43,597 bases of DNA, taken from positions 1 through 43,597 of the forward strand of contig NZ_CAMLIX010000012.1 in assembly GCF_946479975.1 (NCBI RefSeq), in the 5' to 3' direction. The translations under genes were made by a program, and so were the position numbers. Shown here one piece after another: positions 1 to 43,597 of the stretch; position 1 is the first letter of the stretch; each line of letters starts with the position of its first letter. Below the pieces are notes generated by a model. It was not told the DNA's origin. It searched no databases and worked only from the letters and a program-made list of their open reading frames with translations. This stretch comes from an uncultured Flavobacterium sp. (GTDB taxonomy: Bacteria > Bacteroidota > Bacteroidia > Flavobacteriales > Flavobacteriaceae).

Positions 1-116
1 AAATGGAGATTTCTAGAACATCTCACCCTTTTTATACTGGTAAATCTAAACTTATTGATACTGCAGGACGTATTGATAAATTCAAAACTAAATACGCTAA
101 ACACGCTAAAAAATAA
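1..116 (+). CDS. rpmE2: 50S ribosomal protein L31 type B, 3' end only
   Basis: The window opens inside this gene. The visible 37 residues contain [20 protein letters not shown] and end in KYAKHAKK, the C-terminus of bacterial L31 in its type B form (the form without zinc-binding cysteines, from family knowledge; the part that would carry them is outside the window). L31 is a structural protein of the large ribosomal subunit near the inter-subunit bridge. The reading frame begins at base 3 and the stop is TAA at 114-116. A strong terminator follows 22 nt later, so this is the last gene of its transcript. Confidence 0.93.
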
Positions 117-137
117 TAGCTGTTTTACATTATACGA

Positions 138-167
138 AAGCCTTCCAAATTCTGGGAGGCTTTTTTT
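138..167 (+). terminator. Rho-independent terminator after rpmE2
   Basis: An eight-base stem AGCCTTCC / GGGAGGCT (one T-G wobble) with a seven-base loop is followed by seven T residues. Confidence 0.9.
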
Positions 168-225
168 ATGCGTTAAATATTACTTTTCGTTAAAGTGGTT
201 TTTTTATAAACCAGTAAAATAGTTG

Positions 226-233
226 TAACTTTG
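226..233 (+). promoter_or_regulatory. Bacteroidota -7 promoter element for the GlmU-like gene
   Basis: TAACTTTG matches the Bacteroidota -7 consensus TAnnTTTG, 45 nt before the ATG at 279. No clear -33 TTG is seen. Because this element overlaps a possible TTG start at 231, it argues for the ATG at 279 as the true start. Confidence 0.6.
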
Positions 234-278
234 GGCTTAGGTAACCAAATCAATATTTTAACAAACACTCAATTATTT

Positions 279-1454
279 ATGAACTACATTCTTTTCGACG
301 GACCCGTTCGGAATGCTCTATTGCCTTTTACTTTTACACGGCCCGTGGCTGATATTTTAGTCGGAATTATGACTATTCGCCAGAAATGGGAAAAACGTTT
401 AGGTTCAACAATTACCACTATAACCGAAGAATATTTATCGGATAAATTTCCGATGGTTGAAATGGAGGAAAACGTAATGATCAACGCGGCATATTTACCA
501 AATGATACGCTGGCAGAGATGGTTTCTAATCTAACAGAAAATCAAGCCATATTTAAAGGTGAAGATGTAATAGCATTTTATGCGAGCGAAAGCCAAGAGG
601 AAGTTGATTTTGATTCTTACGAAATTATTCACTACAATGACGATTGTATCACTATAGAGCATACTTGGGATATTTTTTCTAAAAACGATGCTGCAATTCG
701 TGAGGATTTTAATTATATAACTGAAGATCGTGCATCACAGCCAATTCCTAAAAGCGTTAATGTAATTGCGCCCGAAAATATTTTTATAGAAGAAGGTGCA
801 AAATTAGAGTTCGTAACTTTGAATGCATCAAACGGACCTATATATATAGGTAAGAATTCGGAGATTATGGAGGGAACTGCAATTCGCGGGCCTTTTGCTT
901 TATGCGAAAATGCCATGGTTAAGATGTCGGCTAAAGTTTATGGAGCAACAACAGTTGGACCTGGATCTAGAATAGGCGGTGAGGTTAAAAACTCGGTTCT
1001 TTTTGCAAATTCAAATAAAGGACATGAAGGATTTTTAGGCGATTCTGTTTTAGGAGAATGGTGTAACATTGGTGCCGATTCAAATAATTCGAACCTTAAA
1101 AATAATTACGAAGAAGTGAAATTATGGAGCTACGAAACAGAAGGTTTTGCAAAAACAGGACTTCAGTTTTGTGGTTTAATGATGGGAGATCACAGTAAAT
1201 GCGGTATCAACACCATGTTTAATACAGGAACTGTTGTTGGTGTAAGCGCTAATATTTTCGGTTCAGGTTTTCCACGTAATTTTGTTCCCAGTTTTTCTTG
1301 GGGCGGAGCTGCAGGATTTACAACGTATGTAACTAAAAAAGCTTTTGAAACAGCGCGTTTAGTTTTGTCAAGAAGAAATATCGATTTTGATGAAACCGAA
1401 CAGGCGATTTTAGAACATATTTTCGAAGAAACTAAAAAATGGAGAAAAGACTAA
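279..1454 (+). CDS. GlmU-family sugar nucleotidyltransferase
   Basis: A 391-residue protein starting MNYILFDGPVRN. The N-terminal half has the pattern of the Bacteroidota GlmU-like family (a DGPxRxxLLPFTFTRP start, then VGI), a divergent nucleotidyltransferase fold. From about residue 165 the chain shows hexapeptide-like turns (IFIEEGA, PIYIGKNSEI, GTAIRGP, GPGSRIGGEV), consistent with a left-handed beta-helix acyltransferase domain. By family knowledge these proteins act in UDP-GlcNAc or related nucleotide-sugar formation for the cell envelope, but the exact substrate of this type is not settled. The ATG at 279 is chosen because a TTG 48 nt upstream lies inside the -7 promoter element. The gene stands alone, with a terminator downstream at 1501. 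Confidence 0.85.
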   Translation: MNYILFDGPVRNALLPFTFTRPVADILVGIMTIRQKWEKRLGSTITTITEEYLSDKFPMVEMEENVMINAAYLPNDTLAEMVSNLTENQAIFKGEDVIAFYASESQEEVDFDSYEIIHYNDDCITIEHTWDIFSKNDAAIREDFNYITEDRASQPIPKSVNVIAPENIFIEEGAKLEFVTLNASNGPIYIGKNSEIMEGTAIRGPFALCENAMVKMSAKVYGATTVGPGSRIGGEVKNSVLFANSNKGHEGFLGDSVLGEWCNIGADSNNSNLKNNYEEVKLWSYETEGFAKTGLQFCGLMMGDHSKCGINTMFNTGTVVGVSANIFGSGFPRNFVPSFSWGGAAGFTTYVTKKAFETARLVLSRRNIDFDETEQAILEHIFEETKKWRKD

Positions 1455-1500
1455 TTTTAATGAGATAATTAGTCAATTTGAAAATTAGATAATTTTTGCA

Positions 1501-1539
1501 ACCCGACAGGTTTAAAACCTGTCGGGTTTTTTTTTTTTT
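1501..1539 (+). terminator. Strong Rho-independent terminator
   Basis: A perfect 13-bp stem (ACCCGACAGGTTT at 1501-1513 and its complement at 1515-1527) with a one-base centre in the duplex sequence, followed by a run of about 12 T. In RNA the central A/T pairs form the loop. Confidence 0.9.
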
Positions 1540-1550
1540 ATTTTGCGTTT

Positions 1551-1653
1551 AAACTGGACTGAAGTCCAGCCCTACAATATAATAGGTTCCGACGGAACCA
1601 CAAAAGAGCCTTCGGCTCGATCTATATTGTAAGGCTGGACTTCAGTCCAGTTT
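1551..1653. repeat. REP/MITE-like palindrome with two inner hairpins
   Basis: The outer arms 1551-1581 and 1623-1653 pair over 31 positions with one mismatch. Each arm contains its own palindrome GGACTGAAGTCC or its counterpart GGACTTCAGTCC. Inside are two further hairpins, GGTTCC-GAC-GGAACC (1585-1599) and GAGCC-TTC-GGCTC (1606-1618). The result would fold as a multi-branched junction. No open frame is present. It resembles dispersed extragenic palindromes common in flavobacteria; that comparison is from memory, not from a search. Confidence 0.85.
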
Positions 1654-1693
1654 AATCTAATTGTCACATTTTCAAAATTATCTAATTTTCAAA

Positions 1694-1723
1694 TTGCCTA
1701 ATTATCTAATTAATCTATCTTTG
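1694..1723 (+). promoter_or_regulatory. Bacteroidota promoter for the ABC-F gene
   Basis: TTG at 1694-1696, a 19-nt spacer, then TATCTTTG at 1716-1723 fits the TTG-N19-TAnnTTTG consensus. The -33 box lies within the right arm of the 34-bp inverted repeat. Confidence 0.7.
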
Positions 1724-1786
1724 CAGCACGAAAAAAATGGGTAGTCAACGAAACGATTAACCGATTAAACAAATTAACAAGAACAA

Positions 1787-3421
1787 ATGATTACAGTTAA
1801 CGATATTTCGGTTCAGTTTGGTGGAACTACACTTTTTAGCGATGTTTCTTTTGCTATCAATGAAAATGATAAAATTGCCCTTATGGGTAAAAATGGTGCG
1901 GGAAAATCGACACTTTTAAAAATTATTGCCGGAGCAAATAAACCTTCTACAGGAAGTATTTCTGCGCCAAAAGAAGCTGTTATTGCTTATCTGCCTCAGC
2001 ATTTATTGACAAAAGATGGTTCGACTGTAATGGAAGAAGCTTCGAAAGCTTTTGGTGAAATTTTTAAAATGAAAGCCGAAATTGACGAAATCAACGAACA
2101 ACTAACTGTCCGTACTGATTATGAAAGTGACGAATACATGAAATTGATCGAAAGAGTTTCTGACTTAAGCGAGAAATTTTATGCTATTGAAGAAATAAAT
2201 TACGAAGCCGAAGTCGAAAAAATCTTAGTTGGTCTTGGTTTCGAGCGTGAGGATTTTGGACGCCAGACTTCTGAATTTTCAGGAGGATGGAGAATGCGTA
2301 TTGAATTGGCTAAAATTCTTTTGCAAAAACCAGATTTGATTTTACTAGATGAGCCAACCAACCACATGGATATTGAAAGTATTCAATGGTTAGAAGATTT
2401 CTTGTTGAATCAGGCTAAAGCTGTAGTTGTAATTTCTCACGATAGAGCGTTTGTAGATAACATTACAAATCGTACGATCGAGGTTACCATGGGAAGAATT
2501 TATGACTACAAAGCTAAATATACGCATTACTTAGAATTAAGAAAAGACCGTCGCATTCATCAGCAGAAAGCGTATGACGAACAGCAAAAAATGATTGCAG
2601 ATAACAGAGCTTTTATCGACCGTTTTAAAGGAACTTTCTCTAAAACAGATGCGGTACAGTCTCGTGTAAAAATGTTGGAGAAATTAGATATCGTTCAAGT
2701 TGATGAAGTAGACACTTCAGCATTGCGATTGAAATTTCCGCCGGCCGCTCGTTCTGGACAATATCCTGTTATTGTAAAAGACATGTCTAAATCATACGGC
2801 GATCATGTAGTTTTTAAAGATGCAAACATTGTAATCGAACGCGGTCAGAAAGTGGCATTTGTTGGAAAAAATGGTGAAGGAAAATCTACCATGATTAAAG
2901 CAATCATGAAAGAAATTGGCGTTGATTCTGGAAGTGTTGATATTGGGCATAACGCTCAAATTGGATATTTTGCTCAAAATCAAGCTGCTTTATTAGATGA
3001 AAATGCAACGATTTTTGAAACAATTGATGGTATTGCTGTTGGAGATATTAGAACGCAGATTAAAAATATTTTGGGAGCATTTATGTTTCATGGTGATGAT
3101 ATTACCAAAAAAGTAAAAGTGCTATCTGGAGGAGAAAAAACACGTTTGGCAATGATTAAATTATTGTTGGAGCCAGTGAACTTGTTGATTCTCGATGAGC
3201 CTTCAAATCACTTGGATATGAAAACTAAAGACATCATTAAAGATGCCCTTCGTGATTTTGATGGAACTTTAATTCTAGTTTCTCACGATCGCGATTTCCT
3301 TGACGGATTAGCGACTAAAGTTTTTGAATTTGGAAATAAAAGAGTGAAAGAACATTTTGAAGATGTTGCTGGTTTCTTAGCACACAAAAAAATGGATTCT
3401 ATGAGAGAAATAGAAAAGTAA
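1787..3421 (+). CDS. ABC-F family ATPase (EttA/Uup/YbiT type)
   Basis: A 544-residue soluble protein with two ABC ATPase domains and no membrane segments, the layout of ABC-F translation factors that bind the ribosomal E site. Domain 1 has Walker A GKNGAGKST (residues 34-42), signature FSGGW and Walker B LILLDEPTNHMD. A charged linker of about 80 residues (RKDRRIHQQKAYDEQQK) follows. Domain 2 has GKNGEGKST, LSGGEKTR and LILDEPSNHLD. By family knowledge such proteins adjust translation or protect ribosomes; a resistance role cannot be read from sequence. It is single, with its own promoter and terminator. Confidence 0.93.
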   Translation: MITVNDISVQFGGTTLFSDVSFAINENDKIALMGKNGAGKSTLLKIIAGANKPSTGSISAPKEAVIAYLPQHLLTKDGSTVMEEASKAFGEIFKMKAEIDEINEQLTVRTDYESDEYMKLIERVSDLSEKFYAIEEINYEAEVEKILVGLGFEREDFGRQTSEFSGGWRMRIELAKILLQKPDLILLDEPTNHMDIESIQWLEDFLLNQAKAVVVISHDRAFVDNITNRTIEVTMGRIYDYKAKYTHYLELRKDRRIHQQKAYDEQQKMIADNRAFIDRFKGTFSKTDAVQSRVKMLEKLDIVQVDEVDTSALRLKFPPAARSGQYPVIVKDMSKSYGDHVVFKDANIVIERGQKVAFVGKNGEGKSTMIKAIMKEIGVDSGSVDIGHNAQIGYFAQNQAALLDENATIFETIDGIAVGDIRTQIKNILGAFMFHGDDITKKVKVLSGGEKTRLAMIKLLLEPVNLLILDEPSNHLDMKTKDIIKDALRDFDGTLILVSHDRDFLDGLATKVFEFGNKRVKEHFEDVAGFLAHKKMDSMREIEK

Positions 3422-3450
3422 CTTATAGTTAAAAATAGAATATAATACCA

Positions 3451-3479
3451 AAGCGCAAGTTAATTCTTGCGCTTTTTTT
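3451..3479 (+). terminator. Rho-independent terminator after ABC-F gene
   Basis: AAGCGCAAG and CTTGCGCTT form a nine-base stem around TTAATT, followed by a T run. Confidence 0.92.
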
Positions 3480-3625
3480 ATGTCTAATTATTAAAGAAAC
3501 AAAAGGTTTTATAATACGATACAATATGACTTTTATCAGGTTCTAAAAATAGTAATAAAGCTAAATTTAAAGTAAGAATAAACCTGTTTACGGTTTGTTA
3601 ATGGTTAAATTTAATTTTATTAGTT

Positions 3626-4780
3626 ATGAATGAAAGAGATAATTTTTTACGTTTTAAAACTTTTCTTTTAGTTTTAATTCTTCCGTTTTTATCGGTTGCA
3701 CAAAGCGTAGAATCTAGCGCAGGTGGTGAAGTAAAATATCCGCAGTTTAAATTTCAAGGTCTTTTTCAAGCCCGTTATTTAAGCGGCTTTACACATGGAA
3801 TTGATGCTGTCACGGGTTTGCATCATTCTGATGGAAAAGGTGTGGAAGATACATTTGATATTAAAAGAATGCGATTAGGAGTTACTAGTAAATTAGGAGC
3901 AAACTTTGATGTTGTGGTTTTAGCAAATCTAGCCGATTTTAAATCAGACCCAAAAGGTAAAGTGCTTGAAAATGCTTTTGCAAGATATGTTTTTAATAAA
4001 AATGTTGGGTTTTTAGTAGGACAGTTTAGACCCGCATTTGGAATCGAGGAACTAAATCCTGCGGATATTCTTAAATCTTTTGATTACTCCAATCAATATA
4101 CCGAATTTGGAAACAACGGATGGACTAGTTTTCAAATTGGGGTCTCAATGTTCGGAAGTTTTGATTTAGGAAAAATGCCTGTTACCTATGCAGTTTCAGC
4201 AGTAAACGGGAATGGAAAAGATCAAATTTCTGATAAGGACAATGGAAAACAATATTCTACGCGACTTGGTTTTGAATTAAATAAAAGTCATAACGTCAAT
4301 TTTGGTATCAACGGTGGTATTGGCGAAGTATACAATAACAAAGTATTTGCGCTTGGTCTTGATCTTACTGCCGATTTTAAGCTGGCAGACAAACTTATGC
4401 TGCAGACACAATTTGAAGCAAAACAAGGAATCAATCACTATTTATATTATTCTTTGAATGCCGATTCGAGAACTTCAAATCTCAACGAATATCAAATGCG
4501 AGGAGCCTACTTTCTGCCTAATTTGAGATACGAAATTGAGTATCAAAAATTAACTGCAATAGAGTTTTCATGCAGATATGAATATTTCGACAGGAATTTT
4601 AAAATAGATTCTAATGCACGACAGACTTATACTCCAATGGCTGGATTAGAATTTGGAAAAGGTTATACAGGACGTATAGAAATGGGAATGCAGTTTGACA
4701 ACTACCAGCGTAATATTCCAAATACTTCAATGTATGATAATAACTTATTTATTATCCAGTTTCAAGGCCGATTTTTCTAA
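3626..4780 (+). CDS. Outer-membrane porin, OprO/OprP-like (copy 1)
   Basis: A 384-residue protein with an N-terminal hydrophobic signal (FKTFLLVLILPFLSVAQS) and a beta-strand-rich body typical of phosphate-selective porin-like proteins in Bacteroidota (FDIKRMRLGVTSKL, VGQFRPAFGIEEL, NGNGKDQ). The chain ends in FQGRFF, an aromatic C-terminus as expected for BAM-assembled barrels. It most likely forms an anion-permeable channel. It sits 26 nt before a DASS-family symporter gene; the pair is repeated at 6471-9078, which suggests that the porin feeds the symporter's anion. A few extra residues precede the signal core, so a start slightly downstream is possible, but no better ATG is in frame close by. 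Confidence 0.85.
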   Translation: MNERDNFLRFKTFLLVLILPFLSVAQSVESSAGGEVKYPQFKFQGLFQARYLSGFTHGIDAVTGLHHSDGKGVEDTFDIKRMRLGVTSKLGANFDVVVLANLADFKSDPKGKVLENAFARYVFNKNVGFLVGQFRPAFGIEELNPADILKSFDYSNQYTEFGNNGWTSFQIGVSMFGSFDLGKMPVTYAVSAVNGNGKDQISDKDNGKQYSTRLGFELNKSHNVNFGINGGIGEVYNNKVFALGLDLTADFKLADKLMLQTQFEAKQGINHYLYYSLNADSRTSNLNEYQMRGAYFLPNLRYEIEYQKLTAIEFSCRYEYFDRNFKIDSNARQTYTPMAGLEFGKGYTGRIEMGMQFDNYQRNIPNTSMYDNNLFIIQFQGRFF

Positions 4781-4806
4781 AAATTCATATTTAATATAAA
4801 GTAATC

Positions 4807-6240
4807 ATGAAAGAAATTAATATAAAAAACGCACTTATTACAGTCGTAATAGGTTTGATAATGTGGTTTGTTCCAATTCCGAAAGGTCTTTCTCCAGAAG
4901 CCTGGCATTTGTTTGCAATTTTCATTTCGACAATTATCGGTATTATTTTGAAGGCTGCGCCAATGGGAACAATGTGTATGGTCGCAGTTGGTATTACTGC
5001 CTTTACTCAGGTTTTGGCGCCAGAAAGTGCAGGAGATTCTATAACATTGGCTTTAAGTGGCTTTGGTAATAAAGTAATTTGGCTTATCGGGATTTCATTT
5101 TTTATTGCGCGAGGATTTATAAAAACAGGTTTAGGAAATCGAATTGCTTTTTTATTCATAAAAATATTTGGAAAAAGTTCTTTGGGACTAGCATATGGTT
5201 TAGGTTTGGCAGATTTGGTTTTGGCGCCCGTTGTACCAAGTAATACAGCCAGAGGCGGAGGAATAATTTATCCGATTATGAAATCAATGTCTATGAATTT
5301 TGATTCAGATCCTGATAAACCAGAAACAAGAAGAAGATTAGGTGCTTTTTTAACTTTGAGCAGTTATAATGTAAATTTGATAGCTTCGTCAATGTTCTTA
5401 ACAGGAACGGCTAGTAATCCGATGTGTCAGAAATTTGCAGAAAATTTAGGGATTCATATTTCATGGACATCATGGGCAATTGCAGCGTTAGTTCCAGGGT
5501 TAACAGCATTTTTTGTAATACCATTTCTGTTGTATAAAATTTATCCTCCACAATTGAAAAAAACGGGTGATGCCCCAAAAGTAGCTTCTCAAAAATTAAA
5601 AGAAATGGGGGCAATTTCAAAAAATGAATGGCTTATGCTTCTGACATTTGTAATATTATTATTTCTTTGGATGACAGGAGATTTGTTTTCAATAGATGCA
5701 ACTACAACAGCATTTATAGGACTTGTTGTTTTGCTACTTACCTCTGTTTTAACCTGGGAAGATGTAAAAGGCGAAAAAGGAGCATGGGATACAATTGTAT
5801 GGTTTGCGGTTTTAGTAATGATGGCCAGTTCTTTAGATAAATTAGGATTTATTGGCTGGTTTAGTGAAATTGTAAAAGCTCAAATGATAGGTGTAAGCTG
5901 GCAGATAGCTTTTATCATTATTATAGCCGTATATTTCTTTAGTCATTATATTTTTGCTAGCGCCACCGCTCACGTTGCAGCTATGTACGCGGCGCTTTTG
6001 GCAGTTGGGGTTTCGCTTGGTGTTCCAGGTTTGTTTTTAGCATTTATGCTCTGATTTGTAGGTTCGCTATATGGAACATTAACACATTACGGACACGGAC
6101 CTGCTCCTGTTTATTTTGGAAGCGGTTATGTCGATCTTAAAAATTGGTGGGTAAAAGGATTAATTACAGGTTTGGCAATGTTGGTGATTTATTTAGTCAT
6201 TGGCGGCTTATGGCTCAATGTTTTAGGATATATGAAATAA
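4807..6240 (+). pseudogene. DASS-family Na+/anion symporter (copy 1), interrupted by in-frame TGA
   Basis: The frame from 4807 reads as a full DASS (divalent anion:Na+ symporter, COG0471) protein but meets TGA at 6052-6054. The same frame continues without further stops to TAA at 6238-6240 (477 codons), still matching the intact paralogue at 7648-9078 almost residue for residue (YGTLTHYGHG, FGSGYVDLK). The paralogue has GGA (Gly416) at this codon, so a single G-to-T change explains the stop. The truncated 415-residue product lacks the last conserved loop and the last membrane helix. Family motifs SNTARGGG and GTASNPM are intact upstream. It may be a fresh pseudogene, a read-through case or a sequencing error. 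Its terminator at 6261 is intact. Confidence 0.85.
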
Positions 6241-6260
6241 GAAAAACTTAAAATAAGTTT

Positions 6261-6292
6261 AAAGGCACAAGTTAATCTTGTGCCTTTTTTTT
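6261..6292 (+). terminator. Rho-independent terminator after symporter copy 1
   Basis: AAAGGCACAAG and CTTGTGCCTTT form an 11-base stem around TTAAT with a T run. It separates the two porin-symporter pairs. Confidence 0.92.
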
Positions 6293-6354
6293 ACTTTAAA
6301 AACTTTGATAACTTTATTTTAATGCAATTTTTTTTACAATAAATATATTTTCGT

Positions 6355-6362
6355 TACTTTTG
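6355..6362 (+). promoter_or_regulatory. Candidate -7 element for porin-symporter pair 2
   Basis: TACTTTTG matches TAnnTTTG, about 109 nt upstream of the ATG at 6471. No TTG at the -33 distance is seen, so support rests on the -7 box alone. Confidence 0.4.
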
Positions 6363-6470
6363 ATTGCTCCCATTTTATGTTACTAGAAGTATTAGTCTTT
6401 GATTTGTAGTAAAGTGCGATACTTTGAATTAGGTTATAGAAAAAATTAATGTTTTAATTATTTGAAGTCT

Positions 6471-7628
6471 ATGAGTAAAATTCTACTAGTTCCAATTACT
6501 TTTTTCTTTTTTGTAACTCCCTTTTTGCTTTATGCCCAAGGTGATGTAAATGAGGGGCAAAAAACAGAGAAAACAGCAAGCGAAATAAAATATCCGCAGT
6601 ATCAGCTTAAAGGTCTTTTGCAGGCAAGATATTTGGAAAACTTTGGTGATAATGTTGATGTTTTGGGCGCTCATCATTCTACAGGCGATGTTGTCCAGCA
6701 GTCTTTTGATATTAAAAGAATGCGTGTAGGTTTAAATACAAAATTAAGCGAAGCTACAGAAGTTGTAATCCTTGTCAATTTAGCCGATTTCAAGTCGGAT
6801 ACTAAAGGCAAAGTTCTCGAAAATGCCTACGGAAAATATACTTTTAATAAATATATTGCTTTAACAGGAGGTCAATTTCGTCCCGCTTTTGGAATTGAAG
6901 AATTGGTTCCAGTTGATATCATAAAATCTTTTGACTTCTCTAATCAATATTATGAATTTGGAAAAAATGGCTGGACCAGTTTTCAAATTGGAGCTTCGGC
7001 TACAGGAGCTTTTGATATCGGGAAAATTCCAGTCAATTATGCTGTTTCTGTTTTAAATGGAAATGGAAAAAATGTAGAAATGGATAAAGACAATGGAAAA
7101 CAATATTCTACAAGATGGGTTTTTGAATTGTCGAAAGAATATAAAATCAATCTAGGCTTAAACGGAGGTTTCGGAAAAGTGTTTAAAGAAGATGTTTTTG
7201 CCCTTGGAGCCGATATTACAAGCGATTTCAAACTCACAGATCGTTTTACTTTTGATCTGCAGATCGAATACAAACAAGGAACAAACCATAATTTGTATTT
7301 CTCGCTTCCAGCCGAAAATCGTGTAGGAGATGTATCTGATTATCAAATGCGAGGCATTTATTTTCTGCCTAATTTGAGATATGTGGTAAATTATAAAAAA
7401 CTAACCGCGCTAGAATTATCCTGTCGTTACGAAACTTTTGATCCAAGTTATAAAGTCAATTCAAATGTAAGACAGACTTATACGCCAATGATAAGTTTAG
7501 AATTTGGAAAAGCTTATTTAGGCCGAATAGAAATGGGATTTGAAATTGATAGATTCGATAAAAGTATTCCCGATACGTCAACCTACAACAACGATTTATT
7601 TATAATTCAATTACAGCTCCGACTTTAA
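6471..7628 (+). CDS. Outer-membrane porin, OprO/OprP-like (copy 2)
   Basis: A 385-residue paralogue of the porin at 3626. It has a clear signal peptide (MSKILLVPITFFFFVTPFLLYAQ) and shares long blocks with copy 1 (KYPQYQLKGLLQARY, FDIKRMRVG, NLADFKSD, GQFRPAFGIEEL, YFLPNLRY). The ATG at 6471 is used because it begins the signal peptide directly; a TTG 9 nt upstream is also open. The symporter gene begins 19 nt after the stop, so the two are probably co-transcribed. The role is inferred as an outer-membrane channel for the anion carried by the downstream symporter. The C-terminus ends in Leu (LQLRL) rather than Phe. Confidence 0.86.
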   Translation: MSKILLVPITFFFFVTPFLLYAQGDVNEGQKTEKTASEIKYPQYQLKGLLQARYLENFGDNVDVLGAHHSTGDVVQQSFDIKRMRVGLNTKLSEATEVVILVNLADFKSDTKGKVLENAYGKYTFNKYIALTGGQFRPAFGIEELVPVDIIKSFDFSNQYYEFGKNGWTSFQIGASATGAFDIGKIPVNYAVSVLNGNGKNVEMDKDNGKQYSTRWVFELSKEYKINLGLNGGFGKVFKEDVFALGADITSDFKLTDRFTFDLQIEYKQGTNHNLYFSLPAENRVGDVSDYQMRGIYFLPNLRYVVNYKKLTALELSCRYETFDPSYKVNSNVRQTYTPMISLEFGKAYLGRIEMGFEIDRFDKSIPDTSTYNNDLFIIQLQLRL

Positions 7629-7647
7629 TTCACTTAAATTTTGTTTT

Positions 7648-9078
7648 ATGAAAGAAGTAAAAATTCCTCAGACTTTAGTAACGCTGGTAATTGGAATTGC
7701 GATTTGGTTTATTCCTGCGCCAAATGGTGTTAAAATAGAAGCGTGGCATTTGTTTGCCATTTTTGTAGCTACAATTTTAGGAATTATTCTAAAAGCGGCG
7801 CCAATGGGAACAATGTGTATGATCGCTATTGCGTTAACCGCAATGTCGCAAGTGTTGGCTCCAGGCGATGCTGGAAAATCAATAACCTTAGCTTTAAAGG
7901 GATTTGGAGATAAAGTAATCTGGCTGATCGGAATTTCATTTTTTATTGCCCGTGGCTTTATAAAAACAGGTTTAGGAAACAGAATTGCTTTTTTGTTCAT
8001 TAAAATATTCGGAAAAAGTTCGTTAGGATTGGCTTATGGTTTAGGATTGGCCGATTTGGTTTTAGCGCCAGCTGTGCCAAGTAATACGGCAAGAGGAGGA
8101 GGAATCATTTATCCGATTATGAAATCAATGTCGATGAGTTTTGGCTCAATGCCAGATCAGCCCGAAACGCACAGAAGATTGGGAGCATATTTGACTTTAA
8201 ACAGTTATAATATGAATTTAATTGCGTCTTCGATGTTTTTAACAGGAACAGCCAGTAATCCGATGTGTCAAAAGTTTGCCCTTAATTTGGGAATTAAAAT
8301 TACTTGGATGTCATGGGCCGCGGCGGCGATTGTTCCGGGATTATGTGCGTTTTTTGTAATTCCGTTTGTGTTGTACAAAATTTATCCGCCAGAATTAAAG
8401 AAAACAGGCGATGCTCCGCAGATTGCGAGTCAAAAATTAAAAGAAATGGGCGCAATATCCAGAAACGAATGGATGATGCTGCTGACGTTTTTCATCCTGC
8501 TTTTTCTTTGGATGACGGGAGATTTATTTTCTATTGATGCAACCACAACAGCTTTTATAGGTTTAGTAATTTTGCTTCTAACTTCTGTTTTAACTTGGGA
8601 TGATGTTAAAGCCGAGAAAGGAGCTTGGGACACGATTGTGTGGTTTTCTGTTCTAGTAATGATGGCAAGTTCGCTAAACGAATTAGGTTTCATTGCTTGG
8701 TTTAGTGATTTGGTAAAAACACAAATTGGCGGATTAAGCTGGCAAATGGCTTTTCCGATAATTGTTTTGGTTTATTTCTTTAGTCATTATCTTTTTGCAA
8801 GTGCAACTGCACACGTAGCAGCTATGTATGCGGCGCTGCTTGGAGTTGGAGTTTCGCTTGGAATTCCAGGTTTGTTATTAGCTTTTATGCTCGGATTTAT
8901 AGGTTCGATCTACGGAACTTTAACGCATTATGGTCACGGTCCGGCACCCGTGTTTTTTGGGAGCGGTTACGTTGACTTAAAGAGCTGGTGGATCAAAGGG
9001 CTTATAACCGGTTTGATTATGCTCTTTATTTATATGGCAATTGGAGGTTTATGGCTCCAAATTATAGGCGATTTTTAG
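7648..9078 (+). CDS. DASS-family Na+/anion symporter (copy 2, intact)
   Basis: A 476-residue inner-membrane protein with about a dozen hydrophobic segments, of the divalent anion:Na+ symporter family that moves di- and tricarboxylates (such as malate, 2-oxoglutarate or tartrate) or sulfate with Na+. Family hallmarks are SNTARGGG at about residues 145-152 and TGTASNPM at about 199-206, with a second SxTAH site near residue 390; these are the sodium- and substrate-binding loops in the family. The SNTARxGGIIxPI pattern is closest to the dicarboxylate/2-oxoglutarate translocator group. It follows a porin gene by 19 nt. Its stop overlaps the stop region of the convergent gene at 9075, with no terminator between them. 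Confidence 0.9.
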   Translation: MKEVKIPQTLVTLVIGIAIWFIPAPNGVKIEAWHLFAIFVATILGIILKAAPMGTMCMIAIALTAMSQVLAPGDAGKSITLALKGFGDKVIWLIGISFFIARGFIKTGLGNRIAFLFIKIFGKSSLGLAYGLGLADLVLAPAVPSNTARGGGIIYPIMKSMSMSFGSMPDQPETHRRLGAYLTLNSYNMNLIASSMFLTGTASNPMCQKFALNLGIKITWMSWAAAAIVPGLCAFFVIPFVLYKIYPPELKKTGDAPQIASQKLKEMGAISRNEWMMLLTFFILLFLWMTGDLFSIDATTTAFIGLVILLLTSVLTWDDVKAEKGAWDTIVWFSVLVMMASSLNELGFIAWFSDLVKTQIGGLSWQMAFPIIVLVYFFSHYLFASATAHVAAMYAALLGVGVSLGIPGLLLAFMLGFIGSIYGTLTHYGHGPAPVFFGSGYVDLKSWWIKGLITGLIMLFIYMAIGGLWLQIIGDF

Positions 9079-9377
9079 ATTCTAATTCCTGGAGGAAGTA
9101 ATTCTTTGTATCTAGGATTTTTTTTGAAAAAGGAAACAATCTTTGGGTGAATGGGAACAACTCTGTAATTTTTCTCAGAACTTAATTCCAAAACATTTTT
9201 AAGAAGCGTGTTAATTGTATCTTCATTTTCGTATGCCTCAGGTTTGTTGATTTTGGTTAAGAAGATCTTCTTTTCTTGAAATGAATATTCAACTGCCAGC
9301 ATTCCCTCGGGTACGACAGTTTCAAATTGGCGTGCAAAAGTGTTGTCTTTGATTTCCATAGTTACAGAAGTTTCCAT
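9075..9377 (-). CDS. Small GNAT-like N-acetyltransferase (COG2388/YjdJ type)
   Basis: A 100-residue protein. The pattern FARQFETVVPEGMLAVEYSF followed by the end block VVPIHPKIVSFFKKNPRYKE resembles the short GNAT-like family whose members carry P-x-C-x-F-V-x-x-Y-I-x-x-H-P-x-Y near the C-terminus. Here the usual Cys of that motif is His and the later His is Asn. The function of these mini-GNATs is mostly unknown. The ATG at 9377 is used; an internal ATG at 9359 is also possible. The stop overlaps the convergent symporter gene by 4 bases. Confidence 0.7.
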   Translation of the reverse strand: METSVTMEIKDNTFARQFETVVPEGMLAVEYSFQEKKIFLTKINKPEAYENEDTINTLLKNVLELSSEKNYRVVPIHPKIVSFFKKNPRYKELLPPGIRI

Positions 9378-9480
9378 AGTAATTTTCTTTTTAGGTTATG
9401 GTAAATAGTGAATTTGGGACTCGAAATAATCCTGAAAGAAAATTCTTTATAAGTTTTTATGACAAGAAAACTTCGAAATA

Positions 9481-9488
9481 CAAAGGTA
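9481..9488 (-). promoter_or_regulatory. Candidate -7 element for the small GNAT-like gene
   Basis: On the minus strand this reads TACCTTTG (TAnnTTTG), about 104 nt before the ATG at 9377. It lies in the 292-base divergent spacer 9378-9669, which otherwise shows only AT-rich sequence. Confidence 0.45.
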
Positions 9489-9669
9489 ATCATTTGATTT
9501 TCAATATTAAATTATTTTTTAAAGATGTCTTCTTTAAGCTGTTCTATCTGTTTTGATTTTTTTTGATTTGATGTAATATTTAGGTCTGAAATTTGATTAT
9601 CATGATGTTAAAAAAAAGTAACTTTATTTTTTTTAAATAATATCGCAGTGGTAATTTCATTTGAATGTT

Positions 9670-10329
9670 ATGAGTAAAATTCCAGTTTATTTTATGCCGG
9701 GTTTGGCAGCAAGTTCATCTATTTTTGAAAGAATAAAATTGGATGAAACTATTTTTGAAACACATTTTTTAGAATGGGAAATTCCAAGCGCAAAAGAATC
9801 TTTATCTGATTATGCATTTCGCATTAGCGAAAAAATAAAAGATGAGAACCCAATTTTGATTGGCGTTTCGTTTGGAGGAATTCTGGTGCAGGAAATTTCT
9901 GAACATATAAAAGCACGAAAAATCATTATTATATCGAGCGTTAGAAGTAATTTGGAGTTTCCACGAAGAATGAAAATAGGAAAGAAGACAAAAGCCTATA
10001 AACTGATTCCGATGCAATTGATTTTGAATGTGGAGAAACTGGCTAAATTTTCTTTCGGAGAAAAAGTAAATAAACGTATTCAATTATACGAGAAATTTTT
10101 AGCTGTTCGTGATTTAGGCTATCTGCAATGGGCGGTAGAAAGTGTAATTCGATGGGACAGAAACCAAATCGACGAAAATGTGATTCATATTCACGGAGAT
10201 CAGGACGAGGTTTTCCCAATAAAATATATTGACAAGTGTATCATCGTAAAAGGAGGATCTCATATCATGATTCTGAATAAATATAAATGGCTGAATGAGA
10301 ATTTGCCTTCGATTATACTGGAATCTTAA
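9670..10329 (+). CDS. Alpha/beta-fold hydrolase
   Basis: A 219-residue cytosolic protein. It opens with a strand and oxyanion region (PVYFMPGLAASSSIFERI), then the nucleophile elbow GVSFGG (G-x-S-x-G, about residue 80), an acidic residue in HIHGDQDEVFP and the final His in GGSHIMI: a complete catalytic triad. The substrate cannot be predicted. The ATG at 9670 is chosen over the TTG at 9661 because the family start aligns with MSKIPVYFMPG. No partner gene is evident. Confidence 0.82.
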   Translation: MSKIPVYFMPGLAASSSIFERIKLDETIFETHFLEWEIPSAKESLSDYAFRISEKIKDENPILIGVSFGGILVQEISEHIKARKIIIISSVRSNLEFPRRMKIGKKTKAYKLIPMQLILNVEKLAKFSFGEKVNKRIQLYEKFLAVRDLGYLQWAVESVIRWDRNQIDENVIHIHGDQDEVFPIKYIDKCIIVKGGSHIMILNKYKWLNENLPSIILES

Positions 10330-10380
10330 AATTCAATATTTTAAATTCCAAATTCCAAACTTCAAGTTTCAAGCCCCGCT

Positions 10381-10409
10381 CTTTGTCAAAGTTTCAAACT
10401 TTGACAAAG
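10381..10409. repeat. 29-base perfect palindrome
   Basis: CTTTGTCAAAGTTT (10381-10394) and its exact complement (10396-10409) flank a single C. There is no long T run, so it is only a weak terminator candidate for the hydrolase gene. A TTCCAAATTCCAAA repeat lies just upstream near 10346-10360. Confidence 0.8.
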
Positions 10410-10440
10410 ATTTTCGCATAGTTGTCACAAAGTTTTGTCT

Positions 10441-10460
10441 TCCTGAGCGAAGTCGAAGGA
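10441..10460 (+). repeat. Dispersed repeat, CCTGAGCGAAGTCGAAGG family, copy 1
   Basis: The 20-mer TCCTGAGCGAAGTCGAAGGA is identical to 11025-11044 and, inverted, to 11085-11104. Confidence 0.9.
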
Positions 10461-10498
10461 TACGCGCAAAAGTTCCGTAAAGAAATTCAATAAAAATT

Positions 10499-10999
10499 AT
10501 GAGAATCTACATATTAGTTTTCGTTTTAATTTTAGTCGGATGTAAATCTCCAAAGAAAGATTATGATTTTACTTTTTTTAAATGGAATATTCACGAATCA
10601 TATTATTTAAAATTCAATTCATCTGATACACTTTACTACGTAAGTAATTACGGAATTAAAGAAGAAACGTCGTTTGCGGTTTTAAATAAAGATCAAAAAG
10701 AAAGAATACAAGCCATATTGGATACTATTGTTTTTCCAAATAAAGAAACTTTTGAAAATATAATATTTGATGATGGAGAAACTAATGCGTTTGTATTAAA
10801 GAATGGTAAGGAATCTAAAAAACTCAAAATTTATGGGATTTCTGGTCCTAAACAGTTTTGGCATTTTGGAGAAACATTAGATAAGATTAAGCTCAATCTT
10901 CAGTTTTTTAAAACAAATAAAAAAATAGATTTAAGAGAAATTAATAAAATGGTAATTTCAGAAGTGAAATTTGTGCCTCGTAAAGATTCTCTAAAATAA
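10499..10999 (+). CDS. Hypothetical lipoprotein
   Basis: A 166-residue protein with a short signal (MRIYILVFVLILVGC) and lipobox LVGC, so it should be lipidated at Cys15. The mature part is strand-rich and polar (FFKWNIHESYYLKF, SDTLYYVSNYG) with no family that I recognise. It is flanked on both sides by copies of the CCTGAGCGAAGTCGAAGG repeat, about 40 nt before the start and 25 nt after the stop. No operon partner is seen. Calling it a lipoprotein is secure; a function is not offered. Confidence 0.75.
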   Translation: MRIYILVFVLILVGCKSPKKDYDFTFFKWNIHESYYLKFNSSDTLYYVSNYGIKEETSFAVLNKDQKERIQAILDTIVFPNKETFENIIFDDGETNAFVLKNGKESKKLKIYGISGPKQFWHFGETLDKIKLNLQFFKTNKKIDLREINKMVISEVKFVPRKDSLK

Positions 11000-11024
11000 A
11001 AAAAAAATAACCACAAATTTGTCC

Positions 11025-11104
11025 TCCTGAGCGAAGTCGAAGGATCGCATACTAAATCCATTCAGTGTGTCTGTGCTTTGTGTGTCCTTCGACTTCGCTC
11101 AGGA
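11025..11104. repeat. Inverted pair of the CCTGAGCGAAGTCGAAGG repeat
   Basis: Two exact 20-base inverted copies (11025-11044 and 11085-11104) enclose 40 bases with no open frame. The unit lies in the 202-base spacer 11000-11201 and would form a stem-loop. Confidence 0.9.
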
Positions 11105-11144
11105 AGACATAAAATGATAATATAAAATCAGAAAACTAAAAATA

Positions 11145-11178
11145 AAAAATCCCAAACTCTTTTAGAATTTGGGATTTT
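11145..11178 (-). terminator. Terminator for the TPR protein gene
   Basis: On the minus strand AAAATCCCAAA and TTTGGGATTTT form a stem followed by a T-rich tail, 24 nt after the stop at 11202. Confidence 0.8.
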
Positions 11179-11201
11179 AAAAATTGAAAATTAAAAATCA
11201 T

Positions 11202-11717
11202 TTAGATTTTCTTCATTTGTTCTTTCATCATAGTGATTTGCTCTTTCAGCATTCCTTGTTTGTCTAATTTTTTAGCTTCGTTTAATAAATTAGTCGCTTC
11301 AAGTTTTCTTCTGCGTGACATTGCAACTCCGGCAAGGTTTAATTTAGCTACAGCCAAATCCATATCCATTGATAGTCCAAGCTCGATTGCTTTTTTGAAA
11401 TGTTTTTCGGCTTGGTTAATATTGGTTTGAGATAACATGATTCCTTGTAAGTAATTTAAGTATCCTTGTTGTTTTCTAACTAACGCACCTTCTGGATTTT
11501 TAATGTATGATAACCATTTGCTAGCTCCTGCGAAGTCTTGTTTTCTTAATTTTAGGAAAGCTAAAAGGATAAATTCGTTTTTGAAATAAAGAAAAATTGG
11601 AATTGCAGTTAATAAAATAAGAAAGATTCCATTTCCGATATTACTCTCTGTAAATTGCCAAATGCCTGCTACGACTAGAAGTCCGGCCAAAATAAGTTTA
11701 ATATTCTTGTGAAACAT
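11202..11717 (-). CDS. Membrane-anchored tetratricopeptide-repeat protein
   Basis: A 171-residue protein. Two hydrophobic helices (ILAGLLVVAGIW and IFLILLTAIPIFLYF) occupy residues 6-45. The rest is helical with TPR-like pairs: GYLNYLQGIMLSQTNINQAE, then KHFKKAIELG and LAGVAMSRRRKLEATNLLNEA. It is probably an inner-membrane protein with a cytosolic TPR scaffold; partners are unknown. The ATG at 11717 is chosen because it precedes the first helix and lies 23 nt downstream of a TATCTTTG promoter element, whereas the longer open frame starts inside the upstream divergent promoter region. It is divergent from rpmH. Confidence 0.75.
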   Translation of the reverse strand: MFHKNIKLILAGLLVVAGIWQFTESNIGNGIFLILLTAIPIFLYFKNEFILLAFLKLRKQDFAGASKWLSYIKNPEGALVRKQQGYLNYLQGIMLSQTNINQAEKHFKKAIELGLSMDMDLAVAKLNLAGVAMSRRRKLEATNLLNEAKKLDKQGMLKEQITMMKEQMKKI

Positions 11718-11739
11718 AATTGTTGTAAATTTGTGATTG

Positions 11740-11747
11740 CAAAGATA
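11740..11747 (-). promoter_or_regulatory. -7 promoter element for the TPR protein gene
   Basis: The minus strand reads TATCTTTG (TAnnTTTG), 23 nt before the ATG at 11717. Confidence 0.6.
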
Positions 11748-11781
11748 GTAAAAGGAATTAAAAATATTTTTATAAAAGTAC

Positions 11782-11811
11782 TTGCGAGAAAAAAAAGTCT
11801 TTGTATATTTG
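11782..11811 (+). promoter_or_regulatory. Promoter of rpmH
   Basis: TTG at 11782-11784, a 19-nt spacer, then TATATTTG at 11804-11811: a full Bacteroidota promoter about 74 nt before the rpmH start. Confidence 0.75.
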
Positions 11812-11884
11812 CACTCGGTTTTTGAATACGATATCAAAACCAAATTAAGAGTTAATTAGATACCATTTTTAAAGATACAAAGCA

Positions 11885-12046
11885 ATGAGCAAAAGAACAT
11901 TTCAACCATCGAAAAGAAAAAGAAGAAATAAGCACGGATTTATGGACAGAATGGCTTCTGCGAATGGAAGAAAAGTTCTAGCGCGTAGAAGAGCAAAAGG
12001 AAGACATAAATTGACTGTTTCTAGCGAACCTAGACACAAAAAATAA
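11885..12046 (+). CDS. rpmH: 50S ribosomal protein L34
   Basis: A 53-residue, strongly basic protein beginning [19 protein letters not shown] and containing the L34 signature [16 protein letters not shown]. It is a structural protein of the large ribosomal subunit. It has its own consensus promoter and a terminator 20 nt after the stop, so it is monocistronic here. The usual rnpA/dnaA neighbours of rpmH are absent; carB follows instead. Confidence 0.97.
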
Positions 12047-12065
12047 TGTTTGTATAAACATACAT

Positions 12066-12098
12066 AAGGCGATTACTTTTTTAGTATCGCCTTTTTTT
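12066..12098 (+). terminator. Terminator after rpmH
   Basis: AGGCGAT-AC and GT-ATCGCCT pair around a T-rich loop with one unpaired base, followed by a T run. Confidence 0.85.
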
Positions 12099-12192
12099 AT
12101 ACCTTGTCGGTAAAAATTTTCTCAACTTTCTAGTTTTTAGCACACTAGAACCGTTTTTTAAAATACTTTTATAACTACACAATACATACAAA

Positions 12193-15048
12193 ATGCCTAA
12201 AGACACATCAATAAAATCCGTTTTAATTATAGGTTCAGGACCTATTGTTATTGGTCAAGCTTGCGAATTCGATTATGCGGGATCTCAATCTGCTCGTTCG
12301 ATTCGTGAAGAAGGAATTGAGGTTATCTTGATTAACTCCAATCCAGCGACTATTATGACCGACCCATCTATGGCCGATCATATTTATTTGAAACCTTTAA
12401 CGACAAAATCGATTATTGAAATTCTTAAGGAACATCCACAAATTGATGCTGTTTTGCCTACAATGGGAGGGCAAACGGCTTTGAACTTGTGTCTGGAAGC
12501 AGATGAAAAAGGAATTTGGCAGGATTTCGGAGTAAGATTAATCGGTGTTGACGTTAATGCAATTAATATTACTGAGGACAGAGAGCAGTTTAAACAGCTT
12601 TTACAAAAAATAAATGTACCAACTGCACCTGCAAAAACGGCTACTTCTTACTTAGAAGGAAAAGAAATTGCTCAGGAATTTGGTTTTCCGCTTGTAATTC
12701 GTCCTTCGTTTACACTTGGAGGAACTGGAGCAGCGGTGGTTTACAAAAAAGAAGATTTTGATGAGCTTTTAACTCGCGGACTTGAAGCTTCTCCCATTCA
12801 TGAGGTTTTAATTGACAAAGCTTTGATGGGATGGAAAGAATACGAATTAGAGCTTTTAAGAGATAAAAATGACAACGTTGTAATTATCTGTTCGATCGAA
12901 AATATGGACCCAATGGGAATCCACACTGGTGATTCGATTACAGTAGCACCAGCGATGACTTTGTCTGACACGACTTTCCAAAAATTACGTGACTACGCTA
13001 TCTTAATGATGAGAAGTATCGGAAATTTTGCTGGAGGATGTAACGTACAATTCGCAGTTTCGCCAGACGAAAAAGAAGATATCGTAGCGATTGAAATCAA
13101 TCCTCGTGTATCTCGTTCTTCTGCTTTAGCATCAAAAGCAACTGGATATCCAATTGCTAAAATTGCTTCTAAACTAGCGTTAGGATACAATTTAGATGAA
13201 TTACAAAATCAAATTACAAAATCTACTTCGGCTCTTTTTGAACCAACTTTAGATTACGTAATCGTAAAAATACCACGTTGGAACTTCGATAAATTTGAAG
13301 GTTCAGACAGAACTTTAGGTCTTCAGATGAAATCTGTAGGTGAGGTTATGGGAATCGGACGTTCTTTTCAAGAGGCACTTCATAAAGCAACTCAATCTTT
13401 GGAAATTAAAAGAAATGGTTTAGGAGCTGACGGAAAAGGATATAAAGATTACGAATTAATTATCGATAAACTGACTTATGCAAGCTGGGATCGTGTTTTC
13501 GTAATTTACGATGCAATCGCAATGGGAATTCCGTTGAGCACGATTCATGAAATTACAAGAATCGATATGTGGTTCTTAAAACAATACGAAGAACTTTATA
13601 CTTTAGAAAAAGAAATCTCAAACTACAAAGTTTCTAATCTTCCTAAAGAATTATTGCTTGAAGCGAAACAAAAAGGTTTTGCTGACAGACAATTGGCGCA
13701 CATGATGAATTGCTTAGAAAGTGAAGTTCACACTTTACGTATGGAGCAGAATATCAACCGTGTGTTCAAATTAGTTGATACTTGTGCGGCTGAATTTAAA
13801 GCGCAGACTCCTTATTACTACTCGACTTTTGAGGCTGAAATTGAAAAAGCAAACGGAGAACGTTTTGTAGATAACGAAAGTATCGTAACAGACAAAAAGA
13901 AAGTAATTGTTTTAGGTTCTGGACCAAACAGAATTGGGCAGGGAATCGAGTTTGATTACTCTTGTGTACACGGAGTTTTAGCAGCTAAAGAATGTGGTTA
14001 CGAAACAATCATGATCAACTGTAATCCTGAAACGGTTTCTACAGATTTTGATACAGCTGATAAATTATACTTTGAACCAGTTTTCTGGGAGCATATTTAC
14101 GATATCATCCAACACGAAAAACCAGAAGGTGTAATCGTACAATTAGGCGGGCAAACTGCTTTGAAATTGGCTGACAAACTTTCTAAATACGGAGTAAAAA
14201 TCATCGGAACTAGTTTTGATGCATTGGATTTAGCAGAAGACAGAGGACGTTTCTCTGACTTGTTGACTGAATTACATATTCCTTTCCCAAGATTCGGAAT
14301 CGCTGAAACGGCTGACGAAGCTTCAAAATTAGCTGATACTTTAGATTTTCCACTTTTAATTCGTCCTTCTTATGTATTAGGAGGTCAGGGAATGAAAATT
14401 GTAATCAATAAAAAAGAACTAGAAGAGCACGTTATCGATTTGTTGAAAACGATTCCAGGAAACAAATTATTACTAGATCACTATTTAGCAGGAGCAATCG
14501 AGGCTGAAGCTGATGCAATTTGTGATGCTGATGGAAATGTTTACATCATCGGAATCATGGAGCACATCGAGCCTTGTGGGGTTCACTCTGGAGATAGTAA
14601 CGCGACATTGCCTCCTTTTAACTTAGGAGAATTTGTAATGCAGCAAATTAAAGATCATACGCATAAAATTGCTAGAGCTTTAAAAACAGTTGGATTAATT
14701 AATATTCAGTTTGCGATTAAAGATGATACAGTTTACATTATCGAAGCAAATCCAAGAGCTTCTAGAACGGTTCCGTTTATTGCAAAAGCTTATGGAGAAC
14801 CTTATGTAAACTACGCTACAAAAGTAATGTTAGGTCATAATAAAGTAACTGACTTTGATTTTAACCCACAATTAAAAGGTTATGCGATCAAACAACCGGT
14901 TTTCTCTTTCAGTAAATTCCCGAATGTAAATAAAGCATTAGGACCAGAAATGAAGTCAACAGGAGAAAGCATCTTGTTTATTGATGACTTAAAAGATGAT
15001 CAATTCTACGAATTGTACTCTAGAAGAAAAATGTATTTGAGTAAATAA
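12193..15048 (+). CDS. carB: Carbamoyl-phosphate synthase large subunit (short form)
   Basis: A 951-residue enzyme that makes carbamoyl phosphate from ammonia (delivered by the CarA glutaminase), bicarbonate and 2 ATP for pyrimidine and arginine synthesis. Both ATP-grasp halves are visible: the first starts with SVLIIGSGPIVIGQACEFDY and holds NPRVSRSSALASKATGYPIA; the second starts with VIVLGSGPNRIGQGIEFDYS and holds EANPRASRTVPFIAKAYGEP. The chain ends soon after the second ATP-grasp domain (residue 951, against about 1073 in E. coli). The C-terminal MGS-like allosteric domain (UMP/ornithine site in E. coli) is therefore missing. There is no sign of frameshift at the 3' end, and a good terminator follows. 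carA is not in the window. Confidence 0.96.
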   Translation: MPKDTSIKSVLIIGSGPIVIGQACEFDYAGSQSARSIREEGIEVILINSNPATIMTDPSMADHIYLKPLTTKSIIEILKEHPQIDAVLPTMGGQTALNLCLEADEKGIWQDFGVRLIGVDVNAINITEDREQFKQLLQKINVPTAPAKTATSYLEGKEIAQEFGFPLVIRPSFTLGGTGAAVVYKKEDFDELLTRGLEASPIHEVLIDKALMGWKEYELELLRDKNDNVVIICSIENMDPMGIHTGDSITVAPAMTLSDTTFQKLRDYAILMMRSIGNFAGGCNVQFAVSPDEKEDIVAIEINPRVSRSSALASKATGYPIAKIASKLALGYNLDELQNQITKSTSALFEPTLDYVIVKIPRWNFDKFEGSDRTLGLQMKSVGEVMGIGRSFQEALHKATQSLEIKRNGLGADGKGYKDYELIIDKLTYASWDRVFVIYDAIAMGIPLSTIHEITRIDMWFLKQYEELYTLEKEISNYKVSNLPKELLLEAKQKGFADRQLAHMMNCLESEVHTLRMEQNINRVFKLVDTCAAEFKAQTPYYYSTFEAEIEKANGERFVDNESIVTDKKKVIVLGSGPNRIGQGIEFDYSCVHGVLAAKECGYETIMINCNPETVSTDFDTADKLYFEPVFWEHIYDIIQHEKPEGVIVQLGGQTALKLADKLSKYGVKIIGTSFDALDLAEDRGRFSDLLTELHIPFPRFGIAETADEASKLADTLDFPLLIRPSYVLGGQGMKIVINKKELEEHVIDLLKTIPGNKLLLDHYLAGAIEAEADAICDADGNVYIIGIMEHIEPCGVHSGDSNATLPPFNLGEFVMQQIKDHTHKIARALKTVGLINIQFAIKDDTVYIIEANPRASRTVPFIAKAYGEPYVNYATKVMLGHNKVTDFDFNPQLKGYAIKQPVFSFSKFPNVNKALGPEMKSTGESILFIDDLKDDQFYELYSRRKMYLSK

Positions 15049-15070
15049 TCTCAGATTTTATTATAAAAGG

Positions 15071-15101
15071 AAAGCTCCAATGTAAATTGGAGCTTTTTTT
15101 A
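15071..15101 (+). terminator. Terminator after carB
   Basis: AAAGCTCCAA and TTGGAGCTTT form a 10-base stem with a T run, 22 nt after the stop. Confidence 0.92.
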
Positions 15102-15130
15102 TTTTGGTATTTTTATCTTTTTAAACAATA

Positions 15131-15162
15131 AACAAAAAAGCTCCAGATTTCTCTGAAGCTTT
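15131..15162 (-). terminator. Terminator of the sigma/DUF4252 operon
   Basis: On the minus strand AAGCTTCAGA and TCTGGAGCTT pair (one mismatch) around a four-base loop, followed by six T. Confidence 0.85.
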
Positions 15163-15186
15163 CTTGATTATAAAAAGTAAGAAGTA

Positions 15187-15726
15187 TTATTTTTTAAGTA
15201 ATTGTTCTAAAGGCTTTAATTGTTCCATATCAATTTTTGATTTTTGTAGAACAGACATCAAAGTCATAATATTATTTGGGTTCATATTTTCACCTAAAAC
15301 ACGAACTACTGCAAAACCATTTTCTTTTCTGTTGGCAAAAATGACAAACTCTTTAATATTATCATCGCTGCCCACATAACTTACAGATGCGCCGTCTTTA
15401 CCAGAACCAAATTTCATTAATTCCTGATATTTCGGATCTTTCAATATGGTTTTTACTTTGGATCTCTCTGTCTCAAACTCCGCTTGATTAGTTTTATCGG
15501 CTTTAAAAGCCAGAATATTCATTTTATCAAATGAGTTTAAAGCTTCGCTTTGTTCTGCCGATAATTTTGTTTTATCAACATTCAAAATGTTTGGCGAAAC
15601 ATCCAGTGCAATAAATTCTTTTTTCTCTGAATTTTCTACAAAATACTTTTGCAGTGAAGGTTCAGAATTGCAGCTTCCTAAAGTTAGTAAAGCTGCAAGT
15701 GCTAAGGTGAAAATAGTTGTTTTCAT
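15187..15726 (-). CDS. DUF4252 lipoprotein
   Basis: A 179-residue protein with a signal and lipobox (ALLTLGSCNSEPS), so it is an SPII-processed envelope lipoprotein. The body (ILAFKADKTNQAEFETERSK, KDGASVSYVGSDDNIKEFVI) matches the DUF4252 type, a Bacteroidota family of unknown function usually encoded in small sigma-factor operons. Its start lies 1 nt after the stop of the second DUF4252 gene, so the two are translated from one transcript. Last gene of the operon, before a terminator at 15131. Confidence 0.82.
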   Translation of the reverse strand: MKTTIFTLALAALLTLGSCNSEPSLQKYFVENSEKKEFIALDVSPNILNVDKTKLSAEQSEALNSFDKMNILAFKADKTNQAEFETERSKVKTILKDPKYQELMKFGSGKDGASVSYVGSDDNIKEFVIFANRKENGFAVVRVLGENMNPNNIMTLMSVLQKSKIDMEQLKPLEQLLKK

Positions 15727-15727
15727 T

Positions 15728-16255
15728 TTATTTTTTGCCTTTAGAAGCTTTCTTTAAGTCTGAACCGCCAGGAAGCTGCATTTTATCTGTTAAAACTGAG
15801 ATTTCGTTTAAATCAAAATTACCTGTTAAAGATAATAAGACAGTCTCGTTGTTTTTTGCTCCGTCAACATACATCAACAATTCTTTTATTTGTGTATCTG
15901 AAGCACCAGATTTTACCATAATGCGAACGTTTTTTCCGCTGTCGTTTACACGCATTAACTCTTCAAGACCTGCAGTTTTGATATACTTGTCTGCAGAAGC
16001 TTTCATGTCGGCTTCGATCTTAGGATTTTTGGTTGTAAACACTTTTAAGTAATCTAGTTTTTTAATTAGATTAATGTATTGCTGTGTTTCTTTGTCTGAA
16101 TTGTCAACTTTTACTTTGCTCATTAAATCGAACATTTTTTTGTTTACAATTACAGAAGTTACGTCGTCTTGACCATCAAATTTGTCAAAAGCACTTTGTG
16201 CATAAAAAGCATTTGTTACTAATGCCAATACTAAAGTTATTATGAAATTTTTCAT
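15728..16255 (-). CDS. DUF4252 secreted protein
   Basis: A 175-residue protein with a SPI-type signal peptide (MKNFIITLVLALVTNAFYAQ). It shares the DUF4252 pattern with its neighbour (SGKNVRIMVKSGASDTQIKE near its centre), but no lipobox is present, so it is probably periplasmic. It follows the putative anti-sigma gene by 15 nt. The function is unknown; the operon places it under the ECF sigma factor at 16731. Confidence 0.82.
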   Translation of the reverse strand: MKNFIITLVLALVTNAFYAQSAFDKFDGQDDVTSVIVNKKMFDLMSKVKVDNSDKETQQYINLIKKLDYLKVFTTKNPKIEADMKASADKYIKTAGLEELMRVNDSGKNVRIMVKSGASDTQIKELLMYVDGAKNNETVLLSLTGNFDLNEISVLTDKMQLPGGSDLKKASKGKK

Positions 16256-16270
16256 TTTGATTGATTTTAA

Positions 16271-16744
16271 TTACTGTTTAAAAATTTTGTTTTTTGATTG
16301 TTCGTATTCTTTAATGTAGCTTACTTTTTCTATACCTACATTAACATTGTTTGATAATAATGCCAAAGCTTTTTGAGTCGCTTTTAGCGCTTCTTCGGGA
16401 TCATCGTAAGTTCCTAATTCAGTTTGCGAAGCTACTGCAGTAGTATCATTTTTCTCGCTTACGAAAAAGTACGTTCCAATTCCCAGCAAAACAACAGCCG
16501 AAGCCGCAATCGATAACCACGCCACATTTTGTTTCTTTTCCCGAGGCTTCGGAAGTAGTGGAATTTCATGCGTCGATTTCTGTTCTTTTGCCTGAGAGAA
16601 ATAACCAAACATTGGCTTGTATTGCTCCAAATGCTGCGCAACATTCGGCGAAGAAAAATAGTCTTTTAATTCTTTTTCTTCAGCAATAGTAGTTTCTCCC
16701 TCAAAGTATTTTTCTAATATATTTTCTATTTTATTTGGTTCCAT
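16271..16744 (-). CDS. Putative anti-sigma factor, single membrane helix
   Basis: A 157-residue protein with a cytosolic N-terminus (MEPNKIENILEKYFEGETTI..EEKELKDYF, a short helical segment resembling zinc-free anti-sigma N-termini), one membrane helix at about residues 74-94 (VAWLSIAASAVVLLGIGTYF) and a short external tail. The start overlaps the sigma-factor gene by 14 nt, which implies translational coupling. I infer that it holds the sigma factor inactive at the membrane. No named domain is certain, and the tail is too short for a FecR-type domain. Confidence 0.65.
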   Translation of the reverse strand: MEPNKIENILEKYFEGETTIAEEKELKDYFSSPNVAQHLEQYKPMFGYFSQAKEQKSTHEIPLLPKPREKKQNVAWLSIAASAVVLLGIGTYFFVSEKNDTTAVASQTELGTYDDPEEALKATQKALALLSNNVNVGIEKVSYIKEYEQSKNKIFKQ

Positions 16745-17240
16745 AAAGGTGTGTATTAATCATTGATTCTCTAATTTTTTTCCTTGCTCTAGAAAGTGCA
16801 ACTCGTATCGCCGTTTCATTCATATTGACAATTTTTGCTATTTCGTCAAATTCATATTGTTCAACATCCCGAAGCTGAATTAAGAGCTGCAATTGTTCGG
16901 GCATTTGATTTATAATTTTTTCAACCCATTCTAAGCTGTTTTCATCTTCAATTTTTTTATCCAATCTGGGTTCTCGATCCGTAAAGTTATTATGGACAAT
17001 TTGGAGATTACTGGCTCTTTTCGATTTTAATTGATCAAGACAATAATTTTTGGTCATTGTCATTGCAAGAGCTTCTACGCTGTTGTAATTTTCCAGACTT
17101 TCTTTTTTGTTCCACAATTTCACTAGTACTTCCTGAGTTGCGTCTTCGGCCTCTTCTGTGCTGGTGAGCAATCTTTTTGCTAGACGAAAAACTTTGTCTT
17201 TAAAAGGATTTATTAATTCTATAAATACTACTTGGTTCAT
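16731..17240 (-). CDS. ECF RNA polymerase sigma factor
   Basis: A 169-residue ECF sigma-70 protein. Region 2 is visible as FRLAKRLLTSTEEAEDATQE with VLVKLWNKKESL; region 4 as LPEQ-like INQMPEQLQLLIQLRDVEQY followed by the helix-turn-helix FDEIAKIVNMNETAIRVALS and RARKKIRE. It directs RNA polymerase to a regulon that cannot be read from this window but probably includes its own operon. It is first in the operon with the putative anti-sigma gene and two DUF4252 genes. Confidence 0.93.
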   Translation of the reverse strand: MNQVVFIELINPFKDKVFRLAKRLLTSTEEAEDATQEVLVKLWNKKESLENYNSVEALAMTMTKNYCLDQLKSKRASNLQIVHNNFTDREPRLDKKIEDENSLEWVEKIINQMPEQLQLLIQLRDVEQYEFDEIAKIVNMNETAIRVALSRARKKIRESMINTHLYGTK

Positions 17241-17405
17241 TAAACTGATGGTTAATCGTTAGCTTATATAGTGAAGACGAGGTACAATTATATTTGTTAC
17301 AACAAAAACTAAATATTTTTTTCACGTAAAAAAAATACTGCTTTTTGACGGAGCTAAAACTAAAGATACTACTTTTACCGTATACTACTAAGATACTTAA
17401 ATGAT

Positions 17406-18848
17406 ATGAAAACAATTTTGAAGAGTGCTCTATTTCTTTTTTTATTCGCTTTCTCTTTGCAGTCTTGCGAAGATAATGATGATGTTGCAGCTCCGGCAGA
17501 CGTACAAGTCAATAGTTTTGTTTGGAGAGGTTTAAATGAAGTTTATTTATGGCAGGCAGATGTTCCGAATCTAGCCGATGGCCGTAATCTAAAATCAGAT
17601 TTTAATTCTTTTTTACGAGGGTATTCTAAACCTGAAGATTTATTTGAAGATTTGTTGTACAAGCCAGAAAGTAAATTTCAAAATGGAGATGCTGTGGATC
17701 GTTTCAGCTGGATTGTGAGTGATTATACTGTTTTGGAACAAGAATTAAGTGGTATTTCAAAAAATAATGGAGTAGATTTTAGATTAAGTAGAATTTCTTC
17801 TAATTCAGATGATTTGGTTGGATATGTTCGATACATTATTCCAAATTCAGATGCTTCTACAAAAGCAATTAAACGTGGTGATTTATTTACGAGCGTTAAC
17901 GGAACCAAACTGACAGTTTCTAATTATCAGAGTTTACTTTTAAATAGCGATAGTTATACTTTAAATTTAGCCGATAATAATGCTGGTACTTTAGTTTTAA
18001 ACGGAAAATCGGTTGCTTTAACCAAAACGGTTTTAGAGGAAAATCCGATTTTTATTAATAAAGTAATCGTTTCTGGAAGTCATAAAATTGGTTATTTAAT
18101 GTACAATGGTTTTTATGATGAATACGACGATAAACTAAATCAGGCTTTTGGTGAACTTAAAGCGCAAGGTGCTACAGATTTCGTTTTAGATTTACGTTAC
18201 AATGGAGGTGGAGCTATTTCGTCGGCAGCTAAATTAGCTAGTATGATTACAGGACAATTTGATACGCAGATTTTTTCGAAAATGACTTTTAATGCCAAAC
18301 AAATGCAGGGAATGTCTGCAGCAGATTTAGAAGATTTAAATGTAAGGTTTGTTAAGAATTTAAACAGTTTGAATATGAGTACTGTTTACATCTTGACTAC
18401 TGAAAGTACTGCTTCTGCAAGTGAATTAATAATTAACGGATTAAAACCTTATATCAATGTTGTACAAATAGGAGAGACAACAACTGGTAAAAATGTGGGT
18501 TCGTTTACAGTTTATGATTCAGAAACATTGACAAAAAAGAATGTAAATCCCAACCATAAATATGCGATGCAGCCTTTGGTTTTAAAAATCACAAACTCGC
18601 AAAATTTTGGAGATTATACACAAGGATTAAAACCAACATATGAGCAAATAGAAAAAGTAGCCACTTATGGAGTTTTAGGAGATCCATCTGAACCATTGCT
18701 TAAACTGGCGATTTCAAAAATTACAGGAACAACTGCTAAAACAATTTTAAATGAGTCAGAACCAGAACGTCCGTATTTTACAGACTCTAAAATCATCAAC
18801 GGATTGAAACACGGAATGTATCTTAAAAATGCTCCAAAAGGATTTTAA
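17406..18848 (+). CDS. S41-family peptidase lipoprotein
   Basis: A 480-residue envelope protein. The signal ends in a lipobox (SLQSCEDNDD); the acidic run after the Cys resembles the surface-lipoprotein export signal known in flavobacteria (inference). An N-terminal helical region precedes a PDZ-like part (AIKRGDLFTSVNGTKLTVSN). The tail-specific-protease fold follows, with GYLMYNGF, DFVLDLRYNGGG, the nucleophile Ser337 in TASASEL and Lys362 in TTGKN; the 25-residue Ser-Lys spacing is that of Prc/CtpA proteases. It probably cuts C-termini or exposed peptides outside the cytosol. It is monocistronic and convergent with the btuB operon, with a shared terminator. Confidence 0.9.
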   Translation: MKTILKSALFLFLFAFSLQSCEDNDDVAAPADVQVNSFVWRGLNEVYLWQADVPNLADGRNLKSDFNSFLRGYSKPEDLFEDLLYKPESKFQNGDAVDRFSWIVSDYTVLEQELSGISKNNGVDFRLSRISSNSDDLVGYVRYIIPNSDASTKAIKRGDLFTSVNGTKLTVSNYQSLLLNSDSYTLNLADNNAGTLVLNGKSVALTKTVLEENPIFINKVIVSGSHKIGYLMYNGFYDEYDDKLNQAFGELKAQGATDFVLDLRYNGGGAISSAAKLASMITGQFDTQIFSKMTFNAKQMQGMSAADLEDLNVRFVKNLNSLNMSTVYILTTESTASASELIINGLKPYINVVQIGETTTGKNVGSFTVYDSETLTKKNVNPNHKYAMQPLVLKITNSQNFGDYTQGLKPTYEQIEKVATYGVLGDPSEPLLKLAISKITGTTAKTILNESEPERPYFTDSKIINGLKHGMYLKNAPKGF

Positions 18849-18864
18849 GTAAATTCTAAATATA

Positions 18865-18897
18865 AAAAAAGGCTTTCAGAAATGAAAGCCTTTTTTG
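18865..18897. terminator. Bidirectional terminator between S41 peptidase and btuB operon
   Basis: AAAGGCTTTCA and TGAAAGCCTTT form an 11-base stem with T runs on both strands, placed between two convergent genes. Confidence 0.9.
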
Positions 18898-18930
18898 CGA
18901 ATAAACAAAAACAATTCTAAAAGTAAACGT

Positions 18931-19998
18931 TTAATCGTTAAAGTAGAAACCGTTTGGCAATATTCCTACGCTAAATGTTTTATTGAATGCACCAGCGGTT
19001 GAATAGATGTAAATGTCTCCAGGATCTGAATAATTTAATGCATCTGCAAGATAGATTTTATCATCTTCTACAGCAAAACCATATAAAGTTGTGATTTCTT
19101 CTACCTTAAATAATGCCGTAGCAGGTAATGTTGTAGTGCTTGTAGGAGCAGTGTAAACACTATTACCAACAGTGTAGTACAATTTATTATCTTCAATATC
19201 TAAAAATCCAGGGTGAGTTATTCCTGTAAAATTAATTGTTGAAGTGATAGCATTTGTATTTAAATTGATTTTAACAATCTTACCAGGAGTTTCAGTTGGA
19301 GCATAATATGGCATACCATCACACAAAACATACAATGTTCCGTTATCTTTTACCAATGCACTTGGAATATCTCCAACAACAAAATTGGTAATAACGGTAT
19401 TAGTTGAAGCATTAATAATTGTAAGCGAATTTCCAAATCCCCATCCGCCCTTATGCGTAACATATAATTTTCCGTCGTTTTCTAAGATTTTTTCAGGACC
19501 TTCTTTTACTGGAATAGTAGAAGTGACAGTGTTTGATGAAAGGTCTAATACCGCCACATAGTCATCAGTAGTATCACCAGGAGCTCCCCAATTTGTAACA
19601 TATCCTTTTCCGTTTGAGAAAGTAATATATCTTGGGTTTACTAATTTCGTAGTAATAGTTGCAATGCTTTTAAAGGTGTAACGATTTACTACTTCAATTT
19701 TATTAGATCCGTTTAGCACCAAGTAGGCATTGTCTCCATTAAAACCAATATTTTGAGCTGTGTCTCCAGTAACTTTATCTGGATTAATTGTTGAAAATAC
19801 ATTGTTCTCTACTTGTAAATCTGTAGATAGATAAGAAACAGATGCATTTGCTGTTCCGTTATTTCCTTCATTCAAAATAATAACACCACCATCATAATTT
19901 CCACGAGGTTCGCGGTTTTCGTCATCATTGTCGCTGCATGACACAAAAAAGGTCGAGCTTACAAGGACAGCTAAAAATATTCTTTTAAAGTTTTTCAT
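18931..19998 (-). CDS. Beta-propeller surface lipoprotein, BtuG-like
   Basis: A 355-residue protein with a lipobox (TFFVSCSDNDDEN; acidic residues after the Cys suggest surface export). The body has repeated YncE/DUF5074-like beta-propeller blades (VVNRYTFKSIATI, VAVLDLSSNTVTSTIPV, LTIINASTNTVITNFVVGD, VKINLNTNAITSTI). It starts 5 nt after the btuB stop, behind the same cobalamin riboswitch. In Bacteroides, BtuG is a beta-propeller lipoprotein that captures corrinoids for BtuB; the position and fold make this its likely counterpart. The assignment is inference from context; no binding residues were checked. Confidence 0.78.
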   Translation of the reverse strand: MKNFKRIFLAVLVSSTFFVSCSDNDDENREPRGNYDGGVIILNEGNNGTANASVSYLSTDLQVENNVFSTINPDKVTGDTAQNIGFNGDNAYLVLNGSNKIEVVNRYTFKSIATITTKLVNPRYITFSNGKGYVTNWGAPGDTTDDYVAVLDLSSNTVTSTIPVKEGPEKILENDGKLYVTHKGGWGFGNSLTIINASTNTVITNFVVGDIPSALVKDNGTLYVLCDGMPYYAPTETPGKIVKINLNTNAITSTINFTGITHPGFLDIEDNKLYYTVGNSVYTAPTSTTTLPATALFKVEEITTLYGFAVEDDKIYLADALNYSDPGDIYIYSTAGAFNKTFSVGILPNGFYFND

Positions 19999-20003
19999 TT
20001 TAT

Positions 20004-21866
20004 TTAAAAATTAAGGTTTATGTATATAGTATAATTTCTTCCAGGCATTTGTCTGCTAATGACTGGCTGATAATTTTCGTTCCAGATATTTAAGATTTGA
20101 AAACCAAGTTTGTAAACGTTCTTTTTTCCAAAATCATAATCAATTCCGATATTTCCAACATTATAATCTTTCACCCTTGTTGCAGGATTGTTAAAAGGTG
20201 TGCTGTAAACTTCTCCAGTATATAAATATTGAGCGTATGATGACAGTTTTTTATAATTGTATGAAACCGATCCAGTTAATTTATGATAAGGAACATAGAT
20301 TAACTGTTTGTATAAGAGTTTGTTTTTAATTAGTTGCTGACTTTCAGAAACAGTATAAGCGTAGGTACCGTTCACAGTGAAATTATGATTGTTAATTTTA
20401 GGTTTCCATTCTAAAAGTACTTCTGCTCCGTAAGCCCTAACTTTTGCAGTATTTTCTGGAGACCAATTATCGGTACCATCTTGCGAAGGAATCCATCGAA
20501 GTAAATCTTTAATCGAATTATAATAGGCAGTTACAGAGGCTGTGAAATTTTTTCTAAAAAACTCATTTCCTATTTCTGCCTGATAAGAAGTTTCAGGTTT
20601 TAAGTTAGGATTACCGCTTCCTTCCCAAAATAAATCATTGTAAGTTGGCATTCTGAAATTTTTGGAAGCATTTAATTTTACGCGATAAAAATTGGTTACT
20701 TTGTATCTTGATCCAAATGAAAACAGAAAAGGATTCCCGTAGTTATCTGTAATTTCTTGACGCAGACTAATATTATAGTCCCATTTTTTATTTAATAAAT
20801 GACTAAATAAAACACTCGCAGAACCAATTTCTCGATTTACATTATTGATACTTGAACCGTATCCTTTATTTCGATTATAATCGACAATTGTGTTTAATTT
20901 GATTTTATCATTGACATCAAAAGACAGATCGTATTTTATAATAGAAGTTTCAACTTTTCCATAAGTAAAAAAATCAGAATCTATATTGGGAAAATATTTA
21001 TAAGATTCGCCAATATGAGCCACTTTTAATTTTGAAGTAAAACGATTAAAAATGCTTTCCCATTCTACTAAATTTCGAGTATTGAAATCATTGTATTTGG
21101 TTTTGGATGCGTTTGGAGAAGTCAACGAAAAATGACGTTCAGAATCATAGAACTGACTGTAGATCTTTAAAGTATTAGTAGAATTAAGTTTATAACCAAA
21201 AGTAGTATTCATACTGGTGTTGTAATACTGGCCATTTAAATTTCGCTCGTTTTTGTTTCCTGGATATTTAAAGTCATTATCAGAACCATTTCTAGAAATG
21301 CTGATCTGAAGACTATATTTATCTGATGAAACTATCGTTTTATAATTGGCGCTATAGGTGTCATAACTTCCTCCACTGAAAAAAATATGATTGGAAAATT
21401 CTTTCTTAAATCGTAAATCATTATTCAAATGGATGCTTCCGCCAATGGCACTGCTTCCGTATAAAACACTTCCTCCACCAGCTTTTACAGTTATCGAATT
21501 GAAATCCCGAGTTCCAATGGTATTAAAATCTGCTTGTCCTAAAAATTGAGAATTTATATTTAAGCCGTTCCAGATTACTGCTGTTTGAGCACCTGTTGTT
21601 CCTCTAAAAGATGGAGCAGAAGTCATTCCTAATCCATTTTCTTTAAAATAAATTACAGTATTGAAATTTAATAATGAGGTTAAAGAAGGCTGGTTTTTCT
21701 CTAGTATTGAATCATTTAAAACCTGAACCGATTGGGAATTAGAGTATTTTTTAAGATTTGAATCAGAAACATAAACTTCTTTAAGTTTATTAATAGAATC
21801 GTGCTGCGCCAAAGCAATCTGGCACAACAAAAGCAAATAAAAAGCAAACCTTAATTTTATAGTCAT
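20004..21866 (-). CDS. btuB: TonB-dependent cobalamin receptor
   Basis: A 620-residue outer-membrane receptor with a signal peptide (FAFYLLLLCQIALAQ), a TonB-box-like segment (KLKEVYVSD), a plug domain (LTSLLNFNTVIYFKENGLGM, APSFRGTTGAQTAVIWNGLN) and a C-terminal beta-barrel ending in YTIYINLNF. The ATG at 21866 is used: the longer open frame to 21995 runs through the riboswitch and is not coding. It imports cobalamin or other corrinoids using TonB energy. Expression is expected to fall when cobalamin binds the riboswitch in its leader. It is co-transcribed with the BtuG-like gene 5 nt downstream. Confidence 0.93.
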   Translation of the reverse strand: MTIKLRFAFYLLLLCQIALAQHDSINKLKEVYVSDSNLKKYSNSQSVQVLNDSILEKNQPSLTSLLNFNTVIYFKENGLGMTSAPSFRGTTGAQTAVIWNGLNINSQFLGQADFNTIGTRDFNSITVKAGGGSVLYGSSAIGGSIHLNNDLRFKKEFSNHIFFSGGSYDTYSANYKTIVSSDKYSLQISISRNGSDNDFKYPGNKNERNLNGQYYNTSMNTTFGYKLNSTNTLKIYSQFYDSERHFSLTSPNASKTKYNDFNTRNLVEWESIFNRFTSKLKVAHIGESYKYFPNIDSDFFTYGKVETSIIKYDLSFDVNDKIKLNTIVDYNRNKGYGSSINNVNREIGSASVLFSHLLNKKWDYNISLRQEITDNYGNPFLFSFGSRYKVTNFYRVKLNASKNFRMPTYNDLFWEGSGNPNLKPETSYQAEIGNEFFRKNFTASVTAYYNSIKDLLRWIPSQDGTDNWSPENTAKVRAYGAEVLLEWKPKINNHNFTVNGTYAYTVSESQQLIKNKLLYKQLIYVPYHKLTGSVSYNYKKLSSYAQYLYTGEVYSTPFNNPATRVKDYNVGNIGIDYDFGKKNVYKLGFQILNIWNENYQPVISRQMPGRNYTIYINLNF

Positions 21867-21907
21867 AATTTCTACACTCTTTTTCCCGAGAGCTCGATAT
21901 TTTGTTA

Positions 21908-22080
21908 TAAAGGCAGGTCTCCTGGCTTGCGTCTTGTTGTTTTTCCTTCCCATCACGCGGTGCGCGACAGTGGTTTTGTAGTTTACAACAAGCATTCGTT
22001 TTAGAACTCAGCTTACAGTTGCGGGTACAGCTCAAGAATTTACTTGATTCCCTTTTAATGTGTTAATAAAAACACAACCT
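21908..22080 (-). ncRNA. Cobalamin riboswitch (B12 element)
   Basis: The minus strand carries the classic B12-element landmarks in order: GGGAATC, then GAGCTGTACCCGCAACTGTA (the B12-box region, 22014-22033), CCACTG, GATGGGAAGG, and the 3' element GCCAGGAGACCTGCC. A consensus promoter lies just upstream and btuB 42 nt downstream. It is expected to shut off btuB-btuG when adenosyl- or other cobalamin is plentiful. No clear intrinsic terminator was identified in the expression platform, so control of translation initiation is possible. Confidence 0.95.
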
Positions 22081-22090
22081 TAATTTGCTG

Positions 22091-22098
22091 CAAAGATA
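22091..22098 (-). promoter_or_regulatory. Promoter -7 element for the riboswitch-btuB transcript
   Basis: The minus strand reads TATCTTTG about 10 nt before the riboswitch, with TTTG 21 nt further upstream (CAAA at 22120-22123 on the plus strand) as a -33 candidate. Confidence 0.7.
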
Positions 22099-22166
22099 AA
22101 GTTAAAAATATGGATTAATCAAATTTGTTTGATTTATGAGGCATAATAGTCAGACAAACAGAGAAT

Positions 22167-22697
22167 TTATAATTTAATTCTGATAACTTCTCCAAAATCT
22201 ACTTTATTGTTAAATGCATCTTTTAAAGGTAATGAAGTTTGATGACATAAAATACTTCTGATAATTCCGGCATGCGCTACAATAATAATTGGATTATTTA
22301 TTGTTGAAATTTCATTAAAAAAATGACCAACTCTTTCATGCAATTCGGTAAAAGATTCTCCATTTGTAACTTTAATATTTACAAAATCTTCCATCCACGG
22401 ATTGAGTTCTTCAGGCCGAATTTCATTCCAATTTTTCAATTCCCAATCACCAAAATTCATTTCTTTCAATCGATCGTCTTCCTGATAAGAAATGGTTTTT
22501 ATGTTTTCTTGAATGTGTTTTGCAAGAATTACACAACGCTTTAACGGACTAGAAAAAATAACGGCTTCAGACGGAAGTTCGGCAATAATCCTGCTGAATG
22601 TTTCCTCAAAAGGTTCTAAAATATTAACATCAGATTGACCGTAACAGATTCCTTTTTCGCAGATGGTTTCAGTATGACGGACTAGATAAATTTCCAT
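22167..22697 (-). CDS. cobC: Alpha-ribazole phosphatase (histidine phosphatase family)
   Basis: A 176-residue histidine-phosphatase protein. The catalytic RHT motif is in EIYLVRHTET, the SSPLKRC block follows, then the acid residue region LKEMNFGDWE and the second His in IIVAHAG. In cobalamin assembly CobC removes the 5'-phosphate of alpha-ribazole (or of cobalamin-5'-phosphate). Assignment as CobC rather than a general phosphoglycerate mutase rests on context: the gene overlaps cobS by 16 nt and lies in a cobalamin cluster. Confidence 0.9.
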   Translation of the reverse strand: MEIYLVRHTETICEKGICYGQSDVNILEPFEETFSRIIAELPSEAVIFSSPLKRCVILAKHIQENIKTISYQEDDRLKEMNFGDWELKNWNEIRPEELNPWMEDFVNIKVTNGESFTELHERVGHFFNEISTINNPIIIVAHAGIIRSILCHQTSLPLKDAFNNKVDFGEVIRIKL

Positions 22698-23479
22698 AAA
22701 AATAAAATACTTAAGTAAAATATAACTTCACAAACTTGCTGCGTTGCGCCAAGACAATCTCCTGTATAGCCGCCAATCCATTTTTGAAAGTAGCGCGCTA
22801 AAAAATATCGAGTGATAAAAACTGGAATTACGGCTAAAATTAATTTTAAATCAAAATAAGAAAATACCATTAACGGAAGTAAACCAAAAAAGAAAGAACC
22901 AAAAACTTCTTTCCAAGTATACTGTTTAGCAATTGGCTTGCTTTTGCTCGAAGCATCTTCACGAGAATATTGGTGTGTAAAAATAATAGTGATTGCTACC
23001 AAACGGCTTAAAGAATGAGCAGAAATAAATAAGAGTAAAATTTTAAAAGGCGCAACAGAATCGTAATGCTGCAATAACACGATAGATTCTGAAAGCAATT
23101 TAAATTTTAATAAAAAAAGCAAAACCAATCCGATTGCTCCATAAGCGCCGATTGCGCTGTCTTTCATTATCATCAATATTTTTTCTTTGGTCCAGCCTCC
23201 GCCAAATCCGTCGCAGACATCTGCAAATCCGTCTTCGTGAAAAGCTCCAGTTGTTAAAACTGATATGACAATTGAAAAAATAACGGCTGTTTCTATTGAA
23301 AGAAATTGAGCAAATAGAGAATAGGTTATAAATGAGAGGCTCCCAACAATCCATCCAATAAAAGGAAAATATCTTGTGGCTTTATTTAAATAATCTGGAT
23401 GATGTGTAATGTTTTTTGGACATGGAATTCGGGTGTAAAACATTAGACAGGTAAAGAAAATGTGTAGTTCTTTTTTCAT
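22682..23479 (-). CDS. cobS: Adenosylcobinamide-GDP ribazoletransferase (cobalamin synthase)
   Basis: A 265-residue inner-membrane protein with about six hydrophobic segments. The CobS hallmark TGAFHEDGFADVCDGFGGGW (acidic metal-binding residues), followed by KEKILMIMKDSAIGAYG, is intact. It joins adenosylcobinamide-GDP to alpha-ribazole (phosphate), closing the nucleotide loop of cobalamin. The 3' end overlaps cobC by 16 nt, implying coupled translation. It is separated from the upstream bluB-cobT gene by a 180-nt spacer holding a large inverted repeat. Confidence 0.95.
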   Translation of the reverse strand: MKKELHIFFTCLMFYTRIPCPKNITHHPDYLNKATRYFPFIGWIVGSLSFITYSLFAQFLSIETAVIFSIVISVLTTGAFHEDGFADVCDGFGGGWTKEKILMIMKDSAIGAYGAIGLVLLFLLKFKLLSESIVLLQHYDSVAPFKILLLFISAHSLSRLVAITIIFTHQYSREDASSKSKPIAKQYTWKEVFGSFFFGLLPLMVFSYFDLKLILAVIPVFITRYFLARYFQKWIGGYTGDCLGATQQVCEVIFYLSILFLWKFI

Positions 23480-23502
23480 TTTATAATTGGTTTTCCATTT
23501 AG

Positions 23503-23610
23503 TTTGTCATTTCGACGAAAGGAGAAATCTTCGTTAGTTGCTCGACAAAGTGTTGCATCTTTTGTGGTGGAGTTACTCGTGAAGATTTCTCCTTTTGTCG
23601 AAATGACAAA
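23503..23610. repeat. 30-bp inverted repeat between bluB-cobT and cobS
   Basis: The arms 23503-23532 and 23581-23610 (TTTGTCATTTCGACGAAAGG and on; complement mirrored) differ at one base. The 48-base centre has no open frame. The element sits inside a probable cob operon and could act as an mRNA stem-loop or attenuator, or be a dispersed palindrome. Confidence 0.88.
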
Positions 23611-23659
23611 AATGCGAAATAATTTCAATAAAACTGTGACTGAAAACCGAGACTGAAAA

Positions 23660-25339
23660 CTATTTTCTACTTATTCCCGCGCTTTCAAAACTCGCCATTT
23701 CATTCAAGAAAGCCTCAGCCGATTTTAAAATTGGAAAAGCAATTGCACAGCCTGTCCCTTCGCCCAAGCGTAAATCAAGATTTAAAATAGGTTTTGCATG
23801 AAGATAATCCAATAGTTTTATATGTGCTTTTTCTGCGGAGCAATGAGAGAAAACGGCATTTTTTATAATATTCGGATTAATTTTAGAAGCAATTAAAAAA
23901 GCGGTCGTACAAATAAAACCATCAACTAGAATCAGCATTTTATTTTCAAAAGCAGAGAGCATGCCACCAGCCATTTGAAGAATTTCAAAACCGCCGAAAT
24001 AAGAAAGCTGCGACATTAATTCGGCTTGACCGGAATAATTTTCGATGGCTTTTTTGAGAATATTTTGTTTTTGAATCAATTTTTCATCAGAAACTCCAGT
24101 TCCTTTTCCAACGCAATCTTCAATAGGGAAATCAGTTAAAATGCTTATTAAAACAGAAGCTGTAGAAGTGTTTCCGATTCCCATTTCGCCAAAACCAATG
24201 CAATTAGAACCAGATTTAGCAATATTTTCAACAATCGATTTTCCTTTATCCAAACACAATTGAACTTCGGCTTCGCTCATTGCTGGAACATGCAGAAAAG
24301 ACTGCGTTCCTTTAGCCATTTTAGCATCAATTAATTTTGTATTTGTTGGAAAATCATAATTAATTCCAGCATCAACAATAGATAATTCAATATCATTTTG
24401 TTTGCAGAAAACATTGATCGCGGCACCGCCCTCTAAGAAATTATTGACCATTTGACGCGTCACATCTTGAGGATAATCGCTTACGCCGTGATTTGCAATT
24501 CCGTGATCCGCGGCGAAAACTACAATATTTGGATTTATAATTTTCGGATTTATAGTTTCAAAAACAGACGCCATTTGAAAAGCCAAAGTTTCTAAAGTTC
24601 CTAAAGCACCAAGAGGTTTTGTTTTAGAATCTATTTTTTCTTGCAAAAGTGTATGGAAATGAGCTTTGTCTTCTTTTTGATTTACGGAATTAAACTCAAG
24701 ATTGGAAATATTTATATTTTGAATTTCTGAAATCTCAGTACAAATTGGTTCTTCAGATTTTTGTTTCCAATGCAATTGCTGCAACATTGGCTGATTGTTA
24801 TAATTAGTAGCAGGTTTTCCGATGCAGAAATAGCCAAGCGGTTCTATGTTATCGGGTAAATCGAGTATTTTTTTAAACTGATAATAATTGAGAATCGAAA
24901 CCCAACCCATTCCGTAACCTTGTTCAGTTAACGAAAGCCAGATATTCTGCGCCGCACAAACCGAACTGAATTTAACCGCTTCATTACTTCCGATAGTTCC
25001 AATAGTAAACTGATTGAGAACCGAGCGATCGTAAGCAATAATAAGTCCGATTGGTGCTTCTTCGATTGCTTCTAATTTCAGCGATCTGTAAAGTTCTTTT
25101 TGTTCTGGATTATCAGTAAGTTCTTCTGCTTTTTTATTGTAATCTAAAAAGAGTTTTTTAATAGAAGTTTTAACCTCATCAGATTTTATGATAAAATATC
25201 TTGTTGCGTCAGTTAATCCTACAGAAGGCGCCCAATGCCCCGCTTGCAAAGCTTTTTGAATTACTTCGTCAGGAACTTGATCGGTTGTAAAATGTCGGGT
25301 GTCGCGTCGGGATTTTAATATATCGTCTAGGTTGCTCAT
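23660..25339 (-). CDS. BluB-CobT fusion: DMB synthase plus DMB phosphoribosyltransferase
   Basis: A 559-residue protein that joins two steps of lower-ligand formation. Residues 1 to about 205 are a BluB-type flavin enzyme (SRRDTRHF at the start, APSVGLTDATRYFII, then IWLSLTEQGYGMGWVSI), which converts FMNH2 to 5,6-dimethylbenzimidazole. After a short linker, about 220-555 is CobT: DSKTKPLGALGTLE, FAADHGIANHGVSDYPQDVT, GFGEMGIGNTSTAS and the catalytic-Glu motif LGEGTG (Glu near 527). CobT moves DMB onto nicotinate mononucleotide to give alpha-ribazole phosphate. The ATG at 25339 fits the BluB start; a TTG 15 nt upstream is also open. Both catalytic halves look complete. I have placed the cobalamin function with confidence; kinetic channelling is only a suggestion. 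Confidence 0.93.
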   Translation of the reverse strand: MSNLDDILKSRRDTRHFTTDQVPDEVIQKALQAGHWAPSVGLTDATRYFIIKSDEVKTSIKKLFLDYNKKAEELTDNPEQKELYRSLKLEAIEEAPIGLIIAYDRSVLNQFTIGTIGSNEAVKFSSVCAAQNIWLSLTEQGYGMGWVSILNYYQFKKILDLPDNIEPLGYFCIGKPATNYNNQPMLQQLHWKQKSEEPICTEISEIQNINISNLEFNSVNQKEDKAHFHTLLQEKIDSKTKPLGALGTLETLAFQMASVFETINPKIINPNIVVFAADHGIANHGVSDYPQDVTRQMVNNFLEGGAAINVFCKQNDIELSIVDAGINYDFPTNTKLIDAKMAKGTQSFLHVPAMSEAEVQLCLDKGKSIVENIAKSGSNCIGFGEMGIGNTSTASVLISILTDFPIEDCVGKGTGVSDEKLIQKQNILKKAIENYSGQAELMSQLSYFGGFEILQMAGGMLSAFENKMLILVDGFICTTAFLIASKINPNIIKNAVFSHCSAEKAHIKLLDYLHAKPILNLDLRLGEGTGCAIAFPILKSAEAFLNEMASFESAGISRK

Positions 25340-25359
25340 TTTTTTAAATTCCAAAATTT

Positions 25360-25487
25360 AAGTTCCAAATTCCAAACAGGAAAATGAAAAACATTCTAGT
25401 AAAGATAAAGCATAGCTTTGGAATTTGGAATTTAAAACTGTGAATTTCGTCCCAATTTATTGGAATTTGGAATTTTTTTATTGGAAT
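25360..25487. repeat. TTCCAAA short-repeat cluster
   Basis: The 149-nt spacer between cobU and bluB-cobT holds AAGTTCCAAATTCCAAA (about 25361-25377) and inverted copies TTTGGAATTTGGAATTTAAA (about 25420-25439) and TTGGAATTTGGAATTTTTTT (about 25460-25479). The same seven-base unit recurs near 10346. There is no open frame. Confidence 0.75.
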
Positions 25488-25997
25488 TTAACCCTTTATT
25501 ATAACTGGAATTCCCGAAACCATCAAAACCACCTGATCAGCATTTTCGGCAAGAAACTGATTCATCCAGCCTTGAAGTTCAACAAATTTTCTTCCGATAT
25601 GAGTTTCTGCATGAACACCCATTCCGATTTCATTTGTTACAATAATGATGTTGGCGTTTTCGGATTTAGCAATGGCTAGAAATTCTTTTTTTGCTTCTTC
25701 CAAACTTGCCGACACATCGTTTTTATGATCTACAAAAAAGTTCGTCAGCCACAGTGTTACGCAATCTATTAATGCAGTTTTTTCAGAAAAATCAATTTTA
25801 CTCAAATATTTTTCTTCTTCAATATTTGTCCAGCGTTCGTCCCGTTCTTGCTGATGACGATCAATTCGAGTTTGAAAATCAGAATCCCATTTTCTGGCAG
25901 TTGCCACATAAATAGGAGAATCAGAAAGTTCTAAAGCCAGTTTTTGAGCATAACTGCTTTTTCCAGAGCGCTCACCGCCAGTTATTAAAAAAATCAT
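25488..25997 (-). CDS. cobU: Adenosylcobinamide kinase / adenosylcobinamide-phosphate guanylyltransferase
   Basis: A 169-residue cytosolic enzyme. Walker A is ITGGERSGKSSYA at the N-terminus; RIDRHQQERDERW holds the His that becomes guanylylated in the family; EIGMGVHAET and the C-terminal LMVSGIPVIIKG complete the pattern. It phosphorylates adenosylcobinamide and adds GMP to give adenosylcobinamide-GDP, the substrate of CobS. It is the likely first gene of the minus-strand cob set. The spacer downstream carries short TTCCAAA repeats. Confidence 0.95.
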   Translation of the reverse strand: MIFLITGGERSGKSSYAQKLALELSDSPIYVATARKWDSDFQTRIDRHQQERDERWTNIEEEKYLSKIDFSEKTALIDCVTLWLTNFFVDHKNDVSASLEEAKKEFLAIAKSENANIIIVTNEIGMGVHAETHIGRKFVELQGWMNQFLAENADQVVLMVSGIPVIIKG

Positions 25998-26004
25998 TTT
26001 TTTT

Positions 26005-26118
26005 AGTTATGAATTATGAGTTATAAGTAGCTTGTAAATTTATGAGTTTAAAATAAAGAACTAAGATTTATAAGTTAAAAATTGTTCATCAAAAACTTAT
26101 AACTCATAATTTATAACT
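26005..26118. repeat. 24-bp inverted repeat of AGTTATGAATTATGAGTTAT type
   Basis: The arms 26005-26028 and 26095-26118 match inversely with one mismatch; a third copy lies at 30783-30806 upstream of trmL. It occupies most of the spacer between cobU and the cysteine-rich gene. Confidence 0.8.
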
Positions 26119-26126
26119 CCTAACTC

Positions 26127-26489
26127 TTAATACGGGCAATGTCGGCAGTTGTTTCCGCAGCAAGTTCCTCTTTTTAAGTGAAACCAAGTTTTAAAAACAT
26201 ATTTACCGTCTTCGATATAATAGTCGATTCCTTCTATTAAATTATCGGTTTTAGGAAGTGCGATTGCTTTATTGGTAGGAGCTTTTTCGGGAGTTATGGT
26301 TTCAACATAGGCCTCGATCTTGTCTTCGCAGGCTTCTTGAAAACAAACTGGACAAAGACAATCTCCGCCTTCGGAAAGATTGAAGATTGGCGGATAATCA
26401 TTGCACCAGCACTTATTTTCTACAGATATATCTCCACAGCTGAATTCTGAATCACAGCTTGAGCAAATTTTCATTTTTGTGGTATTCAT
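26127..26489 (-). CDS. Cysteine-rich protein, CWC plus DUF5522-like
   Basis: A 120-residue protein with 13 cysteines. The N-terminal part (CSSCDSEFSC, KCWCNDYPP, CLCPVC) looks like the cysteine-rich CWC domain; the C-terminal part (YYIEDGKYVFKTWFHLKRG, then CCGNNCRHCPY) is the DUF5522 ending. Both suggest metal binding, but the function of each family is unknown to me. The ATG at 26489 is used; a second ATG at 26474 fits better if a TATCTTTA element at 26494-26501 is its -7 box, since that would otherwise make a leaderless mRNA. It lies between cobU and btuF, though nothing links it to cobalamin directly. Confidence 0.78.
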   Translation of the reverse strand: MNTTKMKICSSCDSEFSCGDISVENKCWCNDYPPIFNLSEGGDCLCPVCFQEACEDKIEAYVETITPEKAPTNKAIALPKTDNLIEGIDYYIEDGKYVFKTWFHLKRGTCCGNNCRHCPY

Positions 26490-26554
26490 GTTGTAAAGAT
26501 ACAATTGTTTAAAATTGTAAGAATAAAGGTAAACAAAAAAAATATAAAATACTT

Positions 26555-26562
26555 TACCTTTG
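26555..26562 (+). promoter_or_regulatory. -7 promoter element for btuF
   Basis: TACCTTTG matches TAnnTTTG, 20 nt before the btuF ATG. The leader is too short to hold a B12 riboswitch. Confidence 0.65.
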
Positions 26563-26582
26563 TTTCATCCAAAACCTAAAAC

Positions 26583-27725
26583 ATGAGAGATTTATTCCCT
26601 AAAATGATTTTTACAGCAGTTTTTTTTATTCTTATCGGATGTAAGAAGAATGAAAAAGTTGAAACTGTAAAAGTAGAAAATGCCCAAAATAGTATTGAAT
26701 ACGCATCAGGACTTTCGATTGTAAAATATGATGATTATTCTGTTGTAACTGTTTCAAATCCCTGGCCTAATGCTGATAAAAATTTCAAATATATCTTAAA
26801 AGAAAAAGACGCAAAAGTTCCAGATAGTTTACAAACTTACACTACAATTCAGGTGCCGCTGGAGTCTGTTGTAGTAACTTCAACAACGAATATTCCATTT
26901 TTAGAAATGCTGGAAGTAGAGAACAAGCTGGTTGGTTTTCCGCATACCGATTATATTTCTTCAGAAAAAACTAGAGCATTAATTGACAAAGGTTCGGTAA
27001 AAAACGTTGGACAAAATGAAAAACTAAACATCGAGCAATTAATAGAATTAGCACCAAATTTAATTGTAACTTTTGGAGTTGATAATAACAATCCGATGTT
27101 GGATAATTTGAAAAAAAGTGGTTTAAAAGTTTTAATTCAAGGCGATTGGATGGAGCAATCTCCACTTGGAAAAGCAGAATGGATCAAACTTTATGGCGCT
27201 TTATTTGGTAAAGAAGACAAAGCAAAAGAGCTTTTTGATAAAATTGTAGAAAGTTACAATCAGGCATTAAAATTAGTAAAAGATAAACCTGCAACTTCAA
27301 AAGTATTGTACGGTTCTATGTACGAAGATGTTTGGTACGTTGCCAAAGGAAACAGCTGGGTAGCGCAATTTATGAAAGATGCAGAAGCGACTTATTTATG
27401 GGCAGATTTAAAAGGAAGCGGAAGTGAAGGTTTGTCTTTTGAGAAAGTTTTAGATAAAGCCAAAACGGCGAATATCTGGATTGCGTCAGGTTCGTTTAAA
27501 AGTTTAGACGAATTGCAAAAAGCGAATCCACATTATGGTGAATTTGATGCTTTTAAAAATAAAATGGTTTACAATTTTGAAGGGAAATTAGGAGCAACGG
27601 GAGGAACTGTTTATTATGAATTGGCTCCAAGCCGTCCAGATTTAGTATTAAAAGATTATATCAAAATTTTTCACCCTGATTTATTGTCAAGCTACGAATT
27701 TACTTTTGCATCAAAACTGAACTAA
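26583..27725 (+). CDS. btuF: Corrinoid ABC transporter substrate-binding lipoprotein
   Basis: A 380-residue lipoprotein (lipobox LIGCKK near residue 20). From about residue 95 it is a periplasmic-binding protein of the iron-siderophore/B12 class: VVVTSTTNIPFLEMLEVENK, LVGFPHTDY, NIEQLIELAPNLIVTFG, and late ATGGTVYYELAPSRPDLVLKD motifs. It would hand corrinoid to the BtuC permease. The BtuF label comes from position beside btuC/btuD and the cob genes; a siderophore ligand cannot be excluded by sequence alone. The permease start follows 1 nt after its stop. Confidence 0.85.
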   Translation: MRDLFPKMIFTAVFFILIGCKKNEKVETVKVENAQNSIEYASGLSIVKYDDYSVVTVSNPWPNADKNFKYILKEKDAKVPDSLQTYTTIQVPLESVVVTSTTNIPFLEMLEVENKLVGFPHTDYISSEKTRALIDKGSVKNVGQNEKLNIEQLIELAPNLIVTFGVDNNNPMLDNLKKSGLKVLIQGDWMEQSPLGKAEWIKLYGALFGKEDKAKELFDKIVESYNQALKLVKDKPATSKVLYGSMYEDVWYVAKGNSWVAQFMKDAEATYLWADLKGSGSEGLSFEKVLDKAKTANIWIASGSFKSLDELQKANPHYGEFDAFKNKMVYNFEGKLGATGGTVYYELAPSRPDLVLKDYIKIFHPDLLSSYEFTFASKLN

Positions 27726-27726
27726 A

Positions 27727-28755
27727 TTGGCGAATAAAAAACGAAATACCATTTTATTTGTCATTTTGGCTTTGGGTCTTTTATTGATGTTTTTTGCAAG
27801 CATTAGTTTAGGATCGGTTACCATTCCGCTCAAAGATGTCGTGGCGAGTTTAACAGGCGGTCATGCGACAAAATCAACTTGGGAATATATTATTATAAAT
27901 TATCGTCTTCCAAAAGCCATTACGGCGGTTTTGGTAGGAAGCGGACTTTCGATAAGCGGACTATTAATGCAGACTTTATTCCGAAATCCGCTTGCTGGAC
28001 CTTATGTTTTAGGATTGAGTTCAGGAGCAAGTTTGGGAGTTGCATTTGTGATTTTGGGAGCAGGTTTTCTACCTTCATTTCTAAGCGTAATTGCATTATC
28101 ATCCTACGGAATTGTAATTGCCTCAACTTTCGGAAGTACATTAGTTTTATTATTGGTTTTACTAGTTTCACAAAGATTGCGAGACACAATGGCAATTTTA
28201 ATTGTCGGATTAATGTTTGGAAGTTTTACAACCGCTATTGTTAGTGTTTTAACGTATTTTTGCACAGCAGAACAACTTCAGAAATTCACTTTCTGGTCAA
28301 TGGGAAGTCTTGGAAATCTTTCGTGGTCCACAATCGGAATTTTGACTTTTTGCGTAGTGTTCGGATTGCTTTTAAGTGCTACTAGCATCAAACCATTAAA
28401 CGCATTACTTCTCGGAGAAAACTATGCAAAAAGTATGGGATTGAATTTCAAAAAAGCCCGATTAATAATCATATTTGCAACCAGTATTTTATCTGGAGCA
28501 ATCACAGCATTCGCAGGACCAATTGCGTTTATAGGTTTAGCAGTGCCACATATAGCAAAACTGACTTTTCAAACGAGTAATCATACGATTTTGTTTTGGA
28601 GTACTTTGTTTTTTGGTTCTACTATAATGCTGTTTTGTGATATTGTTTCACAAATGCCAGGGTTTGACGTGACGCTTCCAATTAATGCAATCACATCTAT
28701 AATTGGCGCGCCAGTGGTTATTTGGCTTTTAGTTAAAAAAAGAAATTTTCAGTAA
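27727..28755 (+). CDS. btuC: Corrinoid ABC transporter permease (FecCD family)
   Basis: A 342-residue membrane protein with about ten helices. FecCD/BtuC motifs are clear: YRLPKAITAVLVGSGLSISG, LFRNPLAGPYVLGLSSGAS, the GAITAFAGPIAFIGLAVPHI loop that contacts the ATPase, and LPINAITSIIGAPVVIWLL at the end. The start is taken as TTG at 27727, one base after the btuF stop, because the first in-frame ATG falls inside the first membrane helix. It forms the inner-membrane channel for BtuF-delivered corrinoid and needs the BtuD ATPase encoded 649 nt downstream, beyond a GxxExxY gene. Confidence 0.9.
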   Translation: MANKKRNTILFVILALGLLLMFFASISLGSVTIPLKDVVASLTGGHATKSTWEYIIINYRLPKAITAVLVGSGLSISGLLMQTLFRNPLAGPYVLGLSSGASLGVAFVILGAGFLPSFLSVIALSSYGIVIASTFGSTLVLLLVLLVSQRLRDTMAILIVGLMFGSFTTAIVSVLTYFCTAEQLQKFTFWSMGSLGNLSWSTIGILTFCVVFGLLLSATSIKPLNALLLGENYAKSMGLNFKKARLIIIFATSILSGAITAFAGPIAFIGLAVPHIAKLTFQTSNHTILFWSTLFFGSTIMLFCDIVSQMPGFDVTLPINAITSIIGAPVVIWLLVKKRNFQ

Positions 28756-28786
28756 AATATTACAAAATTGTTATCTTTAGTTTTTT

Positions 28787-28850
28787 AACACATAGGGACA
28801 TAGTTTTTTGAAGCTTGTGAAAAGGCGTTTCACTTTTGGCAACAATCATA
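28787..28850 (+). repeat. CACATAG-family repeat, left flank of GxxExxY gene
   Basis: It begins AACACATAGGGACATAG (28787-28803) and includes the hairpin core GTGAAAAGGCGTTTCAC (28816-28832), then CATAGCT. The same arm and core recur at 36661-36723 (inverted) and 42434-42508. Confidence 0.85.
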
Positions 28851-28890
28851 GCTCATTAAGATTATTAGATGTTCCTATTATATAAGAATA

Positions 28891-29304
28891 ATGATTACAC
28901 AGAAATATTTAGATGAGTTAAGTTTTAATTTAATTGGCGCGTCAATAGAAGTTCATAAAGCTATTGGAAAAGGATTACTAGAAAATGTTTATCATGAATG
29001 TTTAAAGGAAGAATTGCGACATCGAAAAATTGATTTTTTGACAGAAATGAAAGTACCTTTGATTTACAGAGGCAAGGAATTAAACGCAGATTTAAGATGT
29101 GATTTATTTGTCGAAAATTGTTTGGTTGTAGAACTAAAAGCAACCTCAGAAATAAGTCCGATACATGAAGCACAGTTAATGACTTATATGAAACTCTTAA
29201 AAGCTCCGAAAGGAATTATAATTAATTTTAATTGTTTCAATATTTTCAGAGAAGGACAAAAAACCTTTGTAAATGAATATTTCAAATTACTGCCAAAGGA
29301 ATAA
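28891..29304 (+). CDS. GxxExxY protein (PDDEXK nuclease-like)
   Basis: A 137-residue protein with the family's naming motif GLLENVY (Gly28, Glu31, Tyr34). Nuclease-like residues are in place: Asp71 in RCDLFVENCL, Glu81 and Lys83 in VVELKAT, and the QxxxY helix at Gln95-Tyr99 (QLMTYM). The family is widespread in Bacteroidota with no settled function; the fold predicts a PD-(D/E)XK enzyme. It sits between btuC and btuD, where no role in transport is expected, and is bounded by inverted CACATAG repeats (28787-28803 and 29372-29388), suggesting it arrived as a unit. Base composition resembles the neighbours. Confidence 0.9.
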   Translation: MITQKYLDELSFNLIGASIEVHKAIGKGLLENVYHECLKEELRHRKIDFLTEMKVPLIYRGKELNADLRCDLFVENCLVVELKATSEISPIHEAQLMTYMKLLKAPKGIIINFNCFNIFREGQKTFVNEYFKLLPKE

Positions 29305-29310
29305 GTTCAA

Positions 29311-29388
29311 AAGCTATGTGTTAATTTACAAGTAAATTTTCAAATAAACTCCAAGAAAAAAAAAGTAAAACCTATGTTTCTATGTGTT
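29311..29388 (+). repeat. CACATAG-family repeat, right flank of GxxExxY gene
   Basis: AAGCTATGTGTTAA at 29311-29324 and CTATGTTTCTATGTGTT at 29372-29388. The latter is the inverse of 28787-28803 with 15 of 17 bases matching. It ends 16 nt before the btuD start. Confidence 0.85.
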
Positions 29389-29404
29389 TAAAAATCAACT
29401 CAAA

Positions 29405-30181
29405 ATGAAAAACATCTTAAAAACCTCAAACTTAAATATTGGATACAAATCCAAAAAAGGTGTTACAACCATTGCTGAGAATTTAAATCTAAATCTAGAA
29501 GCAGGAAAACTAATTACTTTAATAGGAGCAAACGGAATAGGGAAATCGACTTTATTGCGAACGCTTACCGGAATTCAGAAACCATTATCTGGAAATGTTT
29601 ATTTAAATGAAAAAAATATTTCAGATTATCAGCCCTTGGAATTAGCGCAGAATTTAAGTTTAGTTTTAACCGAAAAACTGCCGCCAAGTAATCTTACGGT
29701 TTTTGAATTAGTGGCGCTTGGGCGTCAGCCTTATACGAATTGGGTAGATAAATTGTCTGAAGAAGATCTTATAAAAGTTCAAGAAGCAATGAGTTTGACG
29801 CAAATCGAACATTTAGCTGTAAAAAAACATTTTCAAATAAGCGATGGGCAATTGCAAAAAGTGCTTATTGCAAGAGCTTTAGCACAAGATACACCGTTAA
29901 TCATTCTTGATGAACCTACAACACATTTAGATTTACTGCATAAAGTTTCTTTATTCAAATTATTAAAAAAACTAACGCAAGAAACGCAGAAAAGTATTTT
30001 GTTTTCTACGCACGATATTGATCTGGCAATTCAGTTAAGTGATGAAATGATTATGATGACGCCAGAAAATATAGTGCAAGATCAGCCTTGTAATCTAATC
30101 TCGAACGGAAGTTTCAGCAATTTATTCAAAGATGAAAATATTGTTTTTGATGCTGAAAAAGGGAAATTTATTGTGAGTTAG
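29405..30181 (+). CDS. btuD: Corrinoid ABC transporter ATPase
   Basis: A 258-residue ABC ATPase of the FecE/BtuD/FhuC class. Walker A is GANGIGKST (41-49), Walker B LIILDEPTTHLD (from 165), and the H-loop is FSTHDID. The signature reads ISDGQ (145-149) instead of LSGGQ, a conservative but notable change of the second residue pair. The ATG at 29405 is used; a GTG 21 nt upstream lies in the CACATAG repeat. It would power BtuC. The GxxExxY unit separates it from btuC, so it may depend on read-through or its own promoter. Confidence 0.88.
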   Translation: MKNILKTSNLNIGYKSKKGVTTIAENLNLNLEAGKLITLIGANGIGKSTLLRTLTGIQKPLSGNVYLNEKNISDYQPLELAQNLSLVLTEKLPPSNLTVFELVALGRQPYTNWVDKLSEEDLIKVQEAMSLTQIEHLAVKKHFQISDGQLQKVLIARALAQDTPLIILDEPTTHLDLLHKVSLFKLLKKLTQETQKSILFSTHDIDLAIQLSDEMIMMTPENIVQDQPCNLISNGSFSNLFKDENIVFDAEKGKFIVS

Positions 30182-30190
30182 TTTTTTTTG

Positions 30191-30266
30191 AAGCTAATCC
30201 TGCTGTCCGCTATATCTTTTGTGGCGAACCCCGCCACAAAAGGATGCCGCTTCCATCAGGGCTAGA
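30191..30266. repeat. Structured intergenic element with CTTTTGTGGCG hairpin
   Basis: A central stem CTTTTGTGGCG (30216-30226) / CGCCACAAAAG (30232-30242) with a five-base loop is flanked by GC-richer arms containing AGC...CCTG (30192-30204) and CAGGGCT (30257-30263) that can pair at the base. It is richer in GC than the surrounding spacer. I recall similar elements between flavobacterial genes, but only this copy is in the window. Confidence 0.65.
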
Positions 30267-30316
30267 ACTGCCGTTTTCAGAAGAAGTGAGTTTTTGGCGA
30301 TTAAACAAATAAACGA

Positions 30317-30775
30317 TTAAACATTTTTAATCCCAATTTGCCTCTTCGCTTCACCAATCACAAAAGCAACCGAATTAGCAATATTAAAACTTCGAATTAA
30401 TTTTGACATCGGAATTGTCAAGTGATTTTCAAATAAAGCCAAAACCTCTTTACTCAAACCTACACTTTCTTTTCCGAAAACCAGCCAATCGCCATCTTGA
30501 AATTCTGTTTCTAAATAGGATTTTTCGGCATGTGAACTCATTAAAAATACACGAGATTTATCTGGAATCTGCTGCATCCATTCTTCTACATTTTGATATT
30601 CGGTAACATCCAAATGAACCCAGTAATCCAAACCAGAACGTTTTAGATTTTTGTCATTAATTACAAATCCGAAAGGGTGAATTAAATGCAGACGGCTTTC
30701 TGTACCTACGCACAATCTTCCAATATTTCCAGTATTATTTGGTATTTCAGGTTCAACAAGAACTACGTTTAACAT
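30317..30775 (-). CDS. trmL: tRNA (cytidine/uridine-2'-O-)-methyltransferase
   Basis: A 152-residue SPOUT-fold enzyme. N-terminal LVEPEIPNNTGNIGRLCVGT, the SAM-knot blocks VFGKESVGLSKEV and IPMSKLIRSFNIANSVAFVI are all typical of TrmL, which methylates the wobble nucleotide 34 of tRNA-Leu isoacceptors using SAM. The length is that of the family. It is probably monocistronic; an AT-rich repeat (30783-30806) lies just upstream. Confidence 0.94.
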   Translation of the reverse strand: MLNVVLVEPEIPNNTGNIGRLCVGTESRLHLIHPFGFVINDKNLKRSGLDYWVHLDVTEYQNVEEWMQQIPDKSRVFLMSSHAEKSYLETEFQDGDWLVFGKESVGLSKEVLALFENHLTIPMSKLIRSFNIANSVAFVIGEAKRQIGIKNV

Positions 30776-30782
30776 CTTTTTG

Positions 30783-30806
30783 AGTTATGAATTATAAGTT
30801 ATAAGT
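30783..30806 (+). repeat. Third copy of the AGTTATGAATTAT repeat
   Basis: This 24-base segment matches 26005-26028 with one difference. It is followed at 30812-30829 by a short relative of the AATTATCTAATT arm motif seen at 1674-1707. Confidence 0.75.
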
Positions 30807-30826
30807 TTTGGGAAATTATCTAATTA

Positions 30827-31408
30827 TCAAATGGACACATTGTCTAATTTAAAATCAGAAACCTCGAGTACTTCTCCTGCTTTTAGATTTTGCAAATATA
30901 CATTTCCTATTCGAACACGAACCAAACGAAGCGTTGGAAAACCAACTGCAGCGGTCATTTTTCTAACCTGGCGAAATTTTCCTTCATTCACTGTAATCGA
31001 TGCCCAAGAAGTTGGACCGTGACGTTCGTCTCTGATTTTTTTGGCTCTTGGTCCAAAATCAGGAATTTCGGTTACAATAAAAGCTTTACAGGGTTTTGTT
31101 TTATACTTTCCGCCATCAAAACCAATTTCGACACCATCTTGCAATTGTTCAATAGCTTCGGGAGTTATAAGACCATCAACTTGAACGTAATATTCTTTGT
31201 CAACTTTTTTGCTTCTTATTTGTTCGCTTACTTTTCCGTCCGTTGTCAGCAAAAGTAAACCTTCAGAATCTTCGTCTAATCTTCCAATTGCCATTGTGCC
31301 TTCGGGAAAATCATGTAGTTCCCCCAAAAGCTTTTTCTTTCTTTTTAATTCATAGATAAATTGGCTTAAATAGCCATAAGGTTTAAAAAGAATGAAGTGT
31401 CTGTGCAT
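30827..31408 (-). CDS. rluE: 23S rRNA pseudouridine synthase, RsuA/RluE type
   Basis: A 193-residue enzyme without the N-terminal S4 domain. It starts HRHFILFKPYGYLSQF, has the catalytic-Asp block GRLDEDSEGLLLLTTDG, and the later KRRQ-like GKFRQVRKMTAAVGFPTLRL motif. RluE makes the pseudouridine at position 2457 (E. coli numbering) in 23S rRNA. It has a TATCTTTG promoter 14 nt before the ATG and lies 51 nt upstream of trmL on the same strand, so the two RNA-modifying genes might share a transcript. Confidence 0.9.
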   Translation of the reverse strand: MHRHFILFKPYGYLSQFIYELKRKKKLLGELHDFPEGTMAIGRLDEDSEGLLLLTTDGKVSEQIRSKKVDKEYYVQVDGLITPEAIEQLQDGVEIGFDGGKYKTKPCKAFIVTEIPDFGPRAKKIRDERHGPTSWASITVNEGKFRQVRKMTAAVGFPTLRLVRVRIGNVYLQNLKAGEVLEVSDFKLDNVSI

Positions 31409-31421
31409 TTTTAATTTTTTG

Positions 31422-31429
31422 CAAAGATA
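31422..31429 (-). promoter_or_regulatory. -7 promoter element for rluE
   Basis: The minus strand reads TATCTTTG, 14 nt before the ATG at 31408. Confidence 0.6.
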
Positions 31430-31594
31430 GTCCTTTCAAAAAATTAAATGAAATGAGCATGTTGAGATTTTAGTTTACTTATAATATTCAGATTTAAATC
31501 TTAAAATGTTGTAAATAAATAGATTGATTATGAAAGCCCTCTGAAACTAAGAATTCGTAATATTATCATTAGCAAACTGAAAAAGAATAAAGTC

Positions 31595-31969
31595 ATGGAA
31601 AAAGATAATTTAGGAACCAAGAAAATAAACGGAACGCAGAAAAATATTGATGAGTCTAAAGGTAAAAACGTTTCGCACGAGAAAGAATTAAAAGATGCTA
31701 AACTGAATCCAGAAGTGGTAACAGATGCTGATGGAAATACAAAGGTAGTAGACCGTGCTCGAAATGAAAACGAGAATATTGAAACCAAAGCTTCAAATAC
31801 GACGCCAGATAATCCAAATGCGAACCGTGGCGTAAATTCTGAAGAGGAAGCCAAGAAAACAGTAGAGAATAAAGACTTAAATTCTGATGTAACTCCAAAC
31901 CGATATCCAAAATCGAATCCGGAAAGTCATGAAGACCGCGGTAATATGAAACTGGACGAGGAAGATTAA
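31595..31969 (+). CDS. Hypothetical, very hydrophilic protein
   Basis: A 124-residue protein made almost wholly of Lys, Glu, Asp, Asn, Thr and Pro (KNIDESKGKNVSHEKELKDA; NTTPDNPNANRGVNSEEEAK), with no hydrophobic core, signal peptide, membrane segment or cysteine. It is likely disordered. Such proteins often accompany stress responses, but no family is recognised, and this is only a suggestion. The acidic tail reads KLDEED. It precedes the SDR gene by 150 nt on the same strand. Coding status is supported by a clean ATG and a full-length open frame of biased but consistent codon use. Confidence 0.65.
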   Translation: MEKDNLGTKKINGTQKNIDESKGKNVSHEKELKDAKLNPEVVTDADGNTKVVDRARNENENIETKASNTTPDNPNANRGVNSEEEAKKTVENKDLNSDVTPNRYPKSNPESHEDRGNMKLDEED

Positions 31970-32021
31970 TAATACAAAATTTTTAAGCAATTGAGGTCAT
32001 TTTTATATCAAATAACATAAC

Positions 32022-32040
32022 ATTAGCGCTAAGCGTTAAT
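32022..32040. promoter_or_regulatory. Near-perfect palindrome, possible operator
   Basis: ATTAGCGC and GCGTTAAT flank TAA; one of eight positions mismatches. It lies 80 nt before the SDR start in a spacer without other structure. Confidence 0.35.
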
Positions 32041-32119
32041 CTTATTGTAAACTGTCCTGAATCCTTAAGTATACTTCGATTTCTTCGTAAATTAGAAGTA
32101 TCAATTTAAAAATATAAAA

Positions 32120-32872
32120 ATGGCACTTTTAGAAAATAAAGTAGCTTTTGTATCTGGAGGCGGTTCAGGAATTGGGCGCGCAGTTGCAGAAGCATACGCT
32201 CGAGAAGGAGCAAAAGTAGTAGTATCAGATATTAATGTGGAGCACGGTGAAGAGACCGTTAAAATTATAAAGGAAAAAGGCGGAGAAGCTTTTTTTATAA
32301 TGGGAGATTCGTCTAGTGCAAGCGATAATAAACATATGGTTGAGGTTACGGTTTCCAAATACGGAAGATTGGATATCGCCTGTAACAATGCTGGAATGGG
32401 TGGTCCCGCGAAACCAACAGGAGAATATGAACCCGCAGACTGGGATCGCGTTATTGGACTAAACTTAAATGGCGTTTTTTACGCTTGCCGTTACCAGCTG
32501 GAACAAATGGAAAAAAACGGTGGAGGAAGTATTGTAAATATTGCTTCTATTCACGGGCAGGTTGCCGCGCCAAATAGTCCGGCGTATACTGCATCTAAAC
32601 ATGCTGTTGTAGGTTTGACTAAGAATATTGCTGTAGAATATGCTCAGAAAAATATTCGATGTAATGCAGTCGGACCCGGTTATATTGAAACAGCTCTTTT
32701 AAAAGATAATTTGAATAAAGAGATGATGGATGCTATTGCAGCAAAATCGGCTATGAATCGATTGGGAACTGCAGAAGAAGTTGCAGAATTAGTAGTTTTT
32801 CTAAACTCAGATAAATCATCATTTACAACAGGAAGTTACATTATTGCCGATGGAGGCTATACAGCGGTTTAA
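32120..32872 (+). CDS. Short-chain dehydrogenase/reductase
   Basis: A 250-residue classical SDR enzyme with a Rossmann fold. The dinucleotide site is SGGGSGIGRAV (residues 11-21), then NNAG, the catalytic Ser in NIASIHGQ and YTASK with the Tyr-Lys pair; the adenine-side acidic residue in VVVSDIN points to NAD(H) rather than NADP(H). The C-terminal block FLNSDKSSFTTGSYIIADGG is typical of the glucose-1-dehydrogenase/3-oxoacyl reductase-like group. The substrate is not predictable. It is monocistronic, with a terminator 28 nt after the stop. Confidence 0.9.
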   Translation: MALLENKVAFVSGGGSGIGRAVAEAYAREGAKVVVSDINVEHGEETVKIIKEKGGEAFFIMGDSSSASDNKHMVEVTVSKYGRLDIACNNAGMGGPAKPTGEYEPADWDRVIGLNLNGVFYACRYQLEQMEKNGGGSIVNIASIHGQVAAPNSPAYTASKHAVVGLTKNIAVEYAQKNIRCNAVGPGYIETALLKDNLNKEMMDAIAAKSAMNRLGTAEEVAELVVFLNSDKSSFTTGSYIIADGGYTAV

Positions 32873-32900
32873 TAATTTCTGGATTAAATATTTTGAATGT

Positions 32901-32934
32901 AAAAAGCAGTAAGCGAAAGTTTGCTGCTTTTTTT
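32901..32934 (+). terminator. Terminator after the SDR gene
   Basis: AAAAAGCAG and CTGCTTTTT pair around a 14-base partly paired loop, followed by T residues. Confidence 0.75.
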
Positions 32935-33109
32935 GTTTATAAAATCTCTTGATTTGTAGGAAATACGGTGTCTTGCGTCATTATTTTTATATTGATTGTT
33001 TTGAATAATGTTTTAAATAAATAAGTTTTGTTTGGTTTTATTTCAGTATATTTATGTGTATGGTAATTTTTATTGAATAAAGTTAATAAAAAACAAAGCA
33101 TTAAGTTTA

Positions 33110-33117
33110 TAGTTTTG
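33110..33117 (+). promoter_or_regulatory. -7 element for the T9SS nuclease-like gene
   Basis: TAGTTTTG (TAnnTTTG) lies 63 nt before the ATG at 33180. The 307-base gene-free stretch 32873-33179 otherwise holds only the SDR terminator and AT-rich sequence. Confidence 0.45.
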
Positions 33118-33179
33118 TAATATTAGCTTAACTTTAAAGGCCATAAATTTGACTTCTAAAAACTCTATTCTTCAACAGT

Positions 33180-36100
33180 ATGAAAAAACTTTACTTTTCG
33201 CGCCAGTTTCTGGCTCTTTTATGTTTGTTCGGCTGCTTTTCGGGAAATCTTTTTGCACAAACAATGCCCGAAGTTCAAGCATTACCTTATTCTCAAAACT
33301 TTAACGGACTGCAGGCGACGGATACAGCTTTTCCAGTTGGACTTAGAGGTTGGACAGCTTCTGTTACTCCGGGATCTTCATTTAATACTAGCGCAACAGT
33401 AGTAGCAGACAGAGCACTAAATCCCAGTAGTTCAGCGTCAATTACCAGTGGTAACTTTCACAACTATAATGGAAAAATAGGTTTTTTAAATAGTAGCTCT
33501 TTAGACTTAACTATTGCTTTGGCATTTTCTACAACTTCGCAATCAGCTGTTCAGGTTCAGTATGATGCAATGGTTATTCGTAATCCTTATGATGGAACAA
33601 ATAACATTCGTATAAATGAAATGGTTTTGCAGTATAGAGTGGGGCAAACAAGCGATTTTATAACTTTGCCAACAACATCTTATCTAAGTGGAACAACTAC
33701 TCAAACAGGTTCTGGAGTCACAACTCCTCAGAATCCTAAAACAATAAGTGTTACTTTACCTGCTGATTGTGATAACCAAGCAGTAGTTCAAATTAGATGG
33801 ATTAGTAAACAAAATGGAGGTTCAGGTTCAAGACCATCTTTTGCAATTGATAACATAAAAGTGGGAGGAGATTCGACTCCTCCAGTTAATGAAACGGGTT
33901 ACCCAAAAGCTGTTGAGGTTTTATCTGACGGCTTTGACTTCATCAATAAATTAAATGAAAGTGGTAAAACGTATTTTGTTTTAACGGCTTCTGGAAGTGC
34001 ATTGCCAAGTGCAGCACAAGTAAAAGCTGGTTTAGACGCAACTGGAGCGGCAGGTTTACAATCAGGATCTTTCACCATTGCAGATACATCTTTAGAATAT
34101 TCTAAAATCTTTACAGGTTTAGCTTTAAATACGGCTTATACTGTTTATTCTGTTTCTGAAGATGCTTCAGAAAATCTTCAAACAACAGTTAACAAACTAG
34201 ATGTTACAACAGCAAATGTTTTGGTACCTTCTATCAGAACTACAACTACATCGATTAATTTTGGGGGTGTAGAACAAAACCTGGATTCAGCGAGTTTAAA
34301 TTATAAAATTTCAGAAACCAATGTTACTGCTCCAGTAATTGTAACTGCGTCGGCAAATTTTAATGTTTCAAAAGATAATATTACTTTTCAGCCTTCTATT
34401 ACTTTTGATGTAGTAGATTTTGCTTCAAATGCAACACCAACGGTTTATGTTCGTTTTAAACCTGGTAGTGCAGGAATTATTTCTGGAACAATTACAAACG
34501 AGTCTACAGGTGCTTTAAGTAAAGTAGTTGCTGTTTCAGGAATTGGAACAAATCCTTATGTTCAAAATTTTGACGATCCAAATGTGCTTTCAAACAGTGG
34601 ATGGACGCAATTTAATGTCTCAGGACCTTTAAACAAATGGGCTTATACAAATGTAACACGAAATGTAAATTCTGGAGATGGAGCTGTTTTAGTGAATGGT
34701 TTTTCAGATACTAATGTGCCAAGTAAAGATTGGTTGATTTCTCCAAAATTACGTTTAGATACTTTCACTCAATTTCCATTATTATCTTTCTACACTCGTA
34801 AATTTTATACTGGTCCATCTTTAAAATTAATGGTTTCTACCAATTATGATGGCGTAAGCGATCCTACTTTGGCAACATGGACAGAAATTGAGGGTAATTT
34901 CCCAACGGTTACAGGAAGCTATGTGCAGTCTCAATACATTAACTTAGGAGCTTACAAAACAGATCATACTTATTTGGCTTGGGTTTACGAAACTACGGCG
35001 GGTGGAACCAATAATGCTTCAGAATGGTCTTTTGATGATTTTGCTATAACAAATGAATCTGGTTTTGTAGCTTCAAATCCCGTTTTAGATTTCGGAGATG
35101 TGAGCCAAAATACAGCTTCTGCCAGTCAGTCTTTTGCTTTTAAAGGAGATGGTTACGGAGATTTTACAATTACAGCTCCAGCATCGTACCAGATCTCTGC
35201 AGATAATATTTCTTTTGCTTCTAGTATTGTCGTTTCTGCTGCCATTGCTGCCGCAGGAAAAACGCTTTATGTAAGATTTATTCCAACTACAAAAGAGTTA
35301 AAAATTTCTGGCGCTTTCACAGTAACAGGAACTTCTTTAAATAAACAAATTGGTTCATTGACAGGTTCTTCATTCCCTAAAGCAGAAACCTTTGACGTTG
35401 TTACGTATAACTTAGAATTTTTTGGTGCGCCAACTACTGCTTACGGTCCTGCTGACAAGACTTTACAGTTGGAAAACGTGGCAAAAGTGATGAATAAACT
35501 AGATGCTGACGTTTATGTTGTGCAGGAGGTTTCTAGTGAAGCTCAGATCGATGCTTTAATTACAAAAATAAATATAAACGGTAAAACATTCGAAAAAACG
35601 GTTTCAACTGCATGGTCTTATTCTTGGCAGAATCCACCGTCAGATCCAAATTTTCCACCTCAAAAATTAGTTGTTCTTTATAATACAAAAACAACAGCAT
35701 TGAAGAAAACGCGTGTAATGTTTGATAAATTTTATACTGAATTACGTAATGGAACCAAAACCCTGAATAATTATCCGGGAACCAGCGACAGCAATTTTTT
35801 CTCTTCTGGACGTTTGCCTTATATGGTCACTTTAGAAACCAATTTTAACGGAGTTAAAAATGAAATTCAGTTAATAGACCTTCATGCACGTGCCAACAGC
35901 GGAACAGATATTTCACGTTACAATCAGCGCAAATACGACACACAAGTGCTAAAAGACAGTTTAGATGCAAATTATCCAAATGCTAATATTATTCTTTTGG
36001 GAGATTATAATGATGATGTAAAAGCATCTGTAATCGCAGGTTATCCATCTTCTTACGAAGCTTTTGTAACAGATACAAACAATTACAAAGCACTAACTTT

Positions 36101-36587
36101 AGAAATCAGTCAGGCTGGTGCTTACAGTTTCTTAAGTTCAGGCGGATTTTTAGATCATATCACAATTTCTAATGAATTGTTTGATGATTATATTGCAAAT
36201 TCTACAGCCGTTTATGATCCTCGTAATGATATTACAAGTTATACAACTACAACATCAGATCACGGACCTGTAATTGCACGTTTCGAGTTGAAGCAAGATG
36301 TGCTTTCTACACCAGATTTCGGAAAAAACAAATACTATGTAAAAGCATATCCCAATCCAGCGACTGATGTTTTAAATTTTGATATTAAAACGGCGCAGGG
36401 AAGAGATTTAAAAATTAGATTATACGATTTTAACGGACGCACAGTTGGAAATCCAATCACCGTTAAAAACGAATCTGAAATCAGTAAAGCGGTTGTTTCT
36501 GTAAACAATCTAGTTTCTGGTGTATATTTTTACACGGTTACTGAAAATAATAAGGTGATTTTTAAGGATAAGATTATCAAGAAATAA
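33180..36587 (+). CDS. T9SS-exported endonuclease/exonuclease/phosphatase-domain protein
   Basis: A 1135-residue exported protein. Signal peptide (CLFGCFSGNLFAQ, about 1-27). About 28-230: a jelly-roll-like region ending SFAIDNIKVGG. About 240-345: fibronectin-like. About 350-460 and 630-735: Ig-like repeats (TTTSINFGGVEQNLDSAS; VLDFGDVSQNTASASQSF). Between them is a choice-of-anchor region (SKDWLISPKLRLDTF). About 735-1045: an EEP nuclease/phosphatase domain with VVTYNLEFFG, YVVQEVSSE, IQLIDLHARAN, ILLGDYNDD and SDHGPV, the metal-binding and catalytic set of DNase I-like enzymes. About 1060-1135: a T9SS type A sorting domain (YVKAYPNPATDVLNFDI; VSGVYFYTV). It is likely a secreted or cell-surface DNase or phosphodiesterase. 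Confidence 0.9.
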   Translation: MKKLYFSRQFLALLCLFGCFSGNLFAQTMPEVQALPYSQNFNGLQATDTAFPVGLRGWTASVTPGSSFNTSATVVADRALNPSSSASITSGNFHNYNGKIGFLNSSSLDLTIALAFSTTSQSAVQVQYDAMVIRNPYDGTNNIRINEMVLQYRVGQTSDFITLPTTSYLSGTTTQTGSGVTTPQNPKTISVTLPADCDNQAVVQIRWISKQNGGSGSRPSFAIDNIKVGGDSTPPVNETGYPKAVEVLSDGFDFINKLNESGKTYFVLTASGSALPSAAQVKAGLDATGAAGLQSGSFTIADTSLEYSKIFTGLALNTAYTVYSVSEDASENLQTTVNKLDVTTANVLVPSIRTTTTSINFGGVEQNLDSASLNYKISETNVTAPVIVTASANFNVSKDNITFQPSITFDVVDFASNATPTVYVRFKPGSAGIISGTITNESTGALSKVVAVSGIGTNPYVQNFDDPNVLSNSGWTQFNVSGPLNKWAYTNVTRNVNSGDGAVLVNGFSDTNVPSKDWLISPKLRLDTFTQFPLLSFYTRKFYTGPSLKLMVSTNYDGVSDPTLATWTEIEGNFPTVTGSYVQSQYINLGAYKTDHTYLAWVYETTAGGTNNASEWSFDDFAITNESGFVASNPVLDFGDVSQNTASASQSFAFKGDGYGDFTITAPASYQISADNISFASSIVVSAAIAAAGKTLYVRFIPTTKELKISGAFTVTGTSLNKQIGSLTGSSFPKAETFDVVTYNLEFFGAPTTAYGPADKTLQLENVAKVMNKLDADVYVVQEVSSEAQIDALITKININGKTFEKTVSTAWSYSWQNPPSDPNFPPQKLVVLYNTKTTALKKTRVMFDKFYTELRNGTKTLNNYPGTSDSNFFSSGRLPYMVTLETNFNGVKNEIQLIDLHARANSGTDISRYNQRKYDTQVLKDSLDANYPNANIILLGDYNDDVKASVIAGYPSSYEAFVTDTNNYKALTLEISQAGAYSFLSSGGFLDHITISNELFDDYIANSTAVYDPRNDITSYTTTTSDHGPVIARFELKQDVLSTPDFGKNKYYVKAYPNPATDVLNFDIKTAQGRDLKIRLYDFNGRTVGNPITVKNESEISKAVVSVNNLVSGVYFYTVTENNKVIFKDKIIKK

Positions 36588-36607
36588 TCATTTTTCTATA
36601 AAAATAG

Positions 36608-36640
36608 AAAGGCAGTCTACATTAAGACTGCCTTTTTTTT
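36608..36640 (+). terminator. Terminator after the T9SS nuclease-like gene
   Basis: AAAGGCAGTCT and AGACTGCCTTT form an 11-base stem with a T run, 21 nt after the stop. Confidence 0.93.
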
Positions 36641-36660
36641 ATGATGTTGAGAAAGTTTCG

Positions 36661-36723
36661 CTATGTGCATTTAAAAAAGTGAAACGCCTTTCTCCAGTTT
36701 CCTAAACTATGTTCCTATGTGTT
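36661..36723 (-). repeat. CACATAG-family repeat, stand-alone copy
   Basis: On the minus strand it reads AACACATAGGAACATAG, a variable stretch, the core AAGGCGTTTCACTTTTTTAA, then CACATAG. It matches 42434-42508 in arm, core and order. No gene is enclosed. Confidence 0.85.
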
Positions 36724-36744
36724 GAAATAATTCCACTCAACAAA

Positions 36745-37269
36745 TTAGCCTACTATTTTTTTAAAGGCATTCCAATCAATATTGTTTTGATCTTCAAAAG
36801 AAAAGAAATAACCCAACTGCCATTTTTGTGTTTTTTGAGCCTGTTTACTTGTAGTTTTGTCCCAAGGAGGATAAACGCGAGTTGCTCGAATTCCTTCTTT
36901 AACTGCCGTTGAAAAAATGCCTTTTTCTAATGCTATTTTTTTCGGAAATATAAATTGTCCCCAATTCGAATCTTTGCGAACACTTACAATCACAAAATCA
37001 ATCGGATCGTTATAATCAAAAGGTTCGATAATTCCGTTTTGGTTTCGTTTCCAAAGCGTTACAAATTGTCCTGTTTTCGTCGGAGTAATTTTGGCTTCTC
37101 TGTAGCAGATTTTTTTATCATTCAAATCAAAACGATAAGCGCTGTATTCCTGACTTTCTTCTTCTTTTTCAATTGAAGTGATTTCTAAAGCAGCTTTAGC
37201 AAAAGCCATTTCTTTAAAAATTGCTAAAGCAGCTGGAATCGAATGGGTTAAAGAAGCTTTGGCATCCAT
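36745..37269 (-). CDS. MepB-like protein
   Basis: A 174-residue soluble protein with the MepB pattern: SAYRFDLNDKKICYREAKIT, PTKTGQFVTLWKRNQNG, GQFIFPKKIALEKGI, ATRVYPPWDKTTSKQAQKTQ and KWQLGYFF. MepB is encoded in the mepRAB operon of Staphylococcus aureus beside a MATE pump, but its own function is unknown; here there is no pump or MarR gene. The ATG at 37269 is used because it leaves 44 nt from the upstream gene, whereas the longer frame to 37350 would overlap it by 37 nt. It is on the same strand as the sigma/barrel pair and may be co-transcribed. Confidence 0.85.
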   Translation of the reverse strand: MDAKASLTHSIPAALAIFKEMAFAKAALEITSIEKEEESQEYSAYRFDLNDKKICYREAKITPTKTGQFVTLWKRNQNGIIEPFDYNDPIDFVIVSVRKDSNWGQFIFPKKIALEKGIFSTAVKEGIRATRVYPPWDKTTSKQAQKTQKWQLGYFFSFEDQNNIDWNAFKKIVG

Positions 37270-37313
37270 AAAAAGAGAATTATTTTTTTTCTGAAAATTA
37301 GGCCAAACTAAGT

Positions 37314-38954
37314 TTAAAACGAAACATTCAAACCAAAATTTAATCCCCATTGAAACTGGTTGAAGGACTGCGTGTTTAACGGATTGATGTAATAATTTAC
37401 AGCAGGTTCTACAAACACATTGGTTTTTTTGTAAACACGATATTGTACTGTACTGCTCAAAGTGGAACCGTAAACATAATCATTTGCGTTTACATTTTGC
37501 CCAATCGAATTTCCGTCCAACGCCACATTGTTTGAAATTAATTTACCAACAAAACCGCCAGTATTCAGATTAATACTCGCTTTGTTTTTATTAAAAAGAG
37601 AATAAGAAACTTCCAAAGGCATTTCGATATACCTTAAATTCTGATCCAATTTTCCTGTTTGTATATTATTATCATTTTTTAAAGCCTCTTTTGTACTGTT
37701 CGATACCAAAAGATAATCAGAAGTAGTAACAATTGGTGCAGATGATGCACTGTTGGCATAATTAGCATCAGGTAAAAATAATGTATTGCTTTTTGCGCTT
37801 ACATACGAAACATTGGCAACACTTTGTCCCAATTCATTAATTTTAAGACCAGAACCAACAGCCCATTTTTTATTGATGCTGTATTTTGTTCTCACTCCAT
37901 ACGAATTGGATTGTTTAGAATCGTTGGTATTTCCCAGTGTTTTTTCGTTTCTGGTATTTTCAGAATTTGCCACTCCAGCAAAAACAGCAACTGCCCATCT
38001 TTCTTTTTTATTGATCAAATTATCCTTTTTGTCTTTTTCTTCTTTTTTAGTTTCAGTAGCTGCAATGCCTTTTTCAAGATTTTGAAGTATTGCCAATTGT
38101 ACCGAATCTACTTTGCTCAAAGAATTGTTTTTAGAAGCAGCAACATTCTCTTTTGAATTGGTTTTATAAGCCAATTCTGCAGAGGTATTTACATTTGGCG
38201 CCTTTTCTGAATTTTGATTCAATACAGAATTATTTGAACCAGTATTTTGTTTAGAAAAAGCTAAATTTTTATTGTTTTTAGAAAGAATTAAATCTTCAAA
38301 AATCGAATTAGAAAGCTGTTTTTTAGCCGTAGAATTAAATTGTTTTTGTTTCCCAAAAGCAATTCTTTCTTCAGCAATTCCTTTGTTAGAGGTTTGTTTA
38401 TTATTTTCTAAAATAGAATTTTTTGAAGTTCCGTTTTTAGATTTATTTTCTAATGAATTATGCTGAACCGCAAGAGATTGATTCGGAACATTTGCATTTG
38501 GCAATTGCATAGTAGATTCTGAACCATTTTTATTGGTTTTATTTTTAGCATTTGCAACTGCATTTTTTTGCTCTTGAATTTCTTTAGGATTAGCGTTGAA
38601 TTGTTTTTCTGGTGAAGAACTATTTTGTAATGAATCGTTTACTTCACTATCGTTTCCGTTTTGTTTGAGAGTGCTGTTTTTAGAAGCATCATTTGTTTTT
38701 TCTTCAAGAACCACTTTGTTGGAGTCAAAATTGTTGTGGTCAAAGTTGTTATTTTCTGGAGCAGTAAAATGTAAAATTGTAGGCAGAAGCAACCCTAATA
38801 ATAAGCATGCAGCAGCCGACCACCAAAGAATAACTCTCTTCTTCTTTTTAGGTTTGTCTAATTTTTCCTCAATTTGTGCCCACAATTCTGGAGGCGGAAC
38901 ACTTGAAAAGTCTTCCATTGATGAAAAAATATCTTCTATTTTATGCTTCTTCAT
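37314..38954 (-). CDS. Putative trans-envelope anti-sigma / outer-membrane barrel protein
   Basis: A 546-residue protein with a four-part layout. Residues 1-40 are cytosolic (HKIEDIFSSMEDFSSVPPPE; basic KPKKKKR before the membrane). About 41-65 is one helix (WWSAAACLLLGLLLPTILHF). About 66-315 is an Asn/Ser/Lys/Gln-rich, apparently disordered stretch without aromatic core. About 320-546 is strand-rich with alternating polarity (RWAVAVFAGVA, YSINKKWAVGSGLKINELG, VQYRVYKKTNVFVEPAVNYY) and ends GLNFGLNVSF, a C-terminal Phe beta-signal. The start overlaps the ECF sigma gene by 4 nt. I infer that it ties the sigma factor to outer-membrane state. I recall single-chain regulators of this design being described in Bacteroides, but this match is not verified. 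Confidence 0.75.
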   Translation of the reverse strand: MKKHKIEDIFSSMEDFSSVPPPELWAQIEEKLDKPKKKKRVILWWSAAACLLLGLLLPTILHFTAPENNNFDHNNFDSNKVVLEEKTNDASKNSTLKQNGNDSEVNDSLQNSSSPEKQFNANPKEIQEQKNAVANAKNKTNKNGSESTMQLPNANVPNQSLAVQHNSLENKSKNGTSKNSILENNKQTSNKGIAEERIAFGKQKQFNSTAKKQLSNSIFEDLILSKNNKNLAFSKQNTGSNNSVLNQNSEKAPNVNTSAELAYKTNSKENVAASKNNSLSKVDSVQLAILQNLEKGIAATETKKEEKDKKDNLINKKERWAVAVFAGVANSENTRNEKTLGNTNDSKQSNSYGVRTKYSINKKWAVGSGLKINELGQSVANVSYVSAKSNTLFLPDANYANSASSAPIVTTSDYLLVSNSTKEALKNDNNIQTGKLDQNLRYIEMPLEVSYSLFNKNKASINLNTGGFVGKLISNNVALDGNSIGQNVNANDYVYGSTLSSTVQYRVYKKTNVFVEPAVNYYINPLNTQSFNQFQWGLNFGLNVSF

Positions 38955-39514
38955 GCTGTCTTAAAATTTTTTATGCTCAAAATTCGCTTCTGTAAAATAT
39001 GTTTGGCGCGATTTAAATTTGATTTTGATGTTCCTTCGGAGATCTTTAATAATTCGGCTATTTCTTTGTGTTTCATTTTTTCGAAAACATACAAGTTAAA
39101 AACCGTCCGATATTGATCTGGTAAATCCCGAATGTATTCTAAAAGCTTTTCCTGTTCTACCGGAATCGCTTCTAATTCCTCTTCTTCTATAAAATCTGTA
39201 TCGGGATCAAAAACATCTAGAAAGAAGCTCTCTTTTTTCTTTTTGTTTAAAGTTTCGATGAGTTTATTGATAAAGATCCGTTTGAGCCATCCTTCAAAAC
39301 TTCCTTCAAACTTATACTGACTAATTTTTTGAAATACGATTACAAAAGCTTCCTGAAAAACGTCCTTCGCGTCATCTTCGTTTTTCATATACTTCAAACA
39401 GATACCATACAAAACAGGAGAGAACAACTGATAAATTTTCAGTTGTCCCTCCCTGTCATTTTTCATGCACAGTTTGATGTATTTTTCTAAATCGTCTTTC
39501 AAGAAATGGATCAA
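38951..39514 (-). CDS. ECF RNA polymerase sigma factor
   Basis: A 187-residue ECF sigma factor. Region 2 is LYGICLKYMKNEDDAKDVFQ with EAFVIVFQKI; region 4 is IRDLPDQYRTVFNLYVFEKM and the helix-turn-helix HKEIAELLKISEGTSKSNLN. An acidic insert (DPDTDFIEEEELEAIP) joins them. The stop TGA overlaps the ATG of the next gene (ATGA), indicating tight translational coupling with the 546-residue membrane protein. A TATTTTTG element at 39526-39533 (minus strand), 12 nt before the ATG, fits a housekeeping -7 box. Confidence 0.93.
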   Translation of the reverse strand: MIHFLKDDLEKYIKLCMKNDREGQLKIYQLFSPVLYGICLKYMKNEDDAKDVFQEAFVIVFQKISQYKFEGSFEGWLKRIFINKLIETLNKKKKESFFLDVFDPDTDFIEEEELEAIPVEQEKLLEYIRDLPDQYRTVFNLYVFEKMKHKEIAELLKISEGTSKSNLNRAKHILQKRILSIKNFKTA

Positions 39515-39553
39515 ATTTGGTTTTGCAAAAATAGTTTTAAATAGCTTATAAAA

Positions 39554-39952
39554 CTATCTTTTGAATATAGTTCTAGAACCATCTTGATTGTTGCTTACAA
39601 TCGTTAGGTTTTGATTATCAAGTTTTTCTATCACATAAGTTTTACCTTCAAAGGTAATTAGGTCATGTTCTGCTTGGTCAGAATAACCCATTCCTTTTTC
39701 TACTTGATAAGCACTGTTTCTAATTTCGATATCATTTTTGTAAGTGATCACTCTTCCGTTTGGAGTAAAGACAACTTTTTTGGTAAAACCGATCGTTTTT
39801 GGGGTAGCCAGATACGGATTGCTGTTGCCTCCAACAGATTTTTCCCAATTCCATGTGTTTATAATTTCGCTCGAATTTACTTTGGTAGCATCAATTGAGT
39901 AAAAACTGGCAAAAAGAAAAAAGGCGGTAAAAGAGACAAAAAGGTGTTTCAT
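39554..39952 (-). CDS. Hypothetical secreted protein, lipocalin-like size
   Basis: A 132-residue protein with a signal peptide (HLFVSFTAFFLFASFYSI). The mature part is strand-rich (WNWEKSVGG, KKVVFTPNGRVITYKND, HDLITFEGKTYVIEKLDNQN, LTIVSNNQDGSRTIFKR), like the small beta-barrel "lipocalin-like" proteins frequent in Bacteroidota, though I cannot name a family. Its start follows the PrcB-type gene by 6 nt, so the two are probably one operon. Confidence 0.7.
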   Translation of the reverse strand: MKHLFVSFTAFFLFASFYSIDATKVNSSEIINTWNWEKSVGGNSNPYLATPKTIGFTKKVVFTPNGRVITYKNDIEIRNSAYQVEKGMGYSDQAEHDLITFEGKTYVIEKLDNQNLTIVSNNQDGSRTIFKR

Positions 39953-39958
39953 ATGAGA

Positions 39959-40837
39959 TTATTTTAAACTTGTGATTTTATCTTGAATAACTTTCTTGAA
40001 CGTTTTAATCGCTGCACTTTGATCTGCAGTATCATTCGGGTCTATGTAAACTTTAGTTGTAACAGCACCTTGATGTAACTCAAAATAAATACCGCCTTGG
40101 TCTGCAGAATCTGGTGTGCCGTACGTTTTAGTTTGCCCTTTTAAAGCTATAATTTCAGCAGGAACATCTTTTACTAGCAAAGTATATTCGCCTCTTTTGA
40201 TTGTTGGAGTGTATTTATATTGGTTGAAATTGTATTGTCCAGCAGCAACATTTAAGAATTTTAAAGTGTTGTAATCATTAATTTGATAGAATTTTTGACA
40301 ATCTGCACCAGTACATTGGTTTTTATAACTTCCAATTACAATATTATCAGGATTTTCGTTGGTCTTATAAAACAATAAACCTTTTGCTGTTTTCGGAATT
40401 AAAACAAAATCTGAAGGATAAGTTGGAGTATTACTTAAAGTTTCGCCAGTTGCTGGAGATTTTTCGTAGTACGAAACAATAATCTGACAGTTGTTTTCTA
40501 CTATTGAAGTGATTTTAATTCCATATCCATTTGTTGGTTTTGCGCCAGCAAAAACACCCACTAAATATTGTTTTGTAAAATCGATGTTAGGATCACTAGG
40601 AACTGCACAGCCACCAGTATTTTTAACAAATAGCTCATTTAGTTTTTCGTTAGTTGAAACAAGAGTAAATGAAGCATTATTTGGCGGTGTTTTTACAGTA
40701 TAATTGCAAGCAAATGGAAATCCTGTAAACTCTAAATTAGTATTAGCGCCGCAATCAACATAATTGTCATCTCCATTGTTAAGTGAGCAGGCACTAAATC
40801 CGAAAGCTATAAATAAGCTCAACATTAATTTTTTCAT
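39959..40837 (-). CDS. PrcB-domain lipoprotein
   Basis: A 292-residue lipoprotein (lipobox GFSACS). The middle, about residues 85-160, shows the PrcB C-terminal domain pattern: QYLVGVFAGAKPTNGYGIKI, TSIVENNCQIIVSYYEKSPA and TYPSDFVLIPK. PrcB is a partner subunit of the Treponema PrcA/PrtP protease complex; in other bacteria the domain occurs in lipoproteins of unknown role, so no protease is assumed. The C-terminal part (GQYNFNQYKYTPTIKRGEYT) is unassigned. First gene of a likely two-gene unit with the small secreted protein. Confidence 0.75.
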   Translation of the reverse strand: MKKLMLSLFIAFGFSACSLNNGDDNYVDCGANTNLEFTGFPFACNYTVKTPPNNASFTLVSTNEKLNELFVKNTGGCAVPSDPNIDFTKQYLVGVFAGAKPTNGYGIKITSIVENNCQIIVSYYEKSPATGETLSNTPTYPSDFVLIPKTAKGLLFYKTNENPDNIVIGSYKNQCTGADCQKFYQINDYNTLKFLNVAAGQYNFNQYKYTPTIKRGEYTLLVKDVPAEIIALKGQTKTYGTPDSADQGGIYFELHQGAVTTKVYIDPNDTADQSAAIKTFKKVIQDKITSLK

Positions 40838-40985
40838 AATTTATTTTAATAGGTTTATATCTTGTAGATAGTGCATTGTAAAAAAGGTTGCGTCAACATT
40901 TGATTTTTTTTTCTTTTGAGTAAAATGTTGGTTTAGTTTGAATTGATTCTTAATTCGTGAAATTTCTATTTTTAAAACTAAGCTC

Positions 40986-41022
40986 TACGTATTATTGCGT
41001 ACTTTTACGTAAAATAAACGTA
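40986..41022 (+). promoter_or_regulatory. Helically phased CGTA array at the rmuC promoter
   Basis: CG dinucleotides of four (A)CGTA motifs fall at 40988, 40998, 41008 and 41019, spaced 10, 10 and 11 bases, so all face the same side of the helix. A TACTTTTA -7-like element (41000-41007) lies within the array and the rmuC ATG is 4 nt after it. Confidence 0.4.
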
Positions 41023-41025
41023 GTT

Positions 41026-42399
41026 ATGTTAGATTATTTACCGTTTTTATTGGGCTTTGTAATTGCCTTATTTATTGGACTTTACTTAGGAAAATTGCTG
41101 TCGACTTCTAAAAATCAGGCAGAGAAAGCTATTTTGGAAGAAAAAGTAAAGGCCTTAAACAATCAATTGCAAATGCAGAAAGAGCAGCTTGAAAATGAAA
41201 AAAATAATTTTCAGAAACAGTTGCAATTCAATAATGCGGAGAAAGAAAATATTCGAACAGAAAAAGATAGTTTAGCGATTCAGCTTTCTAAAAAAGAAGT
41301 TGATTTTGAAAATTTATGGGAAAGACATAAAGAACAAAAAAACGAAATCAACGAATTGCAGGAAAAATTTACAAAAGAATTTGAAAATTTAGCCAATAAA
41401 ATTCTCGAAGAGAAATCGGCTAAGTTTACCGAACAAAATACCGTGAATATGAAAAATATTCTGCTGCCTTTGCAGGATAAAATTCAAATTTTTGAGCAAA
41501 AAGTAGATCAGACGCATAAAGAAAGTATTGATTATCACGCCGCACTCCGCCAGCAGATTATTGGCTTAAGCGAAATGAATGCCCAAATGAGCAAAGAAAC
41601 CTTAAACCTGACCAAGGCATTAAAAGGGGACAGTAAGATGCAGGGAAATTGGGGCGAATTGGTTCTGGAACGTGTTCTTGAAAAATCAGGCCTAGAAAAA
41701 GGCAGAGAATATGAAGTACAGCAAAGTTTTACAAATGCTGAAGGAAATCGCGTTTTTCCAGATGTTGTAATTAATCTTCCAGACGGTAAAAAAATGATTG
41801 TTGATTCTAAAGTTTCGCTCGCCGCCTATGAAAAATGGATTAATGAAGAATCGGAACTTTTGAAAATAGAATTTCTAAAAGAACATGTCAATTCTATTAG
41901 AAGACACGTTGAAGGTCTTGGAAGTAAAAATTACCATGATTTATATCAAATAGAAAGTCCGGATTTTGTTTTGCTTTTTATTCCGATGGAACCTGCTTTT
42001 GCAATCGCTTTAAACGAAGATCCAGCATTGTACAATAAAGCTTTTGACCGAAATATTGTAATTGTAACGCCAAGTACGCTTTTGGCAACTTTAAGAACAA
42101 TCGACAGTATGTGGACGAATCAGAAACAGCAGGAAAATGCTTTTGAAATTGCCAGACAAGCTGGAGCATTATATGATAAATTTGAAGGTTTCGTTTCAGA
42201 TTTGGTTCGAATTGGAAATAAAATAAAAGATACGAAAACAGAATACGAAAGCGCCATGAATAAATTAGTGGATGGAAAAGGAAATTTGATTTCGAGTGTA
42301 GAAAGATTGAAAAAAATGGGCGCCAAAGCAAAAAAATCTCTTCCCGAAAACATTATTGCAAGAGCTTTAAATTCAGATGAGAATGAGTTGTTGAATTAA
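41026..42399 (+). CDS. rmuC: DNA recombination protein RmuC
   Basis: A 457-residue protein with an N-terminal membrane helix (LPFLLGFVIALFIGLYLG), a long coiled coil over about 30-140 (KAILEEKVKALNNQLQMQKE; KEQKNEINELQEKF) and the C-terminal RmuC domain: MQGNWGELVLERVLEKSGLE, FPDVVINLPDGKKMIVDSKV (PD-(D/E)XK-like nuclease core), PMEPAFAIAL and TPSTLLATLRTI. RmuC limits recombination at inverted repeats in E. coli. That is of interest in a window rich in inverted repeats, but the link is not shown. The ATG at 41026 is used because the membrane helix begins there; the longer GTG frame from 40957 runs through the promoter-like CGTA array. Confidence 0.92.
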   Translation: MLDYLPFLLGFVIALFIGLYLGKLLSTSKNQAEKAILEEKVKALNNQLQMQKEQLENEKNNFQKQLQFNNAEKENIRTEKDSLAIQLSKKEVDFENLWERHKEQKNEINELQEKFTKEFENLANKILEEKSAKFTEQNTVNMKNILLPLQDKIQIFEQKVDQTHKESIDYHAALRQQIIGLSEMNAQMSKETLNLTKALKGDSKMQGNWGELVLERVLEKSGLEKGREYEVQQSFTNAEGNRVFPDVVINLPDGKKMIVDSKVSLAAYEKWINEESELLKIEFLKEHVNSIRRHVEGLGSKNYHDLYQIESPDFVLLFIPMEPAFAIALNEDPALYNKAFDRNIVIVTPSTLLATLRTIDSMWTNQKQQENAFEIARQAGALYDKFEGFVSDLVRIGNKIKDTKTEYESAMNKLVDGKGNLISSVERLKKMGAKAKKSLPENIIARALNSDENELLN

Positions 42400-42433
42400 A
42401 AATTAAAAATTAAGGATTAAAGATTAAAAATTT

Positions 42434-42703
42434 AAACACATAGAAACATAGTTCAACTTTGTGTAGAGAAGGCGTTTCACTTTTTTAAACAAACATAGCT
42501 ATGTGTTTAAAATGGCAATGGATTAAAAATCATTTAAATCTTTTAATCTGTGGCAAAAAAATAAAATTTAAACACATAAATTGCTTAGAATTTAGATTGC
42601 AGATATAATGTTTAACTAACATTAATACATATAGCTATGTGTTAGAAACTAGTTTCTTTCTACAATCTTTTAAAGAAAAATAAAGCCTATGTTCTATGTG
42701 TTT
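42434..42703 (+). repeat. CACATAG-family composite repeat array, no gene inside
   Basis: It fills the 337-base gap 42400-42736. It holds AACACATAGAAACATAG (42435-42451), the core GAAGGCGTTTCACTTTTTTA (from 42468), ACATAGCTATGTGTTT (42493-42508), AACACATA (42571-42578), TAGCTATGTGTTA (42632-42644) and CTATGTTCTATGTGTTT (42687-42703). The order of parts matches the flanks of the GxxExxY gene at 28787-29388, but no open frame is enclosed. Confidence 0.8.
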
Positions 42704-42736
42704 AAAAACAAAAACAAATACAAAAAAAACAAAAAC

Positions 42737-43285
42737 ATGACTACAGATTTTAAACCCGTTTCCTCATCAAAAGTTAGCATATCAGAATTAATGCTTCCGT
42801 CGCATACCAATTTCAGCGGTAAAATTCACGGAGGCTATATTTTGCAATTGTTAGATCAGATTGCTTTTGCTTCGGCATCAAAATTCAGTGGAAATTATTG
42901 CGTGACTGCCTCAGTTGATACCGTAAACTTTTTAAAACCAATTGAAGTTGGAGAATTGGTAACCATGAAAGCTTCTGTAAATTATGTTGGAAGAAGTTCA
43001 ATGGTAGTTGGAATTCGTGTAGAAGCAGAAAACATTCAGACAGGAGTTGTTAAACATTGTAATTCGTCTTATTTTACAATGGTTGCCAAAGATAAAGATG
43101 GTAAAAGCGTTCAAGTTCCTGGACTAATTTTATCTAATTTACAAGAAGTTCGTCGTTTTAGAAAAGCGATCAAACATATTGAAGTTCGAAAAGAAGTAGA
43201 AGAGCACGAAGAGAAGGCAGGAATTAATTCTATTGAAGATTTAGCAAGTTTAGAAAAATATAATGTACTCTTAGAAATCAGTTAA
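42737..43285 (+). CDS. Acyl-CoA thioesterase (hotdog fold)
   Basis: A 182-residue protein with the hotdog thioesterase pattern of the YciA/BFIT-like group: ISELMLPSHTNFSGKIHGGY, ILQLLDQIAFASASKFSG, VTASVDTVNFLKPIEVGELV and GIRVEAENIQTG. The HGG turn and the conserved Asp of LLDQ are in place. It hydrolyses acyl-CoA to free CoA and fatty acid; chain preference is unknown. The C-terminal 40 residues are charged and helical. The ATG at 42737 is chosen, since the 16 residues before it are a Lys/Asn-rich stretch reading through the repeat. Confidence 0.9.
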   Translation: MTTDFKPVSSSKVSISELMLPSHTNFSGKIHGGYILQLLDQIAFASASKFSGNYCVTASVDTVNFLKPIEVGELVTMKASVNYVGRSSMVVGIRVEAENIQTGVVKHCNSSYFTMVAKDKDGKSVQVPGLILSNLQEVRRFRKAIKHIEVRKEVEEHEEKAGINSIEDLASLEKYNVLLEIS

Positions 43286-43326
43286 ATTTCTTATATTTAT
43301 TTAAAACACATTAAAAAATAGAAATT

Positions 43327-43597
43327 ATGGTAAAGTTCGGATATACAATTTTATACGTCGATGATGTCGAAGAATCTATTTCATTTTATGAAAATGCATT
43401 TGGGTTTTCTAGAAAATTTATAAGTCCCGATCACGATTATGGTGAATTGATAACGGGTGGTACTTCACTGGCTTTTGCATCAAAACAATTGGCATCGCAA
43501 AACTTAATAGACGGTTTTTTAGAAAGCAGTTTAGAAGATAAGCCGTTTGCTATAGAAATTGGTTTTATTGTAGATAATGTTCCAGAGGTGCTGCAAA
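43327..43597 (+). CDS. VOC-family (glyoxalase-like) protein, 5' part
   Basis: Starts at ATG 43327 and runs off the window. The first 90 residues read FGYTILYVDDVEESISFYEN, then AFGFSRKFISP, YGELITGGTSLAFAS and IEIGFIVDNV, the beta-alpha-beta-beta-beta module of the vicinal-oxygen-chelate superfamily. The metal-binding residues and substrate cannot be judged from this part. It follows the thioesterase gene by 41 nt and may be co-transcribed. Confidence 0.88.
   Translation, partial: MVKFGYTILYVDDVEESISFYENAFGFSRKFISPDHDYGELITGGTSLAFASKQLASQNLIDGFLESSLEDKPFAIEIGFIVDNVPEVLQ

Follow-up and report, generated by a model that had tools for sequence, protein, structure and literature searches.

Organization of the element between btuC and btuD

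The window analyzed here is a stretch of 43,597 nucleotides from an uncultured Flavobacterium sp. At 28787-29388 in it, a unit bounded by inverted arms encloses one intact GxxExxY gene. A periplasmic binding protein gene precedes the permease and ATPase genes on its two sides. The element, its neighbors and its gene-free copies are composed of the following features.

27727..28755, + strand: btuC-type permease (FecCD), left neighbor; profile match
28787..28803, + strand: left outer arm, AACACATAGGGACATAG; from the sequence
28817..28833, + strand: palindrome GTGAAAAGGCGTTTCAC; its AAGGCGTTTCAC half is repeated in gene-free doublets, the palindrome is not
28847..28853, + strand: left inner half-arm CATAGCT; placed by eye with respect to the gene
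28891..29304, + strand: GxxExxY gene, 137 amino acids, PF13366/TIGR04256; open reading frame and profile match
29314..29321, - strand: right inner arm (CTATGTGT on the + strand); from the sequence
29323..29338, no strand assigned: palindrome AATTTACAAGTAAATT, by eye; replaced by GAAACTAGTTTC in several gene-free doublets
29372..29388, - strand: right outer arm, CTATGTTTCTATGTGTT, 16 bp upstream of the likely btuD start
29405..30181, + strand: btuD-type ABC ATPase, right neighbor; profile match, likely start ATG 29405
36640..36753, - strand: partly decayed copy without the gene; arm match at 36707-36722, core match at 36679-36695
42433..42510, + strand: gene-free copy, left half of the element fused at the inner palindrome to CTATGTGTTTAA; by eye
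42568..42705, no strand assigned: second degenerate gene-free copy, with a CTATGTGTTAGAAACTAGTTTCTTT right half; by eye

An earlier note on this DNA had described a 602-bp unit with inverted CACATAG arms, located between btuC and btuD. Both the arms and the position were confirmed. The inverted right arm reads AACACATAGAAACATAG and is identical to the left arm at 15 of 17 bases. The ORF tool places the btuD start at GTG 29384, within the right outer arm. The arm pattern ACACATAGRNACATAG, with up to three mismatches allowed, has seven matches in the window, four of them exact. The expected number is 1.5, and none of 100 shuffles reached seven.

The gene-free copies reported at 36.7 and 42.5 kb were borne out by eye, and judging from their sequences they are versions of the gene-bearing element. 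The hairpin core said to recur in them does so in part. The AAGGCGTTTCAC half recurs, but the palindrome GTGAAAAGGCGTTTCAC is mismatched at 3 of its first 5 bases in each copy. By eye, this palindrome is also lost in gene-free elements of relatives. Many gene-free doublets contain a joined inner palindrome at the position of the CATAGCT half-arm, in the exact form ACATAGCTATGT in 20 of 58 doublets. The GxxExxY gene in the window copy occupies the split point of this inner palindrome, as judged by eye.

Two RNA elements are found on the - strand of the window. A Flavo-1 RNA (RF01705, an sRNA family in Rfam) is located at 30192-30267, immediately past btuD, and a cobalamin riboswitch (RF00174) at 21895-22097, about 6 kb from btuC.

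The protein is a predicted PD-(D/E)XK nuclease

The window protein matches PF13366 with 125.2 bits (cutoff 22, E = 2e-36) and TIGR04256 with 128.4 bits (cutoff 35). PF13366 is the only domain that was found in it. The GxxExxY motif at residues 28-34 and D71, E81 and K83, all pointed out before, are present. Among 221 family members, the near-invariant residues are E31 (219), D71 (221), E81 (219), K83 (220), Q95 (215) and Y99 (215). The conserved pattern of E31, D71, E81-x-K83 and Q95xxxY99 fits a PD-(D/E)XK nuclease. The best structural match and most of the others are DNA nucleases, and the fold alone cannot separate DNA from RNA as the substrate. The protein is predicted to be a Cas4/RecB-like PD-(D/E)XK nuclease.

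The predicted core fold is similar to those of Cas4/RecB nucleases, including the Cas4 protein SSO0001 (PDB 4ic1). The Fe-S cluster of Cas4 has four cysteines. The GxxExxY proteins differ in that they do not contain these four. C37 is the sole cysteine among the invariant columns of an alignment of 49 proteins, and a cysteine is found there in 142 of the 221 members. An Fe-S module of Cas4 is named in PMC5704561. GxxExxY proteins also differ from Cas4/RecB nucleases in their small size, about 125-137 residues, and in being encoded inside a repeat element.

The family is large, with 3,483 and at least 7,990 matches in two database searches. Its descriptions (TIGR04256/PF13366) give only the motif name or the nuclease superfamily, and no function was found in them or in the literature searched. 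Papers naming the family exist; in the portions of them that were available, no link between the family and repeats was recognized.

The btuC-GxxExxY-btuD order is old but not universal

A search of genome contigs with the window protein yielded 171 relatives, of which the best 80 (L001-L080), chosen by likeness to that protein, were kept. BtuC is encoded before the GxxExxY gene in 57 of the 80, and BtuD after it unless the contig ends. Because these 57 relatives share the btu neighbors, the order is old rather than a recent insertion, and a recent split of btuC from btuD is not supported.

At least one match to the window protein at E ≤ 1e-20 is present in 34 of 61 Flavobacterium genomes. The btuC junction was examined in 30 of the 61, namely the 27 without such a match and G215, G222 and G263. 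A btuD match was found behind btuC within the available stretch in 20 of these 30. The empty site that the earlier note had proposed to look for is present in 13 of the 20, as gene-less junctions of 8-54 bp, in genomes mostly chosen for absence of a close gene. In G263, the 3’ end of a GxxExxY gene and the right arms remain. In the other six, btuC and btuD are 92-805 bp apart with no GxxExxY match. The order is old in Flavobacterium but not universal. An ancient order that is always retained, which the earlier note had set against its own reading, is therefore seen in one respect only: the order is old, yet not always kept. CTTAG debris is found at the gene-less btuC-btuD junction of L274 and L276.

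For the window and 31 other intact btu loci (32 in all), dN/dS is 0.082 for GxxExxY, 0.077 for BtuF, 0.061 for BtuC and 0.065 for BtuD, with dS saturated. Of 496 pairs, GxxExxY is the less conserved in 306 when compared to BtuC, in 390 when compared to BtuD and in 298 when compared to BtuF, in loci that were selected by likeness of the GxxExxY gene. Within the limits of saturated dS, the gene appears to be under purifying selection, much like its btu neighbors. The btu copy is interrupted by stops in G002 and G003, and both genomes are still rich in arms. G003 is F. anhuiense, and a 137-residue F. anhuiense entry is among the database matches. Two MAG records titled Rhizobium and Klebsiella (L040 and L053) bear Flavobacterium-type btuC-GxxExxY-btuD loci. 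Their genomes contain 7 and 3 PF13366 matches, respectively, and the records are probably misnamed or contaminated.

GxxExxY genes are enriched for flanking inverted arms

Six genomes inspected first contain 3-6 PF13366 matches each. By eye, most of these genes are each flanked by an inverted repeat of their own, which often differs between paralogues. In a first test with 113 genes, the median inverted score was 40, compared to 22 for mismatched pairs. For the 59 non-btu genes among them the medians were 36 and 20, and 20 of the 59 exceed the 99th percentile of mismatched pairs.

The set was enlarged with 60 genomes from the family of G001, 16 with PF13366, and 148 Bacteroidota genomes, 75 with PF13366 (two by weak matches). 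In addition, 80 further loci were added. Filtering of 252 profile matches left 221 intact and distinct genes with sufficient flank; the others were dropped as too short or too weak, as duplicates or for lying close to a contig end. The controls were 871 size-matched genes from the same loci. Here the score is that of the best inverted match of the left 300 bp to the right 300 bp of a gene. A score of at least 30 was found for 154 of 221 GxxExxY genes and 42 of 871 controls (Fisher p = 7e-93), leaving 67 GxxExxY genes under the cutoff. The same score is reached by 9.1% of mismatched left-right pairs, and by 24.9% of GxxExxY genes when direct (same-strand) repeats are scored. Inverted arms flank GxxExxY genes far more often than control genes, an enrichment that the earlier note had anticipated for CACATAG arms. 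The top-scoring control encodes a RAYT-like Y1 transposase (PF01797), indicating that the test detects a known kind of system.

By eye, the arms in Bacteroidota are tandem copies of a degenerate 7-base unit, CRCNNA[AGT]. Strict tandem copies on both sides face inward in 72 and outward in 16 of the 221 genes, and are found in 2 of 871 controls. Of the 57 btu loci, 48 have tandem arms of the CACATAG type on both sides. The same is seen in 14 of the other 23 loci and in none of the 871 controls.

For other phyla, plasmid and chromid records were used, and nine copies in them were read by eye rather than scored. Five show inverted arms in this style:

L304, Gemmatirosa (frame broken): same-style inverted arms, by eye
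L305, Treponema: same-style inverted arms, by eye
L306, Bernardetia: same-style inverted arms, by eye
L307, Bacteroides: same-style inverted arms, by eye
L310, Sphingomonas, between fabD and fabG: same-style inverted arms, by eye

The Fusobacteriota copy L311 has direct repeats, and three copies (L308, L309 and L312, the last also from Gemmatirosa) show no clear arm pattern, again by eye. None of the phage records searched matched the window protein, and matches in plasmids were few, 6-8 among 72,556 records.

A Y1 transposase gene (PF01797; L208:2551-3105) is located between inverted GTTTGCAAC-type repeats, with a GxxExxY gene in the same genome stretch. The gene at L239:11288-11894 is also located between inverted repeats of the GTTTGCAAC type.

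Repeat type tracks the branch of the protein

Of the 221 genes, 170 could be given a lax unit label, and 50 could when the flanks were read outward. Some of these labels are noise, since 142 of 871 controls were labeled as well. On a protein tree with 119 tips, in which the window stands for the whole btu set, the label changes 43 times, compared to a mean of 80.3 and a minimum of 74 in 500 shuffles. The fraction of pairs with the same label rises with protein identity, from 0.00 at 20-30% to 0.39 at 60-70% and 0.82 at 80% or more.

The signal was also examined across sites. With one gene per set of homologous sites (94 sites), 38 changes were found, compared to 64.3 in 300 shuffles (minimum 58). 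With one gene per set sharing any homologous neighbor (67 sites), the numbers are 29 and 46.4 (minimum 41, 300 shuffles). Because the clade signal persists across non-homologous sites, the label moves with the protein and not with the location. This comparison indicates that unit type tracks protein clade over unrelated sites, and that branches beyond the CACATAG type use other units, such as the GCAAATT type of L101.

Among the genes collected, 126 pairs are found within the same genome. Their median identity is 41%, and two pairs exceed 70%, one of them a tandem pair. A coarse 4-base label is identical in 11 of 82 labeled within-genome pairs, so one gene per repeat type is not a strict rule. 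In L169, two GxxExxY genes about 0.7 kb apart encode proteins that are 99% identical, a rare tandem duplication.

Gene-free doublets and turnover of sites

Some Flavobacterium genomes contain gene-free doublets of about 130 bp with CACATAG arms. Exact ACACATAGNNACATAG is present in 20 of 61 Flavobacterium genomes, at 0 to 171 per genome, and the reversed pattern is found in none of the 61. Among 150 arms listed of the 344 in three genomes, 45 neighboring pairs within 1 kb face inward and 5 are in other orders. The inward pairs measure 107-148 bp in 44 cases and 241 bp in one. The layout of a doublet is an outer arm, a AAAGGCGTTTCAC motif, an inner ACATAGCTATGT that is often imperfect, a short palindrome and an outer arm. 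All 21 doublets inspected are intergenic, and many are about 10-30 bp from an ORF end. Four doublets of G003 are predicted to fold as single-stranded DNA into hairpins, with z of -4.5 to -6.7. For two gene-free copies of the window, z is -2.4 and, in the decayed one, -0.3. A CACATAG doublet of 241 bp (L334:1000-1241) appears by eye to nest another unit type (CTCGCAGATTAAACAGATTGGGCAGAT...).

The occupancy of intergenic sites differs between species. The window copy at 36640-36753 is missing from all seven aligned related species. L002 has a copy of 0.2 kb that none of the nine aligned relatives has, the window included. For one doublet of G003 (L332), only loci with both flanks placeable were used, and 22 of 30 loci could not be compared. 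This doublet is common to G003 and G258 and missing in six other relatives, one of them with flanks that are 93% identical. In five of these six relatives the spacer holds another inverted short-unit repeat:

L418, L420, L421, L423, L426: inverted CTAAG/CTTAG short-unit repeat at the spacer orthologous to L332

At the sites compared between species, the flanks are too diverged for a target-site duplication to be defined. The alignments point to turnover of elements at intergenic sites between species, with no clean insertion boundary, and we infer mobility from these site differences. Near-identical doublets in G261 have common flanks, so larger duplications explain at least some of them.

Repeat and gene tend to share genomes

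The p values in this section are not corrected for host phylogeny. The AACCRCARAGNNCRCARAG arm is present in 33 of 75 Bacteroidota genomes with PF13366 and 2 of 73 without it (p = 7e-10). For genomes of at least 3.5 Mb the numbers are 24 of 55 and 2 of 21 (p = 0.006), and for those of at least 4 Mb, 16 of 35 and 0 of 9 (p = 0.016). In the 61 Flavobacterium genomes, a gene with at least 60% identity is present in 8 of 13 that have at least ten CACATAG arms, compared to 8 of 48 others (p = 0.003).

Exceptions are found in both directions. Five of the 13 repeat-rich genomes do not have such a gene (G215, G218, G222, G262 and G263, the last with a remnant), and eight genomes with one have fewer than ten exact arms. 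The median pairwise identity of doublets is 75 in G218 and 82 in G215, both lacking a close gene, compared to 76 in G261 and 71 in G003. The doublets in the former two are thus no more diverged. Repeat and gene tend to share genomes, with exceptions both ways.

Discussion

Our analysis revealed an arrangement that is similar to that of REPINs and RAYTs, whose features we took for comparison from PMC2817692, PMC3116915 and PMC8049555. The GxxExxY gene has repeats of its own type, in inverted orientation, on either side. Intergenic DNA contains gene-free inverted doublets, as shown for the CACATAG type only. Repeat type co-varies with the protein, repeat abundance is tied to the presence of the gene, and gene copies are few. 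The absence of matches from the phage records and their rarity in plasmid records are further similarities. There are also differences. The GxxExxY protein is a predicted PD-(D/E)XK nuclease (PF13366) with no Y1 transposase domain (PF01797), and its arms are arrays of 7-base units. According to Nunvar 2010, the RAYT gene evolves much faster than its neighbors. The GxxExxY gene seems to be no more than slightly less conserved than the btu genes beside it, with dS saturated and the loci selected by likeness of this gene. Lacking the defining Y1 domain, GxxExxY is not a RAYT, although the arrangement is RAYT-like. The short inverted-repeat elements also resemble MITEs and small IS elements, as they have the gene-bearing layout minus the gene. 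Unlike in those systems, duplicates of the gene-bearing copy are rare within a genome.

The explanation that we favor, and consider fairly probable, is a REPIN-RAYT-like partnership with a non-homologous nuclease, in which a clade-specific, palindrome-forming repeat is recognized and is maintained or spread in trans. The co-variation is most simply read as action of the GxxExxY protein on these repeats. The partnership proposed in the earlier note is supported by arm enrichment, clade co-variation and co-occurrence, the last with exceptions, but is not confined to CACATAG. By analogy, the repeats may spread by cutting at the arm hairpins. The nuclease would bind the unit arrays, probably on an element that is extruded or single-stranded as a hairpin, and would cut at the foot of the hairpin. 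Host repair or replication would then copy or re-insert the element, as proposed for RAYTs and REPINs. The gene-bearing copy would seldom move and would be inherited mostly vertically. The window copy may be a master copy of this kind that came to rest between btuC and btuD in an ancestor of part of Flavobacterium. A more specific claim is that GxxExxY represents a second class of domesticated enzyme for repeat spreading, evolved independently: a nuclease akin to Cas4 that copies its cognate palindromic repeats in trans, with each clade reading its own version of CRCNNA[AGT]. We see the case for this claim as evenly balanced.

An unlikely alternative, but one that accounts for several observations, is that gene and repeat form a regulatory or RNA-processing pair. 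The doublets, as hairpins in transcripts or in intergenic DNA, would be cut or bound by the nuclease to control the gene's own mRNA and its neighbors, and mobility would be minor or past. The intergenic location of the doublets, often close to an ORF end, and the strong hairpins of the four that were folded agree with this, and a role useful to the host is suggested by the purifying selection that acts on the protein and by the age of its btu position. Against this reading stand the turnover of sites between species and arm numbers that range from 0 to 171 per genome, which would be unusual for a conserved regulatory site. The structural matches, mostly to DNA nucleases, also point away from it, though the fold alone cannot tell DNA from RNA.

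We regard as improbable that another enzyme spreads the repeats and that the GxxExxY gene is cargo trapped between two copies, as might be suggested by the persistence of repeats in genomes that lack a close gene. Cargo would not be expected to follow unit type by protein clade over independent sites. Among the 150 listed of 344 arms, which show at most the left arm of one of three gene copies, no inward pair within 1 kb could enclose another gene (longest 241 bp). Between the window arms, the + strand contains no ORF of at least 60 residues besides the GxxExxY gene.

The weak similarity to Cas4 raises a very doubtful further idea, a defense function in which the repeats mark the host chromosome and the nuclease degrades unmarked, repeat-lacking DNA. 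PADLOC returned weak Cas4 matches in two of the four proteins scanned and nothing stronger, and repeat number varies widely among relatives, both of which argue against it. That intergenic repeats are so common that the flanking arms are coincidental is hardly credible, even with three further clusters in the 43.6-kb window, since CACATAG arms on both sides are found in no control and 53 of 57 btu loci have no further cluster within up to about 10 kb on either side.

The tie between clade and repeat makes GxxExxY function testable with short oligonucleotides and offers an origin for common intergenic repeats of Bacteroidota. If the favored partnership is true, the REP-RAYT way of life has at least two origins, based on unrelated enzymes. 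If the more specific claim holds as well, the clade-specific versions of CRCNNA[AGT] would provide a readable code of protein-DNA recognition. That claim would also account for the origin of several families of intergenic repeats in Bacteroidota, and signs of the arrangement are seen in Gemmatimonadota, Spirochaetota and Pseudomonadota.
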